A program made the position numbers and the translations under genes. Source: Branchiostoma floridae (lineage: Eukaryota; Chordata; Leptocardii; Amphioxiformes; Branchiostomatidae). From it: 64,000 nucleotides of DNA. This document shows positions 1-64,000 of the stretch, piece by piece (within the stretch, counting starts at the first letter, position 1; every line of letters starts with the position of its first letter). The stretch lies in assembly GCF_000003815.2 (NCBI RefSeq), contig NC_049982.1, positions 15,828,966-15,892,965 on the forward strand, in the 5' to 3' direction. The notes under the pieces are model-generated. The model searched no databases, had not been told where the DNA came from, and worked only from the letters and a program-made list of their open reading frames with translations.

Positions 1-281
1 ATTAGAGATGCCCAGTCAGGTCTGCAACTACCACAGGGGATACAAATAAAAGAACGTACGACTCATGTCCATCAAGTAGATTAAAGTTTTAAAGACCAGT
101 TATTGACGAAAGTGGCTACAGTGTCAAGGAGAATATGATTAACTGCTTGTACTTCGAAACTAGTGGATTTACGACTTGTGTACATTACGTACTTGTTATT
201 TTCCAGAAGGATCAGAATCGCTTAGCAAAAGTGTATCAAACATGAGACACGCCCTGTGGATGTCACTTGTAAGGAACCGAC

Positions 282-403
282 CTCCGGACGACACTGTCAC
301 ACTTGGTCTGCATCTCGTAGATCTCACAGATGGCGTTCCGCAGGAACACTTCAAACGGCCGCAGCAGCTCCGGCTCGTCCTGGCGCAGGCGCTGCCACAG
401 CCC
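282..403 (-). CDS. Internal exon of EF-hand CRACR2A/RASEF-type gene
   Basis: The minus-strand frame encodes a helical segment with L-W-x-R-L-R-x-D-E-P-E-L-L-R-P-F-E, followed by an E-I-Y-E-M-Q stretch. From memory this resembles the linker just after the EF hands in CRACR2A, EFCAB4 and RASEF proteins, where a similar L-x-x-x-E-P-x-L-x-x-x-F/Y-E motif leads into the coiled coil. The acceptor is ctacag, with the exon starting at 403 in phase 0. The donor is uncertain: AG|GTCGGT, ending the exon at 282, is my choice, and AA|GTGACA at about 266 is an alternative. The upstream EF-hand exon ends in phase 1, so at least one small exon between the two is not identified. The rest of the gene lies left of position 1. 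Family assignment is inference from motif order. Confidence 0.6.
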
Positions 404-3400
404 CTGTAGGTCATTGTTACTGTTCGGGCAGAAATGGCGATTGTCAAAGATAAAGGACACACTTGGCACTTTTCTCCATAGAAAGAATATCATTGCTAAG
501 TGACAGCTTTATCATGCATTTATAACGAATATGCTTATATCAGGTCCAATCGCATATCGTACATTGTAATGCATACAAAAGCACTGCTGTTGCCAGTGTT
601 GGTCGTTGTGAAATACCCCACATATCTTGTACTGCGTTTGTTTTATCATAAAACCGTGAAGCAAGCTGGATATCAACTATAAAACTAAAACATATAGCGT
701 CACATAATTAAAATACATGTAAAAAACAGAGCGGCCACGATTGGACATTAATGAGTTTGCAATAAGGATGGATCAACTGAAGCGGGCGGTGGGATGATAT
801 AAACCTTCGCAAATATAACCGTAATGAAATAACTGTTTTCATTTGCATAGGGCAAACGGTTAACAGTAACTGACTGTCGACATTACAGACATGAACAACC
901 CATCGCTCATCAGGCAGTGATTGGAACACGTGTCAGATCTAGTGATGAACGGCCTACACCCTAACTATCGACACCTGTGACCTTTGGACATGACCCGCAG
1001 TGTTCATGACAATGGAGCCGACAGGCGTCATTAGCCGTGATGATGATTGTGCGATGTACATGCATGCATGATGGGCGCTATTTCATCAAGGGAAAAGTGA
1101 CAGCTTTAACGGACATCGACCAAACCCCATGTGAACCCAACACAACCATAGAATACCTAGAAGAAGTTGAATTGAGTTTTAGCCGTAGAATTTAGTTTCC
1201 ATTTCATTGCCGTGTATGTGATGGAGACACGCATGGTCACCCAGCACAGCTGAGAAGATCGAATTCTGCTGACATGGTGATGAGTTGGCGGAAACGTTGC
1301 ATGTCCAGACAGTAATCTGTGAATCCCTGTTGTAAAAAGAGTTCGAAGGTGGGTATTACGTGCGATCTTCTGAGTCCGCACCCTAATAGTTTTTAAATCC
1401 AGCCATTACGCGGCTGCTACTGTCCGTCTGAAAGTCACGGCTGCAGCGGAAATGAAGCATGAAGTGTTGGCAATCAAAGCCCCACTCTGCTCCGTCCCGT
1501 GTGTGCTCTCAGCCGGCTAGCCAACTCCAGCCGATATTTGTCACGGTTTACGACCATAGAGCTGTAGATGTACGAACCAAGCCAAAAAGTAGGCTGTGTC
1601 TAAAGCGTTATGTTTGACAATGTGGTCTTACAATGGGGTCTTACAGTCGTGAAAAGAAATAAATATTTTTGCAATTGCTTAGGTTGAAGTTACTTGTCGT
1701 CTGACGTTGAGTGACAAGCACTCGTAAGCTTAAGATACAAACCGACATGTAAAAATCCCATCCAAATCGATACATGCATGACAAGCATACCTACTAAGTT
1801 ATGATAAACGTTAACTAGTACTTAATCACGAAATAGTTCTCATGGATCCTGCACATGAATAAACGAGGCTCAGACACTACACACGCTCACTGCATGTAGC
1901 ATTGGCGTATGTAAGAACTCTAAATCATCCAAGCCCAGAAAAAGTCTCATTCCTTTGCTCTAGAACCTCTGCCCTGAGCTAAAGCCTATCGGCCTGCCTC
2001 AGCGAAGCTGTGGAGAGCGTGAGGTCAACCGTGAAGTGGAAAGCCCGGATGAAGAGTGATGACGTGCGGCCGGGTGTCCTATCGACCCGTCTGGGCTGCA
2101 CCAAGATGATGGCTGGGCCCTGAGGAAGGACCACTTCTGATCAAAGACTAAAAATGGCAACTTTCCAGGGTTGGCGGTCACCCTCACAAGGTTAACTGAC
2201 TGATTGGCTGATGGAGTGAAGACGACATTCCTACAAGCGCCGTAATAACGTCTATCCCATGAGAAGACGATATGCAGTTTCCATTGTAAGGCCCATGTCA
2301 TACGCAATAATTTCATTACATGTAAAGACTGATGAACCAATTGCGTAGAGTTTACCTCATCACCTAGGGAAAGATCATAGAATTTTAGCAATGTCCAGTA
2401 ACTGTGGGGCCTTGAAATTCATGTATCATCAACAATTGGACGGTATAATGACTTTACATTTAAGATAACCATGTATATCTGATTGCTATGTTTTTGAATG
2501 ACAAAAATGCCAGGTACGAGATGGTCAGCTAGCTGTGTGCGGCAACCTCTGACAAAACAAAGAGATGAAGCTAATACAAAAAAAAAATATTTTACAACTG
2601 AACATAGATATTGGCAGTCAGAGACAATGTCAGAGATCAGCTGGGATAATTTTCTTTTTTCTTAGAAGGCAAGACGACAATGTTTACTTTGATGAAATGG
2701 TTTGATATCACCACAGGCTCTGCTATGTTTTCCATTCCAAAGCTGATTAGGAGTATTGGATTGAAGGCCCGCCTACGCCAGTGTATAGAATAGCGCATTC
2801 TAACTAATGGCCTTAGATGAAAGGTCTAACTCTGATTATCTTTCTTCTCTGTAACAGAGCTTATAAAAGTTGGTATCAGCAACGGGTCTATCTGGCCAAC
2901 AGACAGTTTTAAACATGAAATAAGAGGTTACACTGTCTGGTGGCTTCATATTCACAAGTCGCGAATGTTGCCATGTCTAAGAAGATGATATCTCATTTTA
3001 CAATCTAAGTCTGTCTGTCGGTCGGTCGAGTGAATTAGGACTAGAGAACGTACCCATTGTTCTTTGGCCAAATAAGACTGAAGTCTATGCATGTTTTGCC
3101 CAAAGTTTGGAGAACGGGAAAGATTGCTAGTCACTGTTTGACGTGTTACAGACGCGTCAGAAGTCCCGACTTTTAAATCCCTGCTGTCTGGGCATACGTT
3201 GAAAATGGTGACGTTAAAAAACATCTTACAAAATAGGAAACGAGTTCAGCTGCGACAAATGGAGACTAGCTTCATTTTCAGCTTTTTGTCAGAAGTACAA
3301 CTGTCGGCCATAATTTTGTATCATTTATGCTGTGTTAGTAGCAATATAAATACCCCCCCCCCCCGACACCGACAAATGTATTGATGGAAAGCGCAGAGGA

Positions 3401-6400
3401 TGACCTTTCTGCGAGGGTCCCGAACTCCCAAATCAAACAATTGACCCTGTGTGACGCCGGGCTCCCACAAAATTCATACATGTACGTGATGGAAATATAA
3501 ATGGCTGTGCCGCTTGAAAATCTGCGCCGTAATTCATCTTTTAGCAACATTGCTGTGTTCTACTTTGTGTTCAAAGTTTGCTGATGATTATTACAGATTA
3601 ATGTTTCTTGGTTCGATTTGTTGGAACCTATTGATTATTTATACAGTTGGCACGGATTCCGCGTAACTTCTGGGCGGACAAGGCTGTTCGTTATGGCAGC
3701 TGGGAGGCACAGATAACATGCACATTATGACTCCGGGCCCAGGTCCTGTCACGGAGAATAGATTGACTAATGCCATACATGTGACGATGACGTCATTGTG
3801 CCAGGGAGGCAAGCTGCTTGCGTTCAAAAGGGCTTTCTCTGTAGTGTCCCTGCTTAGGGAACTTCCTTAAACATCGAGGACTTTACACAGTCATGTACAA
3901 AATGAACTGTGTATTGACAGGCGTTAACTACCAGCAACTCTATGTCTCATTAGAATATGATTTACCACATTTATGATATTCATGTTGACTTTTGAAGTTA
4001 TTGATGCTGCGTGACATGTTTTGTACGTTGGTGAATGAATGAATGATTGGATTATTATTGTGTCTTGTGACGTTTAGGTCGCCCGGTCCGGACACCAAAC
4101 AACAGCAAGACTAGATAGAGTCAAATCGAATAAGTAACATAAGTAAGTAGCATTTGTATTAAACAATGTATTAAGGGGTTGAGCAAAGATACACTTCCTG
4201 TCTCTTCAAAATCACCCTATTGACCCCAGAGTAGTCTTTTGGACGTTAGCCATGTAGATATGTAAGATACCTGGATTACTAAATCATAATCAACATTAGG
4301 TGCATCAGTTAACCTTAGCTTGCTAACGGGGATTCCCAGTCTATGTGAAGGGACTGTACCCGGGTCCCTGCTGATCTCTGTAGGAAAGTCAGTAATCGTC
4401 AGGAACTTTTATCATACCAAGTTACTTTCAACGATTCATGAAGTGTTATTATAAATCCCATTATAGACACGTTACCATACATTGACCCCAGAAAGCATCA
4501 TTACCTGAGAAGAAAGCGACCACGGGGCGCAGGGAGCCCGGGTGGGGCGCGCCTGTACGGGAGAGATAACGGGGGAACGGCGGCTCTTCTTGTGCATGAA
4601 ATGAAGTCTGTGACGCCCCACTGCTTCTGTCATAGCTCAGAAATCCACTAAACGATGTGTTTCGAAAGAAACCCTATTATCGTCTTCGGTACATCTTTTT
4701 ATCTAAGATTATTATCTACATAAAACTACTGGAAATAAATGCCCTAGAGATAAATACATTGCCACACTAAGTCGTGATTTAGACGAAAGCATCTACAGAA
4801 CATGAAATACATCACAATAAGATATGACGAGAGTGTGGCTTAGATGGATGTACAGAAATCGCGGGGTTTAAGATAAAGTTAAACAACGATCCGGTTTCAA
4901 AATGACTAATGTCTTGTTATGCTCAGGATATATTCGATTCTTATGCGTTATTGAACAAAGCATCTATCTTAATACAATCATCTCCCATATCATACATGCC
5001 CCAGTGAATATCGGTGCACTTCAACGGCCATGTACTTTCCTTATCAATGGCCATCTTTGAAGTGAACGATTGTTTCATCGAAAGGTTCAGTCCCATTCTT
5101 CTCACGCTCATTGCCGTGTGCACGATCGAGCCTTGAATGGAGTTCCATGAACTTTGTCACATTAATAGCAAAAGAACATCTCATGCTTCACCAAACGCGT
5201 CTTCCAGTGCCAATTTTCAATTATCTCGGTGTTGAGATGCGGAGATTTGATTCTCCTTTCGCTTCACATTTTCTTAATAACGATGAGTCCATTCATCGTG
5301 AAATCCGAGGAACGAAAGCTGTGAGAAATTACTTGTGGAAATGGAGTAATGCATTATAGCAAATAAACCCGAGACACGGAACGATTTTTGCCAATCTTGC
5401 CCATATTTGGAGAATCTCACCGGAACATAACTCTCTCTAGAAATCAGTAGAGATTTTGAGTCTCTTTAAAGAACGCTCTAGCATCTTCCGGGCAAAACAG
5501 TTGAGCATTTTACAAAAAGTTGTAGATGCGGCCTGCAAAATATGTGCATTTATCACAGTGAAAAGGAAAAGAAATAGATAAGGAACAATGTGATGCTGCC
5601 TGGGTATCATAACTATCAAGATAATGGAAATAAAAGGGTTTAAATCATTATAAAACTCTGTATCGAATTGTATCCGTTGGCCCGCTTCAGGTCGGGAAAA
5701 CGCCTACTTCAGCAATAGGGGCGTATTTATCTTTTAGCCGAACGAGATTCAGAGCTGGGTAGATAAGGGTAGTATGTAATGAAGGAAACTTCTCTGAGCA
5801 GTGAAAGAGATAGATGAAGTAGATCAGAAAGACAGATAACAGATACGGTAGCAAAAAGGGTTTGGTCTCTTATCATTTCTGCACGTCAGAATGCTTGCCA
5901 AGATAGCAGAAACCTGTATGACGTCTTTTGAAATTTACAAAATATATGCATGTGTAGTCAAAGAGTACTGACTGGGTTTTAAAACGGAAAGGAATTTATT
6001 TTGACAGCATAAATGTCTGCTCATCATCGACTGCAGCACTGTCGTGAAATATGGCATGAAATGATTTCATGTAACTTTGTTTAATACATACTCCCCACAT
6101 GTTGTTAGTAATATTGGACGATATATCATACATGTTAGGAATTCACACAAAACGTGATTTGTGTGATCCATCTTAATGATGACACCGCCATTAGTGCTTA
6201 ACTGTACTGTTAAAGATTAATTTCCAACGCCGATGGAACTCCAAAACTAACTTGAACACATCTATCATAATGCAATAAGGACGGCTATGTCGCTAGTATT
6301 ACCACCTTATGGGCTTTGTGGACCACTCGGAGGCTGACAAAGTTTGAGCACCGAGGTGAGACCCCAATCGTCTGAGGCAGTCAATGACAGTAATGTTCGG

Positions 6401-9400
6401 CGCTACTGTAACATCTGAATGTGGCCAAGGAGACCGTAACAAATTATTTTTGGCAACCTTAGCTATTCTATATCTAAGTCATATAGCAAATGGTTTGGAA
6501 GCAGCCGACAAAAGCCGCAAGAACTTACTTTCCCTTGATAGCAGCGTTAATGGCTTTGGCCCACACAGGCAAATGGACCTTGGCTTGTAGCCGATCTGCT
6601 GAATGCTAAAGATTTGAGAACGGTCACAGCATGTGTTGGATAAGATTCAGCTTTATCATTAAACTAAAATACATTCTCAACGCCACCAAGAACATAGCTA
6701 TAATGTTCCTCAAAGGCTATACTACATCACCATTTGAGCAGATACTCAACGAAAATGCAATGATAATAAATCACTTTGTCTTCTCGCGATCGGTACCAAA
6801 CGTTTACGGTCTGAGAAAATTTAACTTCTTGTAGGAAATATATGTTCACGGTGAACGAAGTATTTGTTATCTGCACCAAGACGAAATATTTGTTAGTCAC
6901 CAAGAATAATTTATCTGTAATGATAAGTTCACGTTACAGTCGTCACCGCGAAAACCGTGAACTTTGAAAAAAAAAATCAGGAATTACAGTATAGTTAAAG
7001 CAATTGTCGTGAGTTTTAGCCAGACTCTGCACGCATCTACGCTATACCGAAGAGCCCAATGCCACCGCTCACGTCTTATACCTGTCAAGTCTGGAGGATA
7101 AGGACACGTAATACTGATATATGGGGTACGTCTGCAGCTGAGAGACATTTTATGGTGACAGAGTTTCTTCTGTGGAGGAATAACGGTGGGAATCAGACCA
7201 TTATACAAGAGCTGATCACCAAGCCTCTGAAGATGGCCAGGTCATTTCATGCTTGCTGAAGATGTCTTCTACTGCGGATATATCAGCTTTTGGGGAGGCC
7301 TTGGAAAGCAATATCCCCGCAATCGATTCCTGCGGTCGTTCCTCTGATTGAACAGTCTCTGGGCGGGGGCAAATCATACGCAAACAAGTAGAGTTAGTGT
7401 TGCGAGAGCGCTCCTGGGTTATGGCAAGACGTTGCCAGTAGAATCTGTATGCTAAACACGTCAATAATCACCCATCTCTGCGTACCCAATTATCGCAGGG
7501 TAATGAAAGTGTCCCTGGGTTAAAGCGTTGAAATACACGATGTAAGAAGAGATGAGTGACCTACATATGTTCGACTGTTTGTTTTGCCCCATCAGTGTGG
7601 CCCCATTTGGAGCAGGTGTTGAGGAAGCGTAAACAGTCACGACGTGGTAGCGGCGCAACAGATTTTATAATTAGTTCTTTAGCTATAGTCAAGCTGTCGA
7701 TTAGAACACTAATTAAACCACACGGGACACACCATGGCATCCAAGGGGGATGTGAAAAATAAAACGAATGTATAAAGTATGGTTTCTAGAAAACAAAACA
7801 CAGAGATAAAGTATTGTGTCTGGAAAACAAGACGCGGGGATGCTATCACTTTACCCATAAAACCTGTCCAGAAGCGAAGTCTTATGTAACGAACATATTC
7901 TTCATTATGCTCCCAGCTTGTCTCTTCACCTGTCCTGTGGGTTGGTGCGTGGTTTGTCAGAGTTTGCTTACGAAAGGCTTCGTGTACCGTTCCTGGTAAG
8001 AACTTTCAATAATTAGATTTGAATTCTATAGTTTGAAATGCTTCAAAGGCATACTTGATTCTGTCACTAAAAAGAGCTATTCAGATGATCCCCATGGTTT
8101 TCCCACGAAAAGCCATCTATTACCACGTTGACCTGACCTGTGAGGTAACACTAGTGCCCTGTGAGCCCGTCACAATACATTATGCACCGCTGAGCCAACA
8201 GTAGCCTCCAGCGGTCCCCACGGACTCGCCTTCTCTTCAATTATGCCGGATTGCGAACCAAGATCGATTTTTTTATATTTCACCTTAGATGCTCATTTTC
8301 TTTAAAGGTTTTGCAATATAGAAATTTTATGAAACGATATAGTTCTGTCGTCATCTGGAGTGGCGAACTCATACCATGTACATCTGTTCGCGTGAGCTAT
8401 GGCTCTGATAATCTAGATGTGTTGGTAATGGTCCCAATGGGACAATAATAACAATAAGCTGCTCCTCAAAGGGGTAAAATGCCCCTATAGGACCCGTGAC
8501 GTAATGTATAGATCTGTAGGATATTTTCAACACAGACATGGCTGGACTATGCAGAGACTAATGGATGCCGCACTGACACACAAGGAAGACTACATTTATG
8601 ATGATTTCTCCTATCGTCCATCCTCTCACCTGTCATGGGAGATACGTAAAACGTGATGGTCAATCAGCCTCATGGATTATTATGGAATTGCCTTTCAAAT
8701 TTCAATAAGCGAGCCTGTCTGGCCGGCCAGTCAATATAGCCCTTCCGCATGTTGACCTTTGCAGTCATGTCTAAACACTGTCTCCTGGGTGGCAATTTGG
8801 AGCTGATAGAACTTGATTTGCAAAGAATTTGTTCAAAATCTCGGCACGTTTCATCCTTCTGATGCCGTATCACTGACGCCAGGATCCAGCGTGGCATAAT
8901 GAAGGAACCGGCTTTACTAATAAGCTTGAATCCCTTTGCTCACGTGGGTGACTGAAATACAGATTAGGATCGCAGAGACGCCTGTGCAATTTGAACCTTG
9001 GACTGTTCGTTACAGAATACCATTGGATGACGGTTGCCTTGTCGATATCGGTGTCACAGTCTTTGAAATAAATTCCTAGCTAACATTTTGACTGAACAGT
9101 GTTATTCCTTTACCTAATCTCCAAAGTTCCTGTTGGCAAAGTAACTGGACGTCGTCCTTACCGAGCGGTGTTTTATTCATCTCTGCATATTGAGAACCCG
9201 CATGTACAGAATAACCTTTCCTACAACACGTCTCTGTACATAGGGTCATAGGGTGCCATTATACTTTACTCCAGTCCACAATAATCATTGATACTGTACT
9301 GAACCTGACATGTACTGTAGCTACTCCAAACATGGCAGGAGTGCCCTGTTAATTGTCTCATTTTCTCCCGTGATGAAGCATGACACACATTTGAAAAGAG

Positions 9401-10190
9401 CAATTATCCTTTGCAAAGTTTTCACATGGATCACTGTTGTCATTTATGTGGCCTTGAGCGAGTTTCTACATTAGCGTATTGCACTGCGTTATTGGCCTTT
9501 CTGCATTAATGCTTGTCATGTCCTTTCTTTATTAGATATAAGTCCACTTTTTATTAATGTTGTTTCGTGTTTCTGGATCAGCCTATGGCGGCAATGGGTG
9601 TGCTTTGATTAAAACAGTATATCACTCATCTCTCTGTCTGGTACATGAAAATATTCCATTACCCCCAGACAAAGCCGCTATGACCTCTGCGGACATTATC
9701 AGCACAATACATGGCATAGCTAATTATAATATATCAAACAAACTGCTTCACTGACAGCCTCAGTGCCAGGTGGCATGGGTTACTATGCATCTTCAGTTTA
9801 AATGTTTTCTGTGGATTTGATGAAAAATATGCTATTTTAAACTGTTATTTACGTGCAATCATCTGGGATCTTTGCTGAATTGGATGACTTATCCTTAAAT
9901 GCAGTCGGAAGCTGAAATTAAGTATCCTTTAAACCTACATCCATCATGTACTTAAGGAAATGTACCAGTTGTATCCAGCGTTTCTTAGAAGTGCCTGAAC
10001 ATGACAGCTGGAAACCCAAACAAACTGCCAACGCCTATACATAAGCCATACAGATTTCATTTGCAGTGCAAACATCAGCGGTAGCTGGGGGCACACCCTC
10101 GAGAGGCGGCGGTAAAATGCGCGGCTTACAGGTCGTGTGCCGCATCCATACCGTGCAATCTATCTCATTAGAAATGTAGGAGTGACTCAC
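404..10190. other. Long intron of the EF-hand gene
   Basis: This stretch of about 9.8 kb lies between the two recognised exons of the minus-strand EF-hand gene. I see no other convincing gene. It holds a poly-C run at 3353-3364, a short GC-rich patch at about 4516-4600, and a copy of an AT-rich dispersed repeat at 6772-6991. One small linking exon must lie here if the phases are right, but I could not place it. Confidence 0.5.
6772..6991 (+). mobile_element. Dispersed MITE-like repeat, copy 1 (left-truncated)
   Basis: About 220 bp matches 36164-36364 in the same orientation: both begin with cactttgtcttctcg and end in caggaattacagta. The 36-kb copy has matching ends TACTGTAATTC and GAATTACAGTA, so the family looks like a small inverted-repeat transposon. 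This copy lacks the left terminus. Confidence 0.65.
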
Positions 10191-10619
10191 CCCTCCAGCA
10201 GTACGTTCCCCCCGACGCTTCTGAGGAAGGAGTCCCATTCAGCCTGCAGCGTGAGTATATCAGGAGATACGGGCGGCGTCTGCGACTCGTACATCTCGTC
10301 CAGCCCATCCTCCATGTTGCCTGTGCCCAGCATCATCTGACTGTGATCTATCATCAAAAAACGTTCGAACGCCGACACGAACTGGTCGCGGTGCAGCCTA
10401 CCCGACCGCTGGGTGTCCAGGAGGCTGAAGACGTACTCGACCTGCTCCGGAGTGAGGCACAGTTCACTGTATTCTGACAGAGCGATCTCCAGGTCTCTCA
10501 TAGTAATGAAACCCTTCTCGTCTACGTCACACAGCGAGAAGATATTCTGGGCCATCCTTTTAGCGCGTGACGTCAGCAGGCCGGGCGGAAGTGAAATGTC
10601 GTCCATCTTGGATTGTTTC
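10191..10619 (-). CDS. First coding exon, EF-hand protein (CRACR2A/RASEF/EFCAB4-type)
   Basis: The exon runs from an acceptor (ttgacacag, exon start 10619) to the donor GAGG|GTGAGT (exon end 10191). ATG at 10606 is in a good context (ccaagATGG) and gives 139 residues before the splice, ending in phase 1. Two EF-hand units are visible: loop 1 at residues 27-38 (D-V-D-E-K-G-F-I-T-M-R-D) and loop 2 at 64-75 (D-T-Q-R-S-G-R-L). Loop 1 ends in D rather than the usual E; loop 2 lacks an acidic residue at positions 3 and 12, so it probably binds calcium weakly. After the EF hands come W-D-S-F-L-R-S-V-G-G, resembling the W-x-x-F-x-x-x-x-G segment of RASEF and CRACR2A. Members of that family couple calcium to Rab-type membrane traffic or store-operated calcium entry. 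No GTPase domain is in the window, so whether this is a large Rab or a short EFCAB4 form is open. An acceptor upstream of the ATG implies a further 5' UTR exon. Confidence 0.75.
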
Positions 10620-12306
10620 CTGTGTCAAAAAATCGAAGCGTTATATTTGATATTCAACTCTATATTGTTATAAAAAGATTGTCGTAAAAATATATGAAAA
10701 TACTACACATTTAGATCACGTACCGCAAGAAAAAGAGGTTAACCTTATTCACGTTATAAGCCGCACAACACAACACAACTACAACGGAAAACAACGAAGC
10801 TTGAAGAGGTGAAGCACATTCATGGCAGTATGGAGAAGAGGATGTTGTGGACGGTTACTGCCATCAAAGAGATGTAATAACTAACCTGCCACATTGAATC
10901 CTGATCAGAGATAACCGATCACCTTACCAAACATTTTGGCGCACTCACGTGGAATAATTAGCATTGCAGCTATCGATCAAGATCGACTGTATAATAACGT
11001 GAGCGCGCCGTATCATTTTGCATACTGCGCGTGGTTAAGAACAGTGATATTCTTTACATGGCTATAACGATCTACCAATCAGAGCGTGTGTTACAAGAGT
11101 AACAACGTTTTCAGCACCTTGGACAGCACCATTGGTGAGGCAGAGTGGGGGGGGGGGGGCACAGAGAAGAGGAATCTGGGCTATTCTATACCCCTCCTTA
11201 TCATGTTTAGCAGTTCTACTGTGATAAAATGTATTTTGAAAGAAAACCAATCCTAGTAGGCAACATCCATCCAGTAACTGCTTCCATCTGTTTATCACCT
11301 ATTTAATCACCAAACTGCCGTACAACATAACTGTCATTTTCATTCCCGGGAAATAATTTCGTGAAGACATATGCAGCTTCAGGCCTCAGATTTCTCCGCA
11401 TATTATGATCAGTATATGTACGTAAATCATTGAGGATTTAGAACGCCCGACCCCTAGATGAAATGTGACACCTTGTTACCCCGGGGATGCATGTCTAACT
11501 CATCTGTCACAGGAATGGTGACAGACTTTGAACAAGGTAGCATTTTGGTTTGCAAAACGTCTCTAACTAGTTGCCTGTTTACAATTCCAAAGGAGCAAGG
11601 ATCGCTCAAGGCGGCCGGATGAAACGTCAACATACAAGATGAATAGCTCTGCAATGGCAACGAGATGATAAAGGATAAAAAATAAAGAGATTTTTAATCA
11701 CAGAGGCACGCAAAAAGGTATCACGGAAATCTGGTGAGCACTTCGAAGGGAAAAACAGCGATATACCCACGAATATACACAAGAAAGAGGGAAGCAGTAG
11801 GGAAGCACCAACTTTTTTTTCATACGAGGGCGTATATATACCTCTTGCCTACCAGGATGCCGCACAGGTCCGCCCTTAACTACAGAGGCTGTTATCAGAA
11901 AGCCGGTATCGAGTCCTAAGCGGCACTAAACATCGTGTTTGCAGACTTGCCATAAAAGAATCATCACCAGCCAGATGTCGTGTAAGGAGAAATTCATCAT
12001 CGGAGAATGAGAATTTCATAACCCATTAGAACGTTCACATTATAATGCCATCGCTGTTGATATTTGCTGAAGGTGTGGAAGCTGCTTTTGGATCGCGTTT
12101 AACCTTTGTGGTAGTGCAAACACTGCGGCGCCCGAGGCTCCCATGTGGTCTCTATGCCGATGTTTACTTCTACCTTCATCACCTTTGCATTTGGCCGTAT
12201 AATAGCGGGTCAATATGAATAAGTCCCCATTAAGCCGCTACGATGACTGACTTAAGGTATATCTAAATGTTTAATGAGAACTACTTCGGCTTGCTGTCAC
12301 AGCATA

Positions 12307-12429
12307 GTTTTCTCTCTGTGAATCAACACATGACAAACAAAGTGATATTTTTCCTAATAAAGCTTATATCGTTTTCTCTCTGTAAATCAACACGTGATAA
12401 ACAGAGTAATATTTTTCCTAACAAAGCTT
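12307..12429 (+). repeat. Two-copy tandem duplication, 64-bp period
   Basis: Two 59-bp copies (12307-12365 and 12371-12429) run from gttttctctctgt to aaagctt and differ at only a few positions. They are separated by 5 bp. No coding or regulatory role is evident. Confidence 0.85.
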
Positions 12430-15400
12430 GGGCCACCATGCACGGAATCTGGCGCACAAATGCCTAAAAGCATACTTAGTTTTGTCACCACATTGCACAG
12501 ATGTCAACAATATCAATAATCCCTGCCAAACTCCATACGGCCGTGATGATATATATTATATATTGTCTGTACATTGATATAAGCAATTACAGAAAAATAA
12601 GCACAAGGCGGGGAACAAACTACCTGGATTTCTGAAAACTAACTGGAATTATTTACTATGTGTATGGGGACAGCCTTGTCCTTATGTTTGGTTCATCTAA
12701 AACAGCCCTAGGTCGGTTTGCAAACATACGACAGGTTGGCGTGTGGTTCTTGCGGCTGTTAATCGAGGTGTCACGAGGGCGGGGTGCTATCGAGAAATGG
12801 GAGTCACATCCGGACGATGACGTTTCCATCAATCACCATGGTGACGGTGATTTCGTGTGCAGAATCCCAGGAAACAGCGTTATCATCACTATTATCATCA
12901 TTCATTCAGGCATGATTGTGCCAATGGCAACAGATAGAGATATTCTACAACTATGTTTTTCTATAAGTCGAACGGAAGGGAATAGTACAAACAAATCAAT
13001 TTCTGGTGTTGTTTTAGTGTATCGTGAAAATGTGTTACGTACTGTATTTCTTGGTGTGACCAAGGTTCGAGATAGGGAGCTGTGCTAAAACAGCGCGAGA
13101 GGATTTGGGCAGCATGACAAATGCTGTGTGGCATTGAAAATGTATATAAATACAGAAACCAGACTGTTTAGTTCCTGACATTCTCTTCTTAACATCTTTG
13201 CCACCTTTTGACATTTTCGTTGGACGTCACTTCATGCTTCGTCGCATTCGTGTAATTCTGTGATAGAGTAAAAACAACCTGTTGGCTGTAAGTACTGTTC
13301 GATCCAAGTTTGAACCGTTTCCAATTAATCAGCCATCGTCTTCCGGTCGCCGGGGGAGTTAGGCGGCCACAAATGAAACAAAACAAGCGCACATCTGTCG
13401 GAGCTGCAATAATCCAACCATATCAGATGATGTGAACTCTACCGGGGGGGGGTATACTGTGTAGAGATGTATTTTCATTTCGGAGCTGCCGGGAGACACT
13501 CAGGTAAAATTGATTTTTAAGCCGGCCACGCGGAAGTAAAATCCCCGTGTTATAACTGCACCGATGGACTGGGATTGGTGCAGATTAGTTCATAGTTTGG
13601 AGACCATTACTATGATGAGTTCCAGGAGATTATAGTCTGTGTGATCTGTTCATGTCATAGACGTTAGTTACCTAATATTTCATCAATGGAATATGCAATG
13701 CACTTGCAGCTTTTAGCATATTAGCATAGTATAACATAACAGAATGCAACATAACACGTAAATAAGATAGATACTGCATAAAAACCATATACTTTCGTAA
13801 GTGAATATTTCATTGGTGCAGTCAATGCACAGCGGCAAAATCGGGCCAATATATGATCCCAACACAAACCCTAGCGCGAAGACAGTGATGTGCCGTAATG
13901 GTAGGATTGCTAGTAGAGCAATCGTGTGGAATTTCTCTGTAGGAAGCGACCTTTGACCTCACTGAGCGACATCCCCCGCCTGGGTCGGGAGGGCTCGCCT
14001 CTCGCTTATCTTTTCATCCGAAAATTTCCTAATTATAGTTGTCATCAATAGCTTCTATATCTGTATAGCGAAGAAAGTGATGTGCCGTAGTCGTAGATTC
14101 TTCTGGCCTATTCTATATTATCCTTTTACACACGCCCCCTATCGATTCTGCGCGAACAATGCTTGAACTAAGATCCAAGATCACAGATTTATCTCATGTC
14201 TTTTATTCCAACAAAATCATTTTATCTTATATAATTTTTTATATTAAACTTAATTGAAATTGCATCAAAGGTCATGCAATATGGTCACTGGGCAGCTAAC
14301 TAGCTGATATTGTGACCAGATACATCTTGGAAGTTGATAACAAACCCTGTCAATTTTCGTAGTTCCGACCGACCTGAGACTAAAGTCGCCTGCATCCTGT
14401 TATACCTTGTCTTCATTCAAAAGGATAAGACTATGAGATCAGTCAAGGAACTTTATGCTTCAGTAGATTTTAAAGAGCTCTAACGACACCTGCATATACA
14501 CCTGACGAGAGGTGTTTCAAACTAAAAATAAGTCACTTTCTAATGAAAAAAAAACTTCCCGAGTTTCGATAGTAAACACTGTGCCAAACAACACCATGTA
14601 GTCATGTAGAAATGCAGAAATCGCTTGGCGACTGGAACCCGAATTTGGATACAATTTGAATGGAGGCTCTCGTAAATAAACCATGCCATAAGTCCTGACA
14701 AGAACGATACATGTTGCAAATCTAATTAATTATTTGCTTTGGTATACCCGCCAATGGGCACAACACTCAAGAGTTGCCTAAGATATAGGATGTTAGGCGT
14801 TGTTTCAAGTCTTTTGAAGATTCAGAGCGTGTGATCATGGGTATTCTCCACCATTACGCTACAATATCGCCACGTCTACCTCTGGTACAGTCATATCGCA
14901 CTGCGAACCACAAAGCCTGTCTAACACAAGACCAATTGCCTAGAAAATGACTCCTTCTCCGCCATAAAAAGAAACCGGGGGAAGTAGAGCAGTAATATGT
15001 CTGGGCAGATGGCTCATAACAGGTAAAGTTCGAAATGACCCACATGGAATAAAACACACCAATCGACCTGCGCGCTTGTCAATGCTCCATGGCTGTGGAA
15101 CTGTCAGTTTAATGCACCTATATGGATAGAGCACTTCCATGGTCCATCTGGATTTGGCATGGTTTCAAAAAAAGAACCAGGAGGTTTATTGTGCCTGATG
15201 GTTTCGCCGCAATGATTCCGGATATGGAGAACTCTTTAGCAAAAAGGTTGATCTCTTAAATCTATACAATATGACGTAATTTATGTAGTAACAGTGTAAA
15301 GCACTGTCGTAAGCCCAGCGCTATTGTTTGCTACATTTTCAAAATCAGTTAGGAGACTCTGAACGAATGAATGAAAACGGTCATTCTTCCAAAATAAGAC

Positions 15401-16729
15401 AACGGTTATGCGTCCAAAATAAGACCTTGAAAAAATTCAATTGGCCAAGACGCCACAAAATTCTAATCTATGATTGTATTTACGTCAGTAAGACAGCGCC
15501 ACGAGCAATAAACTTTGCTTCTATGATATGACAAGCTAACGTCCTATGTAGGGACTATTTACAGCTGCCCATGCACGTTTACAGTTTCCGGCTATGCCTG
15601 ATTGTGTAGCCCACCATACTTATCGTCTAATAGAGACGTTGAAAGCTGAATTACCCAGGGGCAATGAAATGCAGGCTTGGAGGTTGAACACGAGCTCCCC
15701 TCGGAACTAAATAAATCTATCGTTCTCAATCCCTGTAAGGAAAAATTCGTCCATGACGTATGCACAACTGGAAGATGTTGACACTTTGTAGCCCAGCGCT
15801 AGAAGGGGTCATGTGGGATGTGTGCCTGTCCGCCCACGTGGCTTTACAAGTTGATTTGGACTGCCAGGCATGAGGTGATAACAACGCTGACGCATAGATG
15901 ATTTTCTGTTGGCGTTTTACTTGGCATTCGGGCTGACATGTTTTCCTACGGCATGATTGCGCAGGAATATCTCTTACAACCTGACATTATAATGCAGTCC
16001 TCTGCAGTTCGAGGAAAGTGACTCAAACAGTGCCTGTGTAAGCCTCGCTCGCAATGCATAAAACGTAAAGATGCATTCCCTGTTGTGCTAAAACCGCCGT
16101 CGGTAACGCATTAACTTTTTTGTATTCTATCTAGGAATATACCTCAGGAGACAGATTAACAGCTGGTGCAGATGGAAAATCCATCAGCGTCCAAAGAGGT
16201 CATATCCTTTGGTCCATTATATCGGTATATAAGGTTATGTTACATATATATTGCCTACAAATCTGTATCTGTGTCGGTGTGTGGAGTATTCTCTGATCTT
16301 ATAATTGTAAGAGTCCTTTTTGTCCTGTGTGACACTGCGGTGACTCTTCCATACCGTGTCGAAAATGGCTTTGGTCTTCAGAAATTCGCAATTGTTCATG
16401 AGTGCCTCTGCAGCAAGTCGGTACAAGACATAAATTGGGGAATAAGTAGTTTTTGTACATTTCGGAGCTTCCCCCACTCTCTTCAGCTCCGCGCACGTTA
16501 ACCATCTTTTATCCATACTACTTCTTACAACAAAAGGTACAGGAAGGTCACGAGATATTCTTGAATTCTTTGCAGGGAATTCGCATTCAATGTAGAATGT
16601 GCCTCGGTAAGGATGGATCACGGTGGTCATTAGGGGCTAAAGAGGGGCAGCAGCCCTGTGTATGACGCAGGCCACTACGCACAACTCTATGGTTTCCTAC
16701 TACTAATCAGGGCACGACTGTACTCCCTA

Positions 16730-17016
16730 TAGGTGGGTTTACACGTGCGCATATTTTCAAGTGCGCATGGGGTCTTAGTCTCTACCAGGCTCCATAGGTC
16801 ACTGGCAAAATAGTAGAAATTGGACAAATATAGATAAATAGCATGCCAAACGAGTTAGCTGGCCGAGGAGTATGGTTTTCAACCGGCAGGCATGTTATCT
16901 GGCTATAGTTGTCCAATTTCTATCATGTTTCCGGCGACTTGTGTAGCCTGGTAGAGGCTAAAACTTCCATACGGACCTCATACGGACTTGAATATATCCG
17001 CACGTGTGAATCCACT
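16730..17016. mobile_element. Foldback MITE, copy 1
   Basis: The left arm has gtgggtttacacgtgcgcat, then tctaccaggctcc and agaaattggaca. The right arm has the same modules inverted in reverse order (tgtccaatttct, gcctggtagagg, cacgtgtgaatccac), so nearly the whole 287 bp can fold back. A second copy lies at 50067-50366. Termini here are more decayed than in copy 2 and no clean target duplication is seen. Confidence 0.8.
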
Positions 17017-20000
17017 GGTCAGTCTGATCAAGGAAGCCTCCTTGGTCTGATCAACACAAGCCCACAGCGCAGTGCCAGACCAGTTGATTGAAGATGAGTC
17101 CACCCACGATCACGCGATAAGACCCTTCAACGTCGATGTTATGTAAAGCTACAGGACGTCATATCATCGTCAGTACGGTTCAGAGAAGTTTCAATCACAC
17201 CGTGACAGGTTTCGGTTGTTTTAGCATTTTCCTAGTGCACACGTGCGGGTCAGTAACAGCTTCTTACTCAGGGGGAATTGTCTGGTATACGGAAATCATT
17301 TGGGAAATTTGCTTCCCTTTATTGGATCTAAATCAATCGAGTTTTAAAAACGTGTTATCTTTTAATTGTATTTACAATCGTGGAAAGGCCTCCAATAACC
17401 CCCAAATATCCTTCCTGGTCCTGCTATCTACATTGCTGTGCAGACGATTCCAGCAAGCTTGTCTGTAATTCTGCTGCGCAGATCTCGTGTATCAGACATG
17501 TGTGTGTGGGTGGGAGGCAATATTGCTCAACTTTATGAGAGAAAGGATTTCTATATTACTTGTGCCAACTCAAATTCCTACGAGACTAGTAATATATATT
17601 GAGATTATTGAAATACCCGGCTACATGTCTTAAGATTACAAACGTATTTTCCGAAGAATGATTGATTGTAGTGCAATACTAGTCATTGGTACTGATGACA
17701 GGAAATGACTGATTGAGTCCTGTTATTCGCAGTGCAATAAAGAAATAACAAAATGCCATGAAAATAATAGTTAATCTACTTCTCGTACAACCTATGTGAA
17801 CCTATTCGTTCTTTGGTTTCTGTTATATGTAAACGTGTCCGAGTGGCTTGCTAGTAATTTCATTTTTATGAGTGCGCAGGTACGGAGTTCAGTTTACATC
17901 CACCGTAAAAGTCCATTATCTATGCTAAAGAATCCAGCCCTATATCTTCTAGCTGATCTTTCAAACGCTGTTACTGAAGCTCTGCCAAGTGAATGCTAAC
18001 AGGCAATGACCAGGTTCGACTTCAAAGCTTACAGAGTCTTGGTGATGAAGCAAACCTTACCGTATCTTAAACAAAGTGATGAGATTATAGACACATGGAA
18101 GGTTGTACATTGGATTGGATAAGGATAATTTACAAAGCAATCACGTTTCCAAAGAAATCAGACCCTTGAAGATGACCACATCACTTAAGACGATGTCTGC
18201 ATGAGAAACTAAAGAGGCGGTAAACGTGGTCTTCGGTTTCTTACATGTCTTAATGGTATTCTGGATTGGTGTTGATAAATCAAACCAATAGGACTGTTAG
18301 GTCGTGTTTTTTTGTATCCTCAGCGATCCAAAATCAAAGAATACAGGGGGCACAACCATATCGAATATGCCATGAATACAGATTTCTAGCAAGAGAATAA
18401 GCTGCGTGTAGTTGTTTTTGTATCACGTTGCATTGAAATTAACGTAGAGCACGATAAGTGGATATGTAACGTCCTTTGTGTGCCAGGTGCACAGCTGTGA
18501 ACACAATTGGATTTCGCATACCACGTACGGGAGTACGACGGGGTATCACAATGGTGGATGTGCAGAAAAACAATTTGCAGGTCGTCGCCAGTGAGTCTAA
18601 TCATATCGAGTGACATTATACCATATCATTTTAACGTCTTGATTTCACACTGTATCTAGTAGCCTGCGTCGGCAAATAAGTTGCACGTCAAAACATATTG
18701 TTTGTCATGGGCCTTACAACACGAAACAGTTATAAACTCTCTCAAATCATACATAACAACTCTATTAGGTCGACTCAAAAAGAATGATTACTGTTTTGAT
18801 ACAGAACCTAATGGACAAATTAGAGGACGGCGGTTTGACATAAATACTGCGTGAATTCAGTAGGCTCAATATATATGCAGCATCACCAAGCAAAGCAGCA
18901 GGGCGACCAATGGCACACACATACACGGCAGGTAACCACCTGTTGGAGCCTACAGCTGTGCCACAGACTTATCGATCCAAAACAATCAGTACCAAATGAA
19001 AACCCATCTGTATGAATGATATAAGATGTGGTCCATAAAGATTACAGTATTCCTCATATGCTACTGCCACGGCAAGCACCATATACATGAAGATATATGA
19101 AGAAGCAGGTGCGATAGTTGGGTATATAATGTATACTAATCGCGAAGTGACAGTCATTCTGTTCTGTGATTCAAAAGTTCATTTATGGCTATTCTTATTC
19201 ATCTGAACTATTGGAAAATAAAGTTGCTTGATCCACATACGTTGTTGTTTGTGGCACAAATGCAATGTGAAATGATCTTGTTGATAATTGACTGCAGGTG
19301 TGTTAAGGTGATGGCGCTAATCATGACAGAAAACACGTACCGCGCCATTTGATGCGATTGGCAGAAAACAAACCGCCATCACGACGACTCCAGTTGTCAG
19401 AGCCATTTTTTGAGATGACATGCTCAGACTGACCGCGCGTCTTGGATAACGATTACCATCTCTCATGCATGATACAGTTGTGCTGTAGCGCAACATGACA
19501 TAGCTTTCCTTTTCACAGATACAACACTACACCCTCCCTCCCCCATGACAAGTGTAAGCGTAGCAGTGCGGGAATATCCAATTTTAGAAGATGGAACAAG
19601 GACACTACGATTCAAATCATACTACTGTAGAAATCTAAGAACCATACTTGATTCTAACACTGGAGTTGCTATACATTCATCAGACGTTTCCACCCAGCAT
19701 CAACGGCCGCGAGACGTTCTCTCGGAAAGCATTTGCGGTGTGACACTCTGTAATGTACACGGCGAGACTGCTAGGTATTAGAGGCAAAGTTGCGATAGAA
19801 ATGATGATGTTACCTAGAGATACAGCTATCCCTTTGCAGAAGCGGCTTTCCGTGGCGTCTAGCCGGCGTGGTAGAGGCGAGACGCCGCTGGAGGATGCAG
19901 ACAGGAGGGGGAACCAGCTGGCTGGAGATAGAACCGTCTCGTGATGCGCCAACCTCGAGCGCGCACTACACTGCCTGCTAATTATTTCCCACACCGCGAT

Positions 20001-23000
20001 CTATCACGGCCGCCCGGCGCTACCTGCGGACGTGACGTGCATGCCAAACTGACGTGGAGGTCTGTACCCGGGAACCCACGGATCACCTTACTGTACATGT
20101 TTACACGCTGATGGTAACAGCTTTACATGGAAATCGTCTTGGGGCTGAACGAATTCGAAGTTTCTGGGAACGTGAGCTACATAAGGATGATGAACATTGT
20201 GGTTTTCCTTACTCCCAACACTTCACATAAGTTGAAATACAGCTTTGAGCTGATCGCGATGTGTCTCAAAAAGTGCCCTACATCTACCATTCAGACAGCG
20301 TACCTACCGCCACACCAAACTTCAATCATCAATGTACAGGGAACTTGAACCTGAAACTCAACAATCTAGATTGATCAGAGGCCTACTTTGGCGTTAACAT
20401 TGGAGCACGTACACTTTCCTGCTATATACAATACTTAGTGTCGCCATTTGTGAATATGTATAAAGGAAGAGGTTGTACCGAGGAACGCATATCCTGTCAT
20501 TTGTTTGCTTCTGACGCATCCTTAACTTGTCAGATCGCTGATATATAATGTCTTCACGGGTCAGCTTACATGTACATGAGGCAATCTGACAGGGGCATTG
20601 ATTACCGGACAGTGTACCTGAATCAAGGCCAGTTCATAAAGTCCCTGCCGCACATCCAGGACCTTCCCCGGACATGACCCCGACCGCTACTCAAACAAGG
20701 AGCAATCTGACCAGTATCACGCCACTTTTATTTTTCGCTACGACCGTGTCACTATCGTTTCCCAACCTACACAACCTAGCCACGACCTTTCACAATGTAC
20801 ATGACCTACTCTCGACTGATGCCGGAATGTTTTCGGACTCACAAACATCCCGACTTGTAGCTGCGGACCGCCGACTCCATCCTGACTGTTTCCCAAGTAA
20901 TATAGATTGACAACTCTCTCACGAATTTAAATTGACATAAGCAGTATTCTTAAAAGGGGGTCTATTTCAACGATCCACATTTAGATATTGTAAAGATCCC
21001 CGAGAAATCAAATTGGGTGGAGTTAAAGTTAGCTTCAATACGGCTTCCAGGGTTCTACTGTGTTTGTAATCATGCCAGTTGTGTGAAGGTCGGGGTGGTT
21101 GGTACACACGTCTAACAGTGGTCACCTCGGTTTGGAGTGAGTTAAGAGGGACTCGTCTTCAGAAGGGTCTGAAATGGTTCGTGGGCAAGTTGGGAACTGG
21201 TTGGGAGTACGGCACGGCGTGGTTGGTCAAATTTGACTCACCACAATCACTACTGTCTTAACCAGTTGTCAATCAGTCCCAACTGTTTCAGAACTCATTG
21301 CAAACCTCCCGTCCATTCCGGAATGTATCAAACGTTTTGAAACATTCGGCTGGGCTGGGGCAGCCGACCAGTAGCCAAACTGCCAAACACAGCCGACTCC
21401 CAACCATGGATGGGGTAGGTTGAGTATATGTGATAGAAGCGTTATAAAGACGAACGCGCACAACTACTTGTGTTGTGCATTTCATACATATATACCGCAG
21501 TACACATTTCCAGAAATGTACCCGTACTCAGCCCGGAAAGGACAGATCTATCTGATTCTCGAACATGTCCGTATCAAATCGTAAGACGAAACTGTATGAG
21601 CACAAATCCTTGTTCTTCAGACATTAACAAAATTACCGGTGGACGCCCAGGATATTGGCAAATGGGCGACATAATGTATACTGATGACATTCACATCTTC
21701 CATCACTACAACAGGAGCCGTTTTCCCATGTGGAACATTTGTGGATATTTGCTGGGCTTTTAAGGAAGAATTCCTAATCTTCTGTAATTTAGATCAAATG
21801 CTTCTGTGGAGAAAGAAAAGGCTTGCCGCTAATGTGAACATGCTGGCGGATTTTATATCAATGACAATACGTCGTGTTTTGCTGGTATACCTTTGGCTAC
21901 ATTGTAGTTAAGGCTAACAGTGCACTTTTATCACCAGCTGCCTCTTTCGCTTAATAGATGTCATCAACAGCAGGACGACCTTTTTCAGAGATTATTTGAT
22001 GTCACCTTTTAAAGTATTCAACCTGTTCTTGCAGAAAGGAGGCTTTGTGCTTTTTGTACCAATGGCTCGTGAGATATATCTTGTTCATACTATCGTTTAT
22101 GGTTACTCCAATGCTTGTAGTGTACAGACAGCCTTTGCATTGTAATAGGTTCATGGCTCTAAGTACGCATGGACAGCAATATGTATTGTGGGTAATAAAT
22201 GCCAAGGGCGAAGGCTCATTAACATAAACAAATGTCATGCAAATCGAAACAAAACTGGTTCACTAGTTAGGTACCATAAACTTTGACTTAAATGCATTTC
22301 ACTGTACATACGTACTCACAATCGTGAAACTCTTTTTTACTCATGGCGTGGACTTTAAAATTCCATAACTTGCAAATACATAAACGTTGCCAAGGTAATC
22401 ACGTGATGTGACCGGCATGGCTATTTAATGTTACATTGTGATGTACATTCCGGTTGACTAAAGACAACTAATGAAACAACAAGGACGAGCGATATTTCCA
22501 AACTGAAGTTCCATCATGTTGTCAGGGAACTTTGGAAACTGTATGGAAATTGAACCGCTGACTGTAAGCCAGGTGTCATGTTGGGCGGGCACAGTTTTGC
22601 TCAGGGAATGTCTGTCCCTTGCTGAATCAGGCTGGTTGTAGCTTTATCCTCCATAAGTTTTCAGTCGATTATCTACTATATTTGATAAGATATCTACGGT
22701 ATCTTATATGTCTAAATAAAGACATTTCATATGTTTCACAGCGATTGGGCCCGAACAAATAAGCCAAATGTACATCAGACAAAAAATGAATATACATATC
22801 ATGTTGATTCTCTCCCATACTCTTTCATGTCACATCATTCATAACGTCTGGAAATCCCCTGCAACCAATTATATGTGACAAAGCGAAGAATTGATAAGTC
22901 TTGGCGGGCCTGACCTATTGTTATCACCGCGTCATCGTGTAGTGGAAATGTTAGTCTGTCGTCTCTTTTTAAATCTCAGGAGTATTCTGGTGTGTCACCC

Positions 23001-23152
23001 ACACACCGTACCGTATAAACAGGTACATTGTACATGTACTAGGAAGCATGTTTTGTACACAATGTAGTGCATTCGTACTATCTGTATCTCACCGACTAAG
23101 TATGTATAGTGATGAGAAATCTGTACCAGGTGGCAATTATCGTCTTATGTTT

Positions 23153-23200
23153 GTAAACAAACAAACAAACAAATAAACAGACAAACATACAGACAAACAA
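23153..23200 (+). repeat. AAAC-type microsatellite
   Basis: A run of acaaacaaac units decays into ataaacag and acatacag variants. Confidence 0.85.
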
Positions 23201-23341
23201 GGATGATAAGATTCAAGCTAAATGAAAAGGTTTTGCATGTCGTAGCTGTAGAGTTATTTTCTTTTATTGACGTTGATCTACTCTAATGTTAACTCTTATC
23301 TATTTTGAGTGACTGACATCACCAACACATCTGGATGTCCA

Positions 23342-23382
23342 AGCTTCTGTGGTGTCTGCCCCGAAGTTAAACCACAGAAGCT
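23342..23382. repeat. Perfect 12-bp inverted repeat, 17-nt loop
   Basis: agcttctgtggt at 23342-23353 is followed by its exact reverse complement accacagaagct at 23371-23382. It could be a short hairpin or a relic of transposon ends. There is no flanking evidence for a miRNA-length stem. Confidence 0.8.
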
Positions 23383-25269
23383 ACTATTAACATTATCACA
23401 ATCCTTTCAACATAGACGATAGTATACTGTAACTATATTTCAGGTATATTTTTCAACTGTTTATCGCTTCTACATCGAATATCTGTGTGAACTGACCTAA
23501 CTTCGCATGTTAGCCACGTATCTGGAATCCAAATTGGCTTTCATAGAAAGGCGGCCAGCACGTCGGTCAATACTAATGATATTTGCTAATGGCCTCCCGA
23601 AGATATAAAAGCGTAAATCGGATTCCGCAAGCAACTTCATGAAGAAAGGCTATAATCCAGTGAGATCAAACCAGTGCATTGTAGCTAGCAATTTAAGGCT
23701 TACAAATTGGCGAAGATGGACAATTTTCGCAAACTCGCCGGTGCATGTTACGGGATGTTTCTCTAGAGGATGTGTCTTGTAGAAAATAAAATGGAAGTCC
23801 TGGATATGTGACTGAATTGTCTGACCAAATTTCTGTACACCGGTACCATAATGGTAGAATGGCTTTATGGAGCGTTACCTTGTCTCGTTGATGCTACCAA
23901 CGGTTTTGTTTGTAAAATAACAAGAGCATTTGATGATTTTGGCTGTATGTATCTACATTTTAGTGGACTTGTAACGTAACGCGTAAATAATCCTTTTGTG
24001 AGATCAATTACGTCCCCAAAATAACTTGTACGTGCTTTTATTGCCTATTTATAACCATTTCACGATATAGATGTATAAGATGTTGAAAGTCACTATGAAA
24101 GCGTGCATAGTAGTTCAGATATTCAGTCCTGTGCGACAACTACAACAGCTGCCTTCTATAAAAATCTAATGCAACGCGGAACCTACAACTCGAGAAGCTC
24201 AGTGTAATTCAATAGACCGCGGCAACAAGTGGTGTCATAAAAGTGCTCTTACTCAGCTTGGATGTTTATAACCTGTCAATCGATACAACGCATGTTATAT
24301 GACAGGGTGAGAGAACACATTTAGCGGGTCAGAACATGGGAATATTATACTGCATAGCAACCATGCATTCTCCCTATTTGACACCAGAGGAAGTAACGTA
24401 AACTTAACGCAGTAGTTTGTGATTTGCTATCACCGGGAAGATGTGGTCCAAGATAGACAGGGTACAATAATCAAGATCAGGGATAGGATCGGTACATCAG
24501 GTGCGCACGACACACATTTCTATTCCTTAAGGTGAATTCTGCATTTCACATGGAAGCCTTTTACGGCGAGGTCAGACCACGGAAATCCACGCTTCGTTCT
24601 GCGGCAGTGCTAGCTCTCTTCAGAAATATCTGTCCTGCAAGTCAGCATATCTAACAACTCTGATCCAGGCATAGCACTGGCCCATCACCGCCATTACCAT
24701 TAGATGGGCCCGTTAGTCTGACAACGGTTGTTGATGAGAGATATGTACAGATAACAGCGGAGGAAGGCAATCTTTATTTGTACTTCCCTCAGTGACTGGC
24801 AATGAATTATGTAAGCCCATGTATGGATATTCTTCTCTGAGGGTAAATGAAACTGTTGCAGATACAGTCAAATGCTATAAAGTGTTCTTGTCTATAGCGG
24901 AAAGTGATGCATTTCTGAAGAGCCTGACTGCAACTACTAACTGCATGTGTTTTGAGAGCTTCGATCAGGGAAATGTTGGAGGACTTCTAACTGAATGTCT
25001 TCAATGCTGCCTCTGCTTCAGATAGCAGCAGCCAGTCGGAAGACGTTTCCCGTCCTGGAGATAAGACGGCGATGATTGTTTTTGAGGAATTAACAGTTTT
25101 CTACACCAAAGCTTGCAAATCGTCGACACAGTTATTTAACCACGGCGCTCCAGACAGACGCGGTGATTTATTCCTCTGTAACAAAATCACGCCAAGTTGG
25201 CTGCGCCTTACTGCTATAGCCTGATTATATCGCGCCTAGCTGTCGAATAACCGGCTTTCTATTTCGTAC

Positions 25270-25597
25270 CTTTAGAAATTGAGAAGGATCGGTCGAGTTG
25301 GAGGGGAACAGCCGCAATTTCCAGGGAAAGAGGAACCACATAATCCCTGACATCGAGACGTTGTGCGTGTAACATTCGCACTGCATTGTTTGCGNNNNNN
25401 NNNNNNNNNNNNNNNNNNNNNNNNNNNNNNNNNNNNNNNNNNNNNNNNNNNNNNNNNNNNNNNNNNNNNNNNNNNNNNNNNNNNNNNNNNNNNNNNNNNN
25501 NNNNNNNNNNNGGTACATACCGTCCCGGAGGTGCATCCGAGCCAGGTTGTACAATTTCAATAGGCACTCTCCTCAATCCTGGAAGTCTGCTGGGCAT
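25270..25597 (-). CDS. Possible two-exon coding fragment spanning an assembly gap
   Basis: Two short minus-strand open segments flank the first N run. The first is 25521-25597, from ATG at 25597 to the donor GGACG|GTATGT (25 codons, phase 2). The second is 25270-25346, from acceptor atgtcag to donor AAAG|GTACGA, also 77 nt. Joined, they stay in frame and give a stretch rich in P, V and L around P-P-G-R-D-Y-V-V-P-L-S-L-E-I. I do not recognise a family. The phase agreement and codon-like composition favour a real gene. Against it are a weak pyrimidine tract before the acceptor and the lack of further exons. The intron would contain the 117-N gap. Confidence 0.3.
25395..25511. other. Assembly gap (117 N)
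   Basis: Run of N in the supplied sequence. Reading frames crossing it are meaningless. Confidence 1.
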
Positions 25598-28296
25598 GTT
25601 TGTCTATAATGAATAGTCCTGACGGTGACCTCCACTTAGCGTTCTCCTGAGAGGTCAATCGACCGCGAAAGGGCCCAGTGTTAAGGGAGGGGAGGAAGCA
25701 AGGAGAATAACTACGTCGTCTGAACAGATATGACCTGGCAATATCCCTCCCACACACGTTGTGTTTTAGGGAATTTTGAATTGAAGTCAAAACATTTAAA
25801 AGCTACATCAACAAGAGTTCAAAGACTACATACGTCCATGAAATATCTAATTAAAAAGTTGTAAACAAATGTCTTCTATATTCACATAATCCATACATGG
25901 TAATGTTTGCGTTTAACTTATGCATAAAGCTAGACAAATAGGCACAAAAAACGGAAGGTTTGCTGCAGTACCAAAGTCTTCCAATAGGAGGTAAAGAATC
26001 GACAAGGGCCGTCAGGTCAACAATACCCACCCAATATATCATCGAAATCCATCCAAACATCGACGTTTCTAAGAAACATGTATTCCGACGGAGTGAGAAG
26101 ACAGGACAATGTCATCATTTTTCCATCTGACCGTCAAAAGAAACATTTTCCATTGACCATTGATGAAGCGAATTGCTGCAGATTGGAGGATCCGGACTCC
26201 ATTTCCTCCAATGCACGGACAGTACAAACCACTGCTGTTCATTGCCGTAATGAAGACTATTCTTCCCAGCATCCGCCAAGGCGGAAGCGAAGAAATATTA
26301 TGACCCACAACGACGTATTCGAAGAGGGACTCCATCATTACTAACTGCCCTACATGTACATAATGCCGCACTCACCTATTGTCCACAAATTGCACAATGC
26401 AGACCGTCCTCACAGAGGACTCTCTGTCGCCTGCTCAAAATTTCCCTCCCCCAGCTTTAATGAGTATCATTCATACCAGCATCCGCAGTCAGAAAGCGCA
26501 TCAATAGCTTTTCTGGCGTCAACAAGTACAATAATAACTCCTCAAGACTTGCTTCTACTTATTGTACATTTTGAAAATAACAAATGCCAATCAACCTTTC
26601 CAATCACGAAGAAGGTGCCGACGTCTTCACCGGGTGCATTTGTCCGAGCGGGTTGTTTCTGCCAACTCACCTTAATTTTTGAAACATCGTTCCGCCCAAG
26701 TCAGTACACGTGTACTCTTCACCGCTGATGGCAGGGAAGGCGAGGGACATCAACACGGTTTCTCCTCCAAAGGACGATCACGCCTTCCCCTAGACAGCGC
26801 TAGCCCGGCACACTAGTGCCCTGCTCCTGTCCATGAGGAGCCGCGGTTCTGTGGAAGGTCCCATCCATCCCTGGACTGCCCCGGCTTCACCGCGCCACTC
26901 GGCTTTTATTGGATGGGCTGAGCTTGCTTGTCCCAATATGCAGGTTTATTGGGGTGCGGTCATTTATCGTTGGTCATTGCTCAAAGATGATGCAAATGTC
27001 TTCTAAGGTGCCATTGTCACTAAAAGTATGCATGTGCATGTAATAAAAATCGTATGGATACCCGTATGCACACTTAGACCCGTCCTAAAGTTAGAGCGCT
27101 TCAAAATTTAATTTCAGTTTTGTACGCAATTTTTGAAGATTTTTGTTTGCCACCCCCTTTCTTTATCTTTGGAATAACGTAAATTAGACTGATGTACACT
27201 TTTAACCCCCTCTGGAGTCAAACATGAAGAGTTAAAGCAGCATTCTCTGGGTTTATGTTGCACACTGGTGTGGTAGCAACATTAGCTTGTATGTTAGCAT
27301 TTTGACTGTGAAAGCCCGGGAGACGCATTTGTACTGGGATGAATCAGATATACCCGTAGCCCTTCACATTCCACCCGTGTACTCGATCTTATGACTGATA
27401 CTCTATCTCACACTCAGGGCTTAGCCGCCCGGCAAATAGCGTTATCGAGTGTTATATATCCCAACACTGCTAGAACTGTATAGATGCTTGTGATATTTTT
27501 TAATAGAAGTCTCAAACACACAAAGCATTCTATTCTAAAGGTAAAGGGTAGGAGGGGTGTGTGTGCGTGCACGCATGCCATAGCGCAATGATTCATCTAT
27601 CCCAGTCGAAATATATACGAATCTCTAACCTGAATGTTTCCATCCTCATTGCCTATGTTGTTGAAGAAATTGCCAATTTCCTCATTACCCTGTATGGGAC
27701 CAAGGAAAAGACAAAACTACAGACACGACATCTCAGCGTCTGCTCCTTGTAAGATCGCAACAAGATAAGTATTTATAAGTCTTATCGCCCATAAAAAGGG
27801 CGCCCATAATGATGTTTGCGCCGCCATAGCATTCCAGAATTGGCTAATGTTAGCAGATTATCGGGGACAATTAGATTAAGTCGCAGGGAAGCACTTATTT
27901 TTCGACCGCTATGTGCGTATGCGCTAAATGTGACTTCTTTTTATGTTGAATTATTTAAACGTCATGTTTGTTAAGACGCCAATGAAATATGTAAAGAAAA
28001 CATGGCGGAAATTTGGTTATCAATACTCCCATGTATAGTCAGATTGCCATACATTGTACCTGTTACAATTGTCGCGCAATTAAGTTCTATTCTATACAAC
28101 CTGATGACACATTTATTAGGACAAGGCAGATGTAAAACTTTCAATTTTAATGTGAGCGTCTTAGAACTAATCTAAACATATCATGTGACGTGACATGAGC
28201 ACTTTCAATCTAAAGAACTGACGACTGGATGCAAACAATTAATTCAATGTCATTCGATATCACCGCCATGTTGTATAGAGCTTGACGATCTGCAAT
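25598..28296. other. Non-coding stretch, no gene seen
   Basis: Open frames near 26069-26728 on both strands have no motif or splice support. No repeat family shared with the rest of the window was recognised here. Confidence 0.4.
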
Positions 28297-28351
28297 TTAC
28301 AGGTGAGCCGCTGGAGGCGTTGTCAGAATGGCCACCGCCGGAGTATCAGGC
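28297..28351 (-). other. Possible alternative last exon of metallothionein A
   Basis: A good acceptor (tttgcatttcag, exon start 28351) would join in phase to the donor-like CA|GTAAGT that overlaps the stop codon at 28720. It would replace the stop with a 17-residue Pro/Ala/Thr tail ending at TAA 28297. The tail lacks Cys and the poly(A) signal lies before it, so use of this exon is doubtful. Confidence 0.2.
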
Positions 28352-28523
28352 CTGAAATGCAAATATACGAGCATGTTAAGTAACTGTTTTGCACTTTTCT
28401 TGCATTCCAAGGTTTCAAGTTAAATTTCAAATATAGAGCTGCGTCTATAGTAGAAAATTTGAAATATTTTCAGTGGATTGCAATAGCCTATAAGGTACCA
28501 CACATTTTCTGTGTGCACTAGTG

Positions 28524-28529
28524 TTTATT
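28524..28529 (-). terminator. Poly(A) signal AATAAA of metallothionein gene A
   Basis: The plus strand reads TTTATT, so AATAAA lies on the minus strand 191 bp past the TAA of the last metallothionein exon. The short distance supports that exon as terminal. Confidence 0.6.
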
Positions 28530-28719
28530 CTAGTAGAACAATGATTAATTCACGTGTACATTCATTGTGATGTGGCCCAAGTTTGTCTTGCTTTGTCTGA
28601 AAAGTTTGAATTGATAGAACTGTGATACAAACACCAATCATCTAGAAGTCTTGTTTATATGGCATTTGCTTTGCAAACTAGCTGAGGTAGTGGGCGATTA
28701 AAAAAAACACGACACCAAC

Positions 28720-29990
28720 TTACTGACAACACGAGCAGCCACAGGCACAATTCTTCCCTATCCCCTTGCAGTCAACACAGCCTGTGAATGAAAGCAAAAT
28801 CATTTTCACCTCGCACTGAGGAATAATCCCTAGACTGTATAGATTTCTGTTCTGAAGGGCAGCTGAGTCACGAAGGTCATTGGCACATAACTTGAAAGTT
28901 CATCTGAAAATTTGGGTCCAATACGTTTTGTTGGAAATTACATCCATAACGTCATGGGTACTTGTTATCATACCCGCCCCGAGGTGGATTTATTCGGTGG
29001 TTATCGCAAATGTTCAGGCGTTAAGACACTATATACATCGAGGAATAGGCAGATCGAGAACCCCTAAATTTATCATAATGAGGTGTTGATATGACAAGAG
29101 ATGAAGGCAGACAGTACTACGGAAATCACGGCATATATAACAACTTTTGTACGAACACTTTTGAGTGTGCATGCGTGGTGATGAGGCACACTTACAGGTG
29201 ACAATGTCAGTGACATTGCTGTGAAGTTTGCAGCCGACACACTTACAGCCGTCACCACACTGGCAGTCATCGCCGCACTGGCACGGCCCGCCGCAGGAGC
29301 ACGTTCCGCCTGACAACACGTCAACGGGAAACAAACAGAACATTGGCACTGTTCGTAGACTAGCGTTGGGAAAATGACAGCCTTGAGACGGAATTCGACC
29401 GGTTTGGACTTAATTCGTCTATCTAAAGAACATTGACACTTATACATCGCCATTTGAAATTTTAGTACTTGTAACCGAGAGCCATGAACATGGTCACGAC
29501 CTAACAAATTCAATGTCCCCCTGTATAATCAAGGAGGCCAAAAGCCGTCAATGTTTCTGTGAAACTTGCTATGGTAATGGTTGAAGGGTAACTTAGACTT
29601 GCAGTAGTCTTGCAGTATTATCAATGTTATACACAAAGCTATCTGTATAGAGTATCGGGAAACAACCTCCTAGAGTAGAAGCAGCAGTGCTCTCCATAGA
29701 TTGGCCTAGTGCAGGCCGGCTGCACTCCATGCATCTTATGTCAGAACTCTTAGAGAGTCCCGATGACTCGGCACTTGATTAGAATAACAACATAGTAGTA
29801 TGTGTTCGGCAGCACGTAGTACTGTGTCTACTGTTGAAAGTCCAAGCCCCTAAATGTAAACACACCCACGACGACAGGTAAGATCAGGTAACGTTACGTG
29901 TTCGGAATAAGGGCAAAATGTTTCAGTAGTTAGCAGAAGTTTGTACGCATCATGATACTCACTCTGTGCACAGTTGCAGGGATCAGGCAT
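28720..29990 (-). CDS. MT: Metallothionein gene A (three exons)
   Basis: Coding exons are 29963-29990 (ATG at 29990, M-P-D-P-C-N-C-A-Q), 29196-29309 and 28720-28781. All junctions are GT-AG and all are phase 1: donors A|GTGAGT and T|GTAAGT, acceptors ttgtcag and cattcacag. The predicted protein has 67 residues with 19 Cys, no aromatic residues and many C-x-C pairs, the signature of a cytosolic metallothionein that binds zinc, cadmium or copper through thiolate clusters. Cysteines fall in two blocks, residues 5-36 and 48-66, joined by a Cys-free linker (37-47) containing a His, which suggests two metal clusters. The stop TAA overlaps a donor-like GTAAGT; splicing there to an acceptor at 28351 would give an extra tail ending at 28297, but a nearby AATAAA favours the simple stop. 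No TATA box or metal-response element was found in the 350 bp upstream. The M-P-D-P-C start resembles amphioxus metallothioneins as I recall them. Confidence 0.88.
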
Positions 29991-30547
29991 AATGGTGGTC
30001 TCTTTCGCTAAGTATTACGCCGTGAAAGGAGGAGACGCGAAGATGTGGCACTCGGCACTTGTTCAGGTATTTGCAGCCAGCTGACCGTGGGCTGACCCCA
30101 AATCACATGGAAATGCATGTGTTGGACTGCAACACGTTTTCAAAGGAGGCAAAGCAGAAATTATCATTTCCGCTTAACCTCATGAACAAATCCTGTCTTG
30201 ATTAATGTGTGGTAACTAAGATACACGAGTATTGTTTCGTGTCACACTTGAAGCACTATTGGTTTTGTTTTATTCGTTAAAGTAGTATTTACTCCCTTCA
30301 CGTAGAATGTATTGATCCATCCTACTAGCAAGGTAAAAGGTCACAAAGAATAATTCAGCATTGCGTCATAAGACCACCTGTTGTGAACATGCTTTTATGA
30401 GAAACTGACATTCAAATGACAAATGATTTCGGAAATCCAATGTACCATCGTTTCTTGAGTATTGCAGTATATCACGTCAGTATACACTATTTTGGTACAA
30501 GAATGAAGAAACTCTACTACTATTCAAGAAGCCAAGGTAATGCTATG

Positions 30548-30585
30548 TCTAATCAAGGAGGTTTTAAATCTCCTTGGTCTAATTT
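30548..30585. repeat. Short hairpin, tctaatcaaggag type
   Basis: atcaaggag followed by ttttaaat and ctccttggt forms a near-perfect short stem. A similar arrangement, tctgatcaaggaagcctccttggtct, occurs at 17025-17050. Confidence 0.5.
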
Positions 30586-31559
30586 GATTTTTTTGTGTGG
30601 ATGAGCCGCCATTCTTAAATTGAGTAAAAAAAGAATAGTGAGTTGTCGTTTTGTTTTCCCTCTTGAGGTGTTGAATAAACATTGTTATTCACTGATCTGG
30701 ACTTAGTTTAGCATACAAAGCAGTGCTAAACCAGCAATGTTAAATACTTTAGTTGTCAGATCCTGGGGAGCAGTGTGCACACGTTATTGTTAACGCTAAG
30801 TACTTCTCAATAAATAACCTATCAAGTATAAGTACAAACACTGGAGTGCATAAAACAACAGACATTAACATAAGTAAATACGTGTGCAAATGTAGCAATC
30901 TAGCTCATCTCGAGTGCATGCACCTTCTGCCTACACCACACGGAGGGTCTGCATGACTTTCTTTGTTAGGCTGAGCTAATTCACAATCAATCATAGCTAC
31001 CTGACCTGACCGGCACTTCTTCAACTTATTGTTAGTAAATTATTTGTGAAATGTAATTGGTTACTTTAATTCAATGTAACATCTTCAACATTTTCTTAGG
31101 ACATATTGATTTGATTGTATGGACGACATCCAGTGAGAACCCTGGAAACTGATGCATGCGAATAAAAATGTTCATCATGAAATGGTCAGGAAGCTTCGAA
31201 GGTGAACAAATGGTCATTTCCACCACCCAGATAACAGACGTACACAATCTATGTTAAAAGAGAAAGAAGGCTTTAATCACATTTAATGACGATTTATTCA
31301 AATTTTGATAATTGAAGTTCAATGATGGTCACCTGTATATAAGTTTAAGAGGCCACAAGTATTAAAGAAATTTTTGTCATTTACCGCAATGGAATTTTAG
31401 CATTTTCTGAACAGGGATGCAAAATAGGTGCATAATATCTGCTCTTTTTTTCATAGTTATAAATGTCACATGTTGCAATAGTCCTATATTGGAGCAAAAC
31501 ATAGTTAATATCTAGCTATATGAAGCATCACTCAAGCAATCTACATACCAAAAAATCAA

Positions 31560-31800
31560 TCCCTTCTTTTAAAAAAGTTATTGCCTTTCAAAGTCTGACA
31601 CTAAATCGCCCCCTGTAAATCTAAAACAAGCCACTAGGGGGTCCAAACCTACACCACTTACTCTCGGCCCCAATAGCTATCTACCACCTAAAATCATGAC
31701 CACAGTATGTCAAGGACTCAAGATATCAAACCCAAAAGCTCAGCTGCAGCACCGTAAAAAGCTGTCAGGTGCCCAAAATCTAATTGTTTCCAGGTCTCAT
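31560..31800 (+). repeat. Dispersed repeat (shared with 45.86-46.0 kb)
   Basis: The modules ccactaggg..tccaaac, cacttactctc, gctatctaccac and tcatgaccacag..atgtc occur in the same order at 45875-45965. This marks a diverged interspersed element whose superfamily I cannot name. Confidence 0.65.
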
Positions 31801-32551
31801 CTAGATTCATCCACATATCCTAATATCAATAAAAGCCATCCAGGCGACGTGTTCTTGAGTTATGTTGGCTTTCTACACACATTTTCTGCTTACCCACATG
31901 ATTGCTACTGGAAAGGGTCGCAGTCTTCAGTACGGGATGTTAGGCTGTGGTCCACTGTTCACTGTGCTTGTCAAAAAGGGGAATTTCCACGGTACAGTGA
32001 ACCTGCAAATACTGCACATGCTGTTTGCTGTCTCTGTCATGACCAGTGGAAGAATAGCTCTTCCATGAGCTAAACTGGACTGATATCAATCTCACTTTTT
32101 TGAGTTTAGTTTTAAGGCGCAAGTTGTGGAGGCCTACAGAAAGGCATTGGCTTATAATGTATCACGTTTGCTGAAAGCACAGCCTGAAGATTCAGGCCAA
32201 CAGAGAATGCTGTGGTTTTCAAAACATAAATTTTTGGTCATTTTTTTTTAATGTGTGCCTCTATTTCTTTTTTCATGGGGACACCAGTGTTGTTGATGTG
32301 TCGTTCAGCACCAAGGACAGGGGCGCTGGTTTTGCAGATGTGGCAGTCATGGACAGAGGAAACTGTTGTTGATGCAATATTTAGGGACAGGGACACCAGT
32401 CTTGTTTGTGTGTCAGTCTGGGAGAGCTGTACGAGTATAAATGTATTATTTATCACCAGGAAAAGCAGCCCCTATCAAACTCATTTGTGTGAGTGTATTT
32501 CTCAATGAGTGCCAGTGTTGTTTCTGCTGCCAAGATAACAGTTTATACATG

Positions 32552-32994
32552 GTTCTGACTAGGGCTGGGTACCGGTACAGAAAATTCAGGTCCAGGTCCG
32601 GTTCAGGTCCAAAGGATCAGGTCCAGGTCCGGACCTGAACCTGATTCAGTATGACTCATACTAATAGTCCATTTTACTACAAAGAAATCTGTTTGGTGGA
32701 GTACTAGACTTACACTGGCGTTTTAAAATCCTACAACGCTAACTGCACCTGTACGATTGGCTTTAAAACTTGGTAGAAATTACTATGAACTCTACTCTTC
32801 TTTACTCTTGTTATTTTCTTCCACCTGCAAGCGCCAAAACTCGTAAATGCCTTATGAAATAATCTGTTAATTTTCTAATCGGTCCAACATCCGGTCCACC
32901 TACTTTTTTCAGGTCCGGTTTTTCTAGACCGGTCCAATAGGAAAAACCGGTTTTGTACCGGTACGCTGTACCGATACCCAGCTCTAGTTCTGAC
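32552..32994. mobile_element. hAT-type MITE with 8-bp target duplication
   Basis: The element spans 32560-32986 (427 bp). Its ends are TAGGGCTGGGTACCGGTAC and, reverse complemented from the right, TAGAGCTGGGTATCGGTAC. It is flanked by identical 8-bp direct repeats GTTCTGAC at 32552-32559 and 32987-32994. An 8-bp duplication with TIRs starting TAGRGCTGGG is characteristic of the hAT superfamily. Both arms carry aggtccggt-type subterminal repeats. The interior has no transposase frame, so it is non-autonomous. Confidence 0.93.
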
Positions 32995-33429
32995 AGAAGG
33001 GAGACTAAGCCAGAATATATTCCACTTAGCTGTATTTATTGACAATTTTTTTCGGAATGTAAAATATGGACATCTCAACTGGTACAGATAGTATGTACCA
33101 CATAAGTTATGTACATCACTGTATATGATACAATGTGGACCACACAGATATCAGGTACTTTCTAATAGTATAAGCAAGAAATACATAATAGTACATGTAC
33201 ATCACATGGCTTAACATGGTAGAAAGACATTACTGTGATACAAGTTAATGCTGCTGGAGTTTGTGATACAAATGATTTAGTAATGAACACAGGTTTTGTA
33301 ATGCGGCATGGTATCTATGCAATCATGTCACCCTGAGAGTTTGTTGAAGTTATATTACTTTCAAATTGTCATATTGCTCTTTACAACTTTGAATTGAAAA
33401 TCCTTGTGATTCAGACAGTGTATGATATT

Positions 33430-34080
33430 AATTATATTTCAGCCATACCATATATGGTATGGTGAAATATATTGTATTCGTAATGTTTCTTTCTTTCTTT
33501 CTTTCTTTCTTTCTCCTGTCAAATCTTCAAAGCGATTCATCTCCGTCGTTCCGTGACCGAATGACATGAAATTTGGCACAAGGGTAGAGTGGGTCAATAC
33601 CGATGTGCTTTTTTCTCATTTTCTTCATATCTGCCTCTAAAATGATTTTATTGAAGTTTAAAGGTCATGTTTTGACCAAAACGGTATATTGTGGCCCCCT
33701 GTTCCCTTGAATTACAATGGAATGCCCTTAAATTTGGTGTAGATAGGCATTAGATAGTTGGTAAAATGATCCAAGTAAAGTTTTTGGCATAAACTACTTT
33801 AAAATGCTTAATTTCAGCGCTTTTCTGAGGGGAAATTGGTTTTCTTTCGGCTTCCTGCCGTGAACTCCAGTGACCCCAGAGCCCACACGTGCCAGGTGCC
33901 AGCGGTCTGGGGAGAGCGAGAGATAATTACTTTATGGACGCCAGCCAATCAGCGACGAGAAAGGCGAATGCTAGTTAATATTCATAAGCGGGGCCTTGCA
34001 ATCCCGTATATACACAAACAGATGCATATTACAGCCTTACATTGGCCATATGGTACCCTGTGCCGGGTTTGAAATTGTAG
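33430..34080 (+). repeat. Repeat-like spacer with TTTC microsatellite
   Basis: It begins with an imperfect palindrome (atttcagccataccatatatggtatggtgaaat, 33436-33470), followed by a (TTTC)n tract at 33486-33515 and AT-rich sequence with no gene. The palindrome-plus-microsatellite start suggests a transposon end, but no second copy is visible in this window. Confidence 0.4.
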
Positions 34081-34284
34081 TTTGCGAGGATTTGGAGTTC
34101 AGACAGGGTCATTTGAGCGGTAGCGGACGGTACGCGTGCATTGAACGTTAGTGTCGATGAATTTACCAACATTCCGCATGGCACTATCAATCATTTTCGG
34201 CAGATTTTGACAGGGAAAATTGAACGGTTTGCGTTTAGTTTTGATACGTAAGTTTGACAGAGGCGAGAATGCATGTATTTTTTC

Positions 34285-35265
34285 CCGAACAAATGTAGGT
34301 ACTTCTAGTGTTGTTGTTGTTCTTTTTTGACGTAAACTTTGTACATTCAAATTGTAAGTAACTTTAAACTGCCAGAGTTTGAGCCCAATAAGACACTCTC
34401 AGTACCAGAGTATCACCACTGACCTCCGAAAAGAAACCCCCGAACAAAGTAGAAACACCTATCCTCCAGGTCTCGCACGCTACGAGCAGGAAATTATAAC
34501 ACTCAGACAAGATTACGTCCGATGGCTGATTGCATACAAAGTAAAACAATTTAACAGTGGTGTGCAGGGGCATATCAGTTAACAAAGAATTCGAAGGAAA
34601 ATGAAATATATAGATAAAGCAAAATCAAATTAACTTGTTGGTCCTGGGATCTTTCAGATAAGAAATGAAGCGACAGAGTGGTAAAATTCTTGTAAAATTT
34701 CGAGACGTCTCCGTTTATGTAATGGCTCATACAAAACAAGAAGAAGATTGAAGTTTTTAGCTTGAAAAAAACAACAACACTCCTACTACACAGTACCTGC
34801 ACCTGACAATTATTAAAACGTATGCCCTACTTGCTTAAAAAAAGTTCACTGCAATAATAAATGTACCCACATCACAAGGAGATTATGACGGTACTTAGAC
34901 CTAGTTATCGAAGTGGACATTGTTGAATGGCGTCATGTAATTTCATGACGAATATCTTCTGAATGGAAGATGCGGTTTTTTTTTCACTCTCGGAAAAATA
35001 GGAGCTGCCGCAATTCTAAAAACCAATCAGTTATGCATAGGCGCTCCTGTGAAAGATTATATTCTTCCATATGGGCCCGGGGCATATTGGGCAAGCTCTG
35101 TTTTGACATGGAATCAATTCACAATATTAGTTCTCTTTTGGGGATAACTTACATTAAAATATTGCATTTTTGCGCAGGGGTGACTTGGAACAGTCCAATG
35201 TTGCGTGGGAATGGGTATGGCTGAAATATGCTGTATTTGCACCCAAGCAAATGTCGGCCTTTCTA
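34285..35265 (-). mobile_element. Dispersed repeat, copy 1 (inverted copy at 58.8-59.5 kb)
   Basis: Read on the minus strand, this segment is colinear with 58830-59525. Shared blocks in order include gcaaatacagcatatttcagccatac, gcgcaaaaatg, gtgaattgattcca, cttgtgatgtgggtacatttattattgcagtgaact, tactttgtatgcaatcagccatcg, and aaactctggcagtttaaagttacttacaattt. It is longer than its partner. No protein domain was recognised, so the superfamily is unknown. Confidence 0.8.
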
Positions 35266-35408
35266 GTGATTCAACTTTTATCTGTACAGTAGTATAATGT
35301 CAAGATTTTCCACTTCATGTGCTATGTGAAGAATATACAATCGAATCCCAACAAAGGTGTATATTAAACTACAACTGTTGTATAGTATTAGATATAGTGC
35401 TAGGTCGG

Positions 35409-35422
35409 ACCCCCCCCCCCCC
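35409..35422 (+). repeat. Poly-C tract
   Basis: An uninterrupted run of about 14 C. Its length is likely polymorphic or error-prone. Confidence 0.9.
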
Positions 35423-36163
35423 ACAGTAAGTGTAACAGGAAGTACTTGTACAGGAACTTGTACAGGAACTGGACACTCCCACTTCCACAAGTCCTACTGG
35501 AGACCACCTCATGTGTAAGTTTCTCCACACACCAGTCCTACTCAGTGTTACATGGTACAGTTTGTCATAGATGGCTCACATGAGATGATCTTACTCAAAC
35601 TACACCAGACCACACAGTACAGTTCCACCACAGCTGGGTTAGTTCCAGTTCAGTACAAGATCCCCTCACACAGACAGGAGGCACAAGTCCCTGACAGACT
35701 AGTCCACCCTCCCACCACTGCAACAACCTGACATGGTTGTGGGGTGAAGTGAGGATGGGGCCCGACATCCCGATTGGCAGACCGGGTGCAGGGCAGCCAT
35801 CTCTCACTGCACGGCGCAAACATATCAGATCGATGGTGCAGTGGGAGAGGTTGGACAGTCTGTAAGAGACGAGAGCCTCCTATCTGTGGAGTTGGTCCTG
35901 ACGTCCCCTTCCCCACCCCAACTGTGTGTGCAAGACCTGTAGGTTTTGTTGCAGTATTGATCACATGTAGAACAATAATTATGACTCAGATATACCTGAT
36001 GCTGAACGATAAGGTGGGGATATTAAAATCTTATTTGGGACTGTATGATAAAAAACTCAAAGTCAGATCTATGCCATTCTGATGTTCCAGCATGATTTGT
36101 GAAACATTGCATCTGGACCTGTGCAATAAGGTAAGGAACGTCATATTATTCTGTTTTTTAGCA

Positions 36164-36364
36164 TACTGTAATTCACTTTGTCTTCTCGATACAAACTTTC
36201 ACGGTCTGAGAAAATCTAACTTGTTCTCGGAACTAAATGTTCATGGTGAACGAATCATTTGTCATTGTCACTATGACAAATTATTTATTATCGGTAACGA
36301 TAAGTTCATGTTACAGTCATCACCATGAAAACCATGAACATTGAAAAAATCAGGAATTACAGTA
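36164..36364 (+). mobile_element. MITE with TACTGTAATTC ends
   Basis: This 201-bp element has terminal inverted repeats TACTGTAATTC (left) and GAATTACAGTA (right) and an AT-rich, partly self-complementary interior. The related left-truncated copy is at 6772-6991. Confidence 0.75.
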
Positions 36365-36534
36365 ATTTGTGTCTAAACATTCTATACTGAGTTGTACATG
36401 CAAAAAAGGCATGGGACAAACATAATGCCCAATAATGCACAGTTAAACATAAAATGTATACACATGTAGTTACATGAACCATTGCCAATAAATATCATGG
36501 ACACGATGGTAAGGTGCCCACTGTTACACCCAAC

Positions 36535-39500
36535 TCACAAGTCAGGTGATGAGAGCCCGTGGCTGTCACGGCGCCGTTTCTGGGACTTCTTGTCCTTCAG
36601 CGTGTTGCGGTCAGTCTTCTGGCGCCGCTTGGTGCTGCGGACTTTGGACTTCTCACTCGGCTGTTTGAAGGTCACGGTATCTGACGTGGACTTCCCCAAT
36701 CTTGTGGTGCCAAACTGCAGCTGGTGTGCATGATGGAGAGAACAAACTGTTAGAGGACTGGAGAGTAGCTGCTACAGTTTCAGCCATTCTGTCTCTGTGA
36801 GGGAAGTTTCACTAGACAATCACTCATTACTCCCTCTGTCATGCAGCAATACACATTATGTCTTTCTTTCCAAGGTTCTTACAACGTTTACTACTAAAGC
36901 AGTTAGAAACATTGTCAATGTAAATACAACACTCACTTGGGGCAACGTTGTTCCCATGTCCTCATCGGAGACGTTGGTTTGGGCAGCAGCAGACATGACA
37001 CCTTTCCCATCTCCTATGGAAGGGAGGCTGACACCTGTAGAAAACAGGATAGATGGTTTGTATTGTCATGTGAGTGTTAAGTGAATACAACCTTTAACAA
37101 TGTACTAGAACTTGAAGTAGAACCATGATGATTGTACAGGCTTTATCTCTACAACTTTTTTTGTCAAAAAGAAAAGAAAATATCTGGGCAATGTTGGTTC
37201 CCACAGTAATTGAACCTTTACTACAAACTCACCAAGTGTTTGAAGGTTGGGTCTGTACACTCACCAGGTGAATGGAGTTTGGTCCCTACAGTACAAAACT
37301 CACCAGGTGTTTAAAATTTGGTCCCTACACTACAAAACTCACCTGGTGTATAAAGTTTGGTCCCTACAGTACAAAACTCANNNNNNNNNNNNNNNNNNNN
37401 NNNNNNNNNNNNNNNNNNNNNNNNNNNNNNNNNNNNNNNNNNNNNNNNNNNNNNNNNNNNNNNNNNNNNNNNNNNNNNNNTGTATGAAGTTTGGTCCCTA
37501 CACTACAAAACTCACCAGGTGTATGAAATTTGGTCCCTACAGTACAAAACTCACCAGGTGTATGAAGTTTGGTCCCTACACTACAAAACTCACCAGGTGT
37601 ATGAAGTTTGGTCCCTACACTACAAAACTCACCAGGTGTATGAAGTTTGGTCCCTACACTACAAAACTCACCAGGTGTATGAAGTTTGGTCCCTACACTA
37701 CAAAACTCACCAGGTGTATGAAGTTTGGTCCCTACACTACAAAACTCACCAGGTGTATGAAGTTTGGTCCCTACACTACAAAACTCACCAGGTGTATGAA
37801 GTTTGGTCCCTACACTACAAAACTCACCTGGTGTATGAAGTTTGGTCCCTACAGTACAAAACTCACTAGGTGTATGAAGTTTGGTCCCTACACTACAAAA
37901 CTCACCAGGTGTATGAAGTTTGGTCCCTACACTACAAAACTCACCTGGTGTATGAAGTTTGGTCCCTACAGTACAAAACTCACTAGGTGTATGAAGTTTG
38001 GTCCCTACACTACAAAACTCACCAGGTGTATGAAGTTTGGTCCCTACAGTACAAACCTCACCAGGTGTATGAAGTTTGGTTCCTACACTACAAAACTCAC
38101 CAGGTGTATGAAGTTTGGTCCCTACAGTACAAAACTCACCAGGTGTTTGAAGTTTGCTCCCCTGCAGAGTCAGTCCAGGATCAGCAGTCAGGCTAGGTAA
38201 GACCAGCCTCTCCTTTCTTGCCTGGTGCCTCTTGTTGGTTGTTTTGCCCTGGATGTTTGTCTTCCTGTGCAGACTGTCTTCATCCCTGCTCTTGCCTGAC
38301 TCCATCATCTCCTCCAGCCCAACTTTTCTGATGTGGTACATCCAATCTTTGGTTGTATCTGTAATGGGTGTGCTGTCCTCTCTGCTGAGGTGTCCAGATT
38401 GCGGGGACGTGCTGTACAGGCTCTGAACTGGACCGTCCTCCTCCACGTCAAGGTCATGCATCACACAGTCCATCGTGGGTGTGTTGTCCACTCTGCCAAG
38501 GTGTCCAGACTGTCGGGACATCTTGTGACACTTCTGTACTCCATCGTCCTCCTCCCAGTCAGGAGTATAGACTCCATCATCTTTTCCCCTCTCCATCGTG
38601 GCTGTGTTACTCACCCTGCTCAGGTGTCCACACTGTGATGATGTGTTACTCTGCACCTGGCCTTCCTCCTCCCAGTCAGGAGTATATAAATACACTTCAA
38701 AATCTTTTCCCCTCTCCATTGTGGATGTATTGCTTACCATGCTGAGGCGTCCAGACTGTGATGTCTTGTTAAATCTGCTGTGTGCTCGACCTTCCTCCTC
38801 CCAGTCAGGGGTATACACCTCATGAGACGTCACACTCATCTTGTCTTGACCAACATTTGCTTGGTTGTTTGGTGACATCTTGACACAAGTTTTCCTCTTC
38901 TTGGTCTTGATGGACTTGGGTTTTGTGTGTAGATCTCCTTCCATCATCTTCTCCATCTCAGCCATCCTGCCGACATTCGTCCCGTCTTCTCCCCTGTTTG
39001 TTGTGGGTGTGAGAGCTCTGGTTTTCTGGTAAGATCTGAATTCTTGGACTATTTCATCCTTCAACTTGAAGTCATCATATTCTGCTGGTGTTGGGCTTCT
39101 CTCCTCATGATGTCCGAGTGAGAATACTTGCTGCTCCTCGACAGTCTTCCTGGAGGTGGGAGGTTTAGCTGGCTTGGGAGCTTTTCTGGTGTTTTTGTCG
39201 ACTCCCATGGAATCTTGTACCTTTTTAATAGTCTCCTTCTTTCTCTTGTAGCGCTCGCTCTCTGACATGTTTTCATTTTCCAGAGAGTCCATCATCATGG
39301 AGATGGGAGCTGGGGTCTTATTACGTCTGGAGGGTCTCCTTGGCTTTGGCTTGCCTTCTCCCATGCAGTCCTGTTTTTGCTGAATGTCTGTTAGCCTTTC
39401 GGCATATTCTTCAAACACCTTTGCATTTTCATCTGGGTGTGTGGGAGTCTTGGCATACCTGTGTAAAGGGAAAAATAAAGAACTATTACTACAAGACATA

Positions 39501-40607
39501 TCTTCAACTTCTTATGAACAGATACTGCTAAAATCAAACCCTTACTACACAGGACAGATGTACATGAAACTTGATACATCACCTGTTGACTGCTGTGAAT
39601 CCACCCTGAGGAACTGGCTGTCTCTTGTTCAGGTTGGTGACCAGGTGCTTTGGTCGTCGGTACCTCGACTCAGGTAGAGGCTGCTTTGGTGGTGAGGGCA
39701 GTGGGACAGGAGACAGTGGGGGTGCGTCCAGGAGAGAGGATGGAGGGACGGCTTCAGGGGTGGGGACGTGGCGACGTCCACGGATGATAGCATTTGTGTA
39801 TTTCTGCTGGCGCAGGGCTGGGCTTTCCTTCTTAGAGTTGCTCATGTTGTTTTTTGATACTTAACTACTGAAGGACAAAAGAAAAAATCTCAAGAATGGC
39901 TGAAGGAATCTTGTCTTATTAGCTGATATGGCTTCTAAAAGTAATCATTAAGTCCAGCATACAATTAAAGAATGTAGTTCACTATAGTTTACACATGGGA
40001 CACTGATCCAGAAATATCACTCACTCATCAGGGTTTAAAAAAAAACACAGTGGAGGAGGGTACACTATCCAATCAAGATATACTCTATCAAAATAGAATT
40101 TGTTTACTTGTGCACAATAGTTCTTAAGGATTTGTTCATTTGGCGTTCCATATCAAAAGCGCTCACAAATGTCATTAGTGTACGAAATTCCAAGGTGAAC
40201 AGTTACAAAATGTTACCAAGAAATTCATAAAGATCTAACGTTTAACACCAAGCACCTGATTTTAGCCTGATAACTGAGACCCTAAATATCTAGTAATAAA
40301 TACAGGAATACACACAAACTTTCCCCTTAACTATAGTTGAAAATACTTTTATACGACATCTAAATTCTCAACCGTTTCTCCCACCCAGCTGCCGGTGGGA
40401 GGGGGGCGGCTGAAACACGTCCTGGTCAATCCAGTTGTCGCCTCCGGACCAGAGCCGCGCCACAGTTTTACGTTATAGTAACTGGTGTTGGACTTAATAA
40501 ACTTCTTGTGGCTTTTTATACCGATGAACTGTTAAGCATTGATATTTTACACTTCATGATCGCACCCTCCAACTCCAAAGCAGTCATGAATATGAACTTT
40601 ACTTACC
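36535..40607 (-). CDS. Unrecognised Ser/Pro/Lys-rich protein, four coding exons
   Basis: Exons on the minus strand are: a 5' UTR exon ending at 40607 (donor AAG|GTAAGT); 39583-39867 (acceptor tccttcag, ATG at 39845); 38140-39458 (acceptor ctttacacag); 36937-37034 (acceptor ttttctacag); and 36535-36720, ending in TGA at 36535. Phases agree at every junction (2, 1, 0), giving 621 residues if exon 2 ends at the first donor, CCTG|GTGAGT at 38140. The product is hydrophilic, basic and low-complexity, with a Pro-rich N-terminus, a short helical segment near residues 97-120, four acidic repeats of 38-43 residues at about 303-459 with Y-T-P-D-W-E-E-E-G and S-G-H-L-S-R modules, and a very basic C-terminus. 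No signal peptide, membrane segment or known domain is seen; a disordered scaffold or nuclear protein is possible, but I do not recognise the family. The TGA overlaps a donor-like GTGAGT; splicing to an acceptor at 35936 would add a 36-residue tail ending at 35825. Confidence 0.72.
37218..38155 (-). repeat. 39-bp minisatellite carrying repeated 5' splice sites
   Basis: About 17 units right of the N gap and at least 4 more degenerate units left of it repeat every 39 bp, exactly 13 codons. On the minus strand each unit reads (T-P-G/S-E-F-C-S/T-V-G-T-K-L-H), and each contains CCTG|GTGAGT or CCTA|GTGAGT, a consensus splice donor. The first unit is the real exon end of the host gene. Units left of the gap include an in-frame TAA at 37311-37313. 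The frame is open through the array, so the array may be intronic or partly exonic. Confidence 0.92.
37381..37480. other. Assembly gap (100 N) inside the minisatellite
   Basis: Exactly 100 N, a usual placeholder for an unknown length. The true copy number of the 39-bp array is therefore unknown. Confidence 1.
38345..38815 (-). repeat. Four internal protein repeats of the unknown gene
   Basis: Within exon 2, a unit of 38-43 codons is repeated four times. The first three start with Y-T-P-D-W-E-E; all contain S-G-x-L-S/G and a later N/S-T-x-T/I motif. The fourth has lost the Y-T-P-D-W start. Divergence at the DNA level is moderate, so the duplication is older than the neighbouring 39-bp array. 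Confidence 0.85.
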
Positions 40608-40811
40608 TTGATTCTTGAAAGTTGAATAAAACACACGTAAACTCGCAAGAACGACGAACATAGTCTGTGACAAAAGTTCTCTGTGATAAAAGTTCTCTGT
40701 GCCAGAGTCTTTGGTCCTTAAGTGCCCCTGAAGGCACCCAGGCCCGGCGGTATCGTGACTTTTCTCTAACCCATCTTGCTCGGCTGGACTGCAGTGTTGA
40801 AACGTGAATTA

Positions 40812-41038
40812 GAACTCAGATTTCCCAGGGGACTTTGGGATGGAACGCCCCTTGCGGAGACTACAGGTACTGCAGGATGGCGTCAGGGGAATCCTCCAGC
40901 TGTTCTCAGGTGATGGGCAAGTTTTCAGCTGCCCCTAACTTCTTGGCTTCGTCGTTTACGGTGAGGTCATTGTCATTCAGGGTGCAGGCACGACTGGTGA
41001 ACGATTTCCCGGGTTGTGTGACTCTAACACACGCGCTG
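40812..41038 (-). pseudogene. Broken exon-like relic with two in-frame stops
   Basis: The minus-strand frame starting near 41038 reads as a charged, protein-like sequence including S-F-T-S-R-A-C-T-L-N-D-N-D-L and E-Q-L-E-D-S-P-D-A-I-L-Q-Y-L, but TGA and TAG interrupt it at about 40907 and 40863. It ends in TGA near 40821. A plus-strand frame of 74 codons (40835-41059) covers the same DNA but looks like its antisense shadow. It could be a degraded duplicate of an exon of another gene; I do not recognise the parent. Confidence 0.4.
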
Positions 41039-41846
41039 TTCAAAATGAGAAGTGATTAATCAGCAAAAATGTGCGCACACGTCTGCTCGTGTCGGAGGTT
41101 GCAGGGGTCTGTTGACGTTACCAAGGTGTTCGATTATGGTCGTCAGGGCTCCGCGCGGGCTTGATATTGTTCCAGAACTGACGTAACAAAGCATCATAAG
41201 GTATGTACCATGAAAGTGAATGGATGTTACTGTAGAGTAAATCTTTATTAAAGAGCTTGTTTTGCCCCAAAACAGAAAACAAAAATTGTTTTAATAAAAC
41301 TCAGGGGATCATATTCTTCTGAAAATTAGGATGATATTGTGTGAGACGTAACGAGCAAAACCATTCTGTTGGCGCTTTGAACAGTCTATATATACCGTTG
41401 AACGTCTAGTCCAGGGGCAATGATTCGCGATTTTCAACATGGGCTAAGGCTCGAGCTCACTATGGCGGGAAAGGGAGTTTTACTGTTCTCTAACGTTTGC
41501 CTAATATACAACATCGGCTGGGTCACGGACTGACCCTCTGTGGTTGTGGTGTATTAAAACAATTGCCTGTCGTGCAACAAAAAGGCCTCAGACCTACATT
41601 ATCTTTATACTTTTCGTATCTGTAGGTTTTGTCCAGCACAACTACATGTAGATATCTTGTGTTTTGCAAAGTGAACGCGAACGCTGTGGCTTTCGGAACA
41701 TAGACTTGTGGGGTTTTTTTTGTGCTTGCATTTTTTTCAGTTCACATAGATCCATGGGCGAAAGAGGAACAGATTGCGATCAACATTAGATTTAAGTGGT
41801 CATGATCTATGTGGAATCAAAACGGTGGAATTAAAATGAATACTGT

Positions 41847-41976
41847 AACTAAGCCTGTCCTTGGTGCTGAACACCATCAACACATGAGCAACTAAGCCTG
41901 TCCTTGGTGCTGAACATCATCAATGTATGAGCAACCAAGTATGTCATTGGTGCTGAACAGCATTAGGACCTGAGAA
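41847..41976 (+). repeat. Three-copy tandem repeat, about 44-bp unit
   Basis: The unit core aagcctgtccttggtgctgaac occurs at 41851 and 41894, with a third diverged copy (aagtatgtcattggtgctgaac) near 41937. Confidence 0.85.
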
Positions 41977-41977
41977 G

Positions 41978-42290
41978 GGGACCATCCATTGTACATGGGG
42001 TTAACGATCTGGGAAGGGAGAATCCATTTCACATGGAGTCTGATAATCCGACTATATAACATGGAAGTGATGGCATTTCACGTGGGGTTAAGGGTCTGGG
42101 AAGGAGGGCCATCTGCTTCACACGGAACAAGGGTTTTCGGTAGGGAGGCACCATCCATTTCACATGGTGTGGGAGGAGAGACCATCCACTTCACGAGGGT
42201 TAGGCAAGGGGTGACCATCCGTTTCTCAAGGGGTAAGGTTCGGGCAAGGGAGGGACACAGTTGGTCAAAGGTTTGGGAAGCTTAAGGGTA
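41978..42290 (+). repeat. Degenerate minisatellite, left arm of an inverted pair
   Basis: Decayed units of about 40 bp contain accatccatttcacatgg followed by ggttaaggrtctgggaagg. The same unit appears inverted at 42900-43160. The non-repeat interval between the arms, 42291-42900, has no recognisable gene. Confidence 0.75.
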
Positions 42291-42899
42291 ACTGGCCGTA
42301 TAATACCCTCCCTCTGAGCAAAGTATGTGGAGAAGGATAACCTCAAGCCAATCGTTCACACTTACGCCACATCTTTCAGAAAGGACGCAAGTTACATTGA
42401 TTTGTTTTTTTCTATTAGCGCAAATTAAAAAAACTAGTCTTTTTTTATCTTCCTCAGTTCGGGACTGTTGCTTTTACAGTGTCAAACATTGTGCGTACTG
42501 TGTTCTGATGGCGTCGTGATTTGACCTGTATCCTTTGTTCAAACCATATGATGCTATACATAGTACAAATTTATTTATCTATTTTCTTGTATTCTTTCCA
42601 TGTATTCCTTCCATGAAGGCCTTTTGTTCTCACTTTATATTTCGTGTATTCTGTGGATTTCTAATAAGAGACTGGCCACCTCGTCATAGAAAGTTATCTT
42701 GTCCAAAAAAACTAAGATCAAAAGACTTTTTTCGTTTGGGTACTTGTAATCTATTTCTGTGATCACCGTTCGAAAATATCAAGTACAACCTGACCAGCAT
42801 ATTTTACACTTTGTTTTCCCCAAATGTGTCAAGACATGGTATTGAATAAACAGTTTTGCACCAGGTGTACGTAGCTTTTATTTCTTTCTTCCAACACCC

Positions 42900-43300
42900 T
42901 CAACCTTAAGTGAAATGATACCCCCTCTACTCACACCCTCTAACTGCCAGAATTGGATGGTCCCTCTCTCTCACGTAGCGTTTGTGAAATGGAAGAGCCT
43001 TGACCTGAAATAAAACAAATGGCTTATCTCTCCCATGCCCCAAATACACGTGAAATGAATGGTCCTTCCCTTTCAGTCCCTCAATTGAAACGAATGGTCC
43101 CTTTCCCATCCCTTAAAGTTTGTGAAATGGATGGTCCATTGGACTCCCTTCCTTACCAGAACCTCAAGATCATCAAATGAATCTCTTCCTTCTCCAATAT
43201 GTAAAATTGTCACTCCCTGTCTGCCACTCACGACACCTCCATATGAAATGAACTGTCCCATCACATCATTAAGTTTGTTAAATGTAGTAATGGATCTTGG
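42900..43300 (-). repeat. Degenerate minisatellite, right (inverted) arm
   Basis: At least four units carry gtgaaatggatggtcc or close variants, preceded by ccttaaag or ccccaaat. These are the reverse complement of the 41978-42290 units. Order and spacing decay towards 43300. Confidence 0.75.
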
Positions 43301-43399
43301 GATCATTTGGAAGGTGTGTAGCAGATGTGGAAATGAAGGTCAAGTTCCAAAATGATTAACTTGGCGTTTTCCTGTGATATTATCGAAGTTGACCTTCCT

Positions 43400-43500
43400 T
43401 TTTGTGACCCATACCCATCCACCAAATATCATGAGGATTCGTGGAGTTATGTTTTCCATAAGCAAACACACATACATACATGCACAACCCGGTGATACAA
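43400..43500 (+). repeat. Fragment of a dispersed repeat
   Basis: The stretch gaccttccttttt..cccatacccatccaccaaatatcatgaggat matches gacctttg..cccctacccacctaccaaatattatcaggat at 46040-46085. This is a partial copy of the 45.4-46.2 kb element. Confidence 0.6.
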
Positions 43501-43723
43501 AATGCCAGGAGATCCATTTTTGACTTGAGTTTTTCTTATTTATAGGCATTACTGGTCCTCCTAAATTTATTGTGAAGCATTACCTGAGGATCTCCTCATC
43601 AGACCCTCCCAACAAGCTCCATACTTTGTATTCTTTATACTTTGTATTTTGAACAATGCTGACAACTGAGGAAAGTATACCAAATTAAAAAAAAAACAAC
43701 ATGTCATGACATAGTACAGAAGC

Positions 43724-43729
43724 TTTATT
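43724..43729 (-). terminator. Poly(A) signal AATAAA, metallothionein gene B
   Basis: It is the first minus-strand AATAAA after the metallothionein B stop codon, about 670 bp downstream. The distance suggests a long 3' UTR or a separate 3' exon (see 44024-44150). Confidence 0.45.
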
Positions 43730-44023
43730 TTACACAGACTTTAAGTACACCTGACACCCGAGTCAAACTCGTCCATATTCGAGTCCTTCTAATGCATTCA
43801 ATTCACCGTACTCTCATTCAACTTTTTTTAAAAATAAAGTGCACTTTCAATAATTTCTATATCTCCAAGAAAGCTTCCGCTTTACATTTAAGTAGATAGT
43901 ACTCAATATGTGAATAAAACATCTTTTTAATACTGATTACTCTTTTTCCATTCATAAATTCTAAAAGGACAGACAGAAGATACTTAGACTTAAAAATGCA
44001 AGCTTAGCTATCACCATAGACAT

Positions 44024-44150
44024 TTAAATGCTTTCCTCTGTGACGTCATCACTGAAACATAAGCTATGCTTCCGGCTTGATAATGGAATGTACAAGGTGC
44101 TGATAGCATTGATGTCCATACTAGCCAGTCTGCCACAGTCCTCTATAGAT
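44024..44150 (-). other. Possible alternative last exon of metallothionein B
   Basis: The acceptor gtttctacag (exon start 44150) joins in phase to the donor AA|GTAAGG that overlaps the stop at 44397-44399. The joined frame runs 41 more residues to TAA at 44024 and contains aromatic residues, unlike a metallothionein. It is either a 3' UTR exon or an alternative tail; sequence alone cannot decide. Confidence 0.3.
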
Positions 44151-44396
44151 CTGTAGAAACAACAAACCATCATCTGTCATTCTATGCAACTAAATATTTG
44201 CAGTCTTAAGTTTAGCTGCCATCACAAAGAAATTACTCCTCAGCAGTGTGCTGAGACAATTACTGCTAATACACCACTCACTCACTGACTGACAGGAACA
44301 CAACATTTACAAAACTTGAATGAAGACAGTTTTCTAACAGCACTGTAGATAGAATAGGATGTCCCATGTACCTGTGGTATTGGTGATTGTCTCTCC

Positions 44397-47333
44397 TTAC
44401 TTGCAGCAGTCACAGCTACAGCTGGTGCAGCTAGACTTGCATCCATCACAAGAGGCACAGCCTGAAACAGGAACACAACATTCACTACCCCATCTTGCAC
44501 CCAACCCCAGTCAATTGTGCAACCCCAGTCAGGACCCATCCTGATATTCATCCTGGGAACAAAATTTGCTTGTTGGGATGGATGTCAACCTGTCCATCCA
44601 AAAAAATCTTAACTTCATGACATGAAATTGAAAAAAAAAAAAAATTATATTTTTTTGGCAAGGTACAAATTGACAACATGAGCATGAGCTCCCAAACAAT
44701 GAGTGTGACATTGTTAGACAAGCACTGGACTGATACTGGGAAGAACAGATTTGGGGAAGAGTGAGACAAATGTACTATGTGTAGTATTATTTCAAAGAAA
44801 TATGCACAAAAATGTCCTTAATGGCTGTTTAAAATGGTATCCAGAACATAACATAAATACAACCCAGCTGCTCAAAACCTTTAACTTAGATTCTGATGTA
44901 GGATGACAATGTAACAGTGGGGTTCAAGCACCACCAACTGACCAGTCTAACTGATCCAGACCTTTTGATCTAGGGGTTAGCAGCATTGGATTCAAAAGCT
45001 GGTGGGCCCGGGTTCGATTCCAGGGAGCCAGGAGACTGTACTACTCGCCTGTAGTGTTTCAAGTAGTAGTACTTACATTTGCAGCAGGCACAGCCACAGC
45101 TGCAGTCGGCTGTGGGACCACAGGCCTTGCAAGAGGCACAACCTGGAAATACAATATTGGTTAGAAAACCTGTAATATTTGTAGTCTTTCTTACATCAGG
45201 GCATAAGATGAAGAAAACATCTAGTTATTACAAAAACTAGAGTTCCACAAACACATACCTTCCCCAAATAAACCAGGTTTGTTATGTAGAATGATGTCTG
45301 TAGACATAAATGTATTACTCATTACATTTTACTTTACATGCCTGGAGTTGGTTTAGAAAATTTTGCCATTAATTATGTAAATTAGATCACAATGTAACAG
45401 GTTTGAAAGTCCTATCATGGAAGGTTTGAAAGTCCTATCATGGAATGCAGCGGATTTATAAATTTTTCTTTTTAATTATGCAAATAAGCTGTTGATTTGC
45501 ATAATTAGTATCTTATTATGTAGGTCTTCACTCAGGCTACCTACATACCAAAATTCATGATGATCCGTCAAAACGTTCATATTTCCTCATTAACTATGCA
45601 AATGAGGTTGTCATTTACATAATTGATATCTATTGACATTTCTCTCCTTCTCAGCTACATATGTGACAAGTTTGAAAGTCCTATCATGGAATGCAGTGGA
45701 TTTATAAACTTTCCTCATTAATTATGCAAATTATCTTTGATTTACATAATTAGTATTTCATTCTGTAAGTCACCACTCATTCTATCTACATACAAAAAAT
45801 CATGACGATCTGTCAACACGTTGTCGAGTTATTCTAATCCAAAGTCTGAATGGAAACCGACGCCTGCAGTTCCAAAAAAAGCTACTAGGGAGCCCAAACT
45901 CACAACACTTACTCTCTGCCTCAAGGGCTATCTACCACGTAAAAATCACGACCACAGCATGTCCAGAACACGATAAATAAAAAATTGAGGTTCTGCTGCA
46001 GTACCTTAGCAAGCCGCTAGGGGACCCATTATCAAACTTGACCTTTGTTTTCCCGACCCCTACCCACCTACCAAATATTATCAGGATCCATCAAAGGCTT
46101 CTGTAGTTGCTGTTGACACACAGACACACAAACACACTCAAAACATAACCTTCTGCCATTTTGGCGAAGGTAATTAGTTCTGTATTAGGTCAAGTGATAG
46201 GTGAGGTGAGGTGGTGAGTTCTGTATGCCAGATTCTAGGGCTGGGAATATATAACTGTTGCTTCTTTTGAGAATCATGATGTAATACTGAGATAAGCTCA
46301 ATGTAGTGTGTATTATTAAGCTGTCCCTGATATGATGTGCTCCAGTATCTCCAACTTACACTTGCAGCAGTCACAGCTACATTTGTTACAGGTGCTGGAG
46401 CATCCCTCACAAGCGGAACAGCCTGTAAAGAAAACAACAAAGAAAAGAATGTTTCAACATACATAATGAAGCTCCTGGAATGCAGCGCCTTTTGAGATTA
46501 CCACTACCAGTGTTTCTAAAACTGATCACTGTCAAACATATTGAAATTTGGTTACCTGAGCTACAGATTACGTCTTAACATCATAGACCTAGATTGATAT
46601 CATGTCCGTAACCTCTCCGGGTTGTCAAGTTATTCTATAGACTATTAAGTTTAGGAAATGTTTTTTCAAATGTCCCAAAAGAATTGAATTCCTTGCATAT
46701 ATCTAACACTATGTAAACACCTTGATGTAAGTTTTCGAAAAAAAAATTAACATTTTGTGAGTTCGGACAAAACTACAGGTTAGTTTTCATGGTGTTTTGC
46801 CGTATTTTTGCCATATTTGCAATGACCACTCACTGAGGTAGTAGTTATAACCAAGAACTTCATCATCTTGTAAAATGTTAACATTACTAAACACATGTAA
46901 CTATTGCGCTACCGTGAACTTTAAACCATCGTGAATACTTCACTTCCTCCCTACTGCGAAATTAAATCGCCACGAAATTAAAGTTTTAGCATTGCAAATG
47001 AAGCAATGACGTCATAGCTTCCGTGCACTGTTATGCGTGTCTTTGCCGGTAGGTGACGCCGCAATCTTGAGGCTTTTCCCTCTTGACTAGCCGCTTTAGA
47101 GAGTAGCGAAACAAATTCACGGACAAAACGCGACACGCAATTAAAGATGTCTTTTACACATTGAGGGGTATGCTTATTTGCTACCCCTGCGCCTATCACA
47201 CGATCACTCGCGAACACTAAATACCCTAAGCTTTTGCACTCGCTAAATTTGTGGCCCTGCTTGATCCGTTATGATCGTGACGTGACTACACTACAGAAAT
47301 GTGAGGACACAGGTACTTACATGGATCTGGCAT
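44397..47333 (-). CDS. MT: Metallothionein gene B (four exons, three Cys modules)
   Basis: Exons are 47321-47333 (ATG at 47333, M-P-D-P), 46360-46422, 45077-45142 and 44397-44461 (TAA at 44397). The three introns are GT-AG, all phase 1, with strong donors (GTAAGTACC, GTAAGTTGG, GTAAGTACT). The predicted 68-residue protein has 27 Cys (40%) and no aromatic residue. Exons 2, 3 and 4 each encode one module of about 21 residues of the form C-C-x-x-C-x-x-C, then C-x-C-x-C-C-K, so the protein is a tandem of three homologous exon-encoded modules. It should bind Zn, Cd or Cu ions in the cytosol and buffer or detoxify them. It shares M-P-D-P-C with metallothionein A, 14 kb away on the same strand, but its module structure differs. 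Intron 2 carries a dispersed repeat and intron 3 a tRNA-like SINE head. A TATA box and three metal-response elements lie upstream. Confidence 0.9.
44965..45040 (+). mobile_element. tRNA-derived SINE head (intronic)
   Basis: It has an A-box-like TTAGCAGCATTGG and, 27 bp later, a perfect B-box core GGTTCGATTCC in a tRNA-like spacing. No clean cloverleaf or anticodon arm is assignable, so it is more likely a SINE or tRNA relic than a working tRNA gene. Confidence 0.5.
45380..46170 (+). mobile_element. Dispersed repeat in intron 2 of metallothionein B
   Basis: The phrase gtttgaaagtcctatcatggaa occurs three times (about 45401, 45424 and 45670), each followed (after the second and third) by AT-rich gcaaat/cataatta segments. 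The end, ccattttggcgaaggtaat, looks like a conserved element terminus. Parts recur at 31560-31800 and 43400-43500. No open frame; the class is unknown. Confidence 0.65.
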
Positions 47334-47427
47334 CTTGTCAGTCTTTCCTCGTAGTGTCTTGAGCGGTCACGAACACAAGATGCGCTGTGGCGTAGCAGGA
47401 AAATAACTGCGTGTCTCGTGCTTCAGG

Positions 47428-47435
47428 TTATTATA
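47428..47435 (-). promoter_or_regulatory. TATA box of metallothionein B
   Basis: TATAATAA on the minus strand, 95 bp upstream of the ATG and just downstream of the metal-response elements. This is the expected core-promoter order. Confidence 0.65.
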
Positions 47436-47439
47436 CTCT

Positions 47440-48025
47440 TTGTGCACACGTTCTGCACACGTTGTCATCTCCGACAGCTTCAAAACAACCACCTTGCACA
47501 CCGCACTTTTTCCTAGTTCGATCGTAAGACACCATTCAAAGGGGTGACTCACATAGCATACTGCAAAGATCGTACCAGAATATTGGAAAAGATAATGTTT
47601 TGATATTCTAATTATAAAAGAACAATATTTAATACATTAATAAGCGCGTTAAATGTATGTGTTTTGAGGTAAATTATTTGTAGAGTTAATGCTATCATAG
47701 AAGAGACTGTGTTGTTCCCCTTTTAGCATTGTGGTACGACACATGTGTCGTGTGCATTTAGACCCGGGAATGATTTAAATTGTATATACACAGGGGAGTG
47801 CCCAGCGAGCTGCTTGCAAACGTTACGTAAGCTTCCTGTTTTGTAGTGCTGTGACATACATCGAAGGGATATCGAAGATGAGTCAGGGGTTTCACAGGGC
47901 GTGATGGGGGTTGAGAGAGCCCCTCTTCCAATAATGTGGTTCACCACCCTTCAGTGCATAGATATTATCTATAATGTTAAACGTCACTTGTTACGGTACT
48001 ACAGCGGAACTTCCGGGTTTGATAT
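47440..48025. repeat. Promoter-upstream tandem duplication, copy 1
   Basis: This block matches 48378-48965 in the same orientation, offset about 938 bp. Shared landmarks are the MRE cluster, aaaacaaccaccttgcacaccgcactttttcct, cattgtggtacgac, gacccgggaatga, gtgctgtgacatac and gagtcaggggtttcacagggcg. Homology fades towards cggtact..cttccggttt. Confidence 0.9.
47443..47501 (-). promoter_or_regulatory. Three metal-response elements (MREs)
   Basis: TGCACAC, fitting the MRE core TGCRCNC bound by the zinc-finger factor MTF-1, occurs at 47443-47449, 47454-47460 and 47495-47501. They lie 110-170 bp upstream of the metallothionein B start and right behind its TATA box. A further copy in reverse orientation (GTGTGCA) is at 47750-47756. 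Confidence 0.75.
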
Positions 48026-48377
48026 CTCGGTTTCTACATGCTGCACTCGGGGAGAAAGCGGTATAGTTTTGTCTACACCAATGCACATCATAAATTCACG
48101 TGTTCAACCCACGTACTAGAAAGTTTGCTGACTGTTTAAGATAACTCACGGAGATTCGCCAAATACGGTACTAACGTTACTATTACGTTACTAGCGTTAT
48201 ATAGCATATCAGCGCGGATAATTTCCGAAAGGCCGGTCAGACGTTAGAGATGACCCAGCCTGTTGGACAGCCTGTTGTCGACTGAATTCCTTCGGCAAAT
48301 ACTATTCTCTCTATTTGGCCAATTTTTGTTTCTAGGTCATAAACAGAGGGTCCGTAAAAGCAGTTTGCTCTGTACTG

Positions 48378-48965
48378 TTTGTGCACACGTTGTGCACACG
48401 TTGTCATCTCAGCCTGCTTCAAAACAACCACCTTGCACACCGCACTTTTTCCTGGTCTGACCGTAAGACGTTCTTTAAAGGGATGACACACATAGTACAC
48501 TACAAAGATTGTACCAAATTATCGCAGAAAACATATGTTTTGATATATGATTTGATAAATTAACTTAAGGCTAAATATATCTTTTATTTATGTATTTTGT
48601 GAATTATTATTTCTAGACGTAATACTACTAGTATATTGGAAGAGACTATGTTGTTCCCTGTTAACATTGTGGTACGACCCATGTGCCGTGTGCAAGACCC
48701 GGGAATGATTTTTAAATTGTTTATGTGCACACGGGGGAGAGCTCAGCTCCTTGCAAACCTTACGCAAGGTCATTTGAACCAAGTTCCTGTTCTAGTGCTG
48801 TGACATACGTCGAAGGTTCTAGATCCATCATGAGTCAGGGGTTTCACAGGGCGAGATCGTGATGGTTAGGGAGCCGCTGACTTTACCTTTGGTTCCCCTC
48901 GTCCAGTAATGTAGTTCAGCATTCTACATAGAAGTTACGTACGTATACGGTACTTCCGGTTTAGG
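48378..48965. repeat. Promoter-upstream tandem duplication, copy 2 (orphan)
   Basis: This is the second copy of the metallothionein B upstream block. The three MREs are kept (48382-48388, 48393-48399, 48434-48440), and another TGCACAC lies at 48726-48732. On the gene-proximal side homology stops right after the MREs: there is no TATAATAA and no M-P-D-P exon at the expected place (48240-48380). Confidence 0.9.
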
Positions 48966-48969
48966 TATC

Positions 48970-49135
48970 AAGTACTGTAAATGCATTTAAGTTCGCGGGG
49001 ATTTAATTTCGCGGTAGCGGGAAAAGGGACTTTTCGCGGTGGATTTAAGTTCGCGGTAACACCATAGACTGCAGTCTAATACCATTATAGAAAAATGTTC
49101 GCGGTGGTTTTAATTTCGCGGTGGGCAAGAACAGA
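48970..49135 (+). repeat. Repeat rich in ttcgcggt motifs
   Basis: taagttcgcgg, taatttcgcggt, tttcgcggtgg and gttcgcggtgg recur within 165 bp, starting from TACTGTAAATGCA. A related inverted set (gcgaaattaaatcgccacgaaattaaag) lies in metallothionein B intron 1 at 46955-46985. It is probably another small MITE family. Confidence 0.55.
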
Positions 49136-49139
49136 CTGC

Positions 49140-52100
49140 TGGGAACCCTGGCTCTATGATTTATTTTTTCATACAGTTTCATAAATCAAATCAACAGACG
49201 TTCGCAACGTAGGTCAACATAATGACAACTTGGTAACTAGGGACTTTTTTCATGTGGTTCTGATAGTTTCCTTTCCATGTAAATTGGATTATATTTTTCA
49301 CGGAATGGCTGCATGACAGAGTGGCGTCTGGTTGTCTGCAGCAGCAGCATGTGCGAGCTATGATAACAAGACAGCGTTTTCCACTGCGCTACCGGGCAGC
49401 TCTTATTAGTCTCTTTTGCAGCCTTTGCAGGCGCTGATTTGCCATTTTCAACATAACATGGACAGGTATGCCGGGAATTGATATGGTATTGTCGCTATAG
49501 GGCTCTAGGGTGGAAATACGACATTCCCGGCATAAGAACCTGGTCCCGAAATGTTAAAGATATCGCGAATGAGGGATCCCCAAAGTAAACATCACTGCTC
49601 CTATATATGTAACGTTATATGGCTGCGAAGGAGGCTAGTGGCAGTGTCAATCTAGATCTATTTTACAAACCATGCAGTTTAGTCAGATTCCGCTAGAAGA
49701 GTCAATTCTTCCTGTTCCAGCACCGCTGTTTTTGATGGTGTCAAAATTTGACAGTGGGGAGGGCCCACGTATATCATGATTATGAAATGCGAAATATTGT
49801 GAAAAGGAGTCTATTACATACAGTTCATATTAGAAGTTGTACAATATTGGTAGTTCTTGCTCGTATATGTATGCATGTCTCTCAACGTCTTCCCCAGGTC
49901 TCTCCTGAAATAAAGGGGATCCGTCGGGGAAGTCTACCAATTTCAGCGGAGTGGGTGATTTGGGCCATGGGGCTATCAATCGCAAGTTTTCAATTAAACC
50001 ATAATTGCATGCGTCCAATATCAACGTCTTTCCAAAATATCCTTTCTTCTTGACGTCTTACCTTAAGCCGGGTTCACACATGCGTATATTTTCAATTACG
50101 TTTGAGGTCCGCATGTAACTCTTAGTCTCTACCAGGCTCCACAGGTTGCTGTAAAGTAGTAGAAATTGGAAAAATATGACATGTCAGATGAATGAGCTGT
50201 CTGAGAGGTACGGTTTGCCGCCAGATAACTTCGCTGACATGTTATCTGGCTGTAGCTGTCCAATTTCTATTATTTTTCCGGTGTCCCGAGGAGCCTGGTA
50301 GAGGCTAAGAATTTCATACGGACCTCTAACGGGCTTGCATATATACGCAACACGTGTGAACCCACCTTAAAGCTGATGAAAGTTAGAGCACTGAGTTAGA
50401 GCACAGTCAAATCTATAGTTCTAACTTTAGGGAGCGTACGCACATCTACGCCCTCTAACGTCTAGGTACTTACGCTTTGTTATCACATTCGTATTTAGTG
50501 CGTTGTTGCCACCGTAGCCACCATTCTACTCACCTCAGTGAGCGACATTGTGTCACAGCACTGACGGTTAAACACCTTACAGATTTCCCTTGACGTAGCA
50601 CTCATCCGCTTACCATATCACATGGACAAACCTGTGCGCGTATGTACATGTCTGATAATACTGGTGACGTTAGCTGATATTGTGTCCGGTGTATAACGGA
50701 CGTACAAGGCGGCGCATTCTTTTAAAACATGACGCATTCCAAGCAGTAGCTGTCATTTAAAGGATGCACTGAAGCTGAGACGGAATGGAATTGTTAAGTA
50801 AGTGTCCAAGAGCCCCCCCCCCCCAAAAAAAAGCTGCACTATGAAATGCATAGAAGTACCAAGCAGGTACAAATAAACATAGCTTGCCATAAAATCAGCC
50901 TTGTGCAATTTGGCGTTATCGATCGCGATCTATTATAAGTTTTACTACGAATGTATGGAACATGTTTTTCGTTGTATATGAACCCATACTTCCGGTTTTT
51001 CATAAAATCATAATTAAAGGCCACCGAATATTCATGAATTGGCTCCAGGATGACATCACTACTTGTAATGACGGCAGCTGGCAGACAGGTCATACGGCAG
51101 ACATTGGTTATACGGCACATCTACAAATATGTTAGAGCTGATGAGTTGCTGTTCAACAACCGGCATCAAATACAGCTAGCAATTTACTTTACTTTAGTTC
51201 TTCACATCAATCAGCGGTCATCGGTTTAGAAGCACGTATAAAGCCATTAACCCATACTTTCTGACCCCTGCATTCGCTGTATGTTGGAGGGGGTATTAAG
51301 AAATAAATACCTGGAGAGCGCAAATAGTAGTCCTATTTAGGTCACTTCCTTTGTATCACCGTTAATATCATGCAATCGGCATCGAAGAGACAAAATTGTA
51401 AACTTATAAATGGTCCTGATGGTTAGTAACGGAGGATAATTGAGAAGATTGTCCTTTTTAACCCGTAGAGGTAATGACGACAATGAGCGAAAACAGGGCG
51501 TTTTAGCGCACTTATTGTGGAAAATATTGACCTTCTTGCATCAAGATAACCATTTGAAGATGTCCATTTGAACAATCAAACCCAGACTAATTTTGCGGTA
51601 GAATGTCCGCCATCGCTAGTCGCCATCCTAGGTCCAGGTAACGAGCATGACATAACGCACTGTATGACATCGTTTGGCATCGCGAAGCTCGTGTTTGCAT
51701 TGATGAACGGCTCATGAAAACGGTAAGGTAACAAAATATATAAGATATTTATACCTAGTCAGGTTGGCGGGAAACCACATAAATGTGTTGAGGTGCGTTT
51801 GGTCTCCAATTAGGTACGCATGGTGCGTTGTATTTATCGTAATTGCTTCCATTTTACCGAAGCGCGATTATACATGTTTGACGGGTGATTACAAACCAAG
51901 ATTACAGAGTTACTGCGGTGCCCGATTGCTACGTCCTAATAACTCCTGGAAAAAGACCTAGAAGTAATTATAGTCTTATTTGTCCCCCGCTGAATTTCTT
52001 AAACATCAATTACCATACACTGGAATACCACCCACGTCCCTCTAGAGCCCAAAGCAGAAGAAACAAAACAACTTGGTCCTTTGCCGTTCCAGATAGGTGA

Positions 52101-54540
52101 GTTATAGCGCATATCCATACACCATTTCAACCACGTTGTCGAGTCTATATGTGATAAGCACCAGAGGTGATAATGTTGCGGTGCGGTTATGAAACTGCGG
52201 CGTAAATTGTGGCTTGTTGGTAAGCTGATAGATACACCCGGCACACCAACCGTGAAGATGATACCCTTGCTGTACTTACTGTGGACATAAGGCACATTAG
52301 TCCTGCCACTAGGCCGTTTCCTGACGTACAGCGTGATGCGTCTTACGGTTACCTCCTACTGACCTTCAACTTCAAGGGTGCGTTTAGGCCTACGTCACAT
52401 TTCCTACCCGCGGGAAACGGAAAAAATAAAGTTTATGCTAATTATTATGCACAATGCACTCTGTAGAATCATTTTTGGTCCGTTTTGTGTTTTGTCCTCT
52501 CTCTCTCTCATATTTTCTAGGTTGAAATGTCAAAGAAAATATGTCTATTAGCGCTTTCTACACTAAATCTCCGATAATGAAACATAAAGTTACAAGACAC
52601 TCGTCAGCTTGCTCGTCTTCTTGATAGTTTCCCTACGAAATTGCGGTTGCTACGACGCTAGGTGATGAAGGTTTCAACTGCGGCAGATACTTAACAAGGG
52701 CCGATCAAATTGCAATATTTGTTTTGAACATACAACTTCTCATGTGAAATCGACACGCTACCAGTTGCTCATGGCAATGGAACTTGATGTAAAACAAATG
52801 CAGAGCAAACCGGTGTGTCGCAGTGAGGAACCTCAGCTGCCACCACAATGAGATATGGGTGAGCAAACAACTCACAAGTGCATAGATTGGTGTACTGCTG
52901 ACAGTAGAGGTAAAACCTGGGCCCTGTCTTGTTCTATCACATGTAAATAAAAAGTGCTTTCAGTAGTTCAAACATTTTGTTCAGACATCTCCTCTTAATC
53001 TAAGCCGTTCTGTTAGAATATCCCTGCTGCAATAGTCACATAGACAGGTGGTGCCAGACGGCAGAAGACATGATGTTTTCCTTCGGTGAAAGCAATTTTG
53101 AAGTACCTGATAAAATCGTAATAGTGTATTCCTAGGCCTTACTGTTTTAAGTACCCGGCGCACAAACTTATATCACTTCATGCCTTGTGTATGTGCCGCT
53201 TTTCTGTGCACAATATTCTCTGTATTTCTGGTCTATAGGTACCAGATATTAAGCAGGAAATAAGAAAATGAACAGTAGAGATGGTTATGTACCATAAGTT
53301 GCCACAAGCTCGGTAAGATGGACGGATCTTTATATATGCACTACACATTCTGTACTGTGATCGTAGTAATGGACAATTCACATTAACTCCGCCGGTGTGA
53401 GACATCCAAATCCTTTTGAGGATTACATCAGTGACTCAGACTCAGAATGACGAGACCTTAATCTACACCATGTCTGATCAGTCAACACTTGTTTGTGACA
53501 GAAAATAAGAATCTGATAGTTTTCAAGCCACGCCAGTGGAGTCCGGTGGAAAAAAAAGTAACTGCCGGTTAGTGAAAGCACTGCCCACTAGTCTTGTCCG
53601 GCAGTCACGAGTTTGCCGACGGAAGATAATCTCCATATAGTCCCAAGCGTTGGAGAAAGCTTACATGATGAACTGCTAAAATCATTTGGGTTATGCACAG
53701 AAACCTATTTCCTAAAGGCACCTTAAAGAGGACCTTTAAGCAGCAAAGGTAATTACAATTCTGCAGAAACAACATTTACTACTGTCCTTAAAATTGCAGT
53801 TAACGCTACTTGCTAATTCATATATCTTTCTACTTGCCAATTGTATGTGCATTATTGATTTGAGATTTCCATCAGAATAATGATAATATTAGGGCACCAC
53901 TTTTTCTTCCCAGATTAGAATAGTCTTTGTTGTGGAAGATATTTCCTGGAGTAGTCGGCCGCGAAAGTCGTACGTGAGTTGGTTGCTAACCTGGTCCATA
54001 ACGCCTGGGATCACCCGGGGCTGACCCGATCCCAGCAGCCATGGATTAGCGGATTTGCAACTGGATGGTGTGAAATCAATTCATAATTGCTAAAGTGTTA
54101 CCTTCTACGTGCAGGTAGCGGTGCGTTGAGTGGCGTTCTCCACCCAGCTTGGGTGTAAAATGAGACCTGTCCGCTGGCACGGAGACTCAGTGAGAGTGAA
54201 GAGTCGCTCAATATCGTCTCCCGTCCTCAATCATTAACGCCGTGTGTTCTTACCGATCCTTCGCGTGGCTCACAAATGGGTTTCCTACAAACAAAATTTA
54301 GTCTAACGGCACCACCAACAGCATTGATGCATAGTTTGCACGTGATAGTTAACATTGATGAACCTTAAACACTGAGATTTGGAGATTACTAACATCTCCA
54401 CTATTAGGTATTGGGCTTGTTGACAAGTACTCTGCAAAGTTTGCGAGTGAATTTTTATAGATGTGACATGGTGTATCAAGGATAACATCGATCATTGTTT
54501 TGCTGGCGGAAATGACGACAGTCAGTTCCGTTCTCAGAAT
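49140..54540. other. Intergenic stretch without supported genes
   Basis: Apart from the foldback element at 50067-50366 and short C/A and CT runs near 50813 and 52497, I see no gene, RNA or organised repeat. Open frames of about 60-100 codons here lack motifs. Confidence 0.4.
50063..50370. mobile_element. Foldback MITE, copy 2, with TTAA flanks
   Basis: The 300-bp element (50067-50366) begins gccgggttcacac and ends gtgtgaacccacc, and TTAA is present at both edges (50063-50066, 50367-50370). The interior arms (tctaccaggctcc/ggagcctggtagagg, agaaattgg/ccaatttct) pair over most of the length. TTAA duplication is typical of piggyBac-like insertion. The homologous copy is at 16730-17016. Confidence 0.8.
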
Positions 54541-54546
54541 CTTCTA

Positions 54547-54589
54547 TGACGTCACCTCATGTCATGACAATTGCAAGACAGTGTAATCC
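54547..54589 (+). promoter_or_regulatory. CRE and OTX/CRX-type sites upstream of opsin exon
   Basis: A full CRE palindrome, TGACGTCA, is at 54547-54554, and TAATCC, the K50-homeodomain (Otx/Crx) core common in photoreceptor promoters, is at 54584-54589. Both lie 145-190 bp before the TATA box. Short motifs occur by chance, so this is suggestive only. Confidence 0.35.
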
Positions 54590-54732
54590 AGCTGCGGCAG
54601 CTGACGACACGCGCGCGGCATCACTCCGACGACAGGATATCAACACTTACACCTTTTCATCTTAAGTCGATGCTGACGAACGGATTGTGATGTCACCACG
54701 CGGCCTGCGCTGATTGGTGTTCCTGGCAGACA

Positions 54733-54740
54733 TATAAAAG
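54733..54740 (+). promoter_or_regulatory. TATA box of the opsin-like gene
   Basis: TATAAAAG sits about 180 bp before the start codon at 54917. Transcription would be expected to begin near 54765. Confidence 0.65.
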
Positions 54741-54825
54741 CCGGCAGCAACAACCAAAAACGCTCAGCTGCAGCCAGCTTTAATTTGGTGCACAGGGTAG
54801 CAAGCGCAGTGGTAGAACATATTCA

Positions 54826-54891
54826 ATGCCCCCGTGCATGCTAGGACAAGCAGAAACCCTGAGCCATAGAAGACTTATTGTAGGCAAATAG
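54826..54891 (+). promoter_or_regulatory. Upstream ORF in opsin leader
   Basis: In the predicted leader, ATG at 54826 opens a 21-codon frame closed by TAG at 54889-54891, 25 bp before the main ATG. Such a frame could reduce translation of the opsin. Confidence 0.45.
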
Positions 54892-54916
54892 TTAACATAC
54901 ATATACAACACGCAGG

Positions 54917-55034
54917 ATGACCCTTTCCACGACGTCCCCTGCAACTGTGAAGTCCAACTCGTCGGAGGAACACTACAGGTCTCGACTGACGTGGGGAGAG
55001 GACGTGGCTATAGGATCGTATCTCGCAGTTGTAG
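54917..55034 (+). CDS. OPN5: First exon of an Opn5 (neuropsin)-like opsin
   Basis: ATG at 54917 opens 39 codons that run to the donor GTAG|GTGAGT (phase 1). The N-terminus is polar and Ser/Thr-rich with a glycosylation sequon at N14-S-S. It is followed by R-L-T-W-G-E-D-V-A-I-G-S-Y-L-A-V-V-G, leading into a first transmembrane helix. As I recall it, vertebrate OPN5 has the matching S-K-L-S-W-E-A-D-L-V-A-G-F-Y-L-T-I-I-G at the same place and an intron soon after. Opn5 opsins are retinal-binding G-protein-coupled receptors sensitive to UV or violet light, in the plasma membrane. A TATA box, CRE and Otx/Crx-type sites and a uORF lie upstream. No later exon, including the retinal-binding lysine of helix 7, is seen up to 64000, so intron 1 exceeds 8.9 kb or the gene is broken. 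Another opsin class is possible. Confidence 0.6.
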
Positions 55035-56524
55035 GTGAGTGGACAGCTCTTAAAATCATTCCACAATATCACATGCCATGTGGTCATACATGTTTGTAGT
55101 GTTTTCTGCCCTAGAGCAATCACGGCAACAACAAAAAAAGAAAAAAAAATACAAACAAAACTGTTATCTTCATTTTTAATGGTACATTGTGATGCTGAAC
55201 AAATTTTCAAGCTTTTTGCGAAAGACTAAGACTATCATTGCACTCATGTGGATTGAAGCGGTATGCAGACGAAGACGCTCTGCGTGTGTGTATTCTTTGT
55301 CAGTTATCAGAAAAAAAATGAACCGAGAGGATAGAAATCTTTTATGAAATGTTTTCCACATCCGTGTTCTTTCTGAAATAGAGCACTTTCATTTCAGTCT
55401 GGTCCGATGAGCGCCGTAAGCATTTGGATGGTTCAACATCACCAAGTGCACTCACAGTATAACATTAGGGATTTGCTGTTACAGGGCATGGTTTATTGGA
55501 TCATACACGCATTCTGGACTTAAATGAAGGGTGCTACCACTAGAATACATATGTGCGTAAATGACGCTTTATATTACTGGTCAAGGAGGTTTCGCTTTAC
55601 TGTTGTAGACATTCATGCCGTTTCAATAAGTGCAGCTGTCAACAGGTGCCGCGGAATATTTTCCAAGTTAAGACCGCCGGAAAAAGTGATAATGAAGTAT
55701 GATTTTCCTTCATATCTACATCTCCAGACCATAAAGTAGATTGCTTAGAGCCAGTCAACTTACAGAGCAACAGGTGGCGGGATATGTCAATCGCCGAGCT
55801 GGGTTTACATTAAGTCTTTGGAAGCTTTACAGCTTAACCGGGTATGCAATGCAAACAATAGAAATAAACAAAAGGAAAATTCTTTAACAAAAAATTGCCT
55901 CCTCAGCGCGAACAAAATGGCCTTTACATAACAATGAGCTTTACATTGTAAGATGTCCGTGCACATTCACCTGCTACAAATTGTGCCTGCTTCTTTGAGT
56001 ATAAGAAATGACAAATCTACATTCGATGAACACTGATTGACTTTGGGAGGCTTTCCTCCCTTAATAGTACGCACGGAAAATTCCACAGCCTCGATTTGCA
56101 ACGCTTTAGAAGCAGGTACAGAACACAAGCTGGTACTCCACGGATATGGGATATGTCATTGGACAGATACAGGTAATTCCCAAAACGAAGATGAGGCGAC
56201 GGACAATGTTGCTTGGGGATTGCTAAAAGCATCAAACCTCACTTTCCTGACTGAACTGATTTCCCCGGTTGCTAGCTGGCTTGTGATGAGGATGTGCCTG
56301 CCAGGTAGAGTGTGAGTCAGCGGAGAGATGGAGATCCGTGTTTGAAACTCGTCAGCCAGCCATGTGGGTCCTACAATACTGCTGGTGATGGAGAAAAGGC
56401 TAATAGCTAAGTCCTGTTCCTGTTCCTTTGATTCCAGGCCCGGAAACAAGCAAATAAAGCAAGCAAATATATTTACCTGATCTACTAGAGTGCATGGGTG
56501 TGTACACGCAAGCTTTTTTATTAA

Positions 56525-57600
56525 AGCCCCGGTCACAAAAATCGTACGATTGACTGCGATGGAGGTTTTATGCGCGGCATAAGCGCAGTACGTCGTAAGT
56601 CGGGGAAGAATCGGAAGCAATGGTTTAAATATATGAAGCCGTGGTCACAAGGATCGTAGTGCATCGTACGATGAGGTCATTAGAGCGTATTTGCGTCAAT
56701 CGCAGGTAAATCATAGTAAATCGGGGAGCCTCCTATGACGAAAATAGGACTGAAATGGATTTTGAACATGTTCAAAATTTCGCTATCGTCGTAAGATTTT
56801 ATTTGCCCCCAAAGCAGACTTCATTACGGCAATTTTTGTCTACTGATGAGGTTTTAGATTTATGAATTTTTAGCATGTTGTGATGGTTTCAGTTTTCCCT
56901 GATATTGTCGATATTGACGAAAAGGGAAAATATATCAGGCGCAACTGCCACAATCGCAACCAGAGAACAGCGCGCCCCGCACAGGTGATGCAGACAATTG
57001 TTTGATCGCTTCATGCACGTGAGTTGATAATTAGATCAAATCTCAGCTCTCGTCGGTCTTGGGTCAGTTTACCATAATCGTAATAACCATGGGGACAACT
57101 CAAACATAAAGGCAGGCTCTATGAGTCGGAAATATATATGATATAATGCTTATGATATGATTTTTCTTTGATGGCATCTTTTTGTTGATAGCATATCATG
57201 ATACAATATTCGAAAGAGCCTGACACGTAGAGCCGGCAAGCAGGCCGAGATAACCATACCAGTACTCACGCTTGATTTGAACTTTTGCTTGTAATACTCT
57301 TGTTATCATAGTTTTTTTAAATTTATTTTTACAGTTAAAGATATTATAGGAAGGTATTCAACAGCTATGTCCACATTTTGTTGGTTAAAGAAGTACAAAA
57401 ACGATCAGACGGCTATACAGAAGAGACACAAGTGAAAAATCGTACGACGCTGGAAAAATTTTGAACATCATCCGATGCTCTGCGATGCTCTGCGATGGCT
57501 GATTTTGCTTACGATTTAGCTGCGATCCACTGTGATCATCGTGCGATAGGCGTAATATGCCATCGCAAGGACGTCGTACGATTCTTGTGACCGGGGCTTA
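56525..57600. mobile_element. Non-autonomous DNA transposon with 26-bp TIRs
   Basis: The left end aagccccggtcacaaaaatcg and the reverse complement of the right end, aagccccggtcacaagaatcg, agree over 26 bp with one mismatch (both continue tacga). Both ends abut a TTAA-like sequence (left attaaagcccc, right ggggcttaaaag). A subterminal variant, gccgtggtcacaaggatcgta, occurs at about 56638. The 1.08-kb interior has no transposase frame. Confidence 0.88.
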
Positions 57601-58829
57601 AAAGAAAATCTGCTGTAGAAATTATCCTTGTTGAAAGCCAGTTATTCACTTGCTAGGGATATCTACTAAGGAAACACGGTTCATCAAAGGCTCAATATTG
57701 GTCAGGAATTGAGTTGCTCTCTGAATAAACAAACAATTGCAAGCATAAATGCTGGTTAATACATGCTCTTCAAGCAGCTATGGTGATACTAATGATGATG
57801 ATAAATATGCTATCAAAGCCTACCAGGAATTATCAAGCAGTCAATACACACGATTTTTCCATTGTACGAATCCACCCACGATATCAATGTACGTACATGT
57901 ACTTGCAAGACATTCTCTAGCGCATTGTCATGGAAGACTGAGTCAGAATCAGGGTGATTTGTATGCATATGGCGTCGTGAAATGTCATGCAACAGGAAGG
58001 GCAACGTCACATACGTCGTGCGATCGTCGCACAACCTGGCAGCATCGTTGGTATGTATAGGCGCTAATATGTCGGCAAAATTAAGCTGCCATGTTGCGAA
58101 CAAGGCTGTCTTAGTTGGTACTGCTACAGCCTGTTTGAAAACTGTACCGCATCATAAAATCGTACGATCACCCAGAACGGAAGTGAGCGCGTCGGAAGGA
58201 TCCCACCGGGCGGCGTAACCCGGCTCACGCGAGGAGTCCCGAGAAATCACGTCTGTCTAGTACTGCTGAAAGGGCTTCACGGAGGAACGGCCATAACGAG
58301 ATTTGTGATCTAGAATGAGTCTGAGATGAGATAAAGATACGTGTGTAGCATAGCAGGCCCACAGCAGCAGATATCAGAGTCACAAGTTGCTAAGAGTCCC
58401 ATAATCGAATTTGTCACTATATTTATCGATACCTACCCAATCACAAAATGTCATATAAAGTAGATTCATCTCACATCTGCAACTTCAGGAGTTATACAAG
58501 CGACACAGAAAGCATCGTTTATCGAGGGTAATTAACAAAAGGACATATGTCAGACACATTCATATATTCAAATCTATAAGCTCTCTCAAAGTAGTATAAT
58601 CATTTAGGCACTGTGGAAAGATGAAAAACTACGTTGACATCAGTCAACGTAATGAATGAGCACAGGTAAATCTTACCCAGTGAAGAACTATTGTTGCTTG
58701 TGAGTAGGCTATCAGACATTCTATAGACATAACTATAGACCACATATACTGAAGCATCTAAAGATATTTAGCTTTAAATGCTGTAGTGCTAGCACTCTAA
58801 GGTACATTTGGTCTTAGAACGTAACTGGA

Positions 58830-59525
58830 AAGTCCGACATTTGCTTAAGAGCAAATACAGCATATTTCAGCCATACCCCTTCCCACGCAACATTGGACTG
58901 TTCCAAATCACCCCTGCGCAAAAATGGAACATCATATTAACAGTACATTATCCCCCAAAGTGGACTGGTATTGTGAATTGATTCCAGGTAAAAACAGAGC
59001 TTGCTTCTATTTTTCAGAAAATGACAATAATCACACCTTCCATTCAGAAAATTTTCATCATGACTGAAAATTGTTGAATGACTTCATGTAATGTCATTAA
59101 CAATTTTCAGTACGATAACTAGGTGTAAGTTTAAAAAAGTATAAGCTCCTTGTGATGTGGGTACATTTATTATTGCAGTGAACTTTTTTTTATTCAAGTA
59201 GGGCATACGATTTAATAATTATCAAGCAGGTGCAGGTACTGTAGGAGCGTTTGTTTTCTTCAAGCTGTAAAACTGTTAAACTGTTTTACTTTGTATGCAA
59301 TCAGCCATCGAGCCTATTCTTATTTTAGTTTAACAACTTCCTGCCAGACCCGGAAGATACGATTGAACCTTGTTCGAGGATTTATTTTCGTCTGTCTGGT
59401 CAGTCTGTTCATACCCTGGCGCTGAGAGTGTTTTATTGGGCTGAAACTCTGGCAGTTTAAAGTTACTTACAATTTAAATGTTCAAAGATTAACGTTATGT
59501 CAAACAACAACAGCACTAGGAAATG
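58830..59525 (+). mobile_element. Dispersed repeat, copy 2 (inverse of 34.3-35.3 kb)
   Basis: It is colinear with the reverse complement of 34285-35265, though shorter. It contains an internal inverted repeat: ctgaaaattgtt at 59064-59075 pairs with aacaattttcag at 59099-59110, extended by gaatgac/gtcatt. Confidence 0.8.
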
Positions 59526-59954
59526 TGGCCACTATAGACAGGTGGTCACTATAGAGAAAATGCTGATCTATTGACTAGGAGCCATACGTTACACATGATT
59601 TCAGTACACTGATCATTAATCATATAAACATTGCACAGGTAAGCCAATTGTTTAGATGTACAATTAAGTTCAAATAATTCTGAAGAGAAATATTGATGAG
59701 AAAATAATCATTCTCGCCACTGTCTAACTTATAATTACGTATCAAAACTAAACGCAGATTTTCTAACTAACGCACCTTTCGCCGACTTCATCAAAGGACC
59801 GCCGGCTATCAATCAAACACGGCTGTTGATTAGACTTAGAGTTTCAAACAGTCATGTGCTGTGTGCCAGTTGACAGCGAACTTCATGCTACGTGATGTTT
59901 TACATTGCTTGGACCTTCTTTCCTACAGCGGTGCTTCTACAAAATATTTAGGGC

Positions 59955-60415
59955 AGATGTTCCATGTACCACATCACGAAATCGCCGCGAAATGCAGCTA
60001 GCCGCGCGGTGTCGTTGCGACACCCTCGCCGTAGCCGTGTCAGGCATTTCGCCGTAAGAAATTTCATGATGTTCCATGTTCGCCGCGAAATGCAGCTAGC
60101 CGTGCGGTGTCGTTGCGAAACCCTCGCCGTAGCCGTGTCAGGCATATCGCCGTAAGAAATTTCGTGATGTTCCATGTAAGAGATCACAGATTCACCAACA
60201 CCCTCGCCGTAGCCGTGCCAGGCATTTTGCCGTCTGAGATTTCGTGATGTACCATGTAAGAAATCACAGATTAAACGCGAAATGCAACTTACCGCGCGGG
60301 TTCATTGCAACACCTTCGCCGTGTCAGGCATTCCGCCGTGATCGTGTCGGGATCGTGAATGACATCACGTATTAAATCAACGCAAAATGCAGCTAGCCCC
60401 GCGGGCCCGGTTCAA
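59955..60415 (+). repeat. CpG-rich tandem repeat, about 98-bp period
   Basis: cgccgcgaaatgcagctagcc recurs at 59983 and 60081, followed by decayed copies (cgcgaaatgcaacttaccgcgcggg, then cgcaaaatgcagctagccccgcggg). caccctcgccgtagccgtgtcaggcat and aagaaatttcrtgatgttccatg recur with it. About four copies are visible, decreasing in similarity to the right. Confidence 0.85.
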
Positions 60416-60427
60416 CACCATAAACAT

Positions 60428-62841
60428 AGGAAGCGGACCATCCAAGTTTTACATGTAGGCAGTGTAGTTTTGTAGAAATTCTACACATTTCTACAATGGT
60501 TCCTGTAGACATTTGTAGTGATGTAGAAATCCTACATAATTCTACACTTGTCACTGTAGATATTTGCAGAGGGGGACACAGGAAGCGGACCATCCAAGTT
60601 TGACATGTAGGCAGTGTAGTTTTGTAGAAATTCTACACATTTCTACAATGGTTCCTGTAGACATTTGTAGTGATGTAGAAATCCTACACATTTCTACACT
60701 TGTCACTGTAGATATTTGTAGAGAGGGACACAAGAAGCGGACCATCCAAGTTTAACATGTAGGCAGTGTAGTTTTGTAGAAATTCTACACATTTCTACAA
60801 AGGTTCCTGTAGACATTTGTAGTGATGTAGAAATCCTACACATTTCTACACTTGTCACTGTAGATATTTGTAGAGAGGGACACAGGAAGCGGACCATCCA
60901 AGTTTGACATGTAGGCAGTGTAGTTTTGTAGAAATTCTACACATTTCTACAATGATTCCTGTAGACATTTGTAGTGATGTAGATATCCTACACATTCCTA
61001 CACTTGTCACTGTAGATATTTGTAGAGAGGCACACAGGAAGCGGACCATCCAAGTTTGACATGTAGGCAGTGTAGTTTTGTAGAAATTCTACACATTTCT
61101 ACAATGGTTCCTGTAGACATTTGTAGTGATGTATAAATCCTACACATTTCTACACTTGTCACTGTAGATATTTGTAGAGAGGCACACAGGAAGCGGACCA
61201 TCCAAGTTTCACATGTAGGCAGTGTAGTTTTGTAGAAATTCTACACATTTCTACAATGATTCCTGTAGACATTTGTAGTGATGTAGAAATCCTACACATT
61301 CCTACACTTGTCACTGTAGATATTTGTAGAGAGGCACACAGGAAGCGGACCATCCAAGTTTGACATGTAGGCAGTGTAGTTTTGTAGAAATTCTACACAT
61401 TTCTACAATGGTTCCTGTAGACATTTGTAGTGATGTATAAATTCTACACATTTCTACACTTGTCACTGTAGATATTTGTAGAGAGGGACACAGGAAGCGG
61501 ACCATCCAAGTTTAACATGTAGGCAGTGTAGTTTTGTAGAAATTCTACACATTTCTACAAAGGTTACTGTAGACATTTGTAGTGATGTAGAAATCCTACA
61601 CATTTCTACACTTGTCACTGTAGATATTTGTAGAGAGGGACACAGGAAGCGGACCATCCAAGTTTGACATGTAGGCAGTGTAGTTTTGTAGAAATCCTAC
61701 ACATTTCTACAATGGTTCCTGTAGACATTTGTAGTGATGTAGAAATCCTACACATTTCTACACTTGTCACTAGATATTTGTAGAGAGGGACACAGGTAGC
61801 GGATCATCCAAGTTTCACATGTAGGCAGTGTAGTTTTGTAGAAATCCTACACATTTCTACAATGGTTCCTGTAGACATTTGTAGTGATGTAGAAATCCTA
61901 CACATTTTTACACTAGTCACTGTAGATATTTGTAGAGAGGAACACAGGAAGCGGACCATCCAAGTTTGACATGTAGGCAGTGTAGTTTTGTAGAAATTCT
62001 ACACATTTCTACAAGATTCCTGTAGACATTTGTAGTGATGTAGAAATCCTACACATTTCTACACTAGTCACTGTAGATATTTGTAGAGAGGCACACACGC
62101 AAGCGGACCATCCAAGTTTGACATGTAGGCAGTGTAGTTTTGTAGAAATTCTACACATTTCTACAATGGTTCCTGTAGATATTTGTAGAGAGGGACACAG
62201 GAAGCGGACCATCCAAGTTTTACATGTAGGCAGTGTAGTTTTGTAGAAATTCTACACATTTCTACAATGGTTCCTGTAGACATTTGTAGTGATGTAGAAA
62301 TCCTACACATTTCTACACTTGTCACTGTAGATATTTGTAGAGAGGGACACAGGAAGCGGGCCATCCAAGTTTCACATGTAGGCAGTGTAGTTTTGTAGAA
62401 ATTCTACACATTTCTACAAGATTCCTGTAGACATTTGTAGTGATGTAGAAATCCTACACATTTCTACACTAGTCACTGTAGATATTTGTAGAGAGGCACA
62501 CAGGAAGCGGACCATCCAAGTTTGACATGTAGGCAGTGTAGTTTTGTAGAAATTCTACACATTTCTACAATGGTTCCTGTAGATATTTGTAGAGAGGGAC
62601 ACAGGAAGCGGACCATCCAAGTTTTACATGTAGGCAGTGTAGTTTTGTAGAAATTCTACACATTTCTACAATGGTTCCTGTAGACATTTGTAGTGATGTA
62701 GAAATCCTACACATTTCTACACTTGTCACTGTAGATATTTGTAGAGAGGGACACAGGAAGCGGACCATCCAAGTTTCACATGTAGGCAGTGTAGTTTTGT
62801 AGAAATTCTACACATTTCTACAATGGTTCCTGTAGACATTG
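60428..62841 (+). repeat. 152-bp satellite array, about 17 units
   Basis: The anchor aggcagtgtag recurs 17 times, mostly exactly 152 bp apart (60456, 60609, 60761, 60913 and so on to 62784). Each unit contains the palindrome TGTAGAAATTCTACA and a second imperfect one (tgtagaaatcctaca..tttctaca). From about 62100, shortened 101-bp units appear at 62127 and 62531, creating a higher-order repeat of 404 bp (101+152+151). Units are highly similar, so amplification is recent or homogenised. Minus-strand frames across the units are a by-product. Confidence 0.96.
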
Positions 62842-62911
62842 CTGTTTCCACTTTTCTGTTTCTCTTTGGCAGGGTGATGTGAGGATTTTGTACGTAAGAC
62901 AACAGATAACA

Positions 62912-63713
62912 TTACATGCAGTGATCAGAGAATGTGGTTAGGGGGTTAACGTTAACTCGAAAAAATAAAATGTGTTCTAGAAGCGGTTGGTTGCATATTA
63001 CATAATCAACAGTGCTGCTACCGTTTGGCTGATGACACGTGAATTTTCCTTGTAGATCACCGGCTATTCTGCCGTTAAGAATTTTAAGATTTCCTTGAAT
63101 ACATAAATCAGCCACAAATCTGCCAAACTTGTTGGGGGGAGCTTGATCCATGTGTTGTCTATCTAATGTAATGTTTGAGAAGTTGTTCGGGTGATTATCA
63201 GAGAAAGTGTCATCTTCAACGAAATCTTGTATATTTCCTAGACGAGAATTTTGGTCACCGCCTAGTAGGATGAAACCCTGCGTATTTGCACTTGTGGATG
63301 CACTAGGACTGATATTAACTGAACAAATAAAAAGATCTTTGTCTAATCCTAGTAATTTGCAATCTATCTGAACCCAAAGCAAATCTGTTGATTTTGATGG
63401 TAATTTTTTTAACAGAAGCTTTGTATTGTTCTTTGAAAAAGAATATGATGCCCCTTGATGAGCGTTTTGCTCGTTTACTCTTCTTTCTATGCGATTGAAA
63501 GGAACTGTAGTTTGGTATGTTAATTTTTTTTGTTTTTTCAGTACTCCGCGTTTCCAGAAGCGATATAAAGTCAAATTTGTCAATTTTATACAAGAAATCT
63601 AAATCCTCTAATTTCGAACCCAGCCCGTGGACATTCCAGAAACAAAAGTTCATGTTGCCTCCAGAAAATGCTTTCATATCCAAGGATGAGTTAAATGAAA
63701 TGGGAAAAAAAAG
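62912..63713 (-). pseudogene. Non-LTR retrotransposon endonuclease fragment
   Basis: Read on the minus strand, the fragment begins with a motif of the type N-x-x-x-W-N-V-H-G-L near 63675, then S-L-L-E-T-R, later G-D-Q-N-S-R, then V-D-Y-V-I and finally S-D-H near 62920. This is the motif order of the apurinic-type endonuclease (exonuclease/endonuclease/phosphatase fold) of LINE-like elements, which nicks target DNA. The frame shifts once near 63390-63440: the first half is in one frame (63315-63743) and the second in another (62912-63583). No reverse transcriptase follows; the element stops just after the endonuclease, beside the satellite array. It is dead and truncated. Confidence 0.85.
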
Positions 63714-63743
63714 AAAAAAATGTGTCTTTACGGTCCGATCCAC

Positions 63744-64000
63744 AATGTCTCACAGGACCTTACTAGCTTTAACATGTTACTGAAACACAACCAGTAGATT
63801 TCTAGCGAAAACATGCCTTTAGTCGATTCGTTCACATGCAAAGTACCCAATTACCACGTACTGATCTAGTGGCACGCGAGGGACAGGGATGAATAGCTCA
63901 AACCTATTGTCTGTTTATTAACGATTTTTTGTCGAGCTTCCTTTTAATAGTTTGCTAGTTATTTGGAGTCGAGCGCTGGATTTCATAATGCAATAAAGGA
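63744..64000. other. Right edge, nothing recognised
   Basis: No coding or repeat structure was recognised in the last 260 bp. Confidence 0.4.

Follow-up and report, generated by a model that had tools for sequence, protein, structure and literature searches.

A 39-bp array of in-phase 5' splice sites at an exon-intron boundary in Branchiostoma floridae, probably an amphioxus mirage

A four-exon gene with a tandem array at its second donor

The stretch analyzed (the window; 64,000 nucleotides, C4:15828966-15892965) belongs to a Branchiostoma floridae assembly of 513 Mb in 431 contigs and contains a minus-strand gene, copy A, of four exons with standard splice signals, whose joined frame runs uninterrupted for 621 aa (Table 1). 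Exons 1 and 2 gave no Pfam match, and the ASH domain PF15780, considered for exon 4, was rejected at 19.5 and 22.9 bits, below the cut-off of 27; the gene is therefore left unnamed. A search of the open-licence literature, for which there was no gene name to query, returned no paper on the 39-bp array. At 60424-62840 the window also carries a minisatellite with units of about 152 bp in 11.6 copies, together with further overlapping arrays.

Table 1. Features of gene copy A and of the array in its intron 2 (window positions)
Feature	Position	Strand	Basis or remark
Exon 1, coding from ATG	39583-39845	minus	Joined open frame, kept in 5/5 gene copies
Exon 2, ends ...ACACCTG, phase 1	38140-39458	minus	Joined open frame, window sequence
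Exon 2 tail, a partial repeat unit	38140-38161	minus	20-22 nt unit match in the 4 C4 copies; 7 nt in the C13 copy
Natural (first) 5' splice site GTGAGT	38134-38139	minus	GT at 38139 is the exon 2 donor
39-bp donor array, 17 donors, single phase, uninterrupted	37481-38139	minus	TRF, unit scan, frame check
Assembly gap of 100 N within the array	37381-37480	.	Run of N in the window sequence
Distal, degenerating array end; donors 37342, 37303, 37264, 37232	37222-37380	minus	TRF, unit scan
TAA in the unit reading frame	37311-37313	minus	Window sequence; the gap lies between it and the 17-donor run
Exon 3, acceptor TTTTCTACAG/GTGTCAGCC	36937-37034	minus	98% identity in the 3 other C4 copies, 85% in the C13 copy
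Exon 4, contains the stop codon	36535-36720	minus	Sub-threshold match to ASH domain PF15780

Read in the sense of the gene, 39-bp units extend from the exon 2 donor (38139) to about 37222. TRF assigned 17.5 copies with 96% matches to 37481-38161 and 3.1 copies to 37259-37380. Before the gap, 17 in-phase GTRAGK donors, one of them GTGAGG, succeed one another at 39-nt steps from 38139 to 37515, and these visible donors allow 0 to 16 extra units. The unit scan counted 20 units in copy A, a figure that covers visible units only because of the 100-N gap inside the array. The donor contexts of these 20 (slash at the exon-intron junction) were CTG/GTGAGT in 13, CAG/GTGAGT in three, CTA/GTGAGT in two, and CTG/GTGAGG and TTG/GTGAGT in one each. 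A first-pass annotation of this DNA had described 39-bp units carrying donors from the natural end of exon 2, in phase with the next exon, and both the unit scan and TRF agree. Exons 2, 3, and 4 join in one frame, so that its claims about the natural exon end and the phase hold, and membership of exons 3 and 4 in the same gene, on which its proposal depended, is confirmed by a joined frame kept in 5/5 gene copies. The TAA of the unit register also lies where it had been placed. The annotation allowed 0 to about 18 or more extra repeats ahead of that stop; the 17 donors before the gap account for 0 to 16, but the gap precedes the TAA.

The gene is present in five copies: A in the window, B, C, and D (L009, L010, and L011; C4 near 16.1 Mb), and E on C13 (L012). 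With the first donor, the joined four-exon frame is open in all five, E being modeled to its last aligned codon (in its sequence a TAA comes after seven further codons). The dN/dS ratios by exon were 0.05-0.68 in all comparisons but one, exons 3+4 of B and C, where 1.59 was obtained from very few changes. Each copy carries the array at the same exon 2 donor, and it must therefore predate the copies or have passed between them. By scan, the arrays contain 20 (A, gapped), 59 (B), 13 (C), 20 (D), and 26 (E) units; among the copies the exons have diverged far less than the array has varied in length, and the gap-free paralogs bear out rapid change in copy number. Collapse or mis-joining of the repeat during assembly, which the gap inside the A array might bring to mind, is extremely improbable given gap-free arrays in four paralogs, each between exons 2 and 3 of an open gene.

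Three further observations concern the unit and its surroundings. At about 6043-6411 of L009, an insertion of ∼370 bp interrupts the donor array; its ends look inverted by eye, and it is perhaps a small transposon. A lone unit lies outside any array at C4:16368178-16368219 (L013; 98% identity over 42 bases), and at C3:31916604-31916767 (L014 4905-5068) a 40-bp unit carrying CCTGGTGAGTTTT or CCTGGAGAGTTTT is repeated 4.1 times and weakly resembles the 39-bp one (70% over 153 bases). A tblastn search of L013 and L014 with the proteins of A and E (E 1e-3) revealed no trace of the gene. Exon 2 of copy E contains two coding arrays, both homogeneous and in frame (72 bp x 10.8 and 48 bp x 14), which were not seen in the translated C4 copies.

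The exon 2 tail was aligned with the repeat unit. In the four C4 copies it scored 32-39, compared with 14-19 for the best other 45-mers of exon 2, which speaks against a chance match. In the C13 copy the same test gave a 7-nt match with a score of 14, lower than the best other 45-mer (18), and a boundary duplication is not visible there. The proposal that the array grew by duplication of the exon-intron boundary itself is thus supported by the 20-22 nt tail match of the C4 copies. Amphioxus mirages (see last section) are recognized by a repeat unit that crosses the exon-intron boundary, which was found in the four C4 copies (the C13 copy shares 7 exon nt), and by splice signals within the repeats, which are present. 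Several in-phase donors at the exon end, the arrangement known from human IFI6, occur in the four C4 copies and not in the C13 copy.

Reading frame, donor strength, and conservation of the units

Splicing was carried out in silico at every GTRAGK site of intron 2 in each gene copy. The normal C-terminus was kept with all 17 donors judged in A (21 sites, four of which lie past the gap), 34/60 in B, 11/12 in C, and 6/21 in D, but with 1/29 in E. An in-frame TGA is present in the first unit of E, and its other 28 donors produce a stop more than 50 nt upstream of the final junction, which usually triggers nonsense-mediated decay; the E gene should therefore need the first donor. Units of 38 or 40 nt, which shift the frame, are included in the arrays of B, C, D, and E. 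The claim that each unit is open accordingly holds for the 17-donor run of A and fails in E.

That the C4 arrays are open argues little for function, since a stop arises from only three of the 117 single changes possible in the unit; for the 18 distinct changes in C4 units, the chance of seeing zero stops is 0.63. These 18 comprise 13 nonsynonymous, 5 synonymous, and 0 stop changes (vs 87, 27, and 3 possible), and the distinct changes in E units comprise 8 nonsynonymous, 2 synonymous, and 1 stop. In neither the C4 copies nor E do the distinct changes point to coding constraint on the units.

Pairing with the U1 5' end was calculated for the donors. CTG/GTGAGT, the sequence of the first donor, scored -8.9, CAG/GTGAGT -11.9, and the gene's other donors -5.4 to -8.2; the few weaker unit donors were CTA/GTGAGT (-5.4), CTG/GTGTGT (-4.4), and CTG/ATGAGT (-2.3). 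The common later donors are thus as good as or better than the first, so donor strength cannot explain why the first should win, and this counts against normal splicing at that site.

These properties bear on the idea that several in-phase donors are used, such that each C4 gene makes a series of proteins, from no added 13-residue repeat up to n of them, that varies with array length. The strong U1 pairing of most unit donors and the many donors of A, B, C, and D that keep the normal C-terminus speak for it, as do the two in-frame coding arrays in exon 2 of E, which imply that inserts are tolerated in the gene family, and the precedent of human IFI6 in the portion of the literature covered (PMC4526556). 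The closed C13 array, units without coding constraint, and the frame-shifting units of B, C, D, and E speak against it, as do the amphioxus mirages, which are said in excerpted accounts to splice regularly (PMC3087553, PMC3902484), and a similar array in the gene of a dynein motor, in which added repeats would break a conserved stretch. On balance, we regard regular use of several donors as unlikely.

Per-column and unit-identity figures were taken from 111 of the 138 units (N-free units of 39 nt, excluding the final one in every array). GTGAGT or GTAAGT is retained in 134 of the 138 units of the five gene copies. Extra conservation of the donor was sought at positions +1 to +6, which took 3 of 28 distinct changes against 4.3 expected, not clearly fewer, and at columns -3 to +6, which took 7 against 6.5 expected and show no extra conservation.

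Repeat units from C13 and from C4 are closer to each other than are the flanking exons and introns. Unit identity between the C13 array and the C4 arrays is 0.913-0.941, near the 0.938-0.960 found within arrays, whereas introns 1 and 3 are 0.737-0.788 identical and dS is 0.22-0.40. No fixed difference between C13 and C4 units was found in the 39 columns. At a site divergence of 0.25, 0/39 fixed columns has P ∼1e-5 and at most one ∼2e-4; at 0.21, these values are 1e-4 and 1e-3. The likeness hints at exchange between contigs or at a constrained unit, and normal splicing at the first donor leaves it unexplained; because E is closed to translation, protein constraint would not be the cause there. 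Maintenance of the units for a noncoding role at the RNA or DNA level, such as a cluster of U1-binding sites or a switch that regulates splicing, would account for the C13-C4 likeness and the retention of donor hexamers. Exchange between arrays would produce equal likeness, however, conservation of the donor columns does not exceed that of the other columns, and three units (37600-37716) fold no better than shuffles, being weaker than these as RNA (z 1.90) and like them as DNA (z 0.72). Such a role therefore seems very improbable.

Donor arrays across the genome

A pattern of three CAGGTGAGT motifs spaced 14-44 bases apart gave 459+528 = 987 placements genome-wide, compared with 0+0 for the control; the figure counts placements, several per array, includes a dispersed 50/51-bp family, and has the reversed pattern as its only control. 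The corresponding CAGGTAAGT pattern gave 27+22 placements (control 0+0), and CAGGTGAGT arrays thus exceed CAGGTAAGT arrays ∼20-fold (987 vs 49 placements) though both are good donors. An initial GTGAGT pattern was set aside because its placements (11942+12408, against 12230+12753 in the control) were swamped by GAGT simple repeats and are no evidence alone. The dispersed 50/51-bp family occurs on C1 and C2 (e.g., C1:29239917 and C2:29656161), with a unit containing CAGGTGAGTAA and often an acceptor-like ACAG stretch.

Ten arrays were sampled: nine of the ten non-dispersed arrays among the C1-C2 matches listed, as counted by eye, plus C1:261497, taken from the placements of the initial GTGAGT pattern; the sample omits C1:8671280 and the dispersed 50/51-bp family. 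Their periods are 43, 39, 23, 39, 35, 25, 31, 51, 38, and 35 bp, of which three are multiples of three. Recognizable exon ends lie at the array in six of the ten, in one of these one unit upstream. The six comprise a dynein AAA_7 exon (L015), an axonemal dynein heavy chain (L016, matched to PDB sequences with no Pfam match), a TALPID3 exon (L017), PDCD7 (L022, exactly at the Pfam cut-off), an endophilin BAR domain (L023), and the Helicase_C of CHD1 (L024), the last two below the Pfam cut-off with PDB matches. In L024 the exon ends at a GTAAGG donor one unit upstream of the first GGTGAGT. No open frame of at least 25 codons was found ahead of the array in L019 or L021, and the frame scanned in L018 and in L020 gave no protein match. 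In the other eight arrays, 17 frames were listed and 8/17 were scanned, one per array, chosen by eye. Boundary arrays thus occupy real donors in several unrelated conserved genes.

The array in L016 (C1:261471-263078; L016 3972-5579) has an in-phase 39-bp unit in 40.8 copies with 305 open codons. Joining its first donor to the next acceptor yields LSHGSDPAAQ, which is ungapped at the junction in both of the alignments inspected, among 28 dynein-like matches listed. Since the first donor gives ungapped dynein, the array would hardly serve length variation there, unless the motor tolerates inserts. The L016 array resembles that of the window gene in its 39-bp unit over an exon end and donor, in its phase, and in its long open frame; unlike the window gene, its protein is conserved, the first donor gives ungapped sequence, and later donors would add 13 residues each. 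The first-pass annotation thought a protein length series possible; the reading of the array as a device for protein length is disfavored by this ungapped dynein and by the seven of ten sampled periods that are not multiples of three, as it is by the stop in unit 1 of E and the units without coding constraint.

The 987 versus 0 placements, together with the six of ten sampled arrays at recognizable exons, suggest a far greater abundance of boundary minisatellites in this genome than the few published cases would indicate. Their abundance bears on intron gain and on the birthplaces of minisatellites.

Interpretation and comparison with known systems

We conclude that the array is probably an amphioxus mirage whose gene is normally spliced at the first donor, a reading based on the C13 copy, the dynein array, and the published cases, as far as excerpts of them go (PMC3087553). 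Tandem duplication of 39 bp straddling the end of exon 2 and the start of intron 2 (∼22 nt of exon and ∼17 nt of intron in the C4 copies) would have given rise to the array, whose later growth and shrinkage probably came from slippage or unequal exchange. In 5/5 copies the first donor is intact, and the array lies downstream of it. If the spliceosome normally takes the exon-proximal donor, the whole array would leave with intron 2; the array would then be tolerated because copying the boundary does not take away a functional one. If a later donor were taken now and then, the protein would gain 13 residues with each step in the C4 copies, and in the C13 copy a premature stop would follow. Besides the strength of the later donors, the four of ten sampled arrays with no recognizable exon count against this reading, as does the use of later donors reported for IFI6 in the part of the account covered (PMC4526556).

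It is conceivable, though doubtful, that the near-identical C4 donors are used in a graded manner, which would yield a protein ladder with 13-residue steps that array length would tune, with differences among paralogs and among animals, while leakage in the C13 copy would lead to nonsense-mediated decay, with array length setting expression. A protein ladder in the C4 copies is likewise a tentative prospect. If graded donor use were real, the abundance of donor arrays suggested by the pattern counts would make it a general form of splicing variation in the lineage. Classic minigene work asked which of two equal 5' splice sites gets chosen. The loci described here are natural ones, carrying roughly 13 to 59 almost identical donors spaced 39 nt apart; the frame is open in some and closed in one, and the gene of a dynein motor has a similar array. 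Invariable use of the first donor would mean that position prevails over donor strength; otherwise, a protein ladder exists.

Mirages, as described in excerpts of the published accounts, are tandem repeats, resembling minisatellites, of an exon-intron boundary found in the amphioxus genes Adh3, BflGb6, BflGb9, and TnC, with similar repeats in PGBD5; they have many copies with splice signals, are unstable in length, and were proposed as a source of new introns (PMC3087553, PMC3902484). By the same accounts they leave regular splicing undisturbed, for which Adh3 data and globin RT-PCR are cited, although the extra signals could serve as cryptic sites (PMC3087553, PMC3902484). The array described here is like the mirages in these excerpts in being a boundary-spanning tandem repeat with splice signals in its copies in a lancelet gene. 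It differs from them in its 39-bp unit, open in the C4 copies with donors in phase with the next exon, and in its 13 to 59 units by scan in five gene copies, which are known from their sequences. It is probably a new, unusually long, in-phase case among mirages. The minisatellite unit of human IFI6 is 12 bp. Two downstream repeat units of that minisatellite (gene 6-16, G1P3) are used as donors, giving three mRNA species, according to the part of the account covered (PMC4526556, citing Turri 1995). IFI6 is another gene in another lineage, and use of its later donors has been reported, whereas here the donors are read from the DNA; what the two share, as far as that account goes, is a minisatellite that supplies several donors.
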